Source: a bacterium
GTDB taxonomy: Bacteria; Zhuqueibacterota; Zhuqueibacteria; Residuimicrobiales; Oceaniaggregativiventaceae
NCBI GenBank assembly: GCA_029565675.1
Contig: JAKQNP010000032.1
Location: forward strand, 248,001-312,000
Length of the DNA: 64,000 nucleotides
Direction of reading: 5' to 3'
The notes under the pieces are model-generated. The model saw nothing but the letters and a program-made list of their open reading frames with translations, was not told the origin of the DNA and made no database searches. Each line of letters begins with the position of its first letter. The stretch's first letter is position 1. Positions 1-64,000 of this stretch are shown here, in pieces. The position numbers and the translations under genes were made by a program.

Positions 1-1232
1 AGGGCCATCTGGATATGGTATGCGAAAAAAATTCGAACAAAAAGTTCGATTTCGACAAGGATCCAATCGAGGTGGTGATCGACGGCGAGTGGCTGAAAGC
101 CGATGGCACCACTCTTGGAGCAGACAATGGTGTCGGGGTTGCCGCAGCGCTGGCGATTCTTGAGGACAAATCCCTGGTGCACGGACCGATCGAAGCCATC
201 TTTACGATTGACGAAGAGCGCGGTCTGGTCGGTGCAATGAACCTTTCCAAGAAATGGCTGACCGGTCGTACGCTGATCAACCTGGACAGCGAAGATCTCG
301 GCGTTTTTTCCATCGGCTGTGCCGGCGGTGCGGATTCACACATCCATTTGCCGGTCCGCTTTCAGAAAGCGAAAGGCGATACGGTCCTGGAGATTCAAAT
401 CAGCGGTTTGCGCGGTGGCCACTCTGGAATCGATATCCAGGAAGGCCGCGGCAACGCCTTGAAAATCCTTAACCGCCTGCTCTACCAGATGAGTCAGATT
501 GTGCCTTTCGAACTGGCCTGTTTGGAAGGCGGCGATAAACACAACGCCATCCCGCGCGAAGCCAAAGTCCGCATCGTGTTGGACAAGCAACGAGTGAATG
601 CCGTCAAGAAATGGATCAGCAAAGCGAGCAAGGACATTCAAATCGAGTTCAATCCAGTAGAACAGAACATCCAAATTTCGGTTAAAGCGGTCAAAGGCGA
701 TGTGCCCAAAGTCATGCCCGGCACGGTTCAGAACAAGCTGATGGCTTTGCTTTTTGCGTTGCCGCACGGCCCATTGGCGATGAGCCGCAGCATTAAAGGC
801 CTGGTCGAAACCTCCAACAACGTTGCATCGGTCAAATGCGTGAACAATGAAATTCGGATTCATCTCAGCAGCCGAAGCTCCAATATGGCTGCTTTGAAAG
901 CGACTCGCGACAAGCTCGCAGCGATCGCCGGCATGGCACCCGCGACCATTGACCAACCTGATGGTTATCCGGGTTGGATGCCCAATCTCGAATCTGATGT
1001 GCTCAAAGTCGCCCTTAACACCTACAAGCAAGTAACCGGCAAAACGGCCAAATATGAAGCCATCCATGCCGGTCTTGAGTGCGGGCTGATCGGGGAAAAA
1101 TTTCCGGGCATGGATATGATTTCCATTGGTCCTACCCTGAAACACCCCCATTCTCCAGATGAACGCGTGCACATCGAATCGGTGAACATTTTCTACAAAC
1201 ATGTTTTAAAAATTTTGGAAGCCCTCGCCTAA
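1..1232 (+). CDS. pepD: Aminoacyl-histidine dipeptidase (PepD-like, M20C), 5' end cut by window
   Basis: Cytosolic metal-dependent dipeptidase that releases amino acids from short peptides. The reading frame is open to the left edge, with codons G-H-L-D-M-V-C-E-K-N from base 3, so the internal ATG at 15 is not the true start. About 80 N-terminal residues of the usual ~480 are missing. Visible metal and catalytic motifs of family M20 are HLDMVCEKN (first metal His and catalytic Asp), ADNGVGVAAA (bridging Asp), DEERGLVGA (general-base Glu pair), NLDSED and the C-terminal HSPDERV (last metal His). All are intact, so the protein should be active. A strong terminator follows at 1246. The family call is secure; the exact substrate range is not visible. 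Confidence 0.93.
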   Translation, partial: GHLDMVCEKNSNKKFDFDKDPIEVVIDGEWLKADGTTLGADNGVGVAAALAILEDKSLVHGPIEAIFTIDEERGLVGAMNLSKKWLTGRTLINLDSEDLGVFSIGCAGGADSHIHLPVRFQKAKGDTVLEIQISGLRGGHSGIDIQEGRGNALKILNRLLYQMSQIVPFELACLEGGDKHNAIPREAKVRIVLDKQRVNAVKKWISKASKDIQIEFNPVEQNIQISVKAVKGDVPKVMPGTVQNKLMALLFALPHGPLAMSRSIKGLVETSNNVASVKCVNNEIRIHLSSRSSNMAALKATRDKLAAIAGMAPATIDQPDGYPGWMPNLESDVLKVALNTYKQVTGKTAKYEAIHAGLECGLIGEKFPGMDMISIGPTLKHPHSPDERVHIESVNIFYKHVLKILEALA

Positions 1233-1245
1233 ATCAGCCCACATT

Positions 1246-1281
1246 GCTCCTGCGGCCATCACCAGCGCCGCAGGAGCTTTT
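1246..1281 (+). terminator. Rho-independent terminator after the dipeptidase
   Basis: An 11-bp perfect stem, GCTCCTGCGGC (1246-1256) with GCCGCAGGAGC (1267-1277), closes a 10-nt loop and is followed by TTTT. It lies 14 bases past the dipeptidase stop and separates that gene from the transporter genes downstream. Confidence 0.85.
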
Positions 1282-1408
1282 ACTTGTTTTGCCTCTGTGG
1301 TTCTGAAATTCCTGCTTGAAAAAACATTTACCCTTGACGGTCGAAAGTGTAACAAAGTCTTTTCCACCGCGTATCATGCAACAGAAGAACAAAGGAGGAT
1401 CCGTCTGC

Positions 1409-2512
1409 ATGGCCAAGATGAACAAAAAACGGTGGACATTGGTGGCAATCGCATTGCTGTTGGTTTTGCTCACTATCATCCTCACCCAGGTAAAAAACAA
1501 CAGATCTGAAAAAACCGGACCTGCGTCGGTCAAAGTGCAGCGGGCGACCATTGTGCAAAAGGCGCTGGCCATTGGTTCAATTGAACCCATTGACGAGATA
1601 GCGATCAAGTCAAAGATTTCCGGTGTGGTGGGCAAACTGTATGTCGAAGTCGGCGATCGTGTCCAGCAAGGCGCTGCCCTGCTCGAAGTCAAACCAGATC
1701 CAACCCCGCTGGAGCTGGCCGAGGCCAAGCGCGAAGTCGAAATGAGAAGCATCGAATTGGCAAACCTCAAGCGCGAGCTTGACCGCCAGCGCCAGCTGCA
1801 GGAACAAGGTCTGATCTCGGACCAACACTTTGAAAATCTTCGCACCCAATGTGAAGAGTCGGTGATCAAACATCGAATCGCTGCCGAACGGCTGGATCTA
1901 TTGGAGCGGGGAAAAGTCCGCATCGCCGGCACCCAGATCGAAAGCGTGATCAAAGCGCCGATCAGCGGCACGATTCTCGAAAGATCTGTCAATGTCGGTG
2001 ACCCCGTCGTTCCCTTGACCTCGTATCAAGCCGGAACCGAACTGATGAAAATGGCAGACATGCAACAGCTTGTTTTTTCAGGTACCATCGACGAGATCGA
2101 TGTGGGCAAAATTCACGAGGGCATGCCGGCCGAATTGCAGATCGGCGCCTTGCCGGGCAAGCTGATCAAGGGCACCGTCGAGCTGATTTCGCTGAAAGCA
2201 CAAAAAGAAAACAACATTACCGTCTTTCCGATAAAAATCCAAATCGACGACACAGGCGATGCGGTGTTGCGCGCCGGCTTTTCCGCCAACGCCCATATCA
2301 TCATCGCCAAAAAGGACAGCGTGCTCACCCTGCCGGAGCGGATGGTTACCTTTCGCCATGATTCGGCTTTTGTCCGCCTGGCCGATAAAGACGGATTAGC
2401 CAAAGAGCAGTCCATCGAAATCGGACTGAGCGATGCCATTCAAATTGAAATCTTGTCCGGTTTGCAGGAAGGACAAGAAGTTTTGGAAAAAGAGGTTAAA
2501 GAAATCATCTGA
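1409..2512 (+). CDS. Periplasmic adaptor of an efflux pump (MacA/HlyD family)
   Basis: Membrane-fusion protein of 367 residues that bridges an inner-membrane transporter and an outer-membrane duct. One N-terminal membrane anchor (about residues 8-26) is followed by a biotinyl-lipoyl half-motif (GVVGKLYVEVGDRVQQGAALLEV), an alpha-hairpin rich in E, K, R and L (EAKREVEMRSIELANLKREL), the second lipoyl half (IKAPISGTILERSVNVGDPV) and a beta-barrel. An in-frame ATG at 1316 exists, but AAAGGAGG at 1391-1398 sits ten bases before ATG 1409, which then opens directly with a basic-then-hydrophobic anchor, so 1409 is preferred. It precedes two FtsX-type permeases, a MacA-MacB-like arrangement. The exported substrate is unknown. 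Confidence 0.88.
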   Translation: MAKMNKKRWTLVAIALLLVLLTIILTQVKNNRSEKTGPASVKVQRATIVQKALAIGSIEPIDEIAIKSKISGVVGKLYVEVGDRVQQGAALLEVKPDPTPLELAEAKREVEMRSIELANLKRELDRQRQLQEQGLISDQHFENLRTQCEESVIKHRIAAERLDLLERGKVRIAGTQIESVIKAPISGTILERSVNVGDPVVPLTSYQAGTELMKMADMQQLVFSGTIDEIDVGKIHEGMPAELQIGALPGKLIKGTVELISLKAQKENNITVFPIKIQIDDTGDAVLRAGFSANAHIIIAKKDSVLTLPERMVTFRHDSAFVRLADKDGLAKEQSIEIGLSDAIQIEILSGLQEGQEVLEKEVKEII

Positions 2513-2571
2513 TCATTTGTTGGTGCACAACAGCTCGTCCCCAAAACACTTGGATAGAGGATTTTTGCCAA

Positions 2572-3816
2572 TTGACCTTATTGATCGACACGATTCATGA
2601 GATCCGGTCCTGCCTGCAGCAATACAAAACACGAACCCTTATGACCTTGTTCGGCCTTGTATGGGGGACCATCAGCCTGGTGGTTCTGTTGGCTTTTGGC
2701 TTTGGCTTAAAAGGGGCAATGAGCAAAAACATGCACGGCATGGGAGAAGGCCTTGTCATTCTGTTCGGCGGTCGTACGGGCATGCCGTTCGAAGGATTTA
2801 CCCGCGGCCGGGTGATCCAGTTTCGCGAAGAAGACGCTGCGCTTTTACAAAAAGAAATTGCCAATATCGCCACCATTACTCCCGAATACCGGCGCTGGAG
2901 TGTGCCGATCAGAAAGGACGACAAGGTTTTCAATGCCAATATCGGGGGAGTCGATGTTGCCTATGGCGAGATGCGCCATCAAATCCCACAACCCGGCGGG
3001 CGATGGATAGACAATCTGGATCTGAAAGAGCGGCGCCGCATTGCCTTTATCGGGGACAAGCTGAAAAATTTCCTCTTCGGCGAACAAGATCCTGCTGTTG
3101 GTAAAACCATTTTTATACAGGATTCCCCTTTTCTGATCATCGGGGTGTTGAAGAAAAAAGTACAAAACTATTCCTATGGCATGCGCGATGAAGAAAGCGT
3201 TTTCATCCCGTCTACGACCTTTCAATCCTTGTATGGTCACACCCATTTGAGCAACCTTGTCTATAAAATGCACGATCCCAATCTGACTGAAGCGACCAAA
3301 AAACAATTGTACCAGGTGTTGGGGAAAAAATACAAATTCGATCCCCGCGATGACCAGGCTTTTTCGATTTGGGATACTTCGGAGATGGACAAATTCATCT
3401 TTTATTTCACCCTGGGATTCAATTTGTTCATGGCGCTCATCGGTGCCATGACTTTGATGGTCGGAGGCATCGGACTGGCCAACATGATGTATGTTGCCGT
3501 ACAAGAGCGAACAAAAGAAATCGGTATCCGCAGAGCGGTCGGAGCGACCCGGCAAGCGATTCTATTGCAATTTCTGATGGAATCCTTGTTGATCGTTCTG
3601 ACAGGTGCAGCCATTGGCATTATCCTGTCTTTTCTTTTGATCAAAGCGATTGGCCTGCTGCCCTTTGAAGATTTTGTTGGCGATCCAAAGTTGTCCTGGC
3701 CAATCGCATTGGCTGCCGTTGCCTTGCTGAGCTCGATCGGACTGTTGGTGGGGTTTTTCCCGGCGCGTAAAGCCGCCAACAGTGAGATCATCGACTCGCT
3801 CCGCTATTCGAAATAG
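2572..3816 (+). CDS. ABC transporter permease, MacB/FtsX type (first of two)
   Basis: Inner-membrane permease of 414 residues with the MacB layout: one N-terminal helix (about 20-45), a large periplasmic core domain, then three C-terminal helices with the FtsX signature (VQERTKEIGIRRAVGAT) and the closing FPARKAANSEIIDSLRYSK. The start is TTG at 2572 with GAGG at 2557-2560; no ATG fits. It has no fused ATPase, unlike Escherichia coli MacB, so the nucleotide-binding subunit must be encoded elsewhere. It is 59 bases downstream of the adaptor and 46 bases upstream of a paralogous permease, probably in one operon. Confidence 0.88.
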   Translation: MTLLIDTIHEIRSCLQQYKTRTLMTLFGLVWGTISLVVLLAFGFGLKGAMSKNMHGMGEGLVILFGGRTGMPFEGFTRGRVIQFREEDAALLQKEIANIATITPEYRRWSVPIRKDDKVFNANIGGVDVAYGEMRHQIPQPGGRWIDNLDLKERRRIAFIGDKLKNFLFGEQDPAVGKTIFIQDSPFLIIGVLKKKVQNYSYGMRDEESVFIPSTTFQSLYGHTHLSNLVYKMHDPNLTEATKKQLYQVLGKKYKFDPRDDQAFSIWDTSEMDKFIFYFTLGFNLFMALIGAMTLMVGGIGLANMMYVAVQERTKEIGIRRAVGATRQAILLQFLMESLLIVLTGAAIGIILSFLLIKAIGLLPFEDFVGDPKLSWPIALAAVALLSSIGLLVGFFPARKAANSEIIDSLRYSK

Positions 3817-3862
3817 ACAGTCGATTTGCCGGGGTCTTGGGGGAAATTTGGGAGAGTTCAAC

Positions 3863-5110
3863 ATGCGCTGGACCATGTTGTTGCGCGAATTTATACAGGA
3901 TATCCGTCGGCAAAAACTCCGCGCTTTTTTGACCGTTTTTGCCATCACCTGGGGGACTTTAACAGTCATCCTGCTCATGGCATTTGGAGCCGGTCTTCAA
4001 TTCCGCATGCAGGAAGGTTTGCTCAACGCCGCCGATCGGGTGATTGTTCTCAACGGCGGACAGACCAGCCGCAAGTATCAGGGACTGCCGGTCGGCCGCT
4101 CGATTAACCTGGTCGAAGAAGATGTCGACCGGCTCAGGATGGCCATTCCGGAAATCGCCATGATCAGCCCACAAATCGGCCGCTGGGATGCTCAGCTGCG
4201 GCGGGGAAATAAAACCGCTTTAACATATATGGAAGGCGTTTATCCCAGTTTTGAAGCCATGCGCCGAATGTACCCGACCGGCGGCGGCCGCTTTCTCAAT
4301 GACCTCGATGTACACGAAAGACGTCGGGTGGTGTTTTTGGGTTGCGAAATTACCCGGGAATTGTTCGGCAACGACCAGCCGATTGGTGATCGAGTCGATA
4401 TCGATGGAGTGCCCTTTAAAGTCGTGGGGATCATGGGACCCAAAATGCAGACCTCGATGAACAATGGACCCGATACCCGCCGGGCAATCATTCCCTTTTC
4501 CACTTTTCAGAGTATTTATGGCAATCGTTATTTGCACTCCATCGCGATCAAACCCCAGAGCGATCACTATTCGGCCAGGATCAAGCGAGAACTGTATCGC
4601 ATTCTGGGAAAGAAATATCGCTTCGATCCCGAGGATGAAAAGACCTTGCAGATCTGGGATTACGACGAGTTCATCAAACAACAGGACAAAGTCTTTTTGG
4701 GCATCACGGTTTTTCTTGGCAGTCTGGGCATCATGACATTGGTCGTCGCCGGCGTCGGAGTGGCAAATATTATGTACGTCGTGGTCAAAGAACGCACGCA
4801 GGAAATCGGCGTCAAACGTGCGGTCGGCGCCAAAAGACGGGATATCATGGGCCAAGTCATTTTTGAGTCCCTGCTCTTTTCCGCCCTTGGTGGTCTGTCC
4901 GGAATGCTGCTGGCCAAAGCATTGATTGCACTGATTTGGTTGCTGCCGGCCGACCAAGGCGCCATGCAATTTCTGAGTCGACCGCTGATGGATTCAGCCG
5001 TGGTGTTGGTGGCAGCATCGGTGCTCGGCGCCATCGGACTCATCGCCGGTTATTTCCCTGCCCGGAAAGCCGCACATATCGATCCGGTTGATGCCCTGCG
5101 CTACGAATAA
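3863..5110 (+). CDS. ABC transporter permease, MacB/FtsX type (second of two)
   Basis: Paralogue of the preceding permease, 415 residues, with the same one-plus-three helix plan and a periplasmic MacB core. FtsX motif VKERTQEIGVKRAVGAKRRD and terminal PARKAAHIDPVDALRYE are clear. Both permeases share the N-terminal pattern FWGT/TWGT after the first basic stretch. An upstream in-frame ATG (3782) lies inside the previous gene; GGGAGAG at 3850-3856 supports ATG 3863. The two permeases probably form a heterodimer with the upstream adaptor. No ATP-binding protein is encoded next to them. Confidence 0.88.
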   Translation: MRWTMLLREFIQDIRRQKLRAFLTVFAITWGTLTVILLMAFGAGLQFRMQEGLLNAADRVIVLNGGQTSRKYQGLPVGRSINLVEEDVDRLRMAIPEIAMISPQIGRWDAQLRRGNKTALTYMEGVYPSFEAMRRMYPTGGGRFLNDLDVHERRRVVFLGCEITRELFGNDQPIGDRVDIDGVPFKVVGIMGPKMQTSMNNGPDTRRAIIPFSTFQSIYGNRYLHSIAIKPQSDHYSARIKRELYRILGKKYRFDPEDEKTLQIWDYDEFIKQQDKVFLGITVFLGSLGIMTLVVAGVGVANIMYVVVKERTQEIGVKRAVGAKRRDIMGQVIFESLLFSALGGLSGMLLAKALIALIWLLPADQGAMQFLSRPLMDSAVVLVAASVLGAIGLIAGYFPARKAAHIDPVDALRYE

Positions 5111-5290
5111 CGGCGGCCAACCGCGTCAGACAATCTTCGTTCCACCAAGCCAAATCTGCCAGCCTTCGCTTCCCTCTTTCGATCGTCTTTGCTTGCATGG
5201 CAGCCATAAAAGTGTTATGTTGATCTGAATTTGATTTTTGGCGTTTTGCATTCGAAGGCAATCGAACCCAGTTTGTTCGAGATTACACCC

Positions 5291-6412
5291 ATGCGATTTG
5301 TTTACACCCTGCTCCTTATTTTGCTTGCTGTTGGAAAACCAGTTGCGGATAACGTTCCATTTGAAAAGACAAAACCAGGCCATGATTTGCAGCAGCAAAT
5401 CGTTCCGCAACAGGTCATGGTCAAGCTTCGCTCCGGAACGCTAAAAAAGGCGTTTGTCCCTGCGGCTCTGCAATCGATCCAGAAGCGCTATTCAATCACC
5501 AGGATCGAACCCGTCTTCCCGGATCGTTTCCTCGTGCCGGGTGCTTCTGACTGGCGGATCTTGCATTATGCAGACAACCGAGATCCCCGAGATTTGGCTT
5601 CGCTATTGCACAGCTTGCCCGATATCGAGATCGCCGAACCGCGACGTCTTTATCCGCTGGTTGCGATTCCAAACGATTCTCTGTTCCCGCAGCAAATCCA
5701 CCTCGCGCAGATCTCGGCCCCGCAGGCATGGGATATCGCCAAGGCCGAACAGGGTAATGTGGTAATCGCCATTGTCGACGGCGGCACTGAACTGACGCAC
5801 CCGGATCTGCAGGCCAATCTTTGGTATAATCCCGGCGAGATCCCAGACAACGGCCTCGACGATGACCAAAACGGCTTTATCGACGACATTCATGGGTGGA
5901 ACTTTGCCAACGACAGCGGCGATCCATCGCCCTTGCCCAACCAGCCGGTAAACGGCTATCACGGCACCCACGTCGCCGGGCTTGCCTCTGCAGTAAGCCA
6001 CAACCGCATCGGCGTCTCTGGCAGCAGCTGGAATGCCAAATTGAGGATTATCAACGGTTCCTCGCCCACCAGCGATCGATCGATTTTACACGGATTGGCC
6101 GGCATTCTCTATGCCGCTGCGAATGGAGCACAAGTCATCAATTGCAGTTGGGGAGCCATCAGTTCACCGTCAGAATATGAAAAGTGGGCAATCGAGCAAG
6201 CCACTGCGCTGGGGGCAGTCGTGGTGGCTGCTGCGGGCATCAATCTGCTCAGCACCATAGACCGCAGTGGCTAGGGTTATGCCACCGGGACATCCATGGC
6301 AGCGCCTGTGGCGGCGGGGGTAGTGGCACTGGTAGCAGCGCAAAATCCGGATTGGAGCGGGCTGCAAGTCGGCAGCAGAGAATTGCTCCACAAAATCATT
6401 CTGCTGCCATGA
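5291..6412 (+). pseudogene. Subtilisin-like (S8) secreted serine protease, decayed
   Basis: A signal peptide from ATG 5291 (MRFVYTLLLILLAVGKPVA) leads into an S8 protease with the Asp motif IVDGGTELTHPDL, the His motif NGYHGTHVAGLASA and the oxyanion segment INCSWG. After VVVAAAG the sequence jumps straight to INLLSTIDRSG, then a TAG stop at 6272-6274. The same frame continues with GYATGTSMAAPVAAGVVAL, which holds the catalytic Ser, and ends at TGA 6410. In intact subtilases some 50-60 residues (AAAGN ... VAAPG) lie between these parts, so there is an internal deletion plus a nonsense codon, and the C-terminus is also cut short. A coding error in the assembly could explain the stop but not the deletion. 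Confidence 0.85.
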
Positions 6413-6608
6413 AGCAATTTTATCGATCTAAAAAGCCAATCTGCTGCTTTTTCTTTGCCTTTGTGAGCAAGAATCGCTATCATTGACAACATCCGTCGGC
6501 AAATAAAATCACAAGCACAAAGGCGCTCTGGCTCTGAATCAATCCAGATTGCCAAGAGAAAATGATTGCCAAAAACCTTTTGGTATAACACCAGCACAGG
6601 AAGATGAT

Positions 6609-7235
6609 ATGAATGGATTAAACATCATTCAGCACCCCCTCATCCAGCATAAATTGACTCTTTTGCGCGATAAAAAAACCGATCACATGGATTTTCGCCG
6701 TTTGACCAAAGAATTGACCGGATTCATGCTTTATGAAGTGATGAAGGATTATCCTTTGCAAGAGATCGAAATCGAAACGCCATTGGTCAAAACCAAAGGC
6801 CATATTTTGGCACGCGAAATCTCGCTGGTGCTGATTTTACGGGCCGGTCTGGGCATGGTCGATGGATTGCTGGAGTTGGTCTCCAACGCCCGCGTTGGCC
6901 ACATCGGCCTCTATCGGGACGAAAAGACGCTCAAACCGGTAGAATATTATGTCAAATTGCCCACCAACCTGCCGGAAACCGATGTCATCATCGCTGACCC
7001 GATGTTGGCAACCGGCGGTTCCGGAGCAAAAGCCGTAACCCTGGTCAAAAAAGCAGGTGCCAAAGACATCAAATTCGTCTGCATGGTCGCGGCTCCCGAA
7101 GGTGTGCAGGTCCTGCGCCGCGCCCATCCCGATGTGCCGATCTATACTGCAGCCCTGGATGACCAGCTCAACGATCATGGCTATATCTTGCCGGGGCTCG
7201 GTGATGCCGGGGATAGGCTGTTCGGCACCAAATAG
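6609..7235 (+). CDS. upp: Uracil phosphoribosyltransferase
   Basis: Pyrimidine salvage enzyme that makes UMP from uracil and PRPP in the cytosol. The 208-residue length matches the family. The PRPP-binding loop is [14 protein letters not shown], the '[15 protein letters not shown]' segment is typical of Upp, and the C-terminal uracil-binding stretch reads [13 protein letters not shown]. An upstream in-frame ATG at 6549 would add 20 residues not seen in the family; AGGAAG at 6598-6603 supports ATG 6609. Confidence 0.95.
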
Positions 7236-7308
7236 GACAAGGTCCTCCAGCTTTTCGCTCGAGCGGTTTCACCGGATAGAATCCACTTAAACAGAAAAGA
7301 CGACTGGC

Positions 7309-7902
7309 GTGAAACAGAACTGCAGAATCTCGATCGATGACTCGATCAAAGGATTGATCTTCGACTGCGATGGCACATTGGTCGACAATATGCCCCTGCA
7401 TTACCAGGCCTGGGTGGAAACTTTAACACCCTATCGCATCGAATTTCCGGAAGAACTCTTTTACCAGCTGGCGGGAGTGCCGGGCAAAGAATTGGTACGG
7501 CTGTTGGCCGAACGCAGCCACGTGACTGTGCAAACCGCCGAGCTTGTGCAGGAAAAGATTCGCCGTTACCTGCAACTTATGCCGCAAGCCAAACCCATCG
7601 AACCGGTAGTTGAAATCGTCAGGAAATATGCAGGTCTATTGCCGCTCGCAGTGGCAAGCGGTGGATATCTAGAAATAGTCGAAAAAACCATCGAACTGAT
7701 CGGCCTTGGTGGCTGTTTTTCAGCAATCGTGACGGCAAAAGATGTTGCCAACCACAAACCAGCGCCCGACACCTTTGTTGAAGCGGCAAGACGTCTGCAA
7801 GTGCCCTGCAAAGCATGCCTGGTATTCGAAGACGGTGATCTGGGATTGGAAGCTGCGCGACGAGCAGGCATGCGCAGTGTCGATATCCGTTGTTGGTTGT
7901 AG
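7309..7902 (+). CDS. HAD-superfamily phosphatase/phosphomutase, beta-phosphoglucomutase-like
   Basis: A 197-residue haloacid-dehalogenase enzyme with a helical cap. Motif I is FDCDGTLVD (nucleophile Asp and acid/base Asp), motif II VASGG, motif III Lys in ANHKPAPDTF, and motif IV FEDGDLGLEAARRAGM. The order and spacing match the beta-phosphoglucomutase/YqaB group, which acts on small sugar phosphates. The start is GTG at 7309; no better start lies before the motif I strand. A six-hairpin glycosidase follows, which fits a role in sugar metabolism, but the substrate cannot be read from sequence. Confidence 0.85.
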   Translation: MKQNCRISIDDSIKGLIFDCDGTLVDNMPLHYQAWVETLTPYRIEFPEELFYQLAGVPGKELVRLLAERSHVTVQTAELVQEKIRRYLQLMPQAKPIEPVVEIVRKYAGLLPLAVASGGYLEIVEKTIELIGLGGCFSAIVTAKDVANHKPAPDTFVEAARRLQVPCKACLVFEDGDLGLEAARRAGMRSVDIRCWL

Positions 7903-8014
7903 ATCTGAGGCGACAAGGCGATACTCTGCAAATACCAATACTTTCACGCTAATCACCCCGCACGCGCAGGCTGCAAACTGATAATCAAATCCAATACTCG
8001 ACTGGAACACAACT

Positions 8015-10063
8015 ATGGATTCTGCTGAACTTTGTTATAACGAGGATCTCCGCCGCAGTGTGGCGGATGCCAAAACAAATTTGGATGGTGCGCATTATTT
8101 TTTCCTTGGCAATGGCCACATCCAGGCCGGGGTGCAGATATGCCGGGGGAAAATCGGCACTCCCGTCGGTTTGCTGATTATGAATCCGGAAGTCTTTGGG
8201 CGCAAACAAAACTCCTTGACATTTGATCCGCGGCGCGGCATTGCAGCGACAGCGCTGCAGCTTGACTGCAATGGCAAAAAACAATCTCTGCAGAGATCGA
8301 GCATCGACAGCTGTTGGAAAAAAGAGATCAGGGTGCCGGTTGTACAGGTGCGTTGGAAAACCCGAACTTTGCACGTCGAGGAAGAGTTTTATTGTCCTGA
8401 TCTGGTGCAGGCTCGTCTGGTGCGGCGGGTGACCCTCTGCAACCGGTCGAAGGACCAATTCGGCTTGTGCATCAAGACCGGTGTACCCGGAAAAATGATC
8501 AACAGCTCGGTGGACTTGGCACCCGGCGCGATGACCACCCTGGGTTTTCAATACCTGTTGACTGCCGATAAGGTGGAGATCGAACTAACCGATCAATTGC
8601 ACATCTCCGCGCCAACAACGGCGTATTGGGAAAAAACAACGTCATTCCAATCAGACAATGACTTTATCAATCATCTCTTTAGATCGGCAGCCGTTCAAAT
8701 CACCAGCAACATGGCCGCCAATGGTCGGTTGGACGCGAGCATTTGGCAATACAACCTTGAATGGGTGCGGGATCAATCGTTTATTGCGATGGGATTGGTT
8801 CTTGCGGGGCAATTTGAGCGCGCCCGGGTGTTGCTGCAGCGGCTGTTGACTCACGCGGTCAGCCCGGAAGGCGACACCATCGATTCCGGCCAGCGCCGAG
8901 AGGCAGCAGACGTCGAGCTGGATCAAAACGGCGAACTGCTCACGGCAACAGCGCTGTACACGAACTGGACCGGCGACCTTTCGTTGCTGAAGGATAATTG
9001 GCCAACCATCGAACGAGTGGCAGATTTTCCCTTCCGCCCTGAATTCGTCCACCAGGAAAGCGGGATGCTGCACAACCGCCGTGAATATTGGGAGCGTTCG
9101 GCGTTGCACGGCGTCGAGGACGGTTTTGAACTGATGTATCAGATGTGGGTGAGCCGCGGCCTGCGCTGTGCATCTGAACTCGCCACACGACTTGGTCATG
9201 AGGAGACAGCGAAGCGGTGGCAAAAACGAGCTCAGGACTTGAAAACCACCATTCTCCAGCATCCGCGTTATGGCATGATCGACAGGGGCAGGTTGGTCAA
9301 AAGAAAAGGATTGGATGGCGAGGTACAGCACAACTTGCAGCCGGAGTCGATTGATATTTTACCGCCGGGAGTTCCCCTGTCTCAACCGATACCCCATCCG
9401 CTCAATCCGGACAGTTCAGCTGCTTTGCTGATCGCCTGGGAGGAGATCGACCCTCAGGATCTGTTGGCCCGGGAGACATTTGCGGATTTGGAAAAGTTGT
9501 GGAACCAGCGATGGTCTGGTGGGGGCTATGGCCGTTATCATATCGACAGCGAACCTGACTCGCCCGGGCCATGGCCATTTGCGAGTTTGTTCATCGCCCG
9601 CGCCTTGTGCCAGGCCAACCAACCTGCAGCGGTCTGGCGTGTGTTGCGTTGGCTGGAGAGGTTGCCCGGAGCCGAATCCGGTACCTTTTTCGAATTTTAT
9701 GGCAAACGACCGATTCCCCCTTGCCCGCAAGTCGGTTTTACTCCATGGACTTTTGCCGAAACCCTGCTGCTGTTGGTGTATCAGATCCTGGGCATCCGGA
9801 CGAATCCTGCGGGCGTGCAAATCCGACCGCGCTTGCTCACCGAGCTGGGAGAGATTAAGTGCAATCTGCGCATGGGTGGGTATAGTTTGAATTTGCGCAT
9901 TTCATCAAACCTGGATAAAGGCATGGTGATCGAGGTGGAAGGATCGACTTTTCGCCTGTTGCCAGACGGGGTTGAATTGCCGGCGCTTGTTCGGGATGTG
10001 ACAGTGCGGATGGCCGTTCCGGCGGGCACGGAACTGGATAAAGGTGGCGGCATGGACAAATGA
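8015..10063 (+). CDS. Six-hairpin (alpha/alpha barrel) glycoside hydrolase, GH15/amylo-glucosidase-like
   Basis: A 682-residue protein with no signal peptide, so probably cytosolic. An N-terminal beta-sandwich (1-225) precedes an (alpha/alpha)6 domain with characteristic motifs: WQYNLEWVRDQSFIAMGL (substrate-binding W-x-R-D), GVEDGFELMYQMW, SPGPWPFASLFIARA and PQVGFTPWTFAETLLLL. A short C-terminal beta domain follows. The architecture is shared by glucoamylases, amylo-alpha-1,6-glucosidases and GH65-type phosphorylases, so cleavage or phosphorolysis of alpha-glucosides is likely. Which family it belongs to cannot be settled by eye. It is the last gene before a 424-base gap. Confidence 0.72.
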   Translation: MDSAELCYNEDLRRSVADAKTNLDGAHYFFLGNGHIQAGVQICRGKIGTPVGLLIMNPEVFGRKQNSLTFDPRRGIAATALQLDCNGKKQSLQRSSIDSCWKKEIRVPVVQVRWKTRTLHVEEEFYCPDLVQARLVRRVTLCNRSKDQFGLCIKTGVPGKMINSSVDLAPGAMTTLGFQYLLTADKVEIELTDQLHISAPTTAYWEKTTSFQSDNDFINHLFRSAAVQITSNMAANGRLDASIWQYNLEWVRDQSFIAMGLVLAGQFERARVLLQRLLTHAVSPEGDTIDSGQRREAADVELDQNGELLTATALYTNWTGDLSLLKDNWPTIERVADFPFRPEFVHQESGMLHNRREYWERSALHGVEDGFELMYQMWVSRGLRCASELATRLGHEETAKRWQKRAQDLKTTILQHPRYGMIDRGRLVKRKGLDGEVQHNLQPESIDILPPGVPLSQPIPHPLNPDSSAALLIAWEEIDPQDLLARETFADLEKLWNQRWSGGGYGRYHIDSEPDSPGPWPFASLFIARALCQANQPAAVWRVLRWLERLPGAESGTFFEFYGKRPIPPCPQVGFTPWTFAETLLLLVYQILGIRTNPAGVQIRPRLLTELGEIKCNLRMGGYSLNLRISSNLDKGMVIEVEGSTFRLLPDGVELPALVRDVTVRMAVPAGTELDKGGGMDK

Positions 10064-10150
10064 GTCGCATTCATTTATCGAGGCGCAAAGAAATTATATC
10101 TAACGACTAAGGCTCTCTTTTTTTTAATCTTTTTGTCGTTTTTACTTGTT

Positions 10151-10180
10151 TTGCGCAAGTTTTCATATTATCTTTATAAT
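10151..10180 (+). promoter_or_regulatory. Candidate sigma-70 type promoter
   Basis: Perfect -10 hexamer TATAAT at 10175-10180, with a weak -35 (TTGCGC, 10151-10156) at 18-bp spacing in an AT-rich tract. It would give a leader of about 300 bases ahead of the activator gene at 10488. Confidence 0.4.
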
Positions 10181-10195
10181 GTTGTCGCAGACAAC
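10181..10195. promoter_or_regulatory. Small perfect dyad at the predicted start site
   Basis: GTTGTC-GCA-GACAAC starts one base after the TATAAT box, so it would cover the transcription start. Its position suits an operator; the arms are only 6 bp, so chance is possible. Confidence 0.35.
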
Positions 10196-10487
10196 AATGG
10201 ATCCATCCCACAAACGATTGCTGGGGAATAAAAGAAACCCGCCGAAACTTTTCACTGAACCGCGATTGCAGACCAGCCCTGGTGCCTTAGGATAGGCTCG
10301 GAGACGATTCGAACTGCGACACCATATTTTTCACCTCCAGAAAAAAAGTTGTTGATCCAAGCATCTGGTTGGCCATTTGCAGCACATGATCATTTCGACC
10401 GTAAGGCCAAAAGATTCGTTTGTCAACAAGGGTTTTGCATATTGTGCCGCGCGATCGAAATCGCATTGCTGAGAGTAGGAAAAAGCA

Positions 10488-11864
10488 ATGTCGGGCATCC
10501 TGTTTGCGCATCAAAAGCGTGAGGTTTCCACCGAAGCACAACAATGGCTCAAGGAATTGGGCATCGAGTGCATTGTTGTCGAATGTGGAGTCAATGCAAA
10601 AAAGGCGATCGAGAAACTCAAGCCGGATCTTATCTTTACTCAAATCGATCTGCCGGATGAAGATGGTTTTGAGGTGTTGAACTTTACCCGGGAATGGAAT
10701 CCCCATACGCCAGTCATTTTCATGGCAAACCGTTCAAATGTCGCTCTAGCGGTCAAGGCGATCAAATGCGGCGCTTATGATTATATCGAATTGCCGCTGA
10801 CACGGGAAAAGCTCTGCGACATGGTGGCCAGCTCCGAACACTTGATTCACGCTTTTCCCTATGCCGCCCTGGCAAGAGAAACGGCTCATTTTTTTGAAAT
10901 TGAAAACGATCTGGGTTATCCCCCCTCGCTGAAAAAGTTCAACCATCTCCTGATCAAAGTCTCGCGCACCAATGCCAATGTCTTTATCTCTGGTGAATCC
11001 GGAACCGGCAAAGAGCTGGTCGCCAAAACCATCCATCACTTGAGTGAGCGGCGCAACAATCCCTTTATTCCGCTCGATTGTGTGGCCTTGCCAAGCAGCT
11101 TGCTCGAGAGCGAATTGTTCGGCTATGAAAAGGGGGCATTCACCGGCGCGGTACAATGCAAACCTGGTCTGATCGAGTTGGCAAACGGCGGCACGCTGTT
11201 CCTCGATGAGATCACTGAACTGGATATGTCACTGCAAGCCAAATTGCTGCGCGTCATTCAGGAGCGCCAGTTTCGCCGAATCGGCGGACAAAAAATGATC
11301 CGTGTCGATATCCGGATCATTTCAGCCGCAAACAGAAATCCGGAATTGGCGGTCAAACAAAACCGGCTGCGCCAAGACCTTTTTTATCGCCTGCATGTGG
11401 TGCCGATCGTCTTGCCGCCTTTGCGTGAACGCAAAGAGGATATCCCCTTCCTCCTTTCATTTTTCCTCAACAAATATTGCCGCATTTATAAGCTTAAATC
11501 ACTCAAAATCTCCGCAGAAGCCATGAAAGTGCTGCAAATCTACGTCTGGCCAGGGAATGTCCGCGAATTGCAGAATATCGCAGAGCGGTTGGTTTCTGTC
11601 AGCGACAAAGAGATCATCAATCCGCAAGATCTCCCGGAAACTATTCTGCTTAATACAAGCCCGATCGTCGAGAAAGTTGAAGCGCTCAGTTTTAAAAAGG
11701 CCAAACAGAGATACTTGCAGACATTTTGTGCCCGATATTTCGCATCGTTAAGCAAAAAATATGACGGCAACATTTCACAAATGGCCAAAGAGGCCAAAGT
11801 AAGCCGCAGCACCATCTATAAAATCATCAAAACTGACAACTTGCAAATTGGAGGCACCAGATAA
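10488..11864 (+). CDS. Sigma-54 activator (NtrC family) with a degenerate receiver domain
   Basis: Bacterial enhancer-binding protein of 458 residues. The AAA+ domain is complete: Walker A GESGTGKE (169-176), GAFTGA sigma-54 contact loop (216-221), Walker [10 protein letters not shown] (234-242) and an arginine-finger region (LRQDLFYRL). A Fis-type helix-turn-helix closes the protein ([19 protein letters not shown]). The N-terminal receiver fold (1-120) lacks all active residues: the acidic pair is replaced in ILFAHQK, the phospho-Asp position is Gln52 ([11 protein letters not shown]), the Thr/Ser is Ala80 and the Lys is Leu102 (YIELPL). It therefore cannot be switched on by phosphorylation. 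FleQ and VpsR, which control biofilm matrix genes, are known cases of activators with altered receivers. A sigma-54 promoter lies 204 bases downstream. Confidence 0.93.
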
Positions 11865-11949
11865 AAAGGCCTGTATTCCAACTGCTCAAATCTGCAAACA
11901 CCACCGATCTGATTGAAAATTAAGTGATTAGTATTCTATTCCCCGCAAT

Positions 11950-11967
11950 TGTACAAAAAACTGTACA
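11950..11967. promoter_or_regulatory. Candidate upstream activating sequence (enhancer) TGTACA-N6-TGTACA
   Basis: Two self-complementary TGTACA hexamers separated by six bases form an 18-bp dyad. Its centre is about 135 bases upstream of the start site expected from the sigma-54 promoter at 12068, the usual range for an enhancer-binding protein site. The obvious candidate to bind is the activator encoded just upstream. Confidence 0.45.
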
Positions 11968-12067
11968 TCCACCGCTCAGAGCACCTGAAAACCGATCAAC
12001 AGTCGCACGGCTTATATATAATTGTTTTATATGTTTTTAAATCACCAAAATGCCTTGCTGTAATATT

Positions 12068-12083
12068 TGGCACGTTTTCTGCT
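12068..12083 (+). promoter_or_regulatory. Sigma-54 (RpoN) -24/-12 promoter
   Basis: TGGCACG (12068-12074), four bases, then CTGCT (12079-12083). The invariant GG (12069-12070) and GC (12081-12082) are exactly ten bases apart. Compared with the consensus TGGCACG-N4-TTGCW only one base differs. Transcription would begin near 12094 and run into the receiver gene at 12321 and perhaps into the EPS locus. Confidence 0.75.
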
Positions 12084-12223
12084 TTACCAAATGCAGACAA
12101 CGCGTTTTATTCTTCTACCTCTCCTCATAGGATAGGCATCTTTAGGCTGCGCAACCAGGTTTTCATTGACGAAAAAAATCAGGCTTCATCGGATCGCGAT
12201 AGGCTGAACAAGTGATTGCCGAT

Positions 12224-12243
12224 CGAGGGATTTCTGTCCCTCG
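12224..12243 (+). other. Leader hairpin downstream of the sigma-54 promoter
   Basis: CGAGGGA (12224-12230) pairs with TCCCTCG (12237-12243) across a TTTCTG loop and is followed by TTTG. The T-run is too short for a confident terminator; it may be a weak attenuator or an RNA-stability element in the 5' leader. Confidence 0.4.
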
Positions 12244-12282
12244 TTTGACTGCCGGATTTCACCATAGCCGGTCGGCCCATGA

Positions 12283-12297
12283 ATCGTTGATAACGAT
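12283..12297. promoter_or_regulatory. 15-bp palindrome before the receiver gene
   Basis: ATCGTT-GAT-AACGAT, a perfect dyad with 6-bp arms, ends 23 bases before the ATG at 12321. It could be an operator or a translation-control hairpin. Confidence 0.35.
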
Positions 12298-12320
12298 CGC
12301 ACTAAATTTATGAGGTCTGG

Positions 12321-12719
12321 ATGAAATCTTCTGTCGTCGTCGCCACCGAGGACCCTGGGATCATCAGTCTTCTGGGCCAGATTTTGGTGAAACGAGATTG
12401 CAATCTTTATATCACCAAATCAAAATTGCACTCTATACTCAAGGTGCTGACCCAAGAAGTCGCCTATTTTATCCTCGATTTCGAATTGGCAAACAACTCG
12501 AATTTGGAATTGATCAACATCATCCGCAGAATCCGGCCGCGTTTGCCGATCATCATTTTTTCCGAGGATAACTCGGAACACACCATCGGTGAAATTGCTG
12601 AATTGGGAATTTTCTATTATGCGTTGAAACCACTGAATGTGGAAGAAATAGAAAAAGTTGTCGATGCCGCAGAACAGTTTGTCCATGAGCAACAGAGCAT
12701 GAACTGCGCCTATATCTAA
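12321..12719 (+). CDS. Stand-alone response-regulator receiver (CheY/Spo0F-like)
   Basis: A single 132-residue receiver domain without an output domain. Unlike the activator upstream, its active site is complete: acidic pair Glu10-Asp11 (VVVATEDPG), phospho-acceptor Asp53 (YFILDFEL), Ser81 (IIIFSED) and Lys103 (YYALKPLN). GAGG at 12312-12315 precedes the ATG. It probably takes a phosphate from a distant histidine kinase and acts by protein contact. Its place between the phosphorylation-blind activator and the EPS genes suggests it feeds a signal into EPS control; the partner is unknown. Confidence 0.85.
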   Translation: MKSSVVVATEDPGIISLLGQILVKRDCNLYITKSKLHSILKVLTQEVAYFILDFELANNSNLELINIIRRIRPRLPIIIFSEDNSEHTIGEIAELGIFYYALKPLNVEEIEKVVDAAEQFVHEQQSMNCAYI

Positions 12720-12730
12720 CTCAAATACGC

Positions 12731-12777
12731 AAAAAAAAGCTACCAGGGGACTCGGCCAAGTCTTTGTCCTGGTAGCT
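12731..12777 (-). terminator. Intrinsic terminator facing left
   Basis: AGCTACCAGG (12738-12747) pairs perfectly with CCTGGTAGCT (12768-12777). Read on the - strand the stem is followed by eight T; on the + strand there is no T-run after it. It therefore ends transcripts coming from the right, although all neighbouring genes read rightward. Confidence 0.6.
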
Positions 12778-12824
12778 CGTGGCAGCAATCCAGTGGAATC
12801 TTCATTCCTCTAGAAGGCTGTTTT
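12731..12824 (-). ncRNA. Possible ~95-nt small RNA, antisense to the direction of the locus
   Basis: A - strand promoter can be drawn just to the right of the left-facing terminator: -35 TTGGAA (complement of 12854-12859), 17-bp spacer and -10 TATATT (complement of 12831-12836). A start near 12824 and an end at the T-run near 12731 give about 95 nt. A 21-codon frame opens at ATG complement 12804 and stops inside the terminator stem, so a leader peptide is another reading. A perfect + strand TATAAT (12833-12838) overlaps this promoter and could serve the EPS genes. Confidence 0.3.
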
Positions 12825-12937
12825 ATTTTAAATATAATTGATTTGTCCAATTTTTCCAACTTTTTTCATCGCATTTCGCAACCATTGGCCAAAATTCGCG
12901 CGGTTTGACGTGGGGCACCCTGAGAGAGGGGAAAAAT

Positions 12938-13669
12938 GTGAAAAAGAACTTGTTGATATGGGCTCTGTTGATCGGTAGCACCGCATCGGTCGGGGCTCAA
13001 ACCGATCCAAACCGCCCGTATGCCAATGGATTTGCTATCTCCAGCCAACCGGTCGGCGCGACCGTCTATCTGGAAGGCGAAATCATCGGCAAGACACCCT
13101 GCCGTTTTCCGCATGACATCACCGGCAATTACCGGCTGATGGCCGAAAAAATCGGCTATGAGCGCTGGAAGATGGATGTACAATTTGGCAATGCCCCAAT
13201 CGACTCCATCAACATCTCCCTCCACCCCTTGCGGCGCTCAAAAGCCTTTGTGCGCTCGCTGGTCTTCACTGGATGGGGTCAGGCTTATTCGCAACAACCG
13301 TTGAAGAGCCGGATCTTCACCTCTGCCCAGATGCTTGCTATTCTGGCCGCCGGATGGTCACATTGGCAGTATAGCGAGAAACAAGATAAATACGAACTCC
13401 GAACAGCTGAGTATCTGCAGAAAAGTAAAAGTTTTGCCTCGGAACCGGCAGCTTGGCAACAAGTCGTCGCAGCGCATGATGGTTTGAACAAGGCTTTTGA
13501 CCTGCGGCAAGCGCTCATCGCAACAGCAGCAGTGATCTATGCCTATAATCTTTTAGACGCTGTTTTGTTTTTTCCCCAACACAAACGGGAAATCGAGTTT
13601 GTTCCGTTTACCCAAACATGGGGATATGATGGGCCGACAACGACGTTCGGTTTGGTCTGGAATTTTTAA
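12938..13669 (+). CDS. PEGA and DUF5683 domain envelope protein
   Basis: A 243-residue exported protein with a signal peptide (VKKNLLIWALLIGSTASVGA). A PEGA domain (about 28-80: FAISSQPVGATVYLEGEIIG) is followed by a DUF5683-type segment (RSLVFTGWGQAYSQQ) and a hydrophobic helix around 184-204. PEGA domains are known in surface-layer and envelope-binding proteins. The start is GTG 12938 with GAGAGAGGGG at 12922-12931; the ATG-like frame from 12905 adds residues without signal character. It is the first gene of the EPS locus, so a structural role at the export site is a fair guess but not shown. Confidence 0.75.
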   Translation: MKKNLLIWALLIGSTASVGAQTDPNRPYANGFAISSQPVGATVYLEGEIIGKTPCRFPHDITGNYRLMAEKIGYERWKMDVQFGNAPIDSINISLHPLRRSKAFVRSLVFTGWGQAYSQQPLKSRIFTSAQMLAILAAGWSHWQYSEKQDKYELRTAEYLQKSKSFASEPAAWQQVVAAHDGLNKAFDLRQALIATAAVIYAYNLLDAVLFFPQHKREIEFVPFTQTWGYDGPTTTFGLVWNF

Positions 13670-13702
13670 AAAGCTTGCCTGGCCAATGGAGAAGGGAGAA
13701 GC

Positions 13703-15625
13703 ATGAAATCGCACCAAAAGTGTACCGGCACCCATGGTTGCCAAAAGGCTCCTTTTACCCTACATACTGGCAAGAAAATCCGCCATTTTTCGATCTGCAC
13801 GATCTCTGTGTGTCTTTTCCTTATCGTTTCGAGCTGCGGAAAAGACTTTGACGACCCGGTTTCTGTCCACCCCACGGTCTATCCCCAAGCACCGCTGGGA
13901 ATAACAGCGCAAGTGGCCGACAACACCGTTTTTCTTTCCTGGTCCTATCGCTCGCTGCAAGAAAGTGCAGCTTTCAACATATATCGCCGCGACACTTTGT
14001 TGACGGAGATGGCACTTTTAAGCCATTGTGACTCCCTGGTGTTTATCGATACAGAGGTGCGAAATGGCATGCCCTACACGTATTGTATCACTGCTGTCAA
14101 CAGTGATCAATACGAGGGACCGCCCTCCGCAGAAATCGTCGCCACACCGGGGGTCTATTCGATTTCTATCAACAACGGTGCTGAATTCGCAAAAACAGCC
14201 GATGCCAATTTGAATATCATCGGTCCGGCTGGAGCGCAGTTGATGCAGATCGAAAACGATACTCTGCCACATGGCGCTTCGTGGTTGCCTTTCGTTAGCA
14301 CAAAACAATGGACATTATCGCAAGGGGATGGCAACAAACGCATCTATGTCATCTTTCGCGACGCAGACGGCAATCAAAGCACGACAGGAATTCATGATGA
14401 CATCATCCTGGACTCTCATGCGGCCATCTCCTCCTTCCGGATTGCAATCGAAACCGATTATATGCTTGCCGGCGACACCCTCAGAGTTACCCTGGTTGCC
14501 GGCGAACCTTATGGAACCGCTTCATTCGATATCGGCAACCTCATCCTCAACAAGCGTTTATTTGACGATGCCACTCAAGGAGATGAACTTGCCGATGACG
14601 GCACCTACACTCTCGATTATGTCATCCCGCCCTATCTGGATGTGCAAAATGCCGCCATCATCGGCAAATTCACCGATCGCCTTGGGAATGTTGCAGAAAA
14701 TGTACAGGCCAACAAGACCTTGACAATTCGCTCACTGCCCACACCGGTAGAACTCTTCACTCCTGAACCCGTGCAAGGAAAAGAGGGTGCCGTGCAATTG
14801 GCCTGGACCATTTGCCAGGATGGCGATTTTCTCAATTACCGGCTCTATCGCTCGACCGATCCATTGTTGAAAAAAAACGCAACCCTGGTTCGCATTTGCA
14901 CCGAACAGACACAGACCGCCTGTCTGGACTCACTGCTAGAACCCAAGATCGATTATTATTATCGTGTCCTGGTAAGCGACCAGCAGGGGCTCTCCTCCGC
15001 CAGCAACATCGTCAGAGTCCAATTGCCGGATTTTTATCCGCCACAGAGTCTTGAGCTGTACACCCCTGTTCTGACTGAGGCAGCTGAGGTTGCCATCTCG
15101 TGGCAAACCGCAACGAGCACCGATTTCGCCTCCTATCGATTGGTACGCTCGACGACGCCCGCTCTCACCGCAACCGTGCCGATTTTTTACACAAACGATC
15201 GCAGGGTGAGTTTTTATCTCGACACCGATCTCAAGTGCGAAACGACCTATTATTATCGCCTTTACCTTTTCAATGAGCGGGGGGTGGCGACAGGGTCCAA
15301 CATTCAGTCTGTGGTTACCCCGGCCAATCAGCCGCCACAAGCCGTTCAATTGGCAGCGCCGGTGGCTACAGTGGCCAAATCTCTGCAACTGGTGTGGAGC
15401 CGCAACCGCGACAGCGATTTTGATTCTTATCGTCTCTTTCGCTCAACAACGCCAATCATCGATACAGCCCAGGCGCCCGTAACGATCATCAATATCCAGG
15501 ACACCAACAGTTTCACCGATCAGGGATTGGCCAGTGCCAAAGTTTATTATTATCAAATTTTTGTATATGATTCTCAAGGCTCGAACACCGGAAGCAATCT
15601 GGTCAGCGGTCAGACGCTTCCTTAA
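13703..15625 (+). CDS. Fibronectin type III repeat lipoprotein
   Basis: 640 residues with an unusually long basic leader, a hydrophobic stretch and a lipobox (LFLIVSSCGK), so it should be a lipid-anchored envelope protein. It has an N-terminal Fn3 module (about 60-145), a middle beta-rich region (150-340), and three tandem ~98-residue Fn3 modules (about 345-440, 442-540, 541-640). The tandem modules share the pattern DF-x-SYRL-x-RSTTP and end in TYYYRLYLF/VYYYQIFVY followed by GSN. GAAGGGAGAAG precedes the ATG. Its neighbours suggest a role as an outer-membrane scaffold or adhesin of the EPS export machinery. No enzyme motif is present. Confidence 0.8.
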   Translation: MKSHQKCTGTHGCQKAPFTLHTGKKIRHFSICTISVCLFLIVSSCGKDFDDPVSVHPTVYPQAPLGITAQVADNTVFLSWSYRSLQESAAFNIYRRDTLLTEMALLSHCDSLVFIDTEVRNGMPYTYCITAVNSDQYEGPPSAEIVATPGVYSISINNGAEFAKTADANLNIIGPAGAQLMQIENDTLPHGASWLPFVSTKQWTLSQGDGNKRIYVIFRDADGNQSTTGIHDDIILDSHAAISSFRIAIETDYMLAGDTLRVTLVAGEPYGTASFDIGNLILNKRLFDDATQGDELADDGTYTLDYVIPPYLDVQNAAIIGKFTDRLGNVAENVQANKTLTIRSLPTPVELFTPEPVQGKEGAVQLAWTICQDGDFLNYRLYRSTDPLLKKNATLVRICTEQTQTACLDSLLEPKIDYYYRVLVSDQQGLSSASNIVRVQLPDFYPPQSLELYTPVLTEAAEVAISWQTATSTDFASYRLVRSTTPALTATVPIFYTNDRRVSFYLDTDLKCETTYYYRLYLFNERGVATGSNIQSVVTPANQPPQAVQLAAPVATVAKSLQLVWSRNRDSDFDSYRLFRSTTPIIDTAQAPVTIINIQDTNSFTDQGLASAKVYYYQIFVYDSQGSNTGSNLVSGQTLP

Positions 15626-15648
15626 TTCCTTTACAGAGGAGCTCGGTT

Positions 15649-16611
15649 GTGAAACGACTTGAACTTCACATGGTTTGTGCATGTTTGCTCCTGGGATTTA
15701 TGGTGACAGTTACCGCCCAAACCCCCAAGAATTATATCATCGGTCCAGGAGATCTGCTGAGCATCGCGTTCTGGCAAGACCAGGAGATGAATGTGACCAC
15801 TCTGGTGGCGATGGACAGCACAATCGTGCTTTCAGTGGGTGGCACACTGAGGGCAGCAGGATTGACAGCCGATCAGTTGGCGGAAGAGATCATCGACCGG
15901 GTATCGCTGTTCAATCGAAGAATCACCAGCGCAACAGTCACCGTCAAAGAGTATGGCAGTCGCAAAGTCTATATCATGGGCAAGGTACAAAACCCCGGCA
16001 AATACAGTTTTTCCACATTACCTGGGCTGTGGGATTTGCTTATGGAGGCTGGCGGTCCGACATCAGATGCCAACCTCGGCGGGATTTTATTGATACGGAC
16101 CAGCGAAAACGGGACGCTGGCCCAAAGCATCGATCTGGCCGATGCTTTGCGGCGCAACTCTGTGCACACCTTGCCAGCGCTATTGCCTGGGGACAATATC
16201 TATGTGCCGGAAATCATTGGGTCCTCGGTGGCGCCTGGCATGAATGCGGTACAGAATCAAGAAAACGTCCTGTTCATCTATGGCCAGGTAGGCACGCCAG
16301 GGGTCCACACTTTTAACAAAACGCTGAATTTGCTGGAGGCACTGATCACTGCCGGAGGTCCGACCCCGCAAGCGCGTTTGAGCCAGATACGGGTGATCCG
16401 CAAAATCGGCGCTTATTCGACCGTCACCCATGTGGATGTCGATCGCTACATCAAGGGCTCTGTTCCCAACCTATTTCTGGTACAAGGAGGCGACACCATC
16501 TTTGTACCGCGCAAGCTCACAATTCGCGAAAGTTTTGTCTGGGACCTATTCATGATCGCCGCAGCGGCAGTGGTTACTGCTGCAGTCTATGACACATGGG
16601 CAGATCGATAA
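15649..16611 (+). CDS. Polysaccharide export protein, Wza family with SLBB domains
   Basis: Outer-membrane polysaccharide export channel of 320 residues. After a Sec signal (ending VTVTAQ) come the Poly_export domain (YIIGPGDLLSIAFWQDQEM ... SATVTVKEYGSRKVYIMG) and two SLBB segments (GKVQNPGKYSF and GQVGTPGVHTFNKTLNLL, each followed by AGGPT). A C-terminal hydrophobic helix (DLFMIAAAAVVTAAVY) matches the Wza pore helix. There is no obvious lipobox. The start is GTG 15649 with AGAGGAG upstream. It works with the co-polymerase and kinase in the next genes. Confidence 0.92.
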   Translation: MKRLELHMVCACLLLGFMVTVTAQTPKNYIIGPGDLLSIAFWQDQEMNVTTLVAMDSTIVLSVGGTLRAAGLTADQLAEEIIDRVSLFNRRITSATVTVKEYGSRKVYIMGKVQNPGKYSFSTLPGLWDLLMEAGGPTSDANLGGILLIRTSENGTLAQSIDLADALRRNSVHTLPALLPGDNIYVPEIIGSSVAPGMNAVQNQENVLFIYGQVGTPGVHTFNKTLNLLEALITAGGPTPQARLSQIRVIRKIGAYSTVTHVDVDRYIKGSVPNLFLVQGGDTIFVPRKLTIRESFVWDLFMIAAAAVVTAAVYDTWADR

Positions 16612-16628
16612 AAGTGAAGGAATTGCCA

Positions 16629-18176
16629 ATGCTTCCCACAAGCAGCACCAAAGACTTGCAAATCTGGATGCAAATGATACGCAAAAAATGGTACATCCCG
16701 GCCTTGGCTCTTGGACTTTCGATCTGCATCGGTTTATTTTTGGCCTTCACAATCGATCCAGAATACGAATCACGGACCTCGATGATGGTTCTGGACACCG
16801 ACCTCCTCTCCGGATCAAATTTGCGTTTTGTCCCCAGTGTGCCGCAGCTGCAGGAGATCGAATTTCTCCGCCGGTTGATCACCAGCAACGACTTTTTGTT
16901 GCTGGTTTACGACAGCCTTGATATCGAGATGGACGCCAAGATGATCCAGCAGAGCGAGGATCTCCAAGCGCAATATCCCCATATGCCGAGAAATGAACTT
17001 ATGCAACAGCTCTATATCGAGCATCTGCAAAAGCGCATTGGTGCACGATCCACCAGTTACAACACCTTTGAAATACGCGCACGGGGCAAAACTCCTGAGC
17101 AAGCCTATCAGCTTTGCTCTTTAATCACCCAGATGGCCATCGATGAGACCCAGAAACGCCAGCTGCAATCGGTCAACGCCGCCAGTTCGTTAAGCCATGA
17201 ACTGCTCTCCATATATCGACAGCGGATGATTGAAGCGGAAAACCGGCTTCGGACTTTTAACAGCGGCATGACCCGCAGTGGAATCGACAACAGCCAGTTG
17301 AGTGCTGAAAAAACCGCAGAAATACAATCCATTGTTCTGGCCACCCAAATCGAGAAAAAAAGCACCACCGACGAAATAGAGACATTAAAAAACGCAACAG
17401 CTGCTGCGCCTGTCGCTTTCAGGCGCGACCTTGATCGTGCAATAGCAGGAATTCGAACCAGATTGCTCAGCAGAACGGAAAATGTTTGCATGTTGTATCG
17501 CCAATTCACCTGGCGCGACCTTGAAGTGGTACAGCTAAACGAAGAGATCGGTCGTTTGAAAAAAGAATTGCATGAAAAAATAGAGTCATCGATAAACAAG
17601 TACAGCGCACAATTAAGTTCCGAAATCCGTGCGCAACTGATTAAACTGGAAAAATTGGAGATCGAATTAGCCATCATCAACGAAACACTCGAAAGTTTTG
17701 GTATGATTCTCAATGCCCACAACGAAACGATCAAGAATGAACCTTCGCAGCAGGTCTTGCGCGAGCGATTGCTGCGCGAGATCAACACCAATCGCGATAT
17801 TTACGAGCTGTTGTCGCAGCAGATGCAGGGCACCGAAATACGCGAGTCCGCGCAGCTGAGAGAAGCCAAGATGCGCTATCAAATTCTCGCGCCGCCGCAA
17901 CGACCGCTCGAGCGAATCAAGCCTAATCGCAAGCGGATCATGATGATAGCAGCTTTTCTGGGCGGTCTGTTGGGACTGGGAATTCTCGTCGGGCTCGAAT
18001 CCATCGATCTATCGATCAAGTACCCGGAAGAAGTGGTTGAATATCTCCGCGTTCCTGTTCTGGCAACAATACCGAAAATAAAGATGCCCACAAAGCAGAG
18101 AAAATGGATCAAAGAGATGGCCATTTTGATCACTGCACTGCTAACCCTGATGATCTTTGTGTTGATAATCTTTTAG
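16629..18176 (+). CDS. Polysaccharide co-polymerase / chain-length determinant (Wzz/GumC-like)
   Basis: Inner-membrane protein of 515 residues with a Wzz helix near the N-terminus (WYIPALALGLSICIGLFLAF), a long periplasmic coiled-coil region (about 150-390), the Pro/Gly-rich second helix region (QRPLERIKPNRKRIMMIAAF) and a third helix at the very C-terminus (ITALLTLMIFVLIIF). The BY-kinase domain is not fused; it is the next gene. AAGGAA at 16617-16622 before ATG 16629 is preferred over the ATG at 16596, which overlaps the exporter gene by 16 bases. It sets polymer length and links the kinase to the exporter. Confidence 0.88.
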   Translation: MLPTSSTKDLQIWMQMIRKKWYIPALALGLSICIGLFLAFTIDPEYESRTSMMVLDTDLLSGSNLRFVPSVPQLQEIEFLRRLITSNDFLLLVYDSLDIEMDAKMIQQSEDLQAQYPHMPRNELMQQLYIEHLQKRIGARSTSYNTFEIRARGKTPEQAYQLCSLITQMAIDETQKRQLQSVNAASSLSHELLSIYRQRMIEAENRLRTFNSGMTRSGIDNSQLSAEKTAEIQSIVLATQIEKKSTTDEIETLKNATAAAPVAFRRDLDRAIAGIRTRLLSRTENVCMLYRQFTWRDLEVVQLNEEIGRLKKELHEKIESSINKYSAQLSSEIRAQLIKLEKLEIELAIINETLESFGMILNAHNETIKNEPSQQVLRERLLREINTNRDIYELLSQQMQGTEIRESAQLREAKMRYQILAPPQRPLERIKPNRKRIMMIAAFLGGLLGLGILVGLESIDLSIKYPEEVVEYLRVPVLATIPKIKMPTKQRKWIKEMAILITALLTLMIFVLIIF

Positions 18177-18234
18177 CTGACCTGTCCAAAGGGTACAAGG
18201 ACTTATTCGGTCAAAAATTAAAAAGGGAGTGGTG

Positions 18235-18942
18235 ATGAACGAGAGAGCGCTTAACAACAGCATCTATCAATTCAATGAAAATTCGCCCTGCTTTTCCGAC
18301 TTTTATCAACTTTTGAGCAAACTGGCGGCTCGCGACTTTGGCGAACATAAAAAAGTGCTTATGGTAACCAGCGCGACAGAAGGAGAGGGGAAAACAACAG
18401 TGGCCTCTTATCTGGCGATAACCGGGACGCTCTCCTCCTCCGACTATTTTGTCCTCATCGATGGGGATTTGCGCAAGCCGCAGCTGCATAAAAGATTCGG
18501 ATTGAGCCGTGACGGCGGACTGGCGGACATTTTGCTAAACAAAAAGCGGTTGACAGAGGTCATCCATAAAACCGCTTTTCGCAACCTGCATCTGATCACC
18601 GCCGGGAGGTATGAAGACAAACCCTTTCAATTGTTGCAGCTCAACGAAACCAAAGAGTTGATCAACCACATTCGCCTGTACTACAAACTGATTCTGATTG
18701 ATGGGCCGCCCATCATCCCTGTCAGCGATGCCCTTCGCCTGGCCGAGGTCGTCGACGGTATCCTCATGGTGGTAAAAGCCGGCAAGACTCCACGCACCGT
18801 CATCAAACGCGCCATCGACGTCCTTACCGAATCCGGCTGCCCACTTGTTGGCGTGGTTTTGAACGATCGGAATCAAGTGTTGCCCTATTACTATCAACAG
18901 AGGTACTATCGCTACAATTATTCACCGACCAATCACGATTAA
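18235..18942 (+). CDS. Bacterial tyrosine kinase (BY-kinase, CpsD/Wzc catalytic type)
   Basis: A 235-residue P-loop kinase. Walker A TSATEGEGKTT (45-55), Walker A' LIDGDLRKP (74-82) and Walker B LILIDGPPI are all present, as is the C-terminal tyrosine cluster (LPYYYQQRYYRYNYSP) that is autophosphorylated in this family. GGGAG lies five bases before ATG 18235; two in-frame GTG codons directly upstream are less likely starts. It should act with the preceding Wzz-like protein to control EPS polymerisation and export. Confidence 0.92.
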   Translation: MNERALNNSIYQFNENSPCFSDFYQLLSKLAARDFGEHKKVLMVTSATEGEGKTTVASYLAITGTLSSSDYFVLIDGDLRKPQLHKRFGLSRDGGLADILLNKKRLTEVIHKTAFRNLHLITAGRYEDKPFQLLQLNETKELINHIRLYYKLILIDGPPIIPVSDALRLAEVVDGILMVVKAGKTPRTVIKRAIDVLTESGCPLVGVVLNDRNQVLPYYYQQRYYRYNYSPTNHD

Positions 18943-19048
18943 TGCGGGATTTTGTAGAGCTTTGGTTGGTTTGTTTTACCAAGGAATCGGGTTGTTTTCT
19001 GTTGGCAACGAATCCAAATAAAACGCCAAAACATTGAGAAAGCAAACC

Positions 19049-20272
19049 ATGCTCAACAGCACATTCGAAGTAGAAAACCAGCGAATTCCCTTTAACGTTC
19101 CGGCAATCGATGAAGATGAGGTGGCCGCGATCGTCCACACGCTCGAATCCAAATGGTTGACCACCGGACCCAAAACACGCGAATTCGAAACTCAATTTGC
19201 GCGATATCTCGATGTGCCCTATGCCGTCGCCGTCAATTCTTGCACCGCAGCTTTGCATCTCAGTTTGGTGGCTTACGGAATCGGGCCGGGAGATGAAGTG
19301 ATCACCACACCTTATACGTTTGCCGCCACCGGTGAAGTCATCCTGCATGTGGGAGCAAGACCGATATTTGTCGACATTCTGCCAGATGGCTTTAACATCG
19401 ACCCGGAGAAAATCCAGGTTGCCATCACAAATCGAACCAAAGCGATCATCCCGGTTCATTTTGCCGGGGAACCTTGTCGGATGGATCAAATACTCGACCT
19501 TGCAAAACGGCACAATCTGGTGGTCATCGAAGACGCCGCGCATGCGCTTGGTGCCGCTTATCACAACAAACCGATAGGGACCTTGTCACATGCCACGGCT
19601 TTCAGTTTCTATGCCACCAAGAATTTGACCACTGGCGAAGGCGGCATGGTCACCACTGCGGACCACAGGATCGCGGAAAAGATCAGATCGTTGAGCTTGC
19701 ACGGTCTGAGCCATGATGCCTGGAAACGCTATTCGAAAGCCGGCAACTGGTACTATGAGATCTGCGAGCCCGGGTTTAAGTACAACATGACCGATCTGGC
19801 AGCCGCCCTTGGTCAGGTCCAATTGGCCAAGTTTCACCGGTTGCAAAGCAAACGCCAAAAACTGGCACAGCTCTATATGAAGGCATTTGCTGGTACACAA
19901 GAGATACTTTTACCCCCTCATCCGCAAGATTCACGGCATGCCTGGCACCTGTTCGTCATTCGGCTGCAGTCGAGCGAGCTGCCGGCGGAAAGAAATCGGT
20001 TGATCGACGCGTTGGCTAGAATGGACATCGGTACAAGTGTGCATTTTATTCCCTTGCACCTCCATCCCTATTATCGGAAGCGCTTCGGCCATCAATGGGG
20101 AGACTTTCCGCAGGCGGAAAAAACCTATATTTCTGCGCTGTCATTGCCGCTTTATCCAGATCTCGAACCAACTCAAGTCGAACGCGTGGCAAGGGTAGTG
20201 CGGACTTGGCTCAGCAACCACCAAAACCGGAATTTAAAAAACAAGGCTGATTATGTTCAAAAGACTGGTTGA
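19049..20272 (+). CDS. Nucleotide-sugar aminotransferase, DegT/DnrJ/EryC1/StrS family
   Basis: PLP enzyme of 407 residues that aminates a keto-sugar nucleotide. The family motifs are NSCTAALHLSL, TTPYTFAATGEVI, VIEDAAHALGA and the PLP lysine in FSFYATKNLTTGEGG. It overlaps the downstream dehydratase/transferase fusion by 20 bases. FlaA1/PglF-type dehydratases make a UDP-4-keto-6-deoxy-HexNAc that PglE-type aminotransferases of this family convert to the 4-amino sugar, so a bacillosamine-like pathway is the likely context. The exact isomer cannot be told. Confidence 0.9.
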   Translation: MLNSTFEVENQRIPFNVPAIDEDEVAAIVHTLESKWLTTGPKTREFETQFARYLDVPYAVAVNSCTAALHLSLVAYGIGPGDEVITTPYTFAATGEVILHVGARPIFVDILPDGFNIDPEKIQVAITNRTKAIIPVHFAGEPCRMDQILDLAKRHNLVVIEDAAHALGAAYHNKPIGTLSHATAFSFYATKNLTTGEGGMVTTADHRIAEKIRSLSLHGLSHDAWKRYSKAGNWYYEICEPGFKYNMTDLAAALGQVQLAKFHRLQSKRQKLAQLYMKAFAGTQEILLPPHPQDSRHAWHLFVIRLQSSELPAERNRLIDALARMDIGTSVHFIPLHLHPYYRKRFGHQWGDFPQAEKTYISALSLPLYPDLEPTQVERVARVVRTWLSNHQNRNLKNKADYVQKTG

Positions 20273-22769
20273 TATTGTCTTTTCTGCATCAGGACTGTTT
20301 TTCTTGTCGCCTTTTTTTGTTTTGACCGCTGTGGGTAACAAAATTTTTTCGCCCGGACCGATCTTTTTTACCCAAAAGCGGGTGGGCAAAGATGGCAATT
20401 TATTCAAGATCATCAAGTTCCGAACCATGGTCGTCGATGCAGATAAAAATGGTGGCATCAGCATTGGAGGTGATCCTCGCAATACGGCATTCGGCCGGCT
20501 GTTGCGGCTGACCAAAATTGACGAGTTGCCGCAATTATGGAACGTACTCAAGGGCGAAATGAGCCTTATCGGCCCGCGCCCGGAGTTGCCAGAAATTGTG
20601 TCGCATTACACGACCGAGCAAAAAAGGATTCTGACGGTCAGGCCGGGAATGGTCGGGCCGGCACAAATTATCGGCCGCAATGAGGAAGAGATGCTGCCTT
20701 CCGATGTTCAAGATGCTCAGGACTTTTATATTCGCTACATCCTGCCGGACAAGCTTAAAGTGGATCTGAACTATATCGACAACTGTAGCCTTAGCACCGA
20801 CTTTCGCCTTCTGGTCCTGGGGATTAAGGAGACGGTCATCGGTACGATCAAGCCCAATTCATTGATAGGAAAAAATCCCTGGCCGACCTTGTTTTTTTGG
20901 GACATGGTTTTGGCATCCTGCTCCTACATCCTCGCCTATTGTCTGCGGTTTGACTGGTCCATTCCAGAAGCCGAATTTCAAACCATGCTGCAGAGCTTGA
21001 GCATCGTGCTTGGCTTTCGCGCTCTGGCGTTTTTGTATTTCAAACTCTATCGCACGCTCTATAAATATTTGAGCATCAGAGATGTGATGCAGATTTTGCA
21101 GGCGGTGTTGCTCAGCAGTGGTGCGATTATCATCGGTGTTTTTTACTTCGGTTTGGGGGGGCATTCGCGTTCGATCTTTATCATCGACAGCATTATATTG
21201 ATCATGGCTATGGGCGGTCTGCGGTGTTTGCTTCGCCTCTTGAGCGAAAGACCGACCGCATCCAGCTATACGCCGCATATCAATATTCTGATCGTCGGCG
21301 CCGGGGATGTCGGAGAGATGGCGGTTCGGGATCTGGCAAAGAATGGCCACCTCTACAAAATTGTGGGATTTATCGACGATGATCCCAAAAAACAGGGTCT
21401 CCACATTCATGGGTATCGCGTTTTGGGCAACCGGGCGGAGATTCCAGATCTGGTGCAGACCCTGCGTGTGGATGAGGTGCTGATCGCAGTCAGCAAAATC
21501 AGCTCAACAGAGATGCGATCGATTCTCAATTATTGCGACAAGGCCCAGGTCAAGTATCGAATGATACCAGCTGTTTCCGATCTGGTCAGCGGCAAAATCC
21601 AGCTGGCAAAGATTCGCAATGTCGATATCTCCGATCTTTTGGGACGCGATACCATTCACCTGGACCTCACAGCTATCCGCTCCTTTATTCACAACAAACG
21701 CGTCGTGGTTACCGGCGCGGGTGGATCGATCGGCGCTGAGTTGTGCCGCCAGATTGCAGGTTACGCACCGGCCCAAATGATCCTTATCGACAGAAGCGAG
21801 AATTATCTCTACGAATTGGGCTGTGAACTGGGCAAGTACAGCGACAGTCGAGTCACAAAAATCTTTTATCTCCTGGGTGACATCCTGGATCGAAGAAAGA
21901 TGGCGATGATTTTTAAAACTCGCAAACCTGATATTGTCTTTCATGCGGCAGCACAAAAACACGTTCCGTTTGGCGAATCAAATGCCGACGAAGCGGTCAA
22001 AAACAACATCCAGGGCACGAAAATCATCGCTCTGGCCAGCCACCACTATCGAGTCGGCTATTTTGTTTTCATCTCCACCGACAAGGCCGTCAATCCCACC
22101 AGCGTAATGGGAGCAACCAAACGCGTTGCGGAAATGTTCTTGCAAAGTTTGGCACAAAAAAGCAGAACAAATTTTATCACTGTTCGTTTCGGCAATGTGC
22201 TCAACAGCCATGGCAGCGTGGTGCCGCTTTTCCTTGAGCAGATCCGTTCAGGCGGGCCAATCACCGTGACCGATTCCAGAGTACAACGCTATTTTATGAG
22301 TATTCCAGAAGCTGTCAACCTGATCCTGCAGGCGGTGATTATGGGCAGTTCTGGCGACATCTATATCCTGGAAATGGGAAAACTGATCCGCATCGAGGAT
22401 TTGGCGCGAGAAATGATCAAACAGGCGGGCATGAAACCCGGCAATGACATCAAAATCGTCTATACGGGTTTGCGCCCCGGCGAAAAAATCTATGAAGAGC
22501 TGGTCAGCCAGAATGAGATCTCGCTGGCAACATCCCATCCACTCGTCCGCCGGATCATTCAAAAAGCCAAACAAAACCCCGCAGTTTTGGACAGCCATAT
22601 TATTGATCTCGAGTTTATGGCCCGTCGCGGCGACCAAAAAGCGATTGTGCAAAAGCTCAATGAAATCATTCCAGAATTCCCAACCACCGCCATGAGAACC
22701 AACGAAAAACGCCTGCGCCGCACACGGCCCAAACCCGTTGCTTCAACCAAGGTGCTGGTGGCCAGTTAA
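20253..22769 (+). CDS. Fusion: priming phosphoglycosyl transferase + FlaA1/PglF-like 4,6-dehydratase
   Basis: An 838-residue membrane protein made of two enzymes. Residues 1-200 form a monotopic phosphoglycosyl transferase: re-entrant hydrophobic segment 8-30, FKIIKFRTM (51-59), the catalytic Asp90-Glu91 pair in LTKIDELPQLWNVLKGEMS and SLIGPRPELP. Residues 205-330 hold about four membrane helices, 343-440 a first Rossmann domain (ILIVGAGDVGE), and 480-800 the SDR dehydratase with TGAGGSIG (487-494), STDKAVNPTSVMGATKR (608-624, Met in place of the usual Tyr as in the FlaA1 group) and LRPGEKIYEEL. One chain thus makes the sugar nucleotide intermediate and transfers a sugar phosphate to undecaprenyl phosphate. 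Confidence 0.9.
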   Translation: MFKRLVDIVFSASGLFFLSPFFVLTAVGNKIFSPGPIFFTQKRVGKDGNLFKIIKFRTMVVDADKNGGISIGGDPRNTAFGRLLRLTKIDELPQLWNVLKGEMSLIGPRPELPEIVSHYTTEQKRILTVRPGMVGPAQIIGRNEEEMLPSDVQDAQDFYIRYILPDKLKVDLNYIDNCSLSTDFRLLVLGIKETVIGTIKPNSLIGKNPWPTLFFWDMVLASCSYILAYCLRFDWSIPEAEFQTMLQSLSIVLGFRALAFLYFKLYRTLYKYLSIRDVMQILQAVLLSSGAIIIGVFYFGLGGHSRSIFIIDSIILIMAMGGLRCLLRLLSERPTASSYTPHINILIVGAGDVGEMAVRDLAKNGHLYKIVGFIDDDPKKQGLHIHGYRVLGNRAEIPDLVQTLRVDEVLIAVSKISSTEMRSILNYCDKAQVKYRMIPAVSDLVSGKIQLAKIRNVDISDLLGRDTIHLDLTAIRSFIHNKRVVVTGAGGSIGAELCRQIAGYAPAQMILIDRSENYLYELGCELGKYSDSRVTKIFYLLGDILDRRKMAMIFKTRKPDIVFHAAAQKHVPFGESNADEAVKNNIQGTKIIALASHHYRVGYFVFISTDKAVNPTSVMGATKRVAEMFLQSLAQKSRTNFITVRFGNVLNSHGSVVPLFLEQIRSGGPITVTDSRVQRYFMSIPEAVNLILQAVIMGSSGDIYILEMGKLIRIEDLAREMIKQAGMKPGNDIKIVYTGLRPGEKIYEELVSQNEISLATSHPLVRRIIQKAKQNPAVLDSHIIDLEFMARRGDQKAIVQKLNEIIPEFPTTAMRTNEKRLRRTRPKPVASTKVLVAS

Positions 22770-22807
22770 GCGACCGCGGGAAAATCAGCAGGAATCAAAG
22801 GAACACT

Positions 22808-24793
22808 ATGTGTGGTATTGTTGGACATTTTTTTAAACACCCCGAGCCCGATGTCTGTCGACATCTCGACCTTGTGCAACAAATGTTGCAGAGCATCGGT
22901 CATCGCGGTCCAGATGGTCAAGGGATTTACCTCGACGACCGCGTTATTCTCGGGCATACCCGTTTGAGCATAATCGATCCGGCAGGCGGACATCAGCCGA
23001 TGAGCAATGAAGACCAGACCGTGTGGTTGGTCTGCAATGGTGAGATCTTTAACTATGTAGAGCTTCGCCAAAAACTGTGCAAAAAGGGACATCGTTTCCG
23101 AACTCAATCGGACAACGAGGTCATTTTGCACCTGTATGAAGAACACCAGGAGCACCTGTTCGATCAGCTCAACGGACAATTCGCATTTGCCATATGGGAC
23201 AGTCGGCAACAACGATTGCTGCTGGCTCGCGATGCAGTGGGCATCTGCCCGCTTTTCTACAGCGACGATGACGATCGCTTGATCTTCGCCTCGGAGATGA
23301 AAGCTCTGAGCACAGCTCTGGCAGAACGTCCGACCCTCAATCTATACGGCCTGATCCAAACCTTTACTTTATGGTGCCCCATTCCAGGACAAACTCCTTT
23401 TACGCAGTTCAACGAATTGCCCGCTGGTTGCTTTTTGGATCTGCAGTCCGGCCACAAACAAATCAAACGGTACTGGCAGTTGCGGTTTCCGCATCATCCT
23501 GATGACACCCTGCGCGACACCAAGGAGGCTGCTGCCAAACTGGAAACCTTGCTGGCTGACGCGGTCACCATCCGTTTGCGTTCTGATGTCCCTGTCGGTG
23601 CTTATTTGAGCGGCGGGCTTGATTCTTCGATCATTACCGCTTTGATCTGCAAAGCCAACGGCAAATTGCACACATTCTCGATTGGTTTCGAAGATGAACA
23701 TTATGACGAAAAAATGTACCAAGAACTCGCCTCATCTTTCCTCGACACGGATCACACTTTTTTTAAAAGCGGCAATGCAGATATCCTCGCCAATCTGGAA
23801 GAGGTGGTCTGGCATTGCGAGAAACCCATATTGCGCAGTGCTCCGACCCCTTTGTTCTTGCTCTCCAGGGCAGTGCGTGAATCCGGGTTTAAAGTCGTAC
23901 TGACCGGTGAAGGAGCCGATGAATTTTTCAGCGGCTACAACATCTACAAGGAGACCAAACTGCGGCTTTTTTGCGAACGCCAGCCCGCATCCCAGCGTCG
24001 CAAACAGCTGTTTCAACGCCTGTACACCTATATCGACGAAAAAAACAACCGCGGACAGCACTATTGGGAGGATTTCTTTTCCCGGAATCCGATGGATAGG
24101 GCAGATCCTTATTGTTCGCATCGCATTCGCTGGAACAACAGCCGTTTCATTGGCCAATTCCTGCATCCAGATCTGGCGGAATTCAACGACCACGATCCAC
24201 TTATCCATCTGCCGCGCGATTTGGAGAACGATTTGCGCCGACTCGACCCCTTAAGCCGGGCGCACTATTTGGAAGTGGTCATATTTCTGAATGGCTACCT
24301 TTTGTCCTCGCAAGGCGATCGGATGCTGATGAGCCACGGCGTTGAAGGCAGATATCCTTTCCTCGATCCGCGGATAATCGACTTTGCCCTGCATCTACAT
24401 CCGACTTTGAAATTGTTCGGTCTGCAGGAAAAATATATCCTAAAAAAAGCCTTTGCCTCTTATTTGCCCGAACCGATTATCAAACGCCGTAAACAACCCT
24501 ACCGGGCACCGATCAAGGCTGCCATTCGCTGCCAGCGGACTCTATTTGACTTTTGGACCCAACCCGAACGATTGCAGCAAAACGGCCTATTCGATATCCA
24601 TAAAGTCGAGTTTTTGCGAAAAAAAGCCCTGGATCCTGAACGCTCACTGTCTGCCAGAGAAGAAATGGCCCTGATGGCTTTAGTGACCACCACCATGCTT
24701 GTCGAGCGATTCTCCAAACCGGCTGTTTGTTGCCATCCGAAAAACAGAGCACATCTCATCGATTTTCGAACTGCCGAACCAGTCAGCGCATGA
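22808..24793 (+). CDS. Asparagine-synthase-like amidotransferase (glutamine-dependent)
   Basis: A 661-residue AsnB-type enzyme. The N-terminal class II glutaminase has its nucleophile Cys2 (MCGIVGHFF) and typical motifs (GHRGPDGQG, LGHTRLSIID, CNGEIFNY). The synthase domain has the ATP pyrophosphate loop LSGGLDSS and the VLTGEGADEFFSGY motif. AAAGGA precedes the ATG. In EPS loci of the exosortase type, AsnB-like proteins are thought to amidate sugar carboxyl groups or other acids rather than make asparagine, and this gene sits between sugar-nucleotide genes and an adenylate-forming ligase. Its acceptor is unknown. Confidence 0.88.
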   Translation: MCGIVGHFFKHPEPDVCRHLDLVQQMLQSIGHRGPDGQGIYLDDRVILGHTRLSIIDPAGGHQPMSNEDQTVWLVCNGEIFNYVELRQKLCKKGHRFRTQSDNEVILHLYEEHQEHLFDQLNGQFAFAIWDSRQQRLLLARDAVGICPLFYSDDDDRLIFASEMKALSTALAERPTLNLYGLIQTFTLWCPIPGQTPFTQFNELPAGCFLDLQSGHKQIKRYWQLRFPHHPDDTLRDTKEAAAKLETLLADAVTIRLRSDVPVGAYLSGGLDSSIITALICKANGKLHTFSIGFEDEHYDEKMYQELASSFLDTDHTFFKSGNADILANLEEVVWHCEKPILRSAPTPLFLLSRAVRESGFKVVLTGEGADEFFSGYNIYKETKLRLFCERQPASQRRKQLFQRLYTYIDEKNNRGQHYWEDFFSRNPMDRADPYCSHRIRWNNSRFIGQFLHPDLAEFNDHDPLIHLPRDLENDLRRLDPLSRAHYLEVVIFLNGYLLSSQGDRMLMSHGVEGRYPFLDPRIIDFALHLHPTLKLFGLQEKYILKKAFASYLPEPIIKRRKQPYRAPIKAAIRCQRTLFDFWTQPERLQQNGLFDIHKVEFLRKKALDPERSLSAREEMALMALVTTTMLVERFSKPAVCCHPKNRAHLIDFRTAEPVSA

Positions 24794-24805
24794 AAGGGTT
24801 TATCA

Positions 24806-26335
24806 ATGCTGTTGCATGATGCTTTTATCCACCAGGTGAGTGTCCATCCGCAAAAGGTCGCAGTCAAAACCGACGAAGGTGTTCTGACCTATAGCGAATT
24901 GCACGATAAAAGCCACCGCCTGGCCGCCTATCTGCTGCAAAAGGGTTTACAGAAAGGCGATCGCGTTGTCCTCTATATGACCAATAGTCTGGCGCTTTGT
25001 GTATCAATCTATGGTGTCTTGCTGGCCGGCGGAGCATTTGTCGTCGTCAATCCCACCACCAAAAAAGAAAAACTCTGGTATATCGCCAGCAATTGCACCG
25101 CATTTGCAATCATCACCCATCAAAAATTAATATCCGATTCCCAGGAACTCTCCGAGAACGTGCCCTCACTCCGACTGCTGCTATATGATCAGCGGAATTC
25201 CCAGGCGAAGAGCTTGGAAGAACTTGTCAGAGAACCCTTGGCTGAGGTGCGATGGCCGAGAATAATCAGCGTCGATCTGGCAGCCCTGGTTTATACCTCA
25301 GGAAGTACCGGAAACCCCAAAGGCGTGACCCTGACCCATTTGAACATGGTATCGGCCGCCCAGTCGATCATCACCTATCTGCAAAACAAACCGGATGATA
25401 TTGTTCTCAATGTTCTGCCGTTATCCTTTGACTATGGTCTTTATCAATTGCTTATGGTGTTGACTTTTGGCGGAACGCTGATCCTCGAAAGAGATTTTTT
25501 ATATCCATCGGAAATCATCTCCAAACTGCAAGCCGAAAAGGTAACCGGTTTTCCAGGTGTGCCAACAATTTTTGCACTGCTGTTCAAAATGCAGGAACTC
25601 AGCACAAAATCGTTCCCCCATCTGCGTTATATCAGCAACACGGGGGCAGCATTGCCGGAGGAGTTTATCAAAAAATTGCTCGAGCTGTTTCCTTCTGCGC
25701 AGGTCTTTTCGATGTATGGGTTAACCGAATGCAAACGAGTGGCTTATCTGCCGCCCGCCGACATCCGCCGCAAACCCGGCTCTGTCGGCGTGGCGATGCC
25801 GAACTGCGAGGTCTTTATCCTTGATGATGATCTGGAGCCGGTGAAGCCGGGAAAAGCAGGCGAGCTCTATGTGCGCGGCGCCAATGTCATGCAGGGCTAT
25901 TGGAACATGCCAGAAGAAACCGCCAAGGTTTTGCTGCCCGGCCGTTATCCATTTGAAAAAGTCTTGCGCACAGGGGATATCTTTAAGATGGATGAGGAAG
26001 GCTATCTCTATTTTCTGGGCCGCAAGGACGACATGATCAAGAGCCGGGGTGAAAAGGTGAGCCCCAAAGAAGTCGAAAACGTGCTGTATCAAATGGAAGG
26101 GATCGAAGAAGCCGTGGTGATCGGCGTAAAAGATGAAATCCTCGGCCAGGCAATCAAAGCCTATATCAAAACCGCTCCTTACAGACAGATTGCGGGAAAA
26201 GAGGTGATCAGGCACTGTGCAAAATATCTGGAAAACTTTTGTGTGCCACAAATCGTCGAGTTTGTCGATTCTTTGCCCAAAAGTCCAAATGGGAAAATAG
26301 ATCGCCGGAGCATACTTGAGGCGTCACTGTCCTGA
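24806..26335 (+). CDS. AMP-forming acyl/aminoacyl ligase of the EPS cassette
   Basis: Adenylate-forming enzyme of 509 residues. Core motifs are YTSGSTGNPKG (163-173), MYGLTECKR, GELYVRGANVMQGYW, RTGDIFKMDEEGYLYFLGRKDDMIKSRG and the C-terminal catalytic Lys in LPKSPNGKIDRR. It is 12 bases after the AsnB-like gene and three genes ahead of an acyl carrier protein, so the natural reading is that it activates a carboxylic or amino acid and loads the carrier, as DltA does for DltC. Related ligases occur in exosortase-A EPS loci. The activated acid is not identifiable by eye. Confidence 0.87.
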   Translation: MLLHDAFIHQVSVHPQKVAVKTDEGVLTYSELHDKSHRLAAYLLQKGLQKGDRVVLYMTNSLALCVSIYGVLLAGGAFVVVNPTTKKEKLWYIASNCTAFAIITHQKLISDSQELSENVPSLRLLLYDQRNSQAKSLEELVREPLAEVRWPRIISVDLAALVYTSGSTGNPKGVTLTHLNMVSAAQSIITYLQNKPDDIVLNVLPLSFDYGLYQLLMVLTFGGTLILERDFLYPSEIISKLQAEKVTGFPGVPTIFALLFKMQELSTKSFPHLRYISNTGAALPEEFIKKLLELFPSAQVFSMYGLTECKRVAYLPPADIRRKPGSVGVAMPNCEVFILDDDLEPVKPGKAGELYVRGANVMQGYWNMPEETAKVLLPGRYPFEKVLRTGDIFKMDEEGYLYFLGRKDDMIKSRGEKVSPKEVENVLYQMEGIEEAVVIGVKDEILGQAIKAYIKTAPYRQIAGKEVIRHCAKYLENFCVPQIVEFVDSLPKSPNGKIDRRSILEASLS

Positions 26336-26364
26336 TCGAATCAAGGGAAATGGAGACCTGAACA

Positions 26365-27369
26365 ATGGTCGCAAAAATTGGCAACGTTTTTGATGCAAAG
26401 GTTGAAAAGCAAAAGCTGGTCGAATGGATCCGCAACACAGTGTTCAAGACGCTCAAGAAACGCGGCGCAGTTGTCGGGGTGAGCGGCGGCATCGATTCAG
26501 CAGTAGTGGCTGCGCTTGCGGTCGAAGCTCTGGGAAAAAACCGGTTGCTGGCTCTGGCTTTGCCGGAAAAGGAATCCAGTCCGGAAAGCCTGGAACTGGC
26601 GCATGAACTCGTCACCGGGCTGGGTGTGCCTTTGATCGTCGAGGATATCACCGCCGGACTCGAGGGCATGGGTGCATATCGCCGCCGTGATGAAGCGGTA
26701 AAGGCGGTTTTCCCTGCCTATCGCGTCAATCATGATCGTTTCAAGATCGTGCTGCAATCGAATCCGTTGTCCAACAACTGGCTGAATCTGTTCAAACTCA
26801 CCCTGATCCAGGGAAAAGAAGAACAGAGTTTGCGGTTGCCGCTGAATGAATACCTGCAGATTGTCGCTGCGTCAAACATGAAACAGCGATTGCGCATGGT
26901 CACGCTCTACTATCACGCTGAACGCAAGAATTACGCGGTTGTCGGCACCGGCAACAAAAATGAACATTGCCTGGGCTTTTTTGTCAAATATGGCGATGGA
27001 GGAACCGACCTCAAGCCGATTGCCCATCTCTACAAAACCGAGGTCTATGAATTGGCCAAAATCCTCCCTATCCCGACGTCGATTCAACAGCGCCAACCGA
27101 CCACTGATACCTATCCAGCAGAGGTTTCACAAGAGGAGTTTTTTTTCCGCTTGCCCTTTTCGATGATGGATGCAATTTGGCGGGCAAACGAAAATGGAGA
27201 ATCGGTCCACTCGATTGCCAATCAACTGCATCTGGATGAAATCCAGGTCAAAAGAATTATCGACGATCTAAAGCAAAAACAGCGATCAACCGAATACTTG
27301 CGCCTGCCCCCGCTTGGCCACACGGACGGCAATGGCAAGTCCGCCAGACGTTCCGAGCGAATCAATTAA
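26365..27369 (+). CDS. NadE-like ATP pyrophosphatase (ammonia ligase), probably not the housekeeping NAD synthetase
   Basis: 334 residues with the N-type PP-loop SGGIDS (40-45) and the NadE block GTGNKNEHCLGFFVKYGDGG, followed by LKPIAHLYKTEVYELA. There is no glutaminase domain. Where true NAD synthetases carry a P-S-A-x-L-x-x-G-Q-x-D-E-x-x-L signature, this protein reads TTDTYPAEVSQEEFFFRLPF, so the substrate pocket differs. It also has an inserted segment at about 105-150 and a C-terminal extension. Its position between the AMP ligase and the carrier protein suggests an amidation or ligation step in EPS tailoring. Function as a second NAD synthetase remains possible. Confidence 0.75.
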   Translation: MVAKIGNVFDAKVEKQKLVEWIRNTVFKTLKKRGAVVGVSGGIDSAVVAALAVEALGKNRLLALALPEKESSPESLELAHELVTGLGVPLIVEDITAGLEGMGAYRRRDEAVKAVFPAYRVNHDRFKIVLQSNPLSNNWLNLFKLTLIQGKEEQSLRLPLNEYLQIVAASNMKQRLRMVTLYYHAERKNYAVVGTGNKNEHCLGFFVKYGDGGTDLKPIAHLYKTEVYELAKILPIPTSIQQRQPTTDTYPAEVSQEEFFFRLPFSMMDAIWRANENGESVHSIANQLHLDEIQVKRIIDDLKQKQRSTEYLRLPPLGHTDGNGKSARRSERIN

Positions 27370-27380
27370 GGAGTCTATCG

Positions 27381-27656
27381 ATGACTATCAGAAGTCGAGT
27401 GCGCGATTTTGTGGTAGAAAATTTTCTGTATGGTGAAGATAACGGCTTCAAGGACAGAGATTCCTTTCGAGAGTTGGGTATCATCGATTCCACCGGCATT
27501 CTCGAGCTGATCTCCTTTTTGGAGCAAACTTTTAACATTGCCATTGAAGATGCCGAAGTCATACCCGAAAACCTGGATTGTATTGACAATATTGTCGACT
27601 TTTTGACCAGCAAACTCAGCGGTGCCAAAAGCAAAAAATTGGAAATTGCTCTTTAA
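27381..27656 (+). CDS. Acyl carrier protein of the EPS cassette
   Basis: A 91-residue carrier protein. The phosphopantetheine site is Ser37 in GIIDSTGILELISFLE, followed by helix III (ALIEDAEVIPENLD-like: IAIEDAEVIPENLDCI). AAGGAG at 27369-27374 gives a strong ribosome site. The stop codon overlaps the next start (TAATG), so translation is coupled to the first FemAB-like acyltransferase. It is most likely loaded by the AMP ligase upstream and donates its cargo to one of the two acyltransferases. It is not the fatty-acid AcpP, whose motif is GADSLDTVEL. Confidence 0.88.
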   Translation: MTIRSRVRDFVVENFLYGEDNGFKDRDSFRELGIIDSTGILELISFLEQTFNIAIEDAEVIPENLDCIDNIVDFLTSKLSGAKSKKLEIAL

Positions 27657-28813
27657 TGCTCTTCAGTAATGCGGGTGTGGATATGGTTTCGGCAGAACTC
27701 TGCAAAACAAGCGATCGCTTTGTTGCTCTTGCCCCTGAGTGGGACGCCCTGCTGCCTTGCAGCGAGATCAACGATATTTTCTTTACTCATGAGTGGTTGA
27801 CAACCTGGTGGCAACATTATGGCCGGACGGCACATCTCTTTGTTATCCTGATTCGTGAGGGAAAGGACCTGGTCGGCATTGCCCCGCTGATTCTGGAGAA
27901 ACGAAAAATCATGGGATTGACCGCAAATTTTCTGACCAACATCGGCAAACAGCAGAGCGATCTGTCTGGTTTTATCCTGTTGAAAGAGCGTCCGGATATT
28001 CTCCGTGCCATTCTGCAAACTCTTCAAGAACAAAGAGAAAGGTGGGAGGTCTTTTCTCTTCACGATGTTCCTCGGCACCTCTTCGCCGCGGAATTGAACA
28101 ACATCCACACCATTTTTGATGCTTCCGCTCGAGTCTTGCCCTGCGAGCATTACTACATCGATACTCATGGATCATGGTCCGACTATTATTCGGCGCTGTC
28201 GAAAAATTTGCGCAAGGATTTGCATAAAAAGCAAAACCGCCTGGAGAGACTGGGGGCCGTTCGAATCAAACGCTATCAGGGGAAGGAAGTCGATCCGAAC
28301 CAGATCGAAACGATTTTCCAAATCCAGGGACACTCTTATCGGCCGGGTCTGTTTTCCTGCTCCGATGACCGCGACTTTCATCGGGCATTGGCCCGGATCG
28401 CCGCTGAAAAGGGATGGCTCGATTTGACCTTTCTGACTTTGGATGACAACCCCATCGCCTATCGATATGGTTTCAATTATGCACATAAATATGAAGATTG
28501 GATCACGGGATTCGATAACCGCTATTTCCCTTATTCGGTCGGCAAAACATTGCTTCTCCATCTGTTGCAGCAATGCTTTGGTGATAACGTCCATGAGTTC
28601 CAGTTTTTGCGCGGCGAAGAGGCGTACAAGACAGTGTGGCAGGTCCAATCGAGCGAATTCTATCATCAGATGGTCTGGGCAAGGGACAAGCTGATGAGAT
28701 TGACTCAAATTGCCCTGCCCGAGTGGCGGAGCAGAATGAGAAAAAAACTGGAGGAAGTCAAAACATTCAAACCCGTGGTTGAGCGATATGAAAAGATGGC
28801 CGATAAATTTTAG
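27656..28813 (+). CDS. FemAB/CelD-like GNAT acyltransferase (first of two)
   Basis: A 385-residue protein of the Acetyltransf_6 (BioF2/FemAB-like) group, with two tandem GNAT-like halves. It shows FFTHEWLTTWWQHYG near the N-terminus, the basic helix SKNLRKDLHKKQNRLERLG and a C-terminal WITGFDNRYFPYSVGKTLL. FemAB enzymes move aminoacyl groups and related enzymes in exosortase-associated EPS loci are thought to decorate polymers or lipid-linked sugars. The TAATG overlap with the carrier-protein stop argues that they work together. A second in-frame ATG at 27683 is a possible start. Confidence 0.8.
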   Translation: MLFSNAGVDMVSAELCKTSDRFVALAPEWDALLPCSEINDIFFTHEWLTTWWQHYGRTAHLFVILIREGKDLVGIAPLILEKRKIMGLTANFLTNIGKQQSDLSGFILLKERPDILRAILQTLQEQRERWEVFSLHDVPRHLFAAELNNIHTIFDASARVLPCEHYYIDTHGSWSDYYSALSKNLRKDLHKKQNRLERLGAVRIKRYQGKEVDPNQIETIFQIQGHSYRPGLFSCSDDRDFHRALARIAAEKGWLDLTFLTLDDNPIAYRYGFNYAHKYEDWITGFDNRYFPYSVGKTLLLHLLQQCFGDNVHEFQFLRGEEAYKTVWQVQSSEFYHQMVWARDKLMRLTQIALPEWRSRMRKKLEEVKTFKPVVERYEKMADKF

Positions 28814-29936
28814 TCTCGATATCACCTTTCAGCCCTGGCAGGAGATCGACGATGCCACGGTCGGCGATTTGTATCGACTGGAGGACGAAGCGCTGCTGGC
28901 CAATGCCTATCTTTCACCTGGGTTCATCCTTCCTGCGCTGGAGCATCTGAAGCACAGTGCCTCTGTTGTGCTGGCCAAAGCGGTACACGATTCGCAGCTG
29001 GTGGGGGCCGTTTTTCTGCAATTGTCCAAGCGGAGTCGGTCGGTGCCTTTCTTTCATCTGGAACTCTACAGGAGCAAGCACAGTCCGATGACCGGTTTTG
29101 TTCTGCACCAGGATTATGCCGATTGGGTTTTGCCCAAGATGCTCGATGCGATTTTTACCTGGCAGCGATCCTGCCGCGTCGTCGAAATTGTGCAGATGCA
29201 AGAGGACGATGTCTGGAACCGTTTCTTGCAGCGTGACAACGGCGACCGAATCAACAAATGGACAGAATATGAAGGATACAACCGCCGGATATTCAGGCCC
29301 AAATTCGGCGGCGATGAATATATCCATAATTTCTTTTCAAAAAAATTGCGCCACGATTTGGCCAGAACCCGAAATAGACTCGCCGAGCTGGGCAAGATGG
29401 AATGGCGCGTGGTTCGCGGAGAATCGGAGTGGCACTCCCATATTCAGCGCTTTCTTGAATTGGAAAACCTGGGATGGAAAGGTCAACAGAAAACATCGTT
29501 GCTCTGCAACCCGAACGACCTGTGTTTCTTTAACAAGCTGGTTGCCAATTTTACGCGCAACCAGCGGTTATTTTTAACCGAGCTGTTGCTGGACGGGCAA
29601 ATCATCGCAACGACAATCAATCTGGTCTCCAAATCGACAGGATTTGGCTTTAAACTGGCATGGGACCCGCGCTTTGCCAAATACTCTCCCAGTATTCTGA
29701 ATATAGTGGAGCTCATTCGCCAGGGTCCAGACCAGCTCGCTGATCTGGAGTATATCGACAGCGCATCGCTGCCAGGTTCATATATAGAACATTTATTCAA
29801 AGACAGCATCACCATTATTTCCGGTTCTTTAACTCGGCGCGATCTGGCAACTTTTGTCATACACCGGATTCAAAATGTCCGCAGCGCAATGGCCAGACTT
29901 CGGTCCGATCGATCTCTCAAAGTATCACCGGCTTGA
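28788..29936 (+). CDS. FemAB/CelD-like GNAT acyltransferase (second of two)
   Basis: 382 residues, paralogous to the preceding gene. Both carry the same basic helix, here SKKLRHDLARTRNRLAELG, and a matching C-terminal GNAT half (NLVSKSTGFGFKLAWDPRFAKYSPS). The gene overlaps its neighbour by 26 bases; ATG 28788 is preferred to the TTG at 28779. The N-terminal half has diverged strongly, which suggests a different donor or acceptor from the first copy. Confidence 0.78.
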   Translation: MKRWPINFSLDITFQPWQEIDDATVGDLYRLEDEALLANAYLSPGFILPALEHLKHSASVVLAKAVHDSQLVGAVFLQLSKRSRSVPFFHLELYRSKHSPMTGFVLHQDYADWVLPKMLDAIFTWQRSCRVVEIVQMQEDDVWNRFLQRDNGDRINKWTEYEGYNRRIFRPKFGGDEYIHNFFSKKLRHDLARTRNRLAELGKMEWRVVRGESEWHSHIQRFLELENLGWKGQQKTSLLCNPNDLCFFNKLVANFTRNQRLFLTELLLDGQIIATTINLVSKSTGFGFKLAWDPRFAKYSPSILNIVELIRQGPDQLADLEYIDSASLPGSYIEHLFKDSITIISGSLTRRDLATFVIHRIQNVRSAMARLRSDRSLKVSPA

Positions 29937-29956
29937 CCCGGCAACCCGACGATCAA

Positions 29957-30109
29957 GTGAACGTTGTGATTTTTAGTCCCAAGAACGGGCAGTATTCGGA
30001 GGAAACAGATCATAGGGAATGGGGTAGCACCGTGCTCGTTCTTGCGCTTTTGATGAATTTAATTTCCCTTCTGCTCATCGGGAAAATGAAAAAGGCTGTG
30101 ACAAAATAG
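29957..30109 (+). CDS. Possible 50-residue single-pass membrane protein
   Basis: An open frame from GTG 29957 to TAG 30107 encodes a short polar N-terminus (NVVIFSPKNGQYSEETDHRE), one hydrophobic helix (TVLVLALLMNLISLLLIG) and a basic tail (KMKKAVTK), an N-out/C-in topology by the positive-inside rule. It fills the otherwise empty 221-base gap between the second FemAB-like gene and the acetyltransferase. There is no clear ribosome site; GTG 29966 or GTG 30032 are alternative starts. Small helper proteins of this kind are common beside membrane polysaccharide enzymes. Confidence 0.35.
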   Translation: MNVVIFSPKNGQYSEETDHREWGSTVLVLALLMNLISLLLIGKMKKAVTK

Positions 30110-30157
30110 CCGAAATTCTCAAAACCACTCGTCAATCCATGATGGAAGAATGCCAGT

Positions 30158-30784
30158 ATGAATCCCTTCATCTTTGCCAGGAAGAAATGGCGTGAATTCC
30201 GCAATAGCTATGCATTAAACCAATACGACCGTTTTACGATAGCAGAACACTTTCGCAAACAGGGCGCGCAAATCGGCGAGGGATGCAGCATCATACCGAC
30301 ATCCCTTGGCACCGAGCCGTATCTGATTAAAATCGGCAATCGCGTATCCATCGCTGCCAATGTCGGTTTTATGACTCACGACGGCGGCGCCTGGATTCTT
30401 CGCGATGAAATCCAGGATGCACAGATGTTCGGACCGATTGTAATCGAAGACGATTGTGTAATCGGCGCCAATGTGGCGATCTTGCCCAATATCACCATAG
30501 GACGGCGCTCCATCGTGGCAACCGGATCCGTGGTCATCAGCGACATTCCGCCGGAATCAATAGCTGTCGGCGTGCCGGCGCGAGTCATCGGCTCGGTCCA
30601 CAAATATCAGGAAAAAGTCCGCCTGGCCTGGGAACAACAAAGGCCGCCCGGCATCGAGATCGAACCCGGCGCAACCTGGTGGACTTCAAAAAATCTGCCC
30701 AGGAATCAACAATTGCTCAAAGCACATCTATTGTCTCTGTTCAATAACCCTGGGCAAACTCTGCAACCGCATGCGAATCGATAA
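30158..30784 (+). CDS. Hexapeptide-repeat acyltransferase (left-handed beta-helix)
   Basis: A 208-residue WbbJ/LacA-type acetyltransferase. Hexapeptide repeats run through IGEGCSIIP, IKIGNRVSIAANVGFM and VIEDDCVIGANVAILPNITIGRRSIVATGSVV, ending in IPPESIAVGVPARVIG. The His in FMTHDGG is the expected catalytic base. It probably O- or N-acetylates an EPS sugar using acetyl-CoA. Its stop is immediately followed by the next ATG (TAAATG), so it is in the same operon as the deacetylase. Confidence 0.88.
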   Translation: MNPFIFARKKWREFRNSYALNQYDRFTIAEHFRKQGAQIGEGCSIIPTSLGTEPYLIKIGNRVSIAANVGFMTHDGGAWILRDEIQDAQMFGPIVIEDDCVIGANVAILPNITIGRRSIVATGSVVISDIPPESIAVGVPARVIGSVHKYQEKVRLAWEQQRPPGIEIEPGATWWTSKNLPRNQQLLKAHLLSLFNNPGQTLQPHANR

Positions 30785-31870
30785 ATGAAAAAATTGCTTA
30801 AAACTCTTGCGTGTGCCATGATCTACTACAGCGGGCTTTTCGCGCTGATCCACAAATACTCTGCCAGACGCGGGGTGACCATTTTGGCCTATCATCGGAT
30901 TTGCAGCATAAATGACGATTATCTCAATTTAGCCATACCGATCGATGCTTTTCACAACCATCTCGAGGTGCTGGCCAAACACTATCGAGTCGTCTCCCTC
31001 GAGCGGGCGATCGCCTTGCTCATGGAAAAAAAGATCACCAACTCGGTTGTAATCACTTTTGACGATGGCTATCGCGACAATTACACCAACGCCTATCCCC
31101 TGTTAAAAAAGTACGGTTTTCCATGGACGCTTTTTGTCACTGTCAATCCAGTCAAAAATCAATTGCTGCTCTGGTATGATTCGATCAAAACCCTCTATAT
31201 CAACACTGCGCAGGATCATGTCGACTTGACTGACTTCGGCATGCCGGTTTTCCCGCTGCGAAACCGAAGAGAGAAAATCGCCGCGCTCCACAAAACCCTG
31301 GGCTTGATCAAGAAAAACCCTGTCTTTGGCCGCATGGACGATTTTGTCAGATCGCTCGAAAAGCAATTGCAGTGCTCTGCCGTTTCCTCAGCCACTGAGG
31401 CCATGCTCACCTTTGCTCAGTTGAGAGAAATGCAGCGCGCCGGCGTGACCATCGGCTCGCATACCATGAATCATCCGATACTCGCTCAAATCGAATCGAA
31501 TCATGTCCGCGACGAAATCGAGCGGTCCAAACAGATGCTGGAACAAGAGCTCGAGCAACCCGTCGACTATTTTGCCTATCCAAATGGCGCACGCGAGGAT
31601 TTCGACGATCAAATCATCGATAACCTTAAAAGTGTTGGCTATCGGGGTGCCTGCACCTTGATCCCGGGTATCAACAGCGACGACGATTTATTCAATCTAA
31701 AAAGAGTGGGAATCGACCAGAATTTCGTAAGCTTTGCGCCGTTTCTCACCCGCGCCTTGTTTGCGGTTGAAATGACAGGCATCCTGGACCGCTTGCTCAT
31801 GCGTTCGATGCGAACAAAACTTTCATCTCCCAGGATATTTCCCGCCCCGGATTCCGGGGTTAAGCCCTGA
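30785..31870 (+). CDS. Polysaccharide deacetylase, NodB fold (first of two)
   Basis: A 361-residue carbohydrate esterase 4 protein. Motif 1 TFDDGYRD (Asp base and metal Asp), motif 2 SHTMNHP (two metal His) and motif 3 YPNGAREDF are present. A short hydrophobic N-terminal segment (LLKTLACAMIYYSGLFALI) may anchor it in the membrane, which fits removal of acetyl groups from nascent or lipid-linked EPS. Related deacetylases belong to exosortase-associated EPS loci. Confidence 0.88.
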   Translation: MKKLLKTLACAMIYYSGLFALIHKYSARRGVTILAYHRICSINDDYLNLAIPIDAFHNHLEVLAKHYRVVSLERAIALLMEKKITNSVVITFDDGYRDNYTNAYPLLKKYGFPWTLFVTVNPVKNQLLLWYDSIKTLYINTAQDHVDLTDFGMPVFPLRNRREKIAALHKTLGLIKKNPVFGRMDDFVRSLEKQLQCSAVSSATEAMLTFAQLREMQRAGVTIGSHTMNHPILAQIESNHVRDEIERSKQMLEQELEQPVDYFAYPNGAREDFDDQIIDNLKSVGYRGACTLIPGINSDDDLFNLKRVGIDQNFVSFAPFLTRALFAVEMTGILDRLLMRSMRTKLSSPRIFPAPDSGVKP

Positions 31871-31918
31871 TTCCCCAACCAGGACGATTTGACAAGATTA
31901 GACTGCGACTGAATAGAG

Positions 31919-33109
31919 ATGCTCTTAAAAAAAATTAAAATTCTATATCTAATTGATTGCCTGTACAACCAGGGCGGCTCTGAAATGTACCTCTGCCGCT
32001 TGCTCATGAATCTGGACCGGAAACGCTTTTTACCGATTATCTGTCCATTGGAACCTTTTGACAGCCTGATGATCCAAAAATTGCGCAACCTGGCGATCCC
32101 CCTTTATCCCTTGGGCGTCAACAAGATCTATTCTTGGCAGGCAATCAAAAAAGGGCTGTGGTTGAAAAAGCTGATCAAACAGGAAAAAGTCGACATCGTG
32201 CAAACCATTCATTTCTCTTCGGATTTTTTGGGGATCATCGCCGGCAGACTTGCCGGTGTCAGTGCGGTCATTTCAAGCCGCCGCGATATGGGTTTCATGG
32301 AGACCAGCATTCATTACCGGTTTTTCAGGTATTTGCTTGACCGGCTGACCGACAGGGTTTTAACCAATTCAAACATGATGCAACAAGCGATTGTTGCAGC
32401 TGAAAAAATACCTGCGATAAAGTTCATCACCATCTACAATGGCGTTTGCCTTGACGAGTTCAAACCGATGCGCAATCGAAGCAGAAAGTGCCTCGAGTTG
32501 GGGCTCAGACCCGACAGCCACCATATCGGTATCATCGCGAATATCAGGCCGATCAAAGGACTTGAGTTTTTTCTGCTGGCAGCGGCAGAAACTCTGAACG
32601 TTTTTCCGAACTGCGAATTTGTCATCATAGGCAGTACCGCCAGTCTGCATGAAAGCATCGCTGTCTATTGGCAGAAACTCTGCGGCATCATCGATTCGCA
32701 TGGAATCAAAGACAAAATTATTTTTTTAGGTCCCCGGCAGGACATCGCCGATGTATTGACTTTGCTGGACGTTTATGTTTGCTCATCGATCAGCGAGGGC
32801 TTTTCCAACTCGATCATCGAGGCCATGGCATGTGGAGTGCCGGTTATTGCCACCAAAGTGGGCGGCAATGTCGAGGCGGTCTGTGAAAACCAGACGGGCT
32901 TCCTGGTACCGCCGAAAGATGCCAAGGCCATTGCCGTGCGGCTGATCCAGCTTTTGGCAGACCGAAAGAGGCGACGATCGATGGGAAATGCTGCCAGACA
33001 ACGGGTGGCCGATTGTTTTAATTTGCCAAATGTCGTTCGCGAACACGAAATGCTGTATGCCAGTCTGAGCAACAAGAAAAATAAGATGCCGAAAAAGCCA
33101 ACGCAATGA
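31919..33109 (+). CDS. Glycosyltransferase family 4
   Basis: A 396-residue GT-B enzyme. N-terminal acceptor domain opens with ILYLIDCLYNQGGSEMYL; the donor domain carries NIRPIKGLEFFLLAA, DIADVLTLLDVYVCSS and the E-x7-E motif SEGFSNSIIEAMACGVPVIA. It likely adds one sugar to the lipid-linked EPS repeat. Its ATG at 31919 is followed by an AT-rich start and its stop overlaps the flippase start (ATGA). Confidence 0.9.
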   Translation: MLLKKIKILYLIDCLYNQGGSEMYLCRLLMNLDRKRFLPIICPLEPFDSLMIQKLRNLAIPLYPLGVNKIYSWQAIKKGLWLKKLIKQEKVDIVQTIHFSSDFLGIIAGRLAGVSAVISSRRDMGFMETSIHYRFFRYLLDRLTDRVLTNSNMMQQAIVAAEKIPAIKFITIYNGVCLDEFKPMRNRSRKCLELGLRPDSHHIGIIANIRPIKGLEFFLLAAAETLNVFPNCEFVIIGSTASLHESIAVYWQKLCGIIDSHGIKDKIIFLGPRQDIADVLTLLDVYVCSSISEGFSNSIIEAMACGVPVIATKVGGNVEAVCENQTGFLVPPKDAKAIAVRLIQLLADRKRRRSMGNAARQRVADCFNLPNVVREHEMLYASLSNKKNKMPKKPTQ

Positions 33110-34647
33110 CACAAGCGCAGAGAAAAGCGATGAATTCATCCGACTCACAAAACTACATGCCGCGCTTTTTGCAGCAGGCATCACACTATTTATTCGGCAA
33201 TGTATCGCTGATTCTTTCAGGATTAATCTCGTTTCCAATCTTGACCCGGGTATTGACAACAGAGGATTATGGCTTGTTGAGCTTGATCTCGATTACACTC
33301 TGGCTCATCCTGGCCTTCACCAAAGCGGGTTTGCAGGAATCGGCTGTGCGTTTCTACGATGAATATTCCTCTGGACAAAAAAAAGCGCCGATCTCTGAAT
33401 ATTATACCACTCTCTTGGGCGCCTCAGTGGTTTTCACTCTCGCGGCGGTTGTCCTGGTGCTGCCTGTCGGGGCGCTGTTTCTGCGCCATTCAGCAGTGCC
33501 TAACCGCTATCTCTATTTATTCTTATTTGCCGCCCTGTTGATCAGCGGCTCGCTTTTCGTCCGTTTGACGAACTTTTTTCGCGCCGAACAGCGCACCAAA
33601 ATGCTCAATCTGGTTTTGGTTTTGCGGCAATATTCAACTCTCTTTGCCGGTATCGCTTTTTTGCTCCTTTTTTCCCGCTCCCTGGTCGCCTATTATGTGG
33701 GAATCGTGCTGGCTGAATCGCTAATCGTTGTGCTGTTGACTTCGCGCCTGGCAAAAAATCACCTCATCCAGTGGAAAAATTTCTCTCCGTCCTTTCTCAA
33801 AGAGAGCCTGCAGTTTGGCTTGCCTCTGATTGGGTTTGAGGTGGCCAATTTTTTAATCAAATCCACCGATCGCTATCTCATCCAGCTATTTATCAATTTG
33901 GAAGCGGTTGCGGTATATGCCGCCGGCGCCAACCTTTGTCAATACTTGAAAGACATGTTCCTGTATGCGATCTCCTATGCCATCACACCGCTCTATATGC
34001 AGATGTGGAATTCAAAGGGGCCGGAACAAACCCGGCTCTTTTTGGGCAAAATAACCAATGCCTTGTTCTATCTTCTCATCCCCATCGTTTTTGGTGTAAT
34101 CGCGCTGGCCAAACCGCTTATTGTCTTTTTGGCCTCGGAAAAATATGCCCAATCAGCAGCCATCATGCCGATCATTCTGCCTGGAGTCATTTTGTGGGGA
34201 CTATCGCCGCTTTTCGCAGCTGGCATCTATATTCATAAAAAAACCAAAGTCCTCTCCTATATCGTTGGTGTTGGCGTGGTGACCAATACCATTCTGAATT
34301 GTCTGCTTATCCCGATCTATAACATTAACGGCGCAGCCTGGGCCACTCTCTTCTCCTTTGTTCTGATCATGGCACTCTTGATCAGAGTGTCCAACCGCTT
34401 GCTGAAAATCGTGGTCAAACCCGGGATTCTGTTGCGCGTTTTGATCGCCTCGGCAGCGATGTTCATCACCATCCACCTGGTCAACTGGCCTCCAGGAATA
34501 GTGGGTTTGGCGGGAGCCGCATTGACAGGCGCTTTTGTCTATAGTCTGGCCATTCTGACCATTGATGTCGAATTGCGCAAAACGCTGACTGCCTTTCTTC
34601 ACCATCATTCTGCCAAGTTTTGCCAAATGCACTCGGAGAAAATCTAA
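33106..34647 (+). CDS. Lipid-linked oligosaccharide flippase (Wzx, MATE/MVF superfamily)
   Basis: A 513-residue polytopic membrane protein with 12-14 predicted helices. The N-terminal pattern YLFGNVSLILSGLISFPILTR followed by LTTEDYGLLSL is typical of Wzx/RfbX. It should flip undecaprenyl-linked repeat units across the inner membrane. It overlaps the glycosyltransferase stop by ATGA and is directly followed by the polymerase gene. Confidence 0.9.
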   Translation: MTQAQRKAMNSSDSQNYMPRFLQQASHYLFGNVSLILSGLISFPILTRVLTTEDYGLLSLISITLWLILAFTKAGLQESAVRFYDEYSSGQKKAPISEYYTTLLGASVVFTLAAVVLVLPVGALFLRHSAVPNRYLYLFLFAALLISGSLFVRLTNFFRAEQRTKMLNLVLVLRQYSTLFAGIAFLLLFSRSLVAYYVGIVLAESLIVVLLTSRLAKNHLIQWKNFSPSFLKESLQFGLPLIGFEVANFLIKSTDRYLIQLFINLEAVAVYAAGANLCQYLKDMFLYAISYAITPLYMQMWNSKGPEQTRLFLGKITNALFYLLIPIVFGVIALAKPLIVFLASEKYAQSAAIMPIILPGVILWGLSPLFAAGIYIHKKTKVLSYIVGVGVVTNTILNCLLIPIYNINGAAWATLFSFVLIMALLIRVSNRLLKIVVKPGILLRVLIASAAMFITIHLVNWPPGIVGLAGAALTGAFVYSLAILTIDVELRKTLTAFLHHHSAKFCQMHSEKI

Positions 34648-36039
34648 ATGGAATTCGGTTGGGGACTGACAAACATTCTGACGCCGGCCCTGTATGCCGG
34701 TTGCATGCTGGCCATCCTCCTGACGCTCTTCTATCGTATAGAGATAGGTATTTATGTATTTGTCTTCTTTTTGCCTCTACAGAATATCCTTGATTATGTG
34801 ATCGATTTTCCACTCGGCAAAGATATCAACGACTTGCTCATCCTCTCGATGCTGATTCGGTGGATTTTGGATCGCAACAAAAACTCGTCATTTTTTCATC
34901 GCACTCCGTTCGATATTCCGCTGATGCTATTAACCGCCTGGACATTTATAAGCGTCTGGCACGGAGCGCAATATATCGGCGCTCCTATCTCCCTTCTGCC
35001 GATCGATCCCCGCATCATGGCATGGAAAAATTATCTTATTCCATTCATCCTCTTTTACATTATGGTCAACAACCTTAAAAGACCATTACAGATCAAAATC
35101 TGTGTGATGGTGATGCTCGGCTCGATCCTTATTCTCGATCGCAATTTTTACAATATCATCAAGTATGTCGATACTTCGCATTATTCAGAGTCGTTTCAGC
35201 ATCTCGGCACGCCCAGCTCATTATCCGGCAACTTTTTGGCCGTTTTCTTGGCGTCCTATTCCGTCTTCCTGATCACGCTTTTTCTCTATGATAAAAACGT
35301 GCTGCGCAAAATCGTATATGCCGGATTGGGCGGATTGAGCTACTATTGCATCATGTTCCTTTTCTCCCGCAGCGGTTATCTTGCCGCGTTTTCCAGTTGG
35401 GCATTTATTGGCCTGGTGAAAAACCGAAAAATTCTTTTGGTGGTTATCCTCGTCACCTTCTTTTGGCAGTCTGTTTTACCGCTTTCGGTACGCGAGCGCA
35501 TCGAGATGACCAAAACCGAAGATGGATATGACGGCACCACCCTCGAACGGCTCGGGATGTGGCAACAGGCTAAAATGATGATCGCCGAAAATCCGATCAT
35601 GGGCGCCGGCTTTGACATCACCCGCCAACTGACCATCACCGACGGTGGACTGACCCAATACACCTGGCAAAGTTTTCACAACAATTATCTTCAAACCACA
35701 GTAGAAATGGGATATATCGGATTGGCGCTGGTGCTGTCGCTGTTTCTTCTCGGTGCGTATTGCGGTTGGCGGCTTACCAAGATCAGCGGCGATGCCTTTG
35801 AAAAAGGATTAGGTGTCGGCATGATCGGATGCACAATCGCCACTTTGGCAGGCAACTTTGCTGGCAGCTACTGGCATTTCTTCAATATCATCGGTTTTTA
35901 TTGGGTTGCCCTGGCATTGGTTGTGAAAAGCATCCAATGGATTGAACCGAATGAACCCAAACCAACTGAACGAGTCTCCAAAGTGCAAGTTGACCGCTTT
36001 TTACTGCCGTATGTGCAGACAACAGAAACAGAACGATGA
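34648..36039 (+). CDS. EPS polymerase / O-antigen ligase family (Wzy-like)
   Basis: A 463-residue protein with about 11 helices and a large periplasmic loop near the C-terminus. The Wzy_C signature is visible as TLERLGMWQQAKMMIAENPI, GAGFD and SFHNNYLQTTVEMGYIGL. It would polymerise flipped repeat units or ligate the polymer. Exosortase-A EPS loci contain a related ligase. It starts at the base after the flippase stop and overlaps the next gene by ATGA. Confidence 0.88.
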   Translation: MEFGWGLTNILTPALYAGCMLAILLTLFYRIEIGIYVFVFFLPLQNILDYVIDFPLGKDINDLLILSMLIRWILDRNKNSSFFHRTPFDIPLMLLTAWTFISVWHGAQYIGAPISLLPIDPRIMAWKNYLIPFILFYIMVNNLKRPLQIKICVMVMLGSILILDRNFYNIIKYVDTSHYSESFQHLGTPSSLSGNFLAVFLASYSVFLITLFLYDKNVLRKIVYAGLGGLSYYCIMFLFSRSGYLAAFSSWAFIGLVKNRKILLVVILVTFFWQSVLPLSVRERIEMTKTEDGYDGTTLERLGMWQQAKMMIAENPIMGAGFDITRQLTITDGGLTQYTWQSFHNNYLQTTVEMGYIGLALVLSLFLLGAYCGWRLTKISGDAFEKGLGVGMIGCTIATLAGNFAGSYWHFFNIIGFYWVALALVVKSIQWIEPNEPKPTERVSKVQVDRFLLPYVQTTETER

Positions 36040-37079
36040 AGACAAACGAATCAAATCCTTTTATCACTATACTTGTTCCCATACGGAACGAGGCCGAATG
36101 GATCGCGTCGTGCCTGCAGTCGATTCTTGCCCAGGACTATGATCGCGATCAAATGGAAGTGCTGGTGATCGACGGAGAATCGACTGACCAGACGACTGCC
36201 ATCATTAAACGGTTCGAGCAAAAAGACCAACGAATACGCGTTTTCAACAACCCGAAACAAAAGGTCGCCCATGCGCTCAACATCGGTTTGCAACTCGCAA
36301 AAGGCGATTTGCTGGTCAGAGTTGACGGCCATGCAACCATCGAAAAGCAATATTTAAAAAAATGCGTTTCAACTCTACAACAAACCGGCGCAGATTGTGT
36401 CGGCGGAAAAATTATCAGCATCAATTCGAGCATCATCGGCAAGGGGATCGCTCTGGCCATGTCATCGATTTTCGGTGTAGGCAATGCCCGATTTCGCACC
36501 TCTGGAGCTCCAGGTTTTGTCGATACCCTGGCCTTCGGAGCCTATCGCGCTGAGTGGTTTCAAAAAATCGGATCTTTCGATAACACCCTGGTGCGCTGCC
36601 AGGATGACGAATTCAATTATCGTCTGCGCAAAGCCGGCGGCAAGATCTATTTCAACCCGAATATCAGCGCCACCTATTTTCCGCGCTCTGATTTTATCAA
36701 GCTCTGGAAACAATATTTTCAATATGGTTTTTATAAAGTGCGCGTGATGAGAAGGCATTTCAGCATGATGCAGATCAGGCAGTTTGTACCAGCCCTGTTT
36801 GTTTTCGCTCTTGGCCTGTCGGCGCTGTGCAGCTGCTTTAATTCCGGTTGCCGCATCGCTTTTGCTTTCGTCGCCGGCATTTACCTGATTACTAACATAT
36901 TGTTTTCATTAATAATTACCGCGCGGTCGGGTTTGCGCTTCATTTTTATTGTCCCAATCGCCTTTCTGATTCTGCATTTGAGCTATGGGCTGGGATTCAT
37001 ATGCGGTGTTGTTTTCACCCTGGTCAAAAAAACAACCCCAACAGAGCGACTATGCGACGAATCAAAGTGTTACAATTGA
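36036..37079 (+). CDS. Glycosyltransferase family 2 with C-terminal membrane helices
   Basis: A 347-residue ExoA-like enzyme. The GT-A donor site includes ILVPIRNEAEWI, VLVIDGESTDQT and the metal-binding VRVDGHATIE; the acceptor motif is CQDDEFNYRLRKAGG. Three helices at about 248-335 anchor it in the inner membrane. It probably adds a sugar to the growing repeat on the cytoplasmic face. The stop lies 28 bases inside the next gene. Confidence 0.9.
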   Translation: MKTNESNPFITILVPIRNEAEWIASCLQSILAQDYDRDQMEVLVIDGESTDQTTAIIKRFEQKDQRIRVFNNPKQKVAHALNIGLQLAKGDLLVRVDGHATIEKQYLKKCVSTLQQTGADCVGGKIISINSSIIGKGIALAMSSIFGVGNARFRTSGAPGFVDTLAFGAYRAEWFQKIGSFDNTLVRCQDDEFNYRLRKAGGKIYFNPNISATYFPRSDFIKLWKQYFQYGFYKVRVMRRHFSMMQIRQFVPALFVFALGLSALCSCFNSGCRIAFAFVAGIYLITNILFSLIITARSGLRFIFIVPIAFLILHLSYGLGFICGVVFTLVKKTTPTERLCDESKCYN

Positions 37080-38236
37080 TCAGCAGTATGGGTTTTTACG
37101 GCGCTGAAAATGTGCTGGCAACTCTGGCTGCGAATATGGGCACTGATTTCGAACCGCTGATCGGTATTGTCGACAACCGCGACAATTCACATCTAGAACT
37201 TGCCGCTTTTGCACGAGAACATGCGTTAACATCGATGGTCTTCCCTTGCCGTTCGGCAATCGACGCCGACTTTTTTCGCAGTCTCCACAAGTTCATTCTC
37301 AACAACCACATCGATATCGTCCACAGCCATGGATACAAATCGGATTTTTATGCCAGAATGGCCGCCGGTAAAACCAATGTTGCTGTCGTCGCCACTTGCC
37401 ATCCGTGGATCATTTCCAATTGGCGCGGAGCGCTTTATGCCAAAATCGATCGCTTGAACCTGCGCTCCTTCACCAAGATTGCGGCGGTTTCCAAATCGGT
37501 AATGCGAAAATTGCGTCAGGCAGGTATACAAGAGGAGAAAATCTCTCTCATCCACAACGGCATTGATCTGGCCCGATTCACAAACCACCTCAATATCCAG
37601 CAAAGCAGAATCAAATTCGACCTCGCACCGCGCAAATGCATCATCGGCAGCATTGGCAGATTGGACCCCGAGAAAGGTCACATTCACCTGGTCGAAGCAG
37701 CAGCGCAAATTCACAAACTCCACCCGGATATTGCTTTTGCCATCGCCGGTACCGGATCCCTGCAGGAGCATCTCGTTCGTCGTACTCTCGAAACCGGCAG
37801 CAGTGCTTTTTTCGCCTTCCCGGGATTTGTTAAAGAAATCTCCGCGTTTTTGGCAGCAATCGATATTTTTGTCCTGCCCTCTCTGACTGAAGGAATGCCC
37901 ATGGCTTTGCTGGAGGCCTTGGCGAGCAAAAAACCGGTCATCGCGTCTGCTGTCGGCGATATCGGAGAGGTCATCGAATCAGGCAAGTCCGGATTGCTGA
38001 TCCCGCCAGGCGATACTCAGGCTTTGGTCCGCGCTCTGGATCAGTTGCTGACACACCCAGACCGTGCAAACGACCTGGCGGAAACAGGATATCAAAGGGT
38101 TCGCGACCATTTCAGCGCCAGGTGCATGAGCAGCAAATACGGCGAACTCTATGATCGAGCGCTTGCTGACCGGCGTCCGAGGTCAGGGTCAGATCAGAAG
38201 ACGCGATCCATGCACCGAAAAGAGGTCGGGACATGA
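37052..38236 (+). CDS. Glycosyltransferase family 4
   Basis: A 394-residue GT-B enzyme. It opens with IKVLQLISSMGFYGAENVL, has the donor-side SIGRLDPEKGHIHLVEAA and the E-x7-E motif TEGMPMALLEALASKKPVIA. ATG 37052, inside the preceding gene, begins the conserved first strand and is preferred to 37001. Related enzymes occur in exosortase-associated EPS loci. The sugar is unknown. Confidence 0.9.
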   Translation: MRRIKVLQLISSMGFYGAENVLATLAANMGTDFEPLIGIVDNRDNSHLELAAFAREHALTSMVFPCRSAIDADFFRSLHKFILNNHIDIVHSHGYKSDFYARMAAGKTNVAVVATCHPWIISNWRGALYAKIDRLNLRSFTKIAAVSKSVMRKLRQAGIQEEKISLIHNGIDLARFTNHLNIQQSRIKFDLAPRKCIIGSIGRLDPEKGHIHLVEAAAQIHKLHPDIAFAIAGTGSLQEHLVRRTLETGSSAFFAFPGFVKEISAFLAAIDIFVLPSLTEGMPMALLEALASKKPVIASAVGDIGEVIESGKSGLLIPPGDTQALVRALDQLLTHPDRANDLAETGYQRVRDHFSARCMSSKYGELYDRALADRRPRSGSDQKTRSMHRKEVGT

Positions 38237-39555
38237 ATACTTTTTTGGCCAAAAACATCGTCTATCCCCTCATCGGTCGGGCGCGGGGTGAAAAAACAGT
38301 TCGTGTTCTCCGAGAGATCCGTTCTGTACCGCTTTGGGCTCCAGATGAAATCGAAGCTCTGCAGCGACACAAACTCCTGCACGTATTGCATTTGGCGCAG
38401 GAGTCGATTCCTCACTACCAACAATCTTTCGAGCGCACAGGCATCGACGTGCGGCTATTCAAAGCGCCGAAAGACCTCGACAACATCCCGATATTGACGA
38501 AAGAATCTGTCCGAAAAAACATCGACCGCTTGTGCAATCCAAACCAGAGAACACGCAAGAGCTGTGAAGTGACCAGCGGAACGTCCGGCCAACCGTTGAT
38601 GGTCATCAAGGATCGCCATAAAAGCGCCTATATTCGCGCCGTGATGTTTCGCGGTTATGAGCAATTTGGAATTTCGTATGGAGACAAACAGGTCCGCTTC
38701 TGGGGAGTGCCGTCCAAACGCAAATCGTTTTACATCGAAAAATTAAAAGATATCCTGGCCAATCGCATTCGGTTGTCTGCCTTTCACATGCGCGCCGATG
38801 AAATGAGCCGATTTTTGCGTACCATGGTTGAATTCAAACCTGACTACTTTTATGGCTATCCGAGCGCGCTTTCCCGCTTTGCGCAATGGATTCAGGAGAA
38901 GGGCTTATCCCTGCACGGCCTGAAGCTTTCTGTGATCATTTCCACCGGTGAAGTTCTCTATCCCCTGCAACGCCAGCTGATCGAGAATCTATTCCAGTGC
39001 CACGTTGCCAACGAATACGGCACCACCGAGGCCGGCGTGCTGGCTTTTGAATGCCCGCAAGGACAGCTGCACATCAACTCGGATCATGTGCTGCTGCAAA
39101 TTCAGCCTTTGAATGGACAAACCGGCGCCGGCCGAATCCTGTTGACGGAGTTGAACAACGACTACAACCCTCTCATTCGTTATGATGTGGGCGATATCGG
39201 ATCGATTTCGCCCCAACGCTGCACTTGCGGGAACAACTTTCCCCTGTTGGCAGAATTGCACGGACGGCAAAGCTCTTTTATCGTGACGCCCGAAAACGAC
39301 TATGTCAATGACGCAATCCTCGAATATATTTTGCGCACCGGTGTGCATAAATTCCAGGGTATCCAGAAGGACAAGCACGATCTGACGATCAAAGTCGTCA
39401 AGAACAAAGACTGGACGAGCAAGCTCTATGAAACCTATGTCCATCAACTGAAAAAAGCGCTGGGCCAAAACATGCGAATCGAGTTTCAATTCGTTGACAG
39501 CATCGACTTCGAAGAGTCGGGAAAATTCAGGTACTTTATTTCTCATCTTCTGTGA
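38233..39555 (+). CDS. CapK/PaaK-like adenylate-forming ligase
   Basis: A 440-residue member of the phenylacetate-CoA ligase group found in capsule loci (CapK). Motifs are TSGTSGQPLMV (nucleotide loop), ANEYGTTEAGVLAFECP and RYDVGDIGSISPQRC. It overlaps the preceding stop by ATGA. Together with the AMP ligase at 24806 it gives this locus two adenylate-forming enzymes but only one carrier protein, so it may feed CoA or a second acyl group into EPS decoration. The true substrate of CapK-type enzymes is generally unknown. Confidence 0.85.
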   Translation: MNTFLAKNIVYPLIGRARGEKTVRVLREIRSVPLWAPDEIEALQRHKLLHVLHLAQESIPHYQQSFERTGIDVRLFKAPKDLDNIPILTKESVRKNIDRLCNPNQRTRKSCEVTSGTSGQPLMVIKDRHKSAYIRAVMFRGYEQFGISYGDKQVRFWGVPSKRKSFYIEKLKDILANRIRLSAFHMRADEMSRFLRTMVEFKPDYFYGYPSALSRFAQWIQEKGLSLHGLKLSVIISTGEVLYPLQRQLIENLFQCHVANEYGTTEAGVLAFECPQGQLHINSDHVLLQIQPLNGQTGAGRILLTELNNDYNPLIRYDVGDIGSISPQRCTCGNNFPLLAELHGRQSSFIVTPENDYVNDAILEYILRTGVHKFQGIQKDKHDLTIKVVKNKDWTSKLYETYVHQLKKALGQNMRIEFQFVDSIDFEESGKFRYFISHLL

Positions 39556-39570
39556 AATGGCGGAGGATTC

Positions 39571-40398
39571 GTGCCCATTTCGTCAGGCAAAAAATCAAAC
39601 AATGCAGAACAGGATGTGGTGCTGCTCTACCATGAGGTGACCGACTATCCTGAACGTTGGAAAACAACACGCCATATCGATCCGAACTATTCGCAAGCCG
39701 TCGACCGTTTCAGAGAGCAGATGTTGTATTTAAAAACCAATTCGCAGCACGTGGTCGTTGACTTGCGGCGGTTGCTGACGACCGAGTCCTCTGGCGCACG
39801 AGTGGCCATTACTTTTGACGATGGTTTGTGCGGGAATTACTACCATGCGCGGCAAATACTGCAAAGCCTGGATTTTCCAGCCACTTTTTTTGTCAGCGTC
39901 GATGACATCGGCTTGCCGGATTTCATGGATTGGGACCAAATCAGGGAGCTTGCTCAACATGGCCATTCCATTCAATCGCACACTTTATCCCACCCCATGC
40001 TGAGCCGTTGTACAGAGAAGCAAATCAGCGGAGAGCTGGTAAAATCAAAACAGATTATCGAAAATCAAACCGGCAAGCCGGTGACTTTTCTGAGTCTTCC
40101 ATTCGGCGATTACAACGACACCGTGTTGAGAATCGCCCGAGAGGTGGGTTATCAAGCTGTGTTGACTTCGAGAATCGAGTTCAAGAGGAGCGGTCAGACC
40201 TCTTTTTGCTGCGGCCGCATCCCCATCAAATCGACCTATTCTCTGGCCAAATTCACCAGACTTTTGAATCCTGAATCCTGGGATTTCCGCAAGGAGCAAA
40301 AATTCGATCGGCTAAAAAGTCAGGTCAAATCGTTCATCGGCCTCAACAACTATCGCCGTATTTATCGCGCGTTCAAACATATAGAGTTAACATCATGA
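39571..40398 (+). CDS. Polysaccharide deacetylase, NodB fold (second of two)
   Basis: A 275-residue carbohydrate esterase 4 protein. It has LLYHEVTDYPERW at the N-terminus, motif 1 TFDDGLCGNYY, motif 2 SHTLSHPML and LPFGDYND. There is no signal peptide, so it would act in the cytosol. The start is GTG 39571 with GGAGG only four bases away, a short but usable spacing. It overlaps the next glycosyltransferase by ATGA. Confidence 0.85.
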   Translation: MPISSGKKSNNAEQDVVLLYHEVTDYPERWKTTRHIDPNYSQAVDRFREQMLYLKTNSQHVVVDLRRLLTTESSGARVAITFDDGLCGNYYHARQILQSLDFPATFFVSVDDIGLPDFMDWDQIRELAQHGHSIQSHTLSHPMLSRCTEKQISGELVKSKQIIENQTGKPVTFLSLPFGDYNDTVLRIAREVGYQAVLTSRIEFKRSGQTSFCCGRIPIKSTYSLAKFTRLLNPESWDFRKEQKFDRLKSQVKSFIGLNNYRRIYRAFKHIELTS

Positions 40399-41672
40399 AC
40401 ATCTTGTTTTTATCTACCGAAAATCCCTATCCGGTCGATGGCGGACATCATCTCAGGACATTTTACATTCTCAAATTGTTGTCCAAACGCTATCGCATTC
40501 ATTTCATCGGCTTTGCTCAGGACAAAAACGACTTCTCCTACCTTAAGAACATTCAACCTTATTGTCAAACAACCGAGTTGTTCCGTGTCGCCAAAACCGG
40601 TATTAACGGCTGGTTCTTGTGGCTGGCTTTGCGCAATCTCTTTTCCCGCAGACCGTTGATTGCTCAACGTTATTTTATCCCGCAAGCGCGCCGGCGAATC
40701 CGGCAGTTGATTCAAACCCATGCCATCGATGTTGTCCATGTCGATATGCTGGCCCTGGCGCTCTACCGGAAAGACTTCTCGGTACCGGCAATTCTCACCG
40801 ATCACAACGCAGAGTACCTACGATTGTCCCGCTGGATGGGGCTCGAGACAAACCTGTTAAAAAAAGGTTTTCTTTGGCTGCAGGTGCAAAAACTCCGCTC
40901 CTTTGAACGAGAGTCTTGCCTGGCTTTTGACCGTTGTATCGCCGTCTCCGAATCCGATAAAGAGACCTTGTGTCGGCTCTGCAAAGAGGATCGCTTTGCA
41001 ATCATTCCCAATGGCGTTGACACAAAAAAATTCAAGCCAGCGGCAAACAGTCCTCTGCCCAACCATCTGATCTGGGTTGGAGGCATGTCCGGGCCCTATA
41101 ACTCCGATGCGGTGAATTATTTCCTCGACCAGATCTGGCCTCTCATCGCTCCGCCGCATCGGCGGCTGGTTATGGTTTTTATCGGTTCATCGCCGACCCG
41201 GCGGCTGTTGCAGGCCGCGAGCTCAGATCATCGGCTCGCGGTCAAAGGTTTTGTGAACGATATTCGCCCCCATGTCAATCGGGCAGCCGTCTTTGTGGCG
41301 CCTTTGCGCAGCGGCAGTGGGACGAAACTCAAAGTGCTCACGGCGATGGCACAGGGCAAGGCAATCGTCGCCACTCCGGTTGCCGTAGAAGGTATCGAGG
41401 TGACGCATGGGAAAAACATCCTGGTGGCTGATGATGCAGCGTCATTTGCAAGTGCCGTGGAGGTTTTATTGCGAAATCCGTTTGTTGCCGCTGAGCTGGG
41501 TAAAAATGCCCGAAATCTGATTCTGGAAAACTACGATTGGTCAATCATCGCAAGATCATTGTACGAGATCTATGACCCGTTTATGCCAAGTTCGAAATTC
41601 AAATCCGTATCTTTATCAAACAGAGCTGTCAAGATCGCCGAAGCCAGTGCAGAATTGGCGAGAATTAAATAG
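40395..41672 (+). CDS. Glycosyltransferase family 4, exosortase-locus type
   Basis: A 425-residue GT-B enzyme. The N-terminus (ILFLSTENPYPVDGGHHLRTF) and the donor region (WVGGMSGPYNSDAV, APLRSGSGTKLKVLTAMA) are very like the Stp1-type sugar transferases of PEP-CTERM/exosortase EPS loci. It is the last gene of the tightly overlapping run that began at 31919; a 192-base gap follows. Confidence 0.88.
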   Translation: MNILFLSTENPYPVDGGHHLRTFYILKLLSKRYRIHFIGFAQDKNDFSYLKNIQPYCQTTELFRVAKTGINGWFLWLALRNLFSRRPLIAQRYFIPQARRRIRQLIQTHAIDVVHVDMLALALYRKDFSVPAILTDHNAEYLRLSRWMGLETNLLKKGFLWLQVQKLRSFERESCLAFDRCIAVSESDKETLCRLCKEDRFAIIPNGVDTKKFKPAANSPLPNHLIWVGGMSGPYNSDAVNYFLDQIWPLIAPPHRRLVMVFIGSSPTRRLLQAASSDHRLAVKGFVNDIRPHVNRAAVFVAPLRSGSGTKLKVLTAMAQGKAIVATPVAVEGIEVTHGKNILVADDAASFASAVEVLLRNPFVAAELGKNARNLILENYDWSIIARSLYEIYDPFMPSSKFKSVSLSNRAVKIAEASAELARIK

Positions 41673-41864
41673 ATCCGCTTGCTGATAAATCGGTGGTTGA
41701 AACCAATCCATGCAAATTCGGAGCAACCTGTTTTTTTAAGAAACCGGCGTCGCTGTGGCACGATATGTGTCTGCAAGATAATTGGGACATGATTTTACCC
41801 GGCGTTGCAAAGAAGCAACAGAATTTTTACGGCTGTGTTTGCCAGCAAAGAAAGCGACAGCTCG

Positions 41865-43619
41865 ATGCAAAAAACAATCTTGGCCTTTTTGATTCTGGCT
41901 GGATCCGTCGGTGCGGACCACCATTTTATCGCTCCCAACGGCAGCGACCAGAACATCGGTTCCTTGGCGGCCCCCTGGGCGACGTTTCGCTCTAGTCTTC
42001 GGCAGGTTTCTCCTGGGGACACCTTGTTGGTTCGCGGCGGCTATTACAACGAAGGTGAAATCTGGATCCGCAGCGACCTTGGAATGGGCGGCAAGGACGG
42101 AAAATTTGTGACGGTCATGGCTTTTCCCGGCGAAACGCCCGAGCTCGACGGCGAACGACGGATGATTGTCGAGGCAAACTATATCCGGATCCAGGGATTG
42201 ACCTTTTTGAACACCTATAGCCTGGATTTGCCCTATTGGGGTGAACCCGGAACACGCGAATACGTCGAGATACTCGACAACCGCTTTGTCGGCGCTTTTA
42301 TCATACCGCTGGAGTTTTGCGGCAACCATGGTTTGATCGAGGGCAACCGCTTTGAGAATACCAACGGCGAATCACATGCCATCTATTTGCACTATGGCCA
42401 TCACAACATCATCCGCAACAATCAAATTTTGGGCACCAACAAATACGGCATTCATGTTTACGACGAACATCGACAGGAAGATCCACCGGGATTTGTTCGA
42501 AAATATGCCAATATTTTGCTTGAAAACAATCTGATCGCCAATTCGCGCAGTCGTTCGGGCATCATTTTGGGCACCTCTGCGGATGCTCCGACGCCCGGCG
42601 TGCTGATGGATAGCCTCATAATCCGGTTTAACACCATTATTCACAATGCCGGGGCCGGAGTCTTGATCAAAGCCTGGGCCGGTGAAATCAAGAATGTCGA
42701 CATCTTTCACAACACGCTTTTTGATAATCGCAGCGGCGGCATCGTACTAGAGAATTGCCAAAACGTCCGCATCCACAACAATATCATCGTTTCTGAACTG
42801 GGTTCGCACATCTCGAAAGACAATCTATGTCAAAATATCCAGGTCAGTTACAATCTTTTTTGGCCGCTGCCATTGCGGTTGGGATCGATCGCACCGAATT
42901 CTGTTGTTTTGCTTGACCCACAATTTGTTGATTCAAATCATGATCGTTTTCAGCTGCAAGCAACCAGTCCAGCCATCGACGCCGGCATGGAGGTGGGTTT
43001 GCCTTTTTCGGGTCTTGCTCCTGACCTCGGAGCGTGGCAATACGAATCAACCGTCCCGGTCTTGATCGGTTCCTTTCAGGCTAGTGTGCAAAGAGATTCT
43101 GTTGTGCTGCAGTGGACAATCGGTTCGAATGATGCAATATATGGTTTTGCGATAGAAAGAAGCGATGATGACCAAAATTACCGTAAAATTGGATACATTC
43201 CAGCAGCAAATCCACAATCAACCTACCGCTATGTGGATAGATCGATCAAAACCGACTTGATCTTCTATCGCCTGAGAATTCTGAATCGCGATGGTTCCGT
43301 TTCTTTTTCCGAATCGCTAAAAATCTCCCTGCAACTCCCGGCAGAATTCGGCCTCAAACAAAATTATCCCAATCCATTCAATCCCTCGACACAAATCGAT
43401 TACTATCTGGAAAAGCCACAACACGTCAGCATCGTTGTTCTCAATCCCATAGGCCAGCAGATCGCTGCTCTCGTCGAGGAAACTCGACCCGCTGGCCAGA
43501 ACAGTGTGACCTGGACCGGGGTTGATGAAAATGGCAAAAAAATGGCCACCGGAGTCTATTTCTATCAGTTCAGTTGCGAATCGTTTCACGAGACAAAAAA
43601 AATGATTCTGTTGTATTGA
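41865..43619 (+). CDS. Secreted right-handed parallel beta-helix protein with type IX sorting domain
   Basis: 584 residues from ATG 41865 with a signal peptide (MQKTILAFLILAGSVGA). Residues 25-400 form a parallel beta-helix of the pectate-lyase/epimerase type, seen as repeated G-N-x-F/I and I-x-x-N turns (NHGLIEGNRFENT, HHNIIRNNQILGTN, GIVLENCQNVRIHNN). An Fn3-like module follows (about 405-500). The last ~85 residues are a Por/type IX C-terminal sorting domain: NYPNPFNPSTQIDYYL ... ATGVYFYQF ... KKMILLY. The upstream ATG at 41805 would hide the signal peptide. It could be a lyase, epimerase or binding protein acting on the EPS; catalytic residues cannot be fixed by eye. Confidence 0.85.
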   Translation: MQKTILAFLILAGSVGADHHFIAPNGSDQNIGSLAAPWATFRSSLRQVSPGDTLLVRGGYYNEGEIWIRSDLGMGGKDGKFVTVMAFPGETPELDGERRMIVEANYIRIQGLTFLNTYSLDLPYWGEPGTREYVEILDNRFVGAFIIPLEFCGNHGLIEGNRFENTNGESHAIYLHYGHHNIIRNNQILGTNKYGIHVYDEHRQEDPPGFVRKYANILLENNLIANSRSRSGIILGTSADAPTPGVLMDSLIIRFNTIIHNAGAGVLIKAWAGEIKNVDIFHNTLFDNRSGGIVLENCQNVRIHNNIIVSELGSHISKDNLCQNIQVSYNLFWPLPLRLGSIAPNSVVLLDPQFVDSNHDRFQLQATSPAIDAGMEVGLPFSGLAPDLGAWQYESTVPVLIGSFQASVQRDSVVLQWTIGSNDAIYGFAIERSDDDQNYRKIGYIPAANPQSTYRYVDRSIKTDLIFYRLRILNRDGSVSFSESLKISLQLPAEFGLKQNYPNPFNPSTQIDYYLEKPQHVSIVVLNPIGQQIAALVEETRPAGQNSVTWTGVDENGKKMATGVYFYQFSCESFHETKKMILLY

Positions 43620-43778
43620 TGGGTCGACTCCATGCCAGGCTGGTGCGGTACTCTTCAGCCCTGTACGGTATGCAGATACGTTGAAGCCAGACCGAACCTC
43701 TATTTTGCTGCTGCACCGTTTGATAGCGGTCTTCACTGCAGCGCAATTCATCCACAACATCTAACTTTCGAGGCAAAC

Positions 43779-46493
43779 ATGAAAAAAGCAAATCGGTTCT
43801 TGCTCCTGTTTTGCCCAATATGGTTGATCACCATCAAGGCGGGCACCGTGTCTGCACAAGAGGATTATCTCTCGGCGATCGAAAGAGAGATTCGCTTTGC
43901 CGGCAAAAAGTCAGCCGACTATATCATTTCCAGCCATCCCCGATTGTGGGCGATTGGTGAAGAAGAGTGGGATGACCAAAAGGTTGGCTCATTGGCATGG
44001 CGAATCGTCCATGGTGAACTGCTGGATCCTGAGAGTCCTGCCAATGACCAGGCCAAATACGAATTCATGTATCTGGCCTATTTGGCGGATGATCCGGAAA
44101 TGTATGGAGTTGCCGACAATGGGACGTTTAGCCGTCGCTTCTTATGGACAATTTTGGCCGGGCACGCGCGCAAATATGGTTGGGATCAAAAACTTCCCTC
44201 CAGCCTTGATCCCTATTCTTCAGGAGGCTATCATCCTCAGCACACTGCGGATGAGTATTATGCCGATGCGCGCAACAAGCTCCTGGCTCTGGCCAAGATT
44301 TCCGGTTTGTATGAATGGCCCTATTGGATTTGTATTTATGGTTCAATCGGATATGATTGGCTGCTGGCAAGCCGATATTCATCTGATGACCCTGTGCTGT
44401 CATCTGCCGATCAGAAATTCATGCAGCAAGTGCTGATCCAGAACGCCGAATATGTCAAATCACGCGTCAATGGCAAAGAGCATTTTTTTATCGCCTCTGA
44501 GATGGCCAACTATGTCTATTGCATGGTCGGCCTGGCTCTGTACGAACCAGAGAGGATAAGTGACCCCACTTACGCCGAGCAAAACAGCAAAGCGCTCGAA
44601 TATCTGCAGGATTTTGATAACCATTGGATTGGTAAAATAATCCCGGCGATGAACGCACAGGGCGGCGACGGCGGTTGGCACGGCACATTTGAATTTATGA
44701 TGCCGGATTTTGACGCAGTCTATAGCGGTGACTCGGTTTTGCCGTGGCACCTGGCTCCGATTCTGTTTGCGCACTATACCGCAACAAGAATGCCGATCGA
44801 GAAATCGATTTACAGCACCGGCTTTATGAAACATGGTGTCGAGTTCCAAAACCAAATGATCAAGCCGGATGGCACCTATTACCCCCCGGCGCCGCCTGAG
44901 GATGCGCGCATGCCATGGATCGCTCCTTTGCGTATGAACTCACGCCGTCGCTTTTCGCAAGATGCGGATCAGAAAAAAATTGCGGAACTGGGAGCCTGGG
45001 TCAGAAACATCAAGAGTCCCGGTTGGTTTGTCAATGCCGGCTCATACGATTTATTCGAACAGACAATTTTTGAAGAGAAATGGATCAATCCGCAACCCCC
45101 GCAAAATCTGGGCTTTGCAGACACCCGCCTATTTGGTCGCTTGGGCTGGGTTTTTCACTGCAGCGACTTTGCCCGAACCGACAGTCCGGCTTTTCTCTTT
45201 GTTTGTCAGCGCTACAATTGGAGCACGTTGGACCCCTATGCGCAGAATTCTTTGTTCATCCACTGCCGAGGAGATCTAATCCACGGCCACACCAATACCA
45301 TGTTGTTCAATGGCAAAGGTCAGCGGCAAATAGACAATTTCCCGACCATGAGCGATGGGGTCGCTGCGTATGCACCGGACTCACAATATGACATCGGGCC
45401 GGGCATTCTCACTTTTCAGAGCAATGAACAATTTGACCTGATCCTGGGTGACGCCTCCAACGCTTTCCCGCACAACGAAGTCAAAAAATATCTGCGCGGA
45501 ATCGTCCATCTAAAAGCAGAACGCCTTATTGTTGTAGTGGATAAAGCGGTCACCGCGACCAACATTTTAAAAACCTGGGCGATTGATCCGATTGCTGCTC
45601 CGCAAAAACTCGAGCAAGAAACAATCAAGATTTCCAACAGCGCCAGCGCCTTGTTTGTCCGCCGCCTTCTGCCTGTCCAGGTCACGGTCCTGCAGCAGAA
45701 CGAAGCTAAATATGCCATCTCTTCCTCGGCAGATGCGGATTCGCTGTTTTTGCATATCCTGCAAATCGCGGATGCAAATCAAACTCTTGCCTCACCCGAA
45801 ATTCTTGTCGACGAAGCGCAGTTGATCGATTCCCCTCCTGGGAGTTTGGGTATGCGAATCAGGGGTTGGAATATCTTTTTTCACAACGACCGAATTTCGT
45901 TGGAAAATGGTGCCCTTGAAGTCAGCTTGGTTTCTTTTACCGGGGAAGCGGCCGACAATGGCGTTCTCCTGCATTGGAGTACTCTTTCAGAGAACAACAA
46001 TCTGGGTTTCGAAATCGAACGCCGCATCGAGGGTGAGGAGTATAAACGGATTGGCTTTATTAAAGGACATGGCGAAGCTCTCGCAGCCATTGACTATGAG
46101 TTTCTCGATAAGAACATTGAGACCGGACTAACCTATTATTACCGCCTAAAACAGATCAATACAGATGGCAGCTTTACCTATTCCGAAACCATTGTCATTG
46201 CTGCATCGCTGCCGATGCAGGCACAGCTCGAACAAAATTTTCCCAATCCCTTTAATCCCAATACCACTATCGATTTTCAGCTGAATGCGGCGTGCAGAGT
46301 ACTGCTCACCATCTATGATCTGAACGGCCGTCATGTGGCAACCCTGGTCGAGCAAGACCAACCGGCGGGATTGTATCATATCAAATGGTCAGGAAAGGAC
46401 AACGACGGAATGATGGTCCCAACAGGTATCTATATCTATCGTTTGCAGATCCCTTCCCAAACCATATTAAAAAAAATGATCTTTATCAGATAG
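43779..46493 (+). CDS. Secreted heparinase II/III-like polysaccharide lyase with type IX sorting domain
   Basis: 904 residues from ATG 43779 with a signal peptide ending TVSAQ. An alpha-helical toroid region (about 20-420: YEFMYLAYLADDPEMYG, WTILAGHARKYGW, IASEMANYVYCMVGLALYE) is followed by a beta-sandwich with FIHCRGDLIHGHTNTMLF, where the His pair and Asn recall the heparinase II/III catalytic region. An Fn3-like module and a sorting domain (NFPNPFNPNTTIDFQL ... PTGIYIYRLQ ... KKMIFIR) end the chain. The frame open from 43632 is longer but lacks a signal at its start. In the EPS locus it may trim or release the polymer, as AlgL does in alginate loci. Confidence 0.8.
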   Translation: MKKANRFLLLFCPIWLITIKAGTVSAQEDYLSAIEREIRFAGKKSADYIISSHPRLWAIGEEEWDDQKVGSLAWRIVHGELLDPESPANDQAKYEFMYLAYLADDPEMYGVADNGTFSRRFLWTILAGHARKYGWDQKLPSSLDPYSSGGYHPQHTADEYYADARNKLLALAKISGLYEWPYWICIYGSIGYDWLLASRYSSDDPVLSSADQKFMQQVLIQNAEYVKSRVNGKEHFFIASEMANYVYCMVGLALYEPERISDPTYAEQNSKALEYLQDFDNHWIGKIIPAMNAQGGDGGWHGTFEFMMPDFDAVYSGDSVLPWHLAPILFAHYTATRMPIEKSIYSTGFMKHGVEFQNQMIKPDGTYYPPAPPEDARMPWIAPLRMNSRRRFSQDADQKKIAELGAWVRNIKSPGWFVNAGSYDLFEQTIFEEKWINPQPPQNLGFADTRLFGRLGWVFHCSDFARTDSPAFLFVCQRYNWSTLDPYAQNSLFIHCRGDLIHGHTNTMLFNGKGQRQIDNFPTMSDGVAAYAPDSQYDIGPGILTFQSNEQFDLILGDASNAFPHNEVKKYLRGIVHLKAERLIVVVDKAVTATNILKTWAIDPIAAPQKLEQETIKISNSASALFVRRLLPVQVTVLQQNEAKYAISSSADADSLFLHILQIADANQTLASPEILVDEAQLIDSPPGSLGMRIRGWNIFFHNDRISLENGALEVSLVSFTGEAADNGVLLHWSTLSENNNLGFEIERRIEGEEYKRIGFIKGHGEALAAIDYEFLDKNIETGLTYYYRLKQINTDGSFTYSETIVIAASLPMQAQLEQNFPNPFNPNTTIDFQLNAACRVLLTIYDLNGRHVATLVEQDQPAGLYHIKWSGKDNDGMMVPTGIYIYRLQIPSQTILKKMIFIR

Positions 46494-46523
46494 ATAAAAA
46501 CGGCCAACTGAGGACACCTGATT

Positions 46524-47222
46524 ATGGTCCAGCTATTTGAAAAAAGCAAACTCGTGCTAAAAAAATCAAAAACTGCCTTGTCACTTTACAATTTTCTGAC
46601 TCATCCTGTGCGATTTTATCATTTTTTGCTTCTCAAAAAAAACCTCCATTCCATCGAAACTCATAACGGCTTTTCTGTCGTCGAATTTCGCCAATATCAC
46701 CCATCTGTTCTGCGCATTTATCATTCAATGAATCGAGATTTCACTTTAGAACGAGCAAAAAACCGGTTCACTCATGGTCTGCACTTTTTTGCTCTCAAAA
46801 AAAATGAACAAATTTTGGCGAGTGCTTGGATTATACCGCCGAGCGAGCGCTTTATCGATGAAATCGGTCTGATTTTGTTGATGGAAAACAACTCGATCTG
46901 GTTGCGCGATATTTATATCCCCTCGCAGCACAGAGGCAAAGGACTTTTTACCATCTTTCTTGATCTGTTGTTATACTACCACTATCCCAACCGACTGATC
47001 TTCTATTCAGATGTTTTAAAATCCAACACCTCCTCGATGCGAGCACATCTCAAATATGGATTCGAAATCATCGACTCTATCCTGGCTGTGGTTTTTTTCA
47101 ACAAGCTGCTGTGGCGCATCCGTTTGCCGAAAGAGTTCCTGTTTACCGGGTTTCAGAAAGACAACAGGATTGTTCTGCTGAACAAAAAATTTCAAAAATT
47201 CACGCAATTCAATATAGCTTGA
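46524..47222 (+). CDS. GNAT-family N-acetyltransferase
   Basis: A 232-residue protein, visibly richer in Lys, Phe and Leu than its neighbours. The acetyl-CoA pyrophosphate loop is RDIYIPSQHRGKGLFTIFLDLL and the late motif is NTSSMRAHLKYGFEII. It may acetylate or otherwise acylate an amino sugar of the EPS, which would fit the aminotransferase upstream. The base composition differs from the flanking secreted-protein genes, so separate acquisition is possible. Confidence 0.78.
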   Translation: MVQLFEKSKLVLKKSKTALSLYNFLTHPVRFYHFLLLKKNLHSIETHNGFSVVEFRQYHPSVLRIYHSMNRDFTLERAKNRFTHGLHFFALKKNEQILASAWIIPPSERFIDEIGLILLMENNSIWLRDIYIPSQHRGKGLFTIFLDLLLYYHYPNRLIFYSDVLKSNTSSMRAHLKYGFEIIDSILAVVFFNKLLWRIRLPKEFLFTGFQKDNRIVLLNKKFQKFTQFNIA

Positions 47223-47383
47223 GTTCACCATGCCCATAAACCAGGAGCAGTTGGTCACCTCTACTCCGAGTTGGAGGGCGTGGCGATCTGTTGCTGGTGT
47301 TGCTTATCACGAACCCAAGTCAACCATCCGATCGCCATAGGGGGTGATGACAAGATTCTTAATTTTTCTTGTGAGGAAAAGTT

Positions 47384-48757
47384 ATGAAACACAACAAAAT
47401 TATCCCAGCCGTGATTGGCGTCTTTGTGTTGTTCGCCGATCCATCTCTAGCGCAGGGACGCAACTATCCGATCATCGCCAATCATCTTTGCACCGACATT
47501 GGTCAAATACCCCCAGAGTCTATCGATAAAGTCAAAGACAGCATCAAAGTTTACTATGGCCATGCCTCTCATGGCGGCCAGATCACTGGCGGCCTTGAAA
47601 TTCTTGCACAAAAAGACACACGCCTCGCTTTTGCGCAGAATGATTATTTGCCCAACGTTCCAAACGCTCTCTGCTTTCAGGATGTCGGGAACGATCCGGA
47701 GCAATTCTTTGCCACGGTGCAGTCCAAATTGGACCAAAATCCATCGATCGATGTGGCGATGTTCGGCTGGTGTGGCGAAGCTGCATGGTACGACGTCAAC
47801 CACTATATTCAGCAGATGCAGGCTCTCGAACAACGCAATCCAGAAGTGACGTTCATCTATATGACCGGCAATGCCCAAGAAGGAGAGCTCGCTGGCTACA
47901 ACCGACATGTATTCAACCAGGCCTTGCGGCAGTACTGTCAAGCAAACAACCGTGTCTTGTTTGATTTCGCGGATCTGGACTGCTGGTACAATGGAGAATA
48001 CACTCCCGCTCGTTATGATTGGGACGATTGGGGCCGCTTGCCACTGATAACCGGCATACCTTTGGAACACCCGCATTACCATGGCGACGAGCTCGGTCAC
48101 ACGACCCTGGAAAGCTGTGAAAACAAAGCCAAAGCTGCGTGGTGGATGTTCGCACAGCTCGTCGGTTGGACGGCAGTCGTACCTGTGGAAATGGGGACCT
48201 TTAAAGCCTCTGCAAATAATGGTTCCGTCGAATTGGAATGGAGCACAATCAGTGAGAGCAACAATTATGGATTCCTGGTAGAAAGGAGCCAGGACAACAT
48301 CCGCTTTGCCCAAATCGGTTTTATCGGCGGTCATGGGACCACTGCCGCGCTGCACAACTATCGTTTTATCGATAGAGCCGTCGCCGTGGGGGAGCGCTAT
48401 TATTATCGTTTGAAGCAGCTGGATCAAAGTGGGCAGTTCAATTATTCATCCACAGTGGAAATGTTCATCTATTCGCCGGCCGGTTTCGATCTGCGACAAA
48501 ATTATCCCAATCCCTTTAACGCCAATACCATCATCCACTTTCACCTTGGCGAGAGATGTTGGATCGATCTGTCGATTTTTAACAGCCGGGGTCAGCAAGT
48601 CGCGACCTTGATCAGCGGTATGGTAACCGCTGGTTTCCATACGGAAAAATGGCAGAGTGCAGAACAGCGCAGTGGAGTCTATTTCGCGCGCCTGCTGGTC
48701 CGTGATCACCAAGGAAAAATCCAGCAGCAAATTAAAAAAATGGCTTTGCTCAATTGA
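47384..48757 (+). CDS. Secreted SGNH-like protein with type IX sorting domain
   Basis: 457 residues with a signal peptide (IIPAVIGVFVLFADPSLAQ). The first domain (about 25-260) begins with VYYGHASHGGQITGG, a G-H-x-S-x-G pattern seen in some SGNH-hydrolase-like families, then VAMFGWCGEAAWYD, FIYMTGNAQ, VLFDFADLDCWY and HYHGDELGH, which could supply Ser, Asn and Asp/His catalytic residues. This assignment is tentative. An Fn3-like module (about 265-360) and the sorting domain (NYPNPFNANTIIHFHL ... KKMALLN) follow. By analogy with AlgJ/AlgX it might acylate or deacylate the exported polymer; that is inference. Confidence 0.7.
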   Translation: MKHNKIIPAVIGVFVLFADPSLAQGRNYPIIANHLCTDIGQIPPESIDKVKDSIKVYYGHASHGGQITGGLEILAQKDTRLAFAQNDYLPNVPNALCFQDVGNDPEQFFATVQSKLDQNPSIDVAMFGWCGEAAWYDVNHYIQQMQALEQRNPEVTFIYMTGNAQEGELAGYNRHVFNQALRQYCQANNRVLFDFADLDCWYNGEYTPARYDWDDWGRLPLITGIPLEHPHYHGDELGHTTLESCENKAKAAWWMFAQLVGWTAVVPVEMGTFKASANNGSVELEWSTISESNNYGFLVERSQDNIRFAQIGFIGGHGTTAALHNYRFIDRAVAVGERYYYRLKQLDQSGQFNYSSTVEMFIYSPAGFDLRQNYPNPFNANTIIHFHLGERCWIDLSIFNSRGQQVATLISGMVTAGFHTEKWQSAEQRSGVYFARLLVRDHQGKIQQQIKKMALLN

Positions 48758-48787
48758 CCCCGTTCTCGACCAACATGGAGGTCGCCC

Positions 48788-49840
48788 ATGCGGCGCTGCA
48801 CAAGATGTGTTTTGCCGGAGACTTATCCGGAGATCTCTTTTGACAAACAAGGCGTGTGCAACTATTGCCAAACCTGGACGGCGCCCATTTCTCCTCTCGG
48901 CCCGGAAAAGCTCGACGCGGTTCTGCAACATTACCGGAAAGGGAATGGTCAACTCGATTGTCTGGTCGCTTGCAGCGGCGGCAGGGACAGCTCTTTTGTG
49001 CTTTTTGAGCTCAAAGAGCGTTGGGGAATGCATCCCTTGGTCTTCAATTATGCCAACGGTTTTGTCGCATCGCAGGCAGAAAAAAATCTCGAGCACTTGA
49101 CTCGCAAAATGAATGTGCCTCTGCTTAGAGTCGAATCCAAGCGCCATATTCAGGAAAAGCTGTTCAAGTCGTTTATGGCGCTGAATGCGCAAAAATCGCG
49201 TGCCCATGTTCTAAACCAATTGTGCGTCGGTTGCCGAAACGGCATCTGGGGAGGTGCTTTCAAGGTCGCCGCTGAACAAGGGCTCGAGCTCGTGGTGTTC
49301 GGCGAATCGAATATGGAAAGCATGGTTTTTCGACGGATCCTCGCTCGACAACTGGAGCCGGATTTTACCGCCAAGATAAAATCCACGATTTCCATGCCGG
49401 GCAACTTTGTTCAGCGCAAAATCCAAGAACAACAATTGAACAGGGAATTTCCTCTCCATTCAGAAAAATATAAACATCTGGTCAAATTGAATTATTTTGC
49501 CTATATCGGCTGGGATGAGACTAAGATCCTCGAGACACTGGATGCCATCGGCTGGCAAGCAATCGATCGCCGTTCGGCATGGCGATTTGATTGCCAAATT
49601 CACGCTCTCGGAAATTTTCTCAATCGTCAGCTCTATCAATTCACCGAAAAAGATGAGCTCTACAGCAAGATGATCTGCGCAGGCATAATTACCCGCGCAG
49701 AGGCGCTCGATAAAATCCGACTGAGCCAAGCGCAAAAAGAACAAGAGTTGGCAACCATTGCATCCCTGTTCGAAAAAAGCAAAATCAAAGAATCTCTTCG
49801 CGACAAGGTGCTGGGAGCTGATGTTTTGCAAATGGGTTGA
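48788..49840 (+). CDS. N-acetyl sugar amidotransferase (WbpG/PseA-like ATP pyrophosphatase)
   Basis: A 350-residue enzyme with an N-terminal zinc ribbon (C4-x2-C7 and C24-x2-C27: CTRCVLPETYPEISFD, GVCNYC), the PP-loop CSGGRDSSF (62-70), the family motif LCVGCRNGIWGGA and a second GESNMESMVFR block. WbpG/PseA proteins make acetamidino groups on UDP-amino sugars or nonulosonic acids, with ammonia from a HisH/HisF-type pair. No such pair is encoded here, so ammonia or another donor must come from elsewhere. GGAGG sits before the ATG. It is the last gene of the EPS locus. Confidence 0.87.
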   Translation: MRRCTRCVLPETYPEISFDKQGVCNYCQTWTAPISPLGPEKLDAVLQHYRKGNGQLDCLVACSGGRDSSFVLFELKERWGMHPLVFNYANGFVASQAEKNLEHLTRKMNVPLLRVESKRHIQEKLFKSFMALNAQKSRAHVLNQLCVGCRNGIWGGAFKVAAEQGLELVVFGESNMESMVFRRILARQLEPDFTAKIKSTISMPGNFVQRKIQEQQLNREFPLHSEKYKHLVKLNYFAYIGWDETKILETLDAIGWQAIDRRSAWRFDCQIHALGNFLNRQLYQFTEKDELYSKMICAGIITRAEALDKIRLSQAQKEQELATIASLFEKSKIKESLRDKVLGADVLQMG

Positions 49841-49971
49841 CCGCGATAGTGGCAAGTAAGAAAACCATTATCGATGTTGACTGGTTGAGAAAAAAAGCCT
49901 ACATTAAACCCAAGCTGTCGATTTGCCAATCCGAAAACCTCTTTACCCGACCCGCTCACAGGAGGAAAATT

Positions 49972-52014
49972 ATGTGGCTTAAACCCGTGGCCCTTGTTGT
50001 GGCTATTGTGCTGACTGCTCTGCTTTTCTGTGCGCGACAAGGTCTGGCAAAAAATCGTTTTTCAGAACAAAACCTCGAAGAAACAATCGCCAAACTGCAA
50101 AATCAATACCCGCAAGCTGAATCTGGTCGCATTCAGCGGGGCGTCCGCCAGGCAGCCCTGTTCTGGCAAGAGCAAGACGGTTCGGCAGATGATTTTACCG
50201 ATTTCTGCAGCCAGGCATTTATCGCCGATACAGCCGATTTGCATGCGGCGTTTATGCGCATTCAGGACAATCTGGAGCAGATCTATGGACACGCCCTGCA
50301 GGTCAATCGCTTTCTCTCGCAACCTCTGCAGTTGGATCTCGGCCCGATCCTGCCCATCGATTACCGCTTTGCTGAGTATGATCCCTTTGCGCACATCCTC
50401 GATGATCTCTTTCACAATCGGATCGCTTTCACGGTTCTGCTCAATTTCCCCATGCACACACTGGAGGAAAGACTGAACCTGGGCGCCGGCTGGAGCCGCG
50501 CTCAGTGGGCACAGTCACGACTGACCCAACTTTTCAGCGCGCGTGTTCCCGCCGCAGTCAACCAACAATTGGCCAAGGCTTATGTGCAGGCGGATGATTA
50601 TATCAGCAATTACAATATCTTTATGCACCAGCTGAAGGATCCTGAGGGCCGACGGCTGTTTTCTGCCGGGCTCAAGCTGATCAGCCATTGGGGGTTGCGG
50701 GATGAGCTCAAGAGCCAATATGCCGCATCTGACGGTTTGCCGCGTCAGCAGATGATTTACCAGGTGATGTTGCGCATTATCCAACAGGAAATCCCGGCCG
50801 CGGTGATCAACAGCGATCAAGTTGATTGGCAACCCTTTGCCAACACCCTGTCCATCAACGGCAAACCATTGCCTTTCGAAAGGGAGGCGGATATCCGCTA
50901 TCAAACCCTGCTCGAAATCTTCCAGGCTGAACGGCTGGCTGATCCTTTTTATCCGATGGAACCGAGCAAAATCGACCGTCGATTTCTGCGAGACCGCGAG
51001 ATTCCAGAAGAAAAATTCGAGGCAATGTTGGTAGAACTGCTCACCGATCCGGTCGGCAAAAAAGTAGCTGATTTGATCCGCCGGCGATTGCGCCGCGATC
51101 TGCAGCCTTTCGACATCTGGTACAACGGCTTTAAAACCCGCAGCCAGTATGCGGAATCCGAACTCGACAGGCGCGTCGCTGAGCGCTACCCCTCGGTACA
51201 GGCTTTTCACGCCGATTTGCCGAATATTTTTTCCAAACTCGGCTTCAGTGAATCGATCGGGGCGTTTCTGGCGGAAAAAATCGTGGTCGATCCTTCGCGC
51301 GGAGCCGGGTATGCGATGGGAGCAATGATGCGCCAGGATAACGCCCACCTGCGCACCCGCATCGAGCCAGGTGGTATGAATTATAAAGGCTATAACATCG
51401 CCATTCATGAACTCGGCCACAACGTCGAGCAAGTGTTTTCACTCAACCGAATCGACCATACCTTGTTGCAAGGTGTGCCCAACACCGCGTTCACAGAAGC
51501 CTTTGCCTTTGTGTTTCAGTCGCGCGACCTCGCCTTGCTCGGCCTGGAACAAAAAAGTGCAGAGCATCGAGACCTGCAGGCGCTGGACACTTTCTGGGCT
51601 ACCTGTGAAATCGCTGCCGTCGGCCTGGTCGATATGAAAGTATGGCACTGGATGACCGATCACCCCAGCGCCACACCTGCAGAGCTTCGCGTGGCTGTGG
51701 TTCAGATCGCTCGAGACGTTTGGAACCAATATTGGGCGCCTTTGATCGGCCAAAAAGACTCGGAAATCCTAGCAATCTACAGCCACATGATCGATATCGG
51801 TCTCTACTTGCCTGATTATTCACTTGGCCATATCATTATGTTTCAAATCGAAGATTATCTGCGGGATAAAAATCTGGCAGTCGAGATGGAGAGGATGTGT
51901 CGCCTGGGAAGGTTGACCCCTGAGGCATGGATGCAAGACGCAGTTGGTCAACCGATTTCCGTAGCACCGCTCTTGCAGGCGACCCGCAAGGCTGTGGCTG
52001 GAACAAAGAAATAA
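49972..52014 (+). CDS. Exported zinc metallopeptidase (gluzincin, HELGH)
   Basis: 680 residues from ATG 49972 with AGGAGG at 49960-49965 and a signal sequence (ALVVAIVLTALLFCARQGLA). The zinc site is His479-Glu480-x2-His483 (IAIHELGHNVEQ) with Glu509 in NTAFTEAFAFVF as third ligand, a gluzincin spacing like peptidase family M3/M2. The rest is mainly helical. The upstream ATG at 49837 would bury the signal. It follows the EPS locus after a 131-base gap; a periplasmic or secreted peptidase role is likely, but no link to EPS is evident. Confidence 0.8.
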   Translation: MWLKPVALVVAIVLTALLFCARQGLAKNRFSEQNLEETIAKLQNQYPQAESGRIQRGVRQAALFWQEQDGSADDFTDFCSQAFIADTADLHAAFMRIQDNLEQIYGHALQVNRFLSQPLQLDLGPILPIDYRFAEYDPFAHILDDLFHNRIAFTVLLNFPMHTLEERLNLGAGWSRAQWAQSRLTQLFSARVPAAVNQQLAKAYVQADDYISNYNIFMHQLKDPEGRRLFSAGLKLISHWGLRDELKSQYAASDGLPRQQMIYQVMLRIIQQEIPAAVINSDQVDWQPFANTLSINGKPLPFEREADIRYQTLLEIFQAERLADPFYPMEPSKIDRRFLRDREIPEEKFEAMLVELLTDPVGKKVADLIRRRLRRDLQPFDIWYNGFKTRSQYAESELDRRVAERYPSVQAFHADLPNIFSKLGFSESIGAFLAEKIVVDPSRGAGYAMGAMMRQDNAHLRTRIEPGGMNYKGYNIAIHELGHNVEQVFSLNRIDHTLLQGVPNTAFTEAFAFVFQSRDLALLGLEQKSAEHRDLQALDTFWATCEIAAVGLVDMKVWHWMTDHPSATPAELRVAVVQIARDVWNQYWAPLIGQKDSEILAIYSHMIDIGLYLPDYSLGHIIMFQIEDYLRDKNLAVEMERMCRLGRLTPEAWMQDAVGQPISVAPLLQATRKAVAGTKK

Positions 52015-52039
52015 GACAACTGTGATCAAGGATCATATT

Positions 52040-52501
52040 GTGGAAAAACAACCGACATCGAGAAACTGTTTCCTCTGTGGCCGGGAAAATCCAATCGGCC
52101 TTAAAATGAACTGGTATAACGATCGGGATAATCAACAAATTATCGGAGAGGTGACGGTGCCCGAGCAGTTCAACGGTTTCCCCGGGGTGGTGCACGGCGG
52201 CATCGTTGCCGCCATCCTGGATGAAACCGCCGGCCGGGTAGTCTTGATCAATAATCCGGACAATTTGATGGTGACCATGAAGTTGGAAGTGGTCTACCGC
52301 CAACCGACACCGACCAATACGCCGCTCAAAGCGATCGGCCGCGTCCTGCGCGAAACACCCCGACGAGCCGTGGCGGAAGCCGAATTGGTCAAGCCCGATG
52401 GTATCATCACCGCTACCTGCAAAGCGGTTGTCCTCAAGCCGTCAGAGGAGATGCAGAGCAACTGGCTGCCGGAGAAAAAATATTGGCGGGTCATCGAATA
52501 A
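52040..52501 (+). CDS. Hotdog-fold thioesterase (PaaI-like)
   Basis: A 153-residue acyl-CoA thioesterase-like protein. It begins with a CFLCGRENPIGLKM block, and the hotdog helix signature is GVVHGGIVAAILDETAGR. The start is GTG 52040 with AAGGA at 52028-52032; GTG 52022 in frame is possible but lacks a ribosome site. The substrate is unknown. It lies 62 bases ahead of a VOC-family gene, probably in one operon. Confidence 0.82.
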   Translation: MEKQPTSRNCFLCGRENPIGLKMNWYNDRDNQQIIGEVTVPEQFNGFPGVVHGGIVAAILDETAGRVVLINNPDNLMVTMKLEVVYRQPTPTNTPLKAIGRVLRETPRRAVAEAELVKPDGIITATCKAVVLKPSEEMQSNWLPEKKYWRVIE

Positions 52502-52563
52502 CTCGACAGGCAGAAAACAAGCGGTTTTACTAAAAGAAAGAATCCAGAAAAGGAAATGCCGTC

Positions 52564-52971
52564 ATGACGCAATCAACCAACCTCGCGATGGAACATCTGG
52601 CACTGAACATCCCGGCCGCCGGCCGCATGGCAGAATGGTATTGCAAAAATCTCGATATGAAAATCGTGCGATCGTTTGATCTCTTTGAAACCACTTTTCT
52701 GGCTGACGCCAGCGGGCGGGTGGTGCTGGAACTCTACAGCAATCCCGAGTTGCCCATGCTCGATCATGCGGCTATTCATCCCTCGACCTTGCATATCGCC
52801 TTCGTGGTTAGCGATATCGCGACAACCCGGGATCGTCTTGCCGCCGCCGGAGCAACAGTCGTGCAGAACATCTTCACCACCAGTGCCGGCGACGAAATGA
52901 TGATGCTTAAAGATCCCTGGGGAGTGACCCTGCAATTTATCCGTCGAGCAAAACCGATGTTAAAGCTCTGA
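52564..52971 (+). CDS. VOC-superfamily protein (glyoxalase/dioxygenase fold)
   Basis: A 135-residue protein with the paired beta-alpha-beta-beta-beta motifs of the vicinal oxygen chelate fold: LEHLALNIPAAGRMAEWYCKNLDM, RVVLELYSNPE, HIAFVVSDIATTRDRLAAAG and LKDPWGVTLQFIRR. Metal ligands may be the first His, a Glu and a later His/Glu, but the set is not certain. Its last 12 bases overlap the 3' end of the convergent superoxide dismutase gene. Confidence 0.82.
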   Translation: MTQSTNLAMEHLALNIPAAGRMAEWYCKNLDMKIVRSFDLFETTFLADASGRVVLELYSNPELPMLDHAAIHPSTLHIAFVVSDIATTRDRLAAAGATVVQNIFTTSAGDEMMMLKDPWGVTLQFIRRAKPMLKL

Positions 52972-53682
52972 TTTGGCCTTTGCGAATCGTTGAGCAACAT
53001 CGCTCCAGTTGATTACATTGAAAAAGGCTTTGACAAAATCGCCACGGCGATTTTGATATTTCAGATAATAGGCATGCTCCCAGACATCGACGACCAACAG
53101 CGGCACCGCACCCCACTGGGTCAAGTTCTGATGTTTCTCAGCCTGCAACACGACGAGTTTTTGTCCGACAGGTTCATAGACCAATACCGCCCAGCCGCTT
53201 CCCTCAACCTGAATTGCCGCAGCGGTGAATTGATCGCGAAAATCCGCAAAAGAGATGAAACCCTTTGCCAACGCTTGTGCCAATTCTCCCTGCGGTTCGC
53301 CGCCACCATTCGGCGACATGTTTTGCCAGAAAAGCGCATGCAGCAAATGACCTGAACCGTGAAAAGCCGCTTCACGCGAATAGTGCTTGATCAAACTGTA
53401 ATCTTTTTTCTCTCTCGCTTCCTTGAGTTTTCCCAACGCGTTGTTCAGGCCGTTGACATAGCCGAGGTGGTGTTTACCATGGTGCAACCGCATGGTTTGT
53501 TCGTCAATATGCGGCTCAAGTGCGGCATAATCATAGGGCAGCGCTTGCAGCAAATAATTGCCGTCCGGATCGACTGCCAAATCGCTCATCCCTAGCGCCC
53601 GGCCCGGCACCCCCTGCATGATCAAAGCAGCTGCGCCGGCAGCAGCAGGAACAGCCTTTAAAAAATCTCTTCGATTCGCCAT
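52960..53682 (-). CDS. Superoxide dismutase, Fe/Mn type, exported by Tat
   Basis: A 240-residue enzyme that dismutates superoxide outside the cytoplasm. The N-terminus ANRRDFLKAVPAAAGAAAL is a twin-arginine signal. Metal ligands are His in LEPHIDEQTMRLHHGKHH, His in FHGSGHLLHALFWQNM, and Asp and His in VDVWEHAYYLKYQNRR. The start ATG at 53682 has GGGAGG on the - strand (complement 53688-53693); an upstream start at 53757 is less likely. It is the last gene of the - strand group and overlaps the convergent VOC gene by 12 bases. Confidence 0.92.
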   Translation of the reverse strand: MANRRDFLKAVPAAAGAAALIMQGVPGRALGMSDLAVDPDGNYLLQALPYDYAALEPHIDEQTMRLHHGKHHLGYVNGLNNALGKLKEAREKKDYSLIKHYSREAAFHGSGHLLHALFWQNMSPNGGGEPQGELAQALAKGFISFADFRDQFTAAAIQVEGSGWAVLVYEPVGQKLVVLQAEKHQNLTQWGAVPLLVVDVWEHAYYLKYQNRRGDFVKAFFNVINWSDVAQRFAKAKSEL

Positions 53683-53823
53683 CTCTACCTCCCGATAGCT
53701 AGCATTAACCTCTTTGGCTTGTGCTCTCCAAACATTTGTTCTCTTGATGGGAGCCATTTACTCATTGCGATGCCACAGCCTGACCACCCACTTGCAGCCA
53801 AGCAGGCCATGGACAAATACCAT

Positions 53824-54600
53824 TTACAGACAGATCAGGCCCCGGCTGAACAGAACCGCCTGGCCGGCAATCTCAACCCGGTCCCCGTAATGGCGGCAGC
53901 GCAAAACTCCACCGCGTTTGGAAAGCTGTTTCGCCAATAGCTCTGTTTTATGCAGTCGCTTTGCCCAAAACGGCACGAGCATCGAATGCGAAGAACCTGT
54001 AACCGGATCTTCCGGGATGCCCTCACGCGGCGCAAAAAAACGAGAAACAAAATCTGCATCTGTTCCTCTGGCGCTGACCACGACCCCCAGCGCATCGATT
54101 TGCTCCAATAACGCAAAATCTGGCTGTACCGCCTTGATTTCCGACTCGGAATTCAGGACCACCAACACATCTCGAGCTTTATAGATCTCTTTCGCTTCCA
54201 CCCGCAGCGCATCGAACAATAGAGCCGGTGCTGCAAACGGTGCCGCCGTCCATGCCGGGAAATCCATGCGAAACCAAGCGCCGTCTTTCTCAACCGCGAG
54301 CAAGCCGCTGCGGGTATCGAACTCCACTCGCCGCACCGTGTCGTTCTGCAGAAACACAACAAATGCGGCAGCCAGAGTCGCATGGCCGCACAGGTCGACC
54401 TCAGAGACCGGAGTAAACCAACGAAGCTGGTAGCGATTTCCTGCGGAAACCAGAAAGGCAGTTTCTGACAGATTGTTCTCCGCGGCGATCGCCTGCATCA
54501 ACTCATCAGACAACCAGCTCTCCAGTGGGCAAATCGCTGCCGGATTGCCATGAAAGGGACGATCCGTGAATGCATCAACTTGATAGAGATCGATATTCAT
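53824..54600 (-). CDS. PhzF-family isomerase
   Basis: A 258-residue PhzF/YHI9-type protein. Signature parts are QVDAFTDRPFHGNPAAI, the catalytic Glu in NNLSETAFLV, RWFTPVSEVDLCGHATLAAA and EDPVTGSSHSMLVPFW. The family includes trans-2,3-dihydro-3-hydroxyanthranilate isomerase, but most members act on unknown small acids, and there is no phenazine gene nearby. Confidence 0.88.
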   Translation of the reverse strand: MNIDLYQVDAFTDRPFHGNPAAICPLESWLSDELMQAIAAENNLSETAFLVSAGNRYQLRWFTPVSEVDLCGHATLAAAFVVFLQNDTVRRVEFDTRSGLLAVEKDGAWFRMDFPAWTAAPFAAPALLFDALRVEAKEIYKARDVLVVLNSESEIKAVQPDFALLEQIDALGVVVSARGTDADFVSRFFAPREGIPEDPVTGSSHSMLVPFWAKRLHKTELLAKQLSKRGGVLRCRHYGDRVEIAGQAVLFSRGLICL

Positions 54601-54642
54601 ATTTCCTCTGCCCGCATGAGCGTGCTTTGGCGGTGATCTCTT

Positions 54643-55125
54643 TTACAAACTCGCCCGACTTAACCAATTGCGGATTCTCTGCCACATCCCTTTGCCGACC
54701 ATTTGGTCTGCATATTGTAAAATTCGGCTGGTCAGGTACAGCACATCCCCCTCACCCGCCCAATGCTCGCGCAGAATTTCGCTGTCGATATGGTTGACCA
54801 ACGAATTTAACACATAAGCAGCGAGAGCAATATCATCGGTAAAAGCGATTGGGCCAAATATCGCTTCGGGAATAAAATCAAACGGTAAAATAAAGTAAGC
54901 GATCACCGCCGGCAATTTGATTCGTTGCTGGGCAGGAACGCGAGAATCCAGGGAGAGCCGCACCAGGAGATGGAACAAATCGGGAGCAGCCAAGAGGAAT
55001 TCTGTCCAACGAGAATCCTTTCCGTCTTTTTCTGCCCAACGGCGGATAGATATCCGCAGCTTTTTATAAAAATCTTCGTGCCTGGATTGTACAGTCATTT
55101 GCAGCTCAGATGTCTTCGTGTTCAC
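54643..55125 (-). CDS. YkvA-family membrane protein (DUF1232)
   Basis: A 160-residue protein whose core IKLPAVIAYFILPFDFIPEAIFG ... FTDDIALAAYVLNSLVN matches DUF1232. The family has short hydrophobic helices and no known enzyme activity. The start is GTG 55125, which overlaps the acyltransferase stop by 20 bases; ATG 55098 is an alternative. Confidence 0.82.
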   Translation of the reverse strand: MNTKTSELQMTVQSRHEDFYKKLRISIRRWAEKDGKDSRWTEFLLAAPDLFHLLVRLSLDSRVPAQQRIKLPAVIAYFILPFDFIPEAIFGPIAFTDDIALAAYVLNSLVNHIDSEILREHWAGEGDVLYLTSRILQYADQMVGKGMWQRIRNWLSRASL

Positions 55126-55891
55126 GCCACTCAGCCAATTTTTGGCCGATGAAAGCGACTATCTTTTCATGTTCCGCACGTCCGACCCCCTTGATTTCGA
55201 GGGGGGAGCCAAAGCAAAAATGAATGGCGCGTTGAGGATGAATCGGGCCGAAATCTTTGAGCAATTTGCCGGGTCGCCAGGCATCGGTTTTGAGCGCCAA
55301 CGGGACCACAGGAACGCCGGCCCGGCGGGCCAATTTAACACCGATCGAATTAAAGTGCGCCGGATCGAAATCGAGAGTACGAGTGGTCTGCGGAAAGACC
55401 ACGATACTTTTGCCTTCTGCAATCTTTTTTTCACCACCCAACAACACCTGCTGCAGATCCTGGCGCGGATCACTGCGGCTTACCGCGACGGGATCAAGCG
55501 CCCGCATGATCGCGCTGAACACCGGATATTTTAAAAGAGTCTGTTTGACCACAAAACTGATTTCCTTGATCGGATAGATGATACCATGCAAAGCCCAGGT
55601 CTCGAGGGAACTCATATGATTGGCCACGATCACGCAAGGCGAATCGAACGAACGCAAATTTTCCAATCCGCAGACCTCGACGCGAGTTCCCAATTCGCGA
55701 AAAACATCCAAACTCTGACGTGACCGATCCAAATAAGTGGTGTGAAATTTCGCCCCACCTTTTTTCGCTGCCGCGCTGACTGCAAGAACCAAATCAGCCA
55801 ATTTATAATATCCAAAAAGCGTTGGAAAGTTCCTGGCCAACCAGGTAGGTTCAGTCTCTTGTTGGGCAGTTTTTGCATTGAATGATCCCAT
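55106..55891 (-). CDS. PlsC-like 1-acylglycerol-3-phosphate acyltransferase with altered motifs
   Basis: A 261-residue membrane acyltransferase of the PlsC/LPLAT group, which moves an acyl chain onto a glycerophosphate or similar acceptor. Motif I is NHMSSLET, giving H-x4-Glu where H-x4-Asp is normal, and motif III is VFPQTTRT in place of FPEGTRS. The rest of the fold (IVVFPQ, GVPVVPLALKTDAWRPGK) is as expected. The start ATG 55891 has AAAGGA just before it. Neighbouring YhbY and thioesterase genes read the same way. The altered motifs suggest an unusual substrate. Confidence 0.82.
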   Translation of the reverse strand: MGSFNAKTAQQETEPTWLARNFPTLFGYYKLADLVLAVSAAAKKGGAKFHTTYLDRSRQSLDVFRELGTRVEVCGLENLRSFDSPCVIVANHMSSLETWALHGIIYPIKEISFVVKQTLLKYPVFSAIMRALDPVAVSRSDPRQDLQQVLLGGEKKIAEGKSIVVFPQTTRTLDFDPAHFNSIGVKLARRAGVPVVPLALKTDAWRPGKLLKDFGPIHPQRAIHFCFGSPLEIKGVGRAEHEKIVAFIGQKLAEWREHEDI

Positions 55892-55904
55892 GGATCGTTT
55901 CCTT

Positions 55905-56207
55905 TCAGGAAGCGGGCAAGGTGATGCGCCGTTTGGCTGCATCCGCATTGGCCCGATAAAAGATACCGACATGGCCGATCAAACCGACCTGATGGCAATG
56001 ACAGGCTGCCGCAATTTCAGCGCACAACTCTTTCCTTGAATCCTTGAATTCCAGAAACCGGATTTTGATCAATTCGTGGTTATCAAGCGCCTCATCGATC
56101 GCTGCGCTGACCGCCTCGGTTAATCCGGCCTTACCGATTATGATCACCGAACTCAATGGATTGGCCAGCCCACGCAGATATCGCCGCTGCGATCCTTTTA
56201 GTTCCAT
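55905..56207 (-). CDS. YhbY-family RNA-binding protein (CRM domain)
   Basis: A 100-residue CRM-domain protein. The signature is LKGSQRRYLRGLANPLSSVIIIGKAGLTEAV, followed by LDNHELIKIRFLE and the glycine-rich loop QVGLIGHVGIFYR. Family members bind pre-50S ribosomal particles. Here it lies between an acyl-ACP thioesterase and an acyltransferase in a close - strand run. Confidence 0.9.
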   Translation of the reverse strand: MELKGSQRRYLRGLANPLSSVIIIGKAGLTEAVSAAIDEALDNHELIKIRFLEFKDSRKELCAEIAAACHCHQVGLIGHVGIFYRANADAAKRRITLPAS

Positions 56208-56232
56208 ATCTCACCCATGCATTTTTCGCTGC

Positions 56233-56397
56233 TCAAGTTTTTATTGCCAGCGACCACAATCGCCGGCACATGAATTTTTCGCTCTGGTCGACCGGTGTTT
56301 CCAGCTGCAAAAGATTGGCGTGGGGATAGATTGGCTTCCCCATTTGCCCACAAGACACCACGGTGCAACCTAGGAAAAGCGGAATAAAGGCTGCCAT
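56233..56397 (-). CDS. Possible small lipoprotein, LptM-like
   Basis: A 54-codon frame with a hydrophobic leader, lipobox-like TVVSC and the motif CGQMGKPIYP, which resembles the CGxKGPLYxP start of small LptM/YifL lipoproteins. It overlaps the end of the thioesterase gene by 28 bases and has no clear ribosome site; the frame is open further, to 56445, which adds a basic n-region. The call rests on a short motif only. Confidence 0.28.
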   Translation of the reverse strand: MAAFIPLFLGCTVVSCGQMGKPIYPHANLLQLETPVDQSEKFMCRRLWSLAIKT

Positions 56398-57125
56398 TGG
56401 CTTTGGGCCCGAATCAACTCGCGATTGCTTGACCGTTCCACACAACGATGATAAAAAACGGCGCTGCTGTTTCGGTCTTTAAAGCTGCTGCAAAGGATCT
56501 CATCACCCAACCGCGCCTCTGCGCGAAAATTGATCTCCAGATGCTGCACTTTTTGCTCGTGCAGAATATCGTTCGGAACCGTTTCCAGGATCCATTCGAT
56601 ATAGTTGATGTTGTTGACATGCTGGTTGATATCCAAATCGTAATAACGAACCCTAAAATTCCTTTCGATTTCGGCGCCTGTAAAAGGTTCCTTTGGTACA
56701 GTCAGTGCCGGTTGATGCGGTACTGCCAGACGCTCCAAAATCCACTGCGGGACATGGCAGGGACGCCGAGTTGCGATATCGACCACCAGCCAGTTGCTTT
56801 GCCCCTGAACCAGTTTCTTGCCATCCGCATCATCAATGGCAAAGGCCCGCAAGGCATAAAAACGGTCAAAACCGGATGGCCAGGTTGTGATCCGTATGTT
56901 TTCCCGCCATTGCGGATAGGAATATATGGTTAATTTTAGATAGGATAAAGCCCAAAACAAGTTTTTCGCTTGCATCTGGTCAAATCCCACTCCAAGGCTG
57001 TCAGCGTGATCTGCCGCGACTTCCTGGAAGCAATCAGCAGCCACGGTCACCTTCATCACCCCGGTCGCATCCACATCGCTGGTGCGCAGTTGGAAAATTG
57101 CCTGCTTTTGCAGGGCGTCGATCAC
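56370..57125 (-). CDS. Acyl-ACP thioesterase (FatA/FatB family)
   Basis: A 251-residue double-hotdog enzyme that releases fatty acids from acyl carrier protein. The N-terminal hotdog has FWALSYLKLTIYSYPQWRENI with TWPSGFDRFYALRAF; the catalytic region in the second hotdog is DINQHVNNINYIEWILE, with Asn and His in the family positions. It starts 9 bases after the amidase stop, so it is co-transcribed with it. Confidence 0.88.
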   Translation of the reverse strand: MIDALQKQAIFQLRTSDVDATGVMKVTVAADCFQEVAADHADSLGVGFDQMQAKNLFWALSYLKLTIYSYPQWRENIRITTWPSGFDRFYALRAFAIDDADGKKLVQGQSNWLVVDIATRRPCHVPQWILERLAVPHQPALTVPKEPFTGAEIERNFRVRYYDLDINQHVNNINYIEWILETVPNDILHEQKVQHLEINFRAEARLGDEILCSSFKDRNSSAVFYHRCVERSSNRELIRAQSQWQPLFRFS

Positions 57126-57134
57126 AACACCTCC

Positions 57135-58301
57135 TCAACGATAAAAATCCAAAATGCCTTCGCAGAGCCAATTCGCCACCGCTTGTCGGTTGTTGGCGAT
57201 CACCAGCCGGTCCTGATCGCGGATATTTCGGATATTGCCCAGCTCGATATAGACAGTCGCTGGTTGGAGATGGCGAAGCATGAACAGGTTCCGCGTCTCC
57301 ACATGACCGCTGTATCCTCTGCCAGGCTGGTTGGCGGCGTATTTTGCTTTTATGGCCTGGTAAAGCTTTCGTGCCAGATCTTTGCTCTTTTTGCTGGTTT
57401 TTTGGTAATAATAAAAGATGTCGATGCGCTTGGCATTGCTGCGCGAATCCACATGTAAAATGATGGCGGTCTGCGCAATGCGTTCTCCGCCGTTCTGTCG
57501 ATACAGAGAATTGACAAGTGTTGCCCGATCTCTGAGGCGTATCGTGTTATCAGCGGAAATTGCCTTTTTGCCATAATAATATTCGTCGCGGTCTGATTTC
57601 AACAGAGCGTCATCGCGAATACCATCGTTGGGATCCTGGACAATGACATAGACACGCGCACCGTGTTCCAACAACCGTTTGGCCAGGCGCAAGGTGATGT
57701 CGTAGGCATATTCGTCTTCGCAGAGAAAAGCAGAGCCGCGTTTTCCGATGGCCCCTGGATCAGGGCCTCCATGACCGCTGATCAGATAAAAAAACTTGCC
57801 GCTCAGACGCTGATCTCGCAACGCCACTTCGCTATTATCGGGACCGAAAATCGGCCAAGATCCATTTTTACGAACGGGTTGTTCGGCCTGCATGCGCTGA
57901 GGCAGCAAGTGCAGCGGCACCCACAATTCACGATCCGCGATGTAGCGTGCACTTTTTTGTCCTGCGCGAACCACTTGCTCATTGTATTCCTGTATCTTTT
58001 TGGCGTGCTGATAATCGCTAAATCCCAGAGTGGTGCGAATGCTCTTGCCATCATAAGAAAATTTCTGGATCGGCATTCGATAGCGACGAGACAAAACCAA
58101 ACGATTGGCAGCAAGCCCTTCTTGGTCGGCATTGATTTCTAAAAAGAGTTGCAAACAAGACCGGTTGTCCGGTAACTGATAACGGCGCAGCAACGCCAAA
58201 ATTCCTTCTCCGGCCTGTGGCTGGGCAAGAACATATTCCTGGGCTGTTCCACCCGTAAAAGCGGCCAATATGAGCAAACCGATGATTACCAATCGCATCA
58301 A
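57135..58301 (-). CDS. Exported N-acetylmuramoyl-L-alanine amidase (Amidase_3)
   Basis: A 388-residue zinc amidase that cuts the stem peptide from murein. After a signal peptide (LVIIGLLILAAFTGGTAQ) and an N-terminal region of about 150 residues without a clear domain, the catalytic domain shows the zinc His in ISGHGGPDPGAIGKRG, the Glu in LCEDEYAYD, the second His in IILHVDSRSN and the catalytic Glu in VYIELGNIRNIRDQDRL. It is the first gene of the - strand group. Confidence 0.88.
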   Translation of the reverse strand: MMRLVIIGLLILAAFTGGTAQEYVLAQPQAGEGILALLRRYQLPDNRSCLQLFLEINADQEGLAANRLVLSRRYRMPIQKFSYDGKSIRTTLGFSDYQHAKKIQEYNEQVVRAGQKSARYIADRELWVPLHLLPQRMQAEQPVRKNGSWPIFGPDNSEVALRDQRLSGKFFYLISGHGGPDPGAIGKRGSAFLCEDEYAYDITLRLAKRLLEHGARVYVIVQDPNDGIRDDALLKSDRDEYYYGKKAISADNTIRLRDRATLVNSLYRQNGGERIAQTAIILHVDSRSNAKRIDIFYYYQKTSKKSKDLARKLYQAIKAKYAANQPGRGYSGHVETRNLFMLRHLQPATVYIELGNIRNIRDQDRLVIANNRQAVANWLCEGILDFYR

Positions 58302-58700
58302 AAGCCGTGTCCTCTTCCCGTTCGACTTGACAATGACTGTGCTCCTAACCGTAGAAAGCCTGGAAAATTATGCAGCTCCTTGTTGTGGAATTGCAAATAC
58401 CCAACGAACAAGGCAGGAAGTCAGTTGATCGATTCTGCCATTAAAGACGAAAGCCAATATCAAGATCTGTCAAAGCAGCAAGGCCAGACTCTCATGAACT
58501 GCGAATCAATTGCAGTTCTGGTATTGAAGATAAAATAATGATATGAAATGAAAAATAAAATCCTTATATTTTTGGAACCAAAAATTGGGAAAAATCGTGC
58601 TGCTGCGAAAGCCACGAATTCATCCTGGGGGCAAAAAATTGTCCAAAATGAAATCCGGTCCGGGAGAAATCCCGGAGAATTCCTTCGAAAGGAGAGGTTT
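58302..58700. other. 399-base gap between divergent genes
   Basis: Separates the amidase (-) from the isomerase (+), so promoters for both must lie here. An AT-rich stretch at 58520-58570 includes TAAAAT and TAATGATATG but no convincing -35. A hairpin sits near the right end (58659-58676). A + strand frame open from 58548 joins the isomerase gene in frame but has no ribosome site. Confidence 0.45.
58659..58676 (+). other. GAAA-tetraloop hairpin in the isomerase leader
   Basis: TCCGGGA and TCCCGGA form a perfect 7-bp stem closed by a GAAA tetraloop, ending 10 bases before the ribosome site GAAAGGAGAG (58687-58696). GNRA loops on a GC stem are very stable, so it may protect the mRNA or tune translation. 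Confidence 0.5.
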
Positions 58701-59711
58701 ATGAAACGGGTGCTGCCGTTCCTGCTGTTGGCTCTGGCAATCATGCTTGCCTGTGGCAAGAGTATTGATAAATTGAGCGCAGACAGCGAAACTTTTCGCC
58801 TGGCCACAACCCTGGCAGAAAAAATACCGATGCTGAATCCAGAAAAGAACGCCACTTTGGTAAAAGCCAAATCATTCTCTCTCTCTGCCGGCAGTTTGTT
58901 CAAGGAACTGGAAACCAATATGGGGAAAAATATCTCCCAATTGACTGATGCCGACACCACCGAACTGAGTTCGTTCTTGCATCGGGTTCTCAATTCGATG
59001 GTCGAGTCCCGAGTTTTGCTGAATGCTGCACAAACCGAAGGTGTTGCCGTCGACTCGACCCAGGTCGACAGCGTTGTGCAAACCTTCTTCCGCAACAACG
59101 GTGGTGAGGAGCGATTTATGCAGATACTCGAGGCAAACGGCCTCACCCTCGACATCTTGAAAGAGGACATCACTGAAAATCTGATCAAAGAAAATTTTCT
59201 CAACGACAACGTCTTTGCCAACATGCAAATCACGCCAGATGACCTGCAAAATGCCTATAATGAAGACAAGACCACCACAGTGCGCCACATTCTGTTGATG
59301 ACCCAGGGAAAATCACCCGAAGAGAAAGAAACGATCCATAGCCAGATGGAAAACCTGTTGGCCCAAGCCAAGGCTGGAGAAAACTTTTCTGATTTGGCCA
59401 AGAAATACACAGAAGATCCGGGTTCGAAAGAAAACGGTGGGTTGTACGAAGATATTCAACGCGGACAAATGGTCAAAGAATTCGAAGATGCTGCATTTTC
59501 TGTGCCGATTGGCCAGATCAGCGACATCATCGAAACCAGCTATGGTTATCACATTCTCAAGATCGAAGGCCGCAAGAAAGAATCTCGTCCTTTTGATGAA
59601 GTCAAGGCCGCTTTGGAGCGCCAGCTACAAAATCGGATGCGGCAATCTCTGTATACCCAAACGATCGATTCGCTTAAAGCCGCTGAAAAAGTAGAAATCC
59701 TGTTCAATTAA
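58701..59711 (+). CDS. Peptidyl-prolyl isomerase lipoprotein (parvulin, PpiC/PrsA-like)
   Basis: A 336-residue envelope folding factor. The signal ends in a lipobox-like IMLACGKS, giving a lipid anchor, although Met at -3 is unusual. A SurA-type helical N-terminal domain (about 60-190) is followed by a parvulin domain: VRHILLMTQGKSPEEKE, FSDLAKKYTEDPGSKENGG, FSVPIGQISDIIETSYGYHILKIEG. ATG 58701 with GAAAGGAGAG is clearly preferred over 58548. A strong terminator follows. Confidence 0.9.
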   Translation: MKRVLPFLLLALAIMLACGKSIDKLSADSETFRLATTLAEKIPMLNPEKNATLVKAKSFSLSAGSLFKELETNMGKNISQLTDADTTELSSFLHRVLNSMVESRVLLNAAQTEGVAVDSTQVDSVVQTFFRNNGGEERFMQILEANGLTLDILKEDITENLIKENFLNDNVFANMQITPDDLQNAYNEDKTTTVRHILLMTQGKSPEEKETIHSQMENLLAQAKAGENFSDLAKKYTEDPGSKENGGLYEDIQRGQMVKEFEDAAFSVPIGQISDIIETSYGYHILKIEGRKKESRPFDEVKAALERQLQNRMRQSLYTQTIDSLKAAEKVEILFN

Positions 59712-59724
59712 TTCTGTCTGACCA

Positions 59725-59764
59725 TCGCCCGTGTCGGTAGATCTATGACACGGGCGAGCTTTTG
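59725..59764 (+). terminator. Rho-independent terminator after the isomerase
   Basis: An 11-bp perfect stem, TCGCCCGTGTC (59725-59735) with GACACGGGCGA (59747-59757), an 11-nt loop, then GCTTTTG. It isolates the isomerase gene from the channel gene downstream. Confidence 0.85.
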
Positions 59765-59843
59765 TGTTCAGAAGAAACCTGTCCACCCAGCCATGCAAAA
59801 ATTCGAATGTCGCAAATAAGGGTCTGACACCTGCGGTTTGTTC

Positions 59844-61634
59844 ATGAATCTGGCACAAACAACTCGCCGTCTTTTTTCTCGCTACCTCAAAACCAGAGGA
59901 AGGCTCGTCTTTGCCAGCGTCATCGTTGGAATCATCGCTGGTTTGGGTGCAATTCTGTTTTTTGCGCTTTTGCAGGGAGCTGCTCACCTCTGTTTGCACA
60001 ATCTGGCGCACTATTTTCCGCCTGAACCCAGCGGTGAATTGAGTGGTGTGGAACCCCTCGGCCTGCCCATTCGCCGGTGGGTATTGTTCCTCTTGCCCGC
60101 TCTTGGCGGTCTGATCGCCGGGTGGTTGGTTTTCACCTTTGCGCCAGAGGCTGAGGGACACGGCACCGATGCGGTGATCGACGCTTTTCATCGCAAAAAA
60201 GGGGTCATCCGCAAACGCGTGCCGCTGATCAAGATGTTCTCCTCCATCATCACCATCGGCAGCGGCGGCAGCGCCGGAAGAGAGGGCCCCATCGCCCAAA
60301 TCGGCGCCGGCTTTGGTTCTTACCTCGCCAACCTTCTGCGTTTAAACGACGATGAACGGCGAACGCTTTTAATTGCCGGAGCGGCTGGCGGCATCGGCGC
60401 GATCTTTCGTTCCCCCCTCGGCGGCGCACTGTTTTCAGTAGAGGTGCTTTACAGACGCGATTTCGAGTCCAAAGCGCTCATCCCGGCCTTGCTCTCATCC
60501 ATCGTCGCCTATTCGATATTTGCCTCGCGTTTTGGCTGGGAATTTTTGTTCGAAACCCCCAGGTACATCTTTAACCGTCCAATAGAACTGCTCTTCTACG
60601 CCTTGCTGGGACTGGTTTGTGCCGGTGTCGGATGGTTTTATGTGCGTTTTTTTTATGGCATTCGCGATCGTTTTTTTCATAGGCTCAAGCTGCCAAAGAA
60701 GCTTCGCCCTGCTCTCGGCGGGCTGATGGTCGGCACGGTGGGATTGTTTGCGCCCTATGTGTTGGCATCAGGTTATGGATATTTGCAGCAGGCAATGGAT
60801 GGTTCACTGACCATTTCCTTTATGTTGGCAGCTGTCCTTTTTAAAATTTTCGCCACCTCTTTCACGATCAGCTCCGGCGGCAGCGGCGGTGTCTTTGCTC
60901 CTTCCCTATTTATCGGCGGCATGCTGGGCGGCGCTTTTGGGCAAATCATCGATCAGCTTTTTCCGGGAACGCTGAACAATCCCTCCGCTTTTGTTCTGGT
61001 GGGAATGGGTGCCTTTTTTGCCGGCACCGCGAAAGTGCCGATTTCCTCCATGATCATGGTTTCCGAAATGACTGGAGGCTACCAGCTTCTGGTCCCCATG
61101 ATGTTGGCCGGCTCCACTTCTTATGTGGCCAGTTCCCGGGTCAATCTCTATGAAAAACAAGTCGATCGCATGGCCGATTCGATGGCCCACATGGGTGATT
61201 TTACCGTCGATGTTCTGGACACTTTGATGGTCGAACATGCCTATCAGCCGATGGACAACATACCGGTGTTGCACGAAAACTCTCGGGTACAAGATTTCTT
61301 GCCGCAGGTTTTGCCCGAACACCGAGTCACCTATTTCCCGGTCGTCAACGACAAAGAGGTCGTTGGCATCCTGCCGCTCAACAACCTGCGCAACATCATG
61401 CTCGAACAAAAAGAGACGTCTCCGATTGTCGCGCGTGATTTGATGAACAAATCCGTTACCGTCACACCGGGAGAAAGCCTGAAATCAGCGCTGAAAAAAT
61501 TTGTGGCTTACGAATACGGGCAAATACCGGTTGTCGATATCCGCGATGAGAAACGAGTCATCGGCATATTGCGACATGAGGATGTGATCGCCGCTTATCA
61601 TCGTGAAATGATGAGGTTAAAAAACACCCCATGA
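59844..61634 (+). CDS. ClC-family chloride channel/exchanger with CBS pair
   Basis: A 596-residue membrane protein. ClC filter motifs are GSGGSAGREGPIAQIG (with the gating Glu of GREGP), GGIGAIFRSPLGGALFSVEV and GGSGGVFAPSLFIGGMLGG. The C-terminal ~140 residues hold two CBS domains (from about 465) that usually bind nucleotides. The anion-coordinating Ser of the usual GSGIP is replaced in a GSGGS context. ATG 59844 is preferred to TTG 59838. It converges on the antiporter gene with 7 bases between stops. Confidence 0.9.
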   Translation: MNLAQTTRRLFSRYLKTRGRLVFASVIVGIIAGLGAILFFALLQGAAHLCLHNLAHYFPPEPSGELSGVEPLGLPIRRWVLFLLPALGGLIAGWLVFTFAPEAEGHGTDAVIDAFHRKKGVIRKRVPLIKMFSSIITIGSGGSAGREGPIAQIGAGFGSYLANLLRLNDDERRTLLIAGAAGGIGAIFRSPLGGALFSVEVLYRRDFESKALIPALLSSIVAYSIFASRFGWEFLFETPRYIFNRPIELLFYALLGLVCAGVGWFYVRFFYGIRDRFFHRLKLPKKLRPALGGLMVGTVGLFAPYVLASGYGYLQQAMDGSLTISFMLAAVLFKIFATSFTISSGGSGGVFAPSLFIGGMLGGAFGQIIDQLFPGTLNNPSAFVLVGMGAFFAGTAKVPISSMIMVSEMTGGYQLLVPMMLAGSTSYVASSRVNLYEKQVDRMADSMAHMGDFTVDVLDTLMVEHAYQPMDNIPVLHENSRVQDFLPQVLPEHRVTYFPVVNDKEVVGILPLNNLRNIMLEQKETSPIVARDLMNKSVTVTPGESLKSALKKFVAYEYGQIPVVDIRDEKRVIGILRHEDVIAAYHREMMRLKNTP

Positions 61635-61641
61635 TCTGTTG

Positions 61642-63144
61642 CTAAATGGCCAACAGAGCGACCGCTGTATAGAGAAGAGCTGACACCAACGCCGCTGCGG
61701 TCGCCAATGGCAGTTGCGTCAACACATGATCCATCAAATCACCACAGCAAGCCAAAGAAGAGAGAATTGTGGTATCAGAAATGGGTGAGCAATTATCACC
61801 ATAAACCGAGCCGCCGGTTACCGCGGCAAAACAAAGGGTGATAAAAAACGGATCCGGGTGAACAGACCAGGCCAGCGGCATGGCTATCGGAAAAACCACA
61901 GCATAAGTCCCCCAGGAAGTCCCAATGCTGAAAGAGATCAACATGGTGATAAAAAGCAAGATCGCCGGCAATAAAAAAGGCGCAATCATGTGACTGGTGG
62001 TCCGGATGATAAACTGAGCCGTGCCCAGAGCACCGGATACTGACCCCATTGTCACAGCCAAGCCCAATATCACCGCTCCGATCGTCACCCCTTTACAACC
62101 ATCAATAAATCCTTCCATGATATCTTTGAGCGCCATTCCCTTACATGCGGCAACAATCATGGCGCTCAACACGGCCAGCATGAAAGCCTCGGAGACCCGC
62201 AGTTTCCCGAACAGCAGATAAGGCAAAATCGCCACCCCCAGCAGAACTCCAATCGGCACGAGAAAGTCCGCCCAACCAACCCGATACGATTGTGGAACTT
62301 TCATCACACACAATTCATTCGACACCAGCGGTGCAGCACCATCGCGGTTCAATTTGTTCTCCTCGCGCGCCCGGATGATTGCCTGATGCATGCGCCGACC
62401 GCACCAGGGCAGTTTTTCCCAGCTGAAGAAAAAAGTAAGCAAAACAGCTATCCATGAATAGAAATTGTAAGGAATAGCTTTGAACAAGTAGCTTTGGCTA
62501 ACCTGGAGATCGGCGAAAAGCGGAGTGGTGCCGACGATCAAACTGCCAATATAGATCGGCCAGACATTGAACGGCAAAAGAGTTGCAATCGGTGACGCCG
62601 TTGAATCGATGATATAGGTCAACTCTTCGTGGCTTACTTTTTTGGCATCACAGACCGGCCGCGAAGTTGAACCTGCCAATACGGTGCTGATCGTTCCACC
62701 TTGATGGAAAACCACGCCGAGCAAAAATGCAAAAAGTTTGGCACTGCGAGGGTCGCGCACAAAACGGGTGCCAATGCGTTGTGCAAAAAAAAGAGCCCCG
62801 CCGGTTTTGGTCCATAAACCGATCAATCCACCCAAACACCACAGATACACCAGCAAAATTTCGCCATATTTCTGGCTGCCGATCGAAGGGATGAGAAACT
62901 CTTGTACAACATTGATTTTCCCGCTGATCAGACCGCCTGCCAGAATTCCAAAAAAAAGCGATAAAATCACTTCGCGGGTTAAAAAACAAAGGGATATGGT
63001 CAACAACGGCGGCACGAGAGACCACAAGCCGAAATCACCGCTGTTGTTTTCCCTCAACCAATCCGTTTGCGTGCGGATGATCACCACTGCTGTCAGGACA
63101 AACAAGATGAACAGAATTTTGCGAGGTTTCAAACCATACCTCAT
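61642..63144 (-). CDS. Na+/H+ antiporter, NhaC family
   Basis: A 500-residue membrane protein with 11-12 helices. The family motifs include VVFHQGGTISTVLAGSTSRPVCD, SHEELTYIIDSTASPIATLLPFNVWP and the late TSWGTYAVVFPIAMPL ... GSVYGDNCSPISDTTILSS. It exchanges Na+ or a small organic cation for H+. Its ATG overlaps the stop of the symporter gene upstream by ATGA, so the two are translationally coupled. Confidence 0.9.
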   Translation of the reverse strand: MRYGLKPRKILFILFVLTAVVIIRTQTDWLRENNSGDFGLWSLVPPLLTISLCFLTREVILSLFFGILAGGLISGKINVVQEFLIPSIGSQKYGEILLVYLWCLGGLIGLWTKTGGALFFAQRIGTRFVRDPRSAKLFAFLLGVVFHQGGTISTVLAGSTSRPVCDAKKVSHEELTYIIDSTASPIATLLPFNVWPIYIGSLIVGTTPLFADLQVSQSYLFKAIPYNFYSWIAVLLTFFFSWEKLPWCGRRMHQAIIRAREENKLNRDGAAPLVSNELCVMKVPQSYRVGWADFLVPIGVLLGVAILPYLLFGKLRVSEAFMLAVLSAMIVAACKGMALKDIMEGFIDGCKGVTIGAVILGLAVTMGSVSGALGTAQFIIRTTSHMIAPFLLPAILLFITMLISFSIGTSWGTYAVVFPIAMPLAWSVHPDPFFITLCFAAVTGGSVYGDNCSPISDTTILSSLACCGDLMDHVLTQLPLATAAALVSALLYTAVALLAI

Positions 63145-64000
63145 ACTTTTAAATCTTGCCTGGAAATTTCCTTTTCCGAAGCCGCCACCAACGCTGCAAC
63201 TGCCGCATCACTGGTGATGTTAACCACCGTGCGAAACATATCCAGGATGCGTTCCACTCCCAAAATCAACGCGATGCCTTCCAGGGGTATGCCTATTTGT
63301 TTGAGAACGATCACCAACATCAATATCCCGACACCAGGCGCTCCGGCCGTACCGATGGACGCCAACAGCGCCGTCAAGACCAAAGTAAGTTGAGCGCTCA
63401 AATTCAGCTCGATGCCATAGACCTGCGCGATAAACAGAGCAGAAACAGCTTGGTACAATGCCGTCCCATCCATGTTGATCGTTGCACCCAGGGGCAGGAC
63501 AAAACTCGCAATGTCATTCTTGATCCCCAGATTCTCTTCGCTGCACCGAATCGTTACCGGCAAAGTCGCCGAACTTGAACTTGTGCTGAAAGCGATGAGC
63601 TGAGCCGGTCGAAGCCCTGCCAGGAATTGCCCGTATTTCAAGGGGGTGAACATTCCGACCACCAAAGGATAAATCAGCAGCAAGATCAACTGCCCCAAAA
63701 TAACCACACCGGCATAACGCATCAGGGCAAAGAGAATTGCGACCCCAAACGAACCCACAACTGAGGCGATAAGAGCAAATACACCAAATGGCGCCAACAG
63801 GATAATCAAGTCGACAATTTTTGTCATGATTTCATTGATGCCGACAAAAAAACCGGTAACCGGCTGCATTCGCAACGGATCCAGCAGCGACAGCGCAATA
63901 CCCAGAAATAGGGCAAAAAAGATCACCTGCAACATATTGCCCTGACTCATCGCTTGGATTGGATTTTCCGGGATAATATCGAGCAATATTTGAATGATCG
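63141..64000 (-). CDS. Dicarboxylate/amino acid:cation symporter (DAACS, GltP/DctA type), 5' end cut by window
   Basis: The frame runs off the right edge, reading I-I-Q-I-L-L-D-I-I-P-E-N-P, so about a third of the usual ~420 residues is missing. Core family motifs are intact: FSTSSSSATLPVT (hairpin loop 1), LPLGATINMDGTALYQAV (substrate and Na+ site), ASIGTAGAPGVGILML (hairpin loop 2) and ERILDMFRTVVNITSDAA. It takes up C4-dicarboxylates or acidic amino acids. The TTG at 63986 is not the true start. Confidence 0.92.
   Translation of the reverse strand, partial: IIQILLDIIPENPIQAMSQGNMLQVIFFALFLGIALSLLDPLRMQPVTGFFVGINEIMTKIVDLIILLAPFGVFALIASVVGSFGVAILFALMRYAGVVILGQLILLLIYPLVVGMFTPLKYGQFLAGLRPAQLIAFSTSSSSATLPVTIRCSEENLGIKNDIASFVLPLGATINMDGTALYQAVSALFIAQVYGIELNLSAQLTLVLTALLASIGTAGAPGVGILMLVIVLKQIGIPLEGIALILGVERILDMFRTVVNITSDAAVAALVAASEKEISRQDLKV

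Follow-up and report, generated by a model that had tools for sequence, protein, structure and literature searches.

A probable dedicated sigma-54 switch before an exopolysaccharide locus in Zhuqueibacterota, next to a candidate small RNA

At glnA, tandem dyads for NtrC are located upstream of the sigma-54 promoter. Sigma-54 has been linked with the cell exterior in an excerpt of PMC3162934, and an excerpt of PMC1569441 covers PrsK/PrsR in the proteobacterial PEP-CTERM/EpsH systems and, for PEP-CTERM genes, an activator motif accompanied by a sigma-54 site. According to excerpts of PMC7484181 and PMC4671073, the eps locus of Myxococcus xanthus encodes the NtrC-like Nla24/EpsI, a c-di-GMP-binding protein that a kinase phosphorylates, and the single-domain receiver EpsW, which is required for EPS. 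In Vibrio fischeri, SypG mediates sigma-54 activation of the syp polysaccharide locus (excerpt of PMC10162802). Lastly, the pseudo-receiver protein FleQ has no phosphorylation residues and no adjoining partner kinase and responds to c-di-GMP and FleN, and the activating mechanisms of bacterial pseudo-receivers are called unresolved (excerpt of PMC12632262). A literature search combining sigma54, KSB1 and response regulator found no paper.

The locus analysed here lies in a 64,000-nucleotide stretch of contig JAKQNP010000032.1 (the window), and its features are collected in Table 1. An AAA+ sigma-54 domain with the GAFTGA motif, read in the translation, gives the activator its NtrC-type features, together with a C-terminal HTH seen by eye in the alignment, which we take to be of the Fis type. 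A single rpoN match is present in the genome (Sigma54_DBD, 2.8e-63). The Wza and Wzz proteins of the window are closest to XrtA-type models, under whose curated cut-offs the Wza-like (107.7/180), Wzz-like (135.9/278.85) and autokinase-like (140.2/230.65) genes all remain; the last of these passes TIGR01007, the general polysaccharide tyrosine autokinase model (130.7 vs a cut-off of 108.05).

Table 1. Coordinates of the features at the head of the locus, in window positions
Feature	Coordinates	Strand	Evidence
Activator gene	10488..11864	+	Sigma54_activat 6.6e-66, Response_reg 1.6e-17; GAFTGA; degenerate receiver, AAA+ domain, HTH
Distal dyad TGCTCAAATCTGCAAACA, imperfect	11883..11900	.	67 bp upstream of proximal dyad; best profile score in gap
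Proximal dyad TGTACA-N6-TGTACA, TGTACAAAAAACTGTACA	11950..11967	.	exact match; homologous dyads in relatives
-24/-12 promoter GG-N10-GC, TGGCACGTTTTCTGCT	12068..12083	+	12/13 consensus letters in 17-mer from 12067
Predicted leader of receiver mRNA	12094..12320	+	start inferred from -12 element; no special fold (z -0.60)
Stand-alone receiver, 132 aa	12321..12719	+	Response_reg 2.1e-11 and alignments; phosphorylation Asp and Lys present
Candidate small RNA, ~95 nt, two hairpins, 3' U-tract	12730..12824	-	z -5.86, covariation, strand evidence
Sigma-70 type promoter-like site of candidate small RNA, TTGGAA-N17-TATATT	12831..12859	-	9/12
First EPS-locus genes: PEGA/DUF5683, fn3, Wza-like, Wzz-like, tyrosine autokinase-like	12905..18942	+	model matches

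The tandem dyads resemble those of NtrC at glnA, with a spacing here of 66-67 bp (32 bp in locus L038). As with PrsK/PrsR in the excerpt, an NtrC-like activator and a motif upstream of a -24/-12 site are found in an EPS neighbourhood, but the window activator has no neighbouring kinase. Furthermore, PrsK/PrsR target many PEP-CTERM genes there, whereas the predicted target in the window is a stand-alone receiver and no second dyad-promoter site was found in the genome. The activator was rejected as a PrsR proper (TIGR02915, 342.8 vs a curated cut-off of 502.6). Likened by gene type, the M. xanthus eps locus shares an NtrC-like regulator and an orphan single-domain receiver with the window and, with its NtrC-like regulator and EpsW, may serve as a working parallel. 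In contrast, the excerpts of PMC7484181 and PMC4671073 describe no enhancer-promoter between Nla24/EpsI and EpsW, and Nla24 is phosphorylated by a kinase, unlike the window activator with its missing phosphorylation residues. The syp locus is comparable in its sigma-54 activation of a polysaccharide locus; TGTACA as a published site was dismissed, as in the excerpt of PMC10162802 it occurs in primers only. FleQ is similar to the window activator in its receiver and in the absence of an adjoining partner kinase, but c-di-GMP and FleN are named for FleQ in the excerpt, whereas neither ligand nor partner is assigned to the window activator.

The initial annotation had proposed that a TGTACA-N6-TGTACA dyad and a GG-N10-GC promoter lie in the gap between the activator and receiver genes, about 135 bases from the predicted start to the dyad. 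The dyad is present with its exact sequence, the promoter on the + strand has GG at 12069-70 and GC at 12081-82 with 10 bases between them, and the distance from the dyad centre to the predicted start (~12094) is indeed ~135 bp. The weaker distal dyad had been overlooked; it emerged from a profile that left out the dyad of the window itself but kept the same-genus locus L031. Among 2000 dinucleotide shuffles of the 456-bp gap from activator stop to receiver start, a perfect TGT-type 6-6-6 palindrome appeared in 0.15% and a promoter word of equal quality in one. The promoter word alone is little proof, because with the loose consensus (at most two mismatches) shuffles yield as many words as the window does (43.6 vs 44). 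Autoregulation of the activator was considered on the basis of a score-10 word at ~10365-10381 upstream of it and was set aside, as no word in the matching region of L031 scores above 8. A structured leader of the receiver mRNA was also ruled out by its fold (Table 1).

Searches of the 4,426,303-base genome showed that the exact dyad is unique, rather than common away from RpoN promoters. The three places with one mismatch are all within open frames of at least 150 codons, and up to two mismatches gave 93 places vs 57 for the backwards pattern. The relaxed form TGTWCA-N6-TGWACA has one other place in the genome (C44), within a 430-codon open frame. A regulon of many dyads was rejected, the places at C44 and at G003:C187 and C240 all lying within open frames. 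In G016 and G019, an extra TGTTCA-N6-TGAACA-type dyad is found just upstream of an apparently orthologous gene (L212 and L213, near 1501-1518); a promoter word scoring 11 lies 71 bp past the dyad in L212 and is lacking in L213, and the two share no sigma-54 layout. Another dyad, at G019:C334 (L216), is intergenic, with no promoter word nearby.

Analyses of related genomes revealed the gene order activator-receiver-PEGA-fn3-Wza-Wzz in G001, G003 and G016. The five first EPS-locus genes are all found in window order in L032, and likewise in L038 after an extra sugar-transferase-like gene; such a gene lies 3' of the receiver in G016. In L031 (G001), the first four EPS genes are present and the contig ends within the Wzz gene. 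The receivers of two relatives are 86% and 70% identical to that of the window, and the activators 62% and 52%. The dyad is conserved in seven receiver promoters of seven genomes (window, L031, L032, L038, L039, L192 and L179), at 117, 114, 114, 125, 128, 114 and 114 bp, respectively, upstream of the 17-base promoter word. Its type is TGTTCA-N6-TGAACA, with TGTACA-N6-TGTACA in the window and mismatches in L031, L192 and L179. A second dyad is found at -66/-67 in five of the seven (window, L031, L032, L192 and L179, where it and the proximal dyad are the two best profile places) and at -32 in L038, and L039 has a weak candidate at -31 (score 2.1). For this profile, the tested locus and its same-genus partner were omitted (L038/L039, L192/L179), and the window and L031 kept each other.

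Searched as a single pattern, whose letters preclude a match in the window and in the mismatched loci, dyad plus promoter is found in three of the 63 genomes of the class (G003, G016 and G019), each time at this locus; the backwards control has no place in the 63 genomes. A promoter score of at least 10, with GT at -12 allowed as well as GC, was obtained in 19 of 33 activator-receiver gaps vs 1.3 expected, the other 14 scoring below, and a perfect TGT dyad in seven, from four genera, vs 0.08 expected. The scored gaps of L043, L044 and L040 ended at an over-extended receiver start, and separate inspection of L040 gave a score-11 word. Among the relatives' receiver promoters, no clear dyad was found in L040, L045 and others. 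In G012 and G020, we found no activator homologue beside the receiver (over the whole 10.3-kb contig for G012), the closest homologue being on another contig, but the dyads and promoter are still next to the receiver. Thus, the elements are part of the receiver promoter. As relatives share the layout, it is probably real.

Using a receiver profile, matches were collected in 59 of the 63 genomes, and an activator homologue was present within the fetched stretch in 26 of 30 receiver loci. A tree of the AAA+ to HTH part resolved clade A, with 16 rows including the window (100/99), and clade B, with 17 rows (100/100), with L041, L043, L044 and L208 outside both. One pair of each clade is found in this genome. 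The clade-B pair, at G000:C62 (L164, L180), has TTGGCACAAAAGTTGTT with an AGTGGC-type dyad 118 bp upstream; it belongs to a paralogous kinase-activator-receiver set (L180:5725-8957) with its own -24/-12 word, upstream of Wza-like and kinase-like genes. Of the 17 clade-B gaps, 10 contain an AGTGGC-type dyad, detected by pattern without a shuffle control. Eight gaps have both the dyad and a promoter word of at least 9, the dyad lying 107-122 bp upstream of the word. The dyad letters differ between the clades, and therefore only the layout is common to both. The -12 element of clade B is often GT instead of GC, and in loci such as L163, L180, L184 and L185 TTGT often replaces TTGC with TGGCAY kept; RpoN in this lineage may prefer TTGT at this position.

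The genes that follow the pairs vary. Wza-like and kinase-like genes are found downstream in clade-B loci L180, L181, L182, L185, L186 and L191; none were seen in L184, and the sequence of L183 ends just past the receiver. In clade A, L189 is followed by Wzz-, kinase- and transferase-like genes, and L188 and L190 have no EPS-type match. L187, from the outside group, has a transferase-like match only, and L037 a weak Wza-like match. A position at the head of an EPS locus is thus true of many pairs, not of all.

The receiver domain of the window activator has HQ, Q, A and L instead of DD, D, T and K at its active site. Of the two proteins, only the stand-alone receiver has the D and K of a phosphorylatable response regulator; among stand-alone receivers, D is present in 32 of 34 rows and K in all 34. 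Decay and kinase counts over the paired activators are not independent because the rows are related: 25 of 33 are intact and eight are decayed at the active site, with L200 left out as unalignable there and with E for the first D (L186, L196) and S for T (L208) counted as intact. Six kinase queries identified a kinase directly upstream of 24 of the 25 intact activators, L208 being the exception, and of none of the four decayed ones with enough sequence (window, L031, L038 and L045). The upstream sequence of the decayed L032, L039, L160 and L177 is too short to judge. In L033 and L034, which are decayed and have no adjacent receiver, no upstream kinase was found either. The ten decayed rows need three changes on the tree, and the starred branches force at least two. 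Of 80 other activators, the 79 that are readable at this site all keep D.

Between the receiver and the EPS genes, the window and two relatives have a 100-base element in common (window 12730-12829, with the predicted minus-strand RNA running from about 12824 to 12731), from which we built a model. In the 63 genomes, this first model gave 23 matches at E<=0.1 in 18 genomes, three of the matches being the training set. Five of the 20 non-training matches are directly 3' of a stand-alone receiver (G021, G018, G020, G012 and G045), two further copies, in the fetched loci L199 and L181, also follow receivers, and a weak match (E 0.07) lies upstream of the receiver in L037. Genes 3' of other copies code for polysaccharide deacetylase, sugar transferase (second gene), alkaline phosphatase, permease, CobW (second gene), and GWxTD and FadL-like proteins, some under the cut-off. 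With a refined model, 38 of the 63 genomes had a match at E 0.01, and within the phylum the figure was 33 of 82 at E 0.001; most of the strong matches were training members. When this model was run on 1.01 Mb taken from other activator loci, five matches up to E 1 appeared, the best two at 0.0098 and 0.010. In a MAFFT alignment of 24 sequences chosen by the first model, 13 of the 15 pairs of the first hairpin have two-sided changes, with 67 two-sided-change cells where shuffles gave 22.0 (sd 3.9). Of the five covariation measures, one, further pair types, was matched by 27 of 500 shuffles. Among 25 copies, 12 have an estimated RNA length of 87-98 nt, and the others 60-141 nt. No Rfam family matched the element over its gathering threshold, nor did permissive searches yield a match; rli38 on the minus strand was dismissed (23.2 bits vs 49 needed). 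After the clade-B receiver of L180, at ~8983-9035, a long hairpin carries CGGCAA in the loop and may be a diverged version of the element.

Taken whole, these features are best explained by a dedicated sigma-54 switch before the EPS locus, which we consider very likely. The activator would bind both dyads, loop the DNA and open the RpoN polymerase at the -24/-12 promoter, and the resulting transcript would encode the stand-alone receiver. As its own receiver has no phosphorylation residues and no kinase is next to it, the activator would act independently of phosphorylation, and its activity would depend on how much of it is present, on a ligand or on a partner protein. The stand-alone receiver, as the phosphorylatable piece, might relay a signal to the EPS system in the manner of EpsW in Myxococcus. 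RpoN control of the receiver gene, as initially proposed, is the best-supported of these steps and is well supported at the sequence level by the elements themselves, their conservation, spacing and persistence with the receiver gene, the gene order and the presence of rpoN. It is improbable that the dyad instead serves another regulator as its operator, or that it arose by chance as a palindrome next to a genuine sigma-54 promoter under a different activator. At least 30 matches to the activator are present in the genome, and the half-sites differ between clades; but dyad, second dyad and promoter occur at near-fixed spacing at this single locus, and the dyad type changes together with the activator group.

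The initial suggestion that RpoN might also control the 37-kb EPS locus is unsupported so far. After the receiver, a terminator-like hairpin with a T-tract (-14.2 kcal/mol) intervenes on the + strand, which is also the second hairpin of the candidate small RNA, and in the receiver-PEGA gap, sigma-54 words of at least 8 are absent from the window and from L031, while L032 has a single one scoring 8. For these reasons, any control of the EPS genes by sigma-54 is likely indirect or gated, and they probably form a separate or gated transcription unit. One long operon, driven through the receiver gene from the sigma-54 promoter, would account for the colinear, conserved order receiver-PEGA-fn3-Wza-Wzz and for the absence of sigma-70 type sites on the + strand within 10064-13100 under stricter criteria, a point qualified by one 9/12 site on that strand in the receiver-PEGA region under looser ones. 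We regard it as unlikely, since in 11 of 33 pair loci, the window among them, the receiver has a terminator-like hairpin (-10 kcal/mol or stronger) behind it on the + strand, vs 5 of 99 shuffled, and a probable divergent small RNA lies before the EPS genes; this hairpin count slightly lowered our estimate. A + strand riboswitch or antiterminator was our first reading of the gap element, and gave way to the minus strand on strand-cell and promoter evidence. That the element is such a leader, gating EPS transcription, now seems rather doubtful. An open frame of at least 80 codons is downstream on the same strand in 15 of 15 loci, only that strand's frames being weighed, and the second hairpin with its T-tract is terminator-like on the + strand in 11 of 22 copies vs 8 of 132 shuffled (a count that omitted L260 and L271, with no loop match, and gave none for L031, where a scan from the receiver stop found one). 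Against this, strand cells favour the minus strand (23 A-C vs 9 G-T), and four to nine A in the eight or nine bases preceding the stem, a U-tract on the minus strand, are found in all 24 sequences. Promoter-like sites of at least 10/12 are present on the minus strand in 9 of 25 and on the plus strand in 1 of 25 (L201 and L202 being near-copies); that of the window is weak alone, being reached in 0.165 of shuffles. In addition, the 95-nt minus version of the window (-39.6 kcal/mol) folds more tightly than the plus strand (z -5.86 vs -4.31). Together with the covariation, this suggests that the element is probably an undescribed, ~95-nt antisense-strand small RNA.

A broader reading, to which we give somewhat less than even weight, is that of a lineage-specific EPS node, in which a phosphorylation-deaf activator would act through a genome-unique, two-dyad enhancer on a phosphorylatable receiver, beside a new antisense small-RNA family of ~95 nt. 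It would include at least two decays of the receiver site in the activator family, each without an adjacent kinase where visible. If so, receiver and small RNA would jointly couple signalling to polysaccharide synthesis. For this group, the locus supplies a putative circuit for regulating polysaccharide production that is open to testing. The activators form a series from kinase-coupled to apparently phosphorylation-deaf before the same type of target, and the locus points to a candidate small RNA family absent from Rfam.

Two other proteins are worth recording. A second NusG-domain protein is encoded in the genome on a different contig (L249, G000:C31:187043-187318). Further along the window, positions 43632-46493 code for a 953-aa protein with a C-terminal T9SS type A sorting domain (Por_Secre_tail, 35.2 vs a cut-off of 23).
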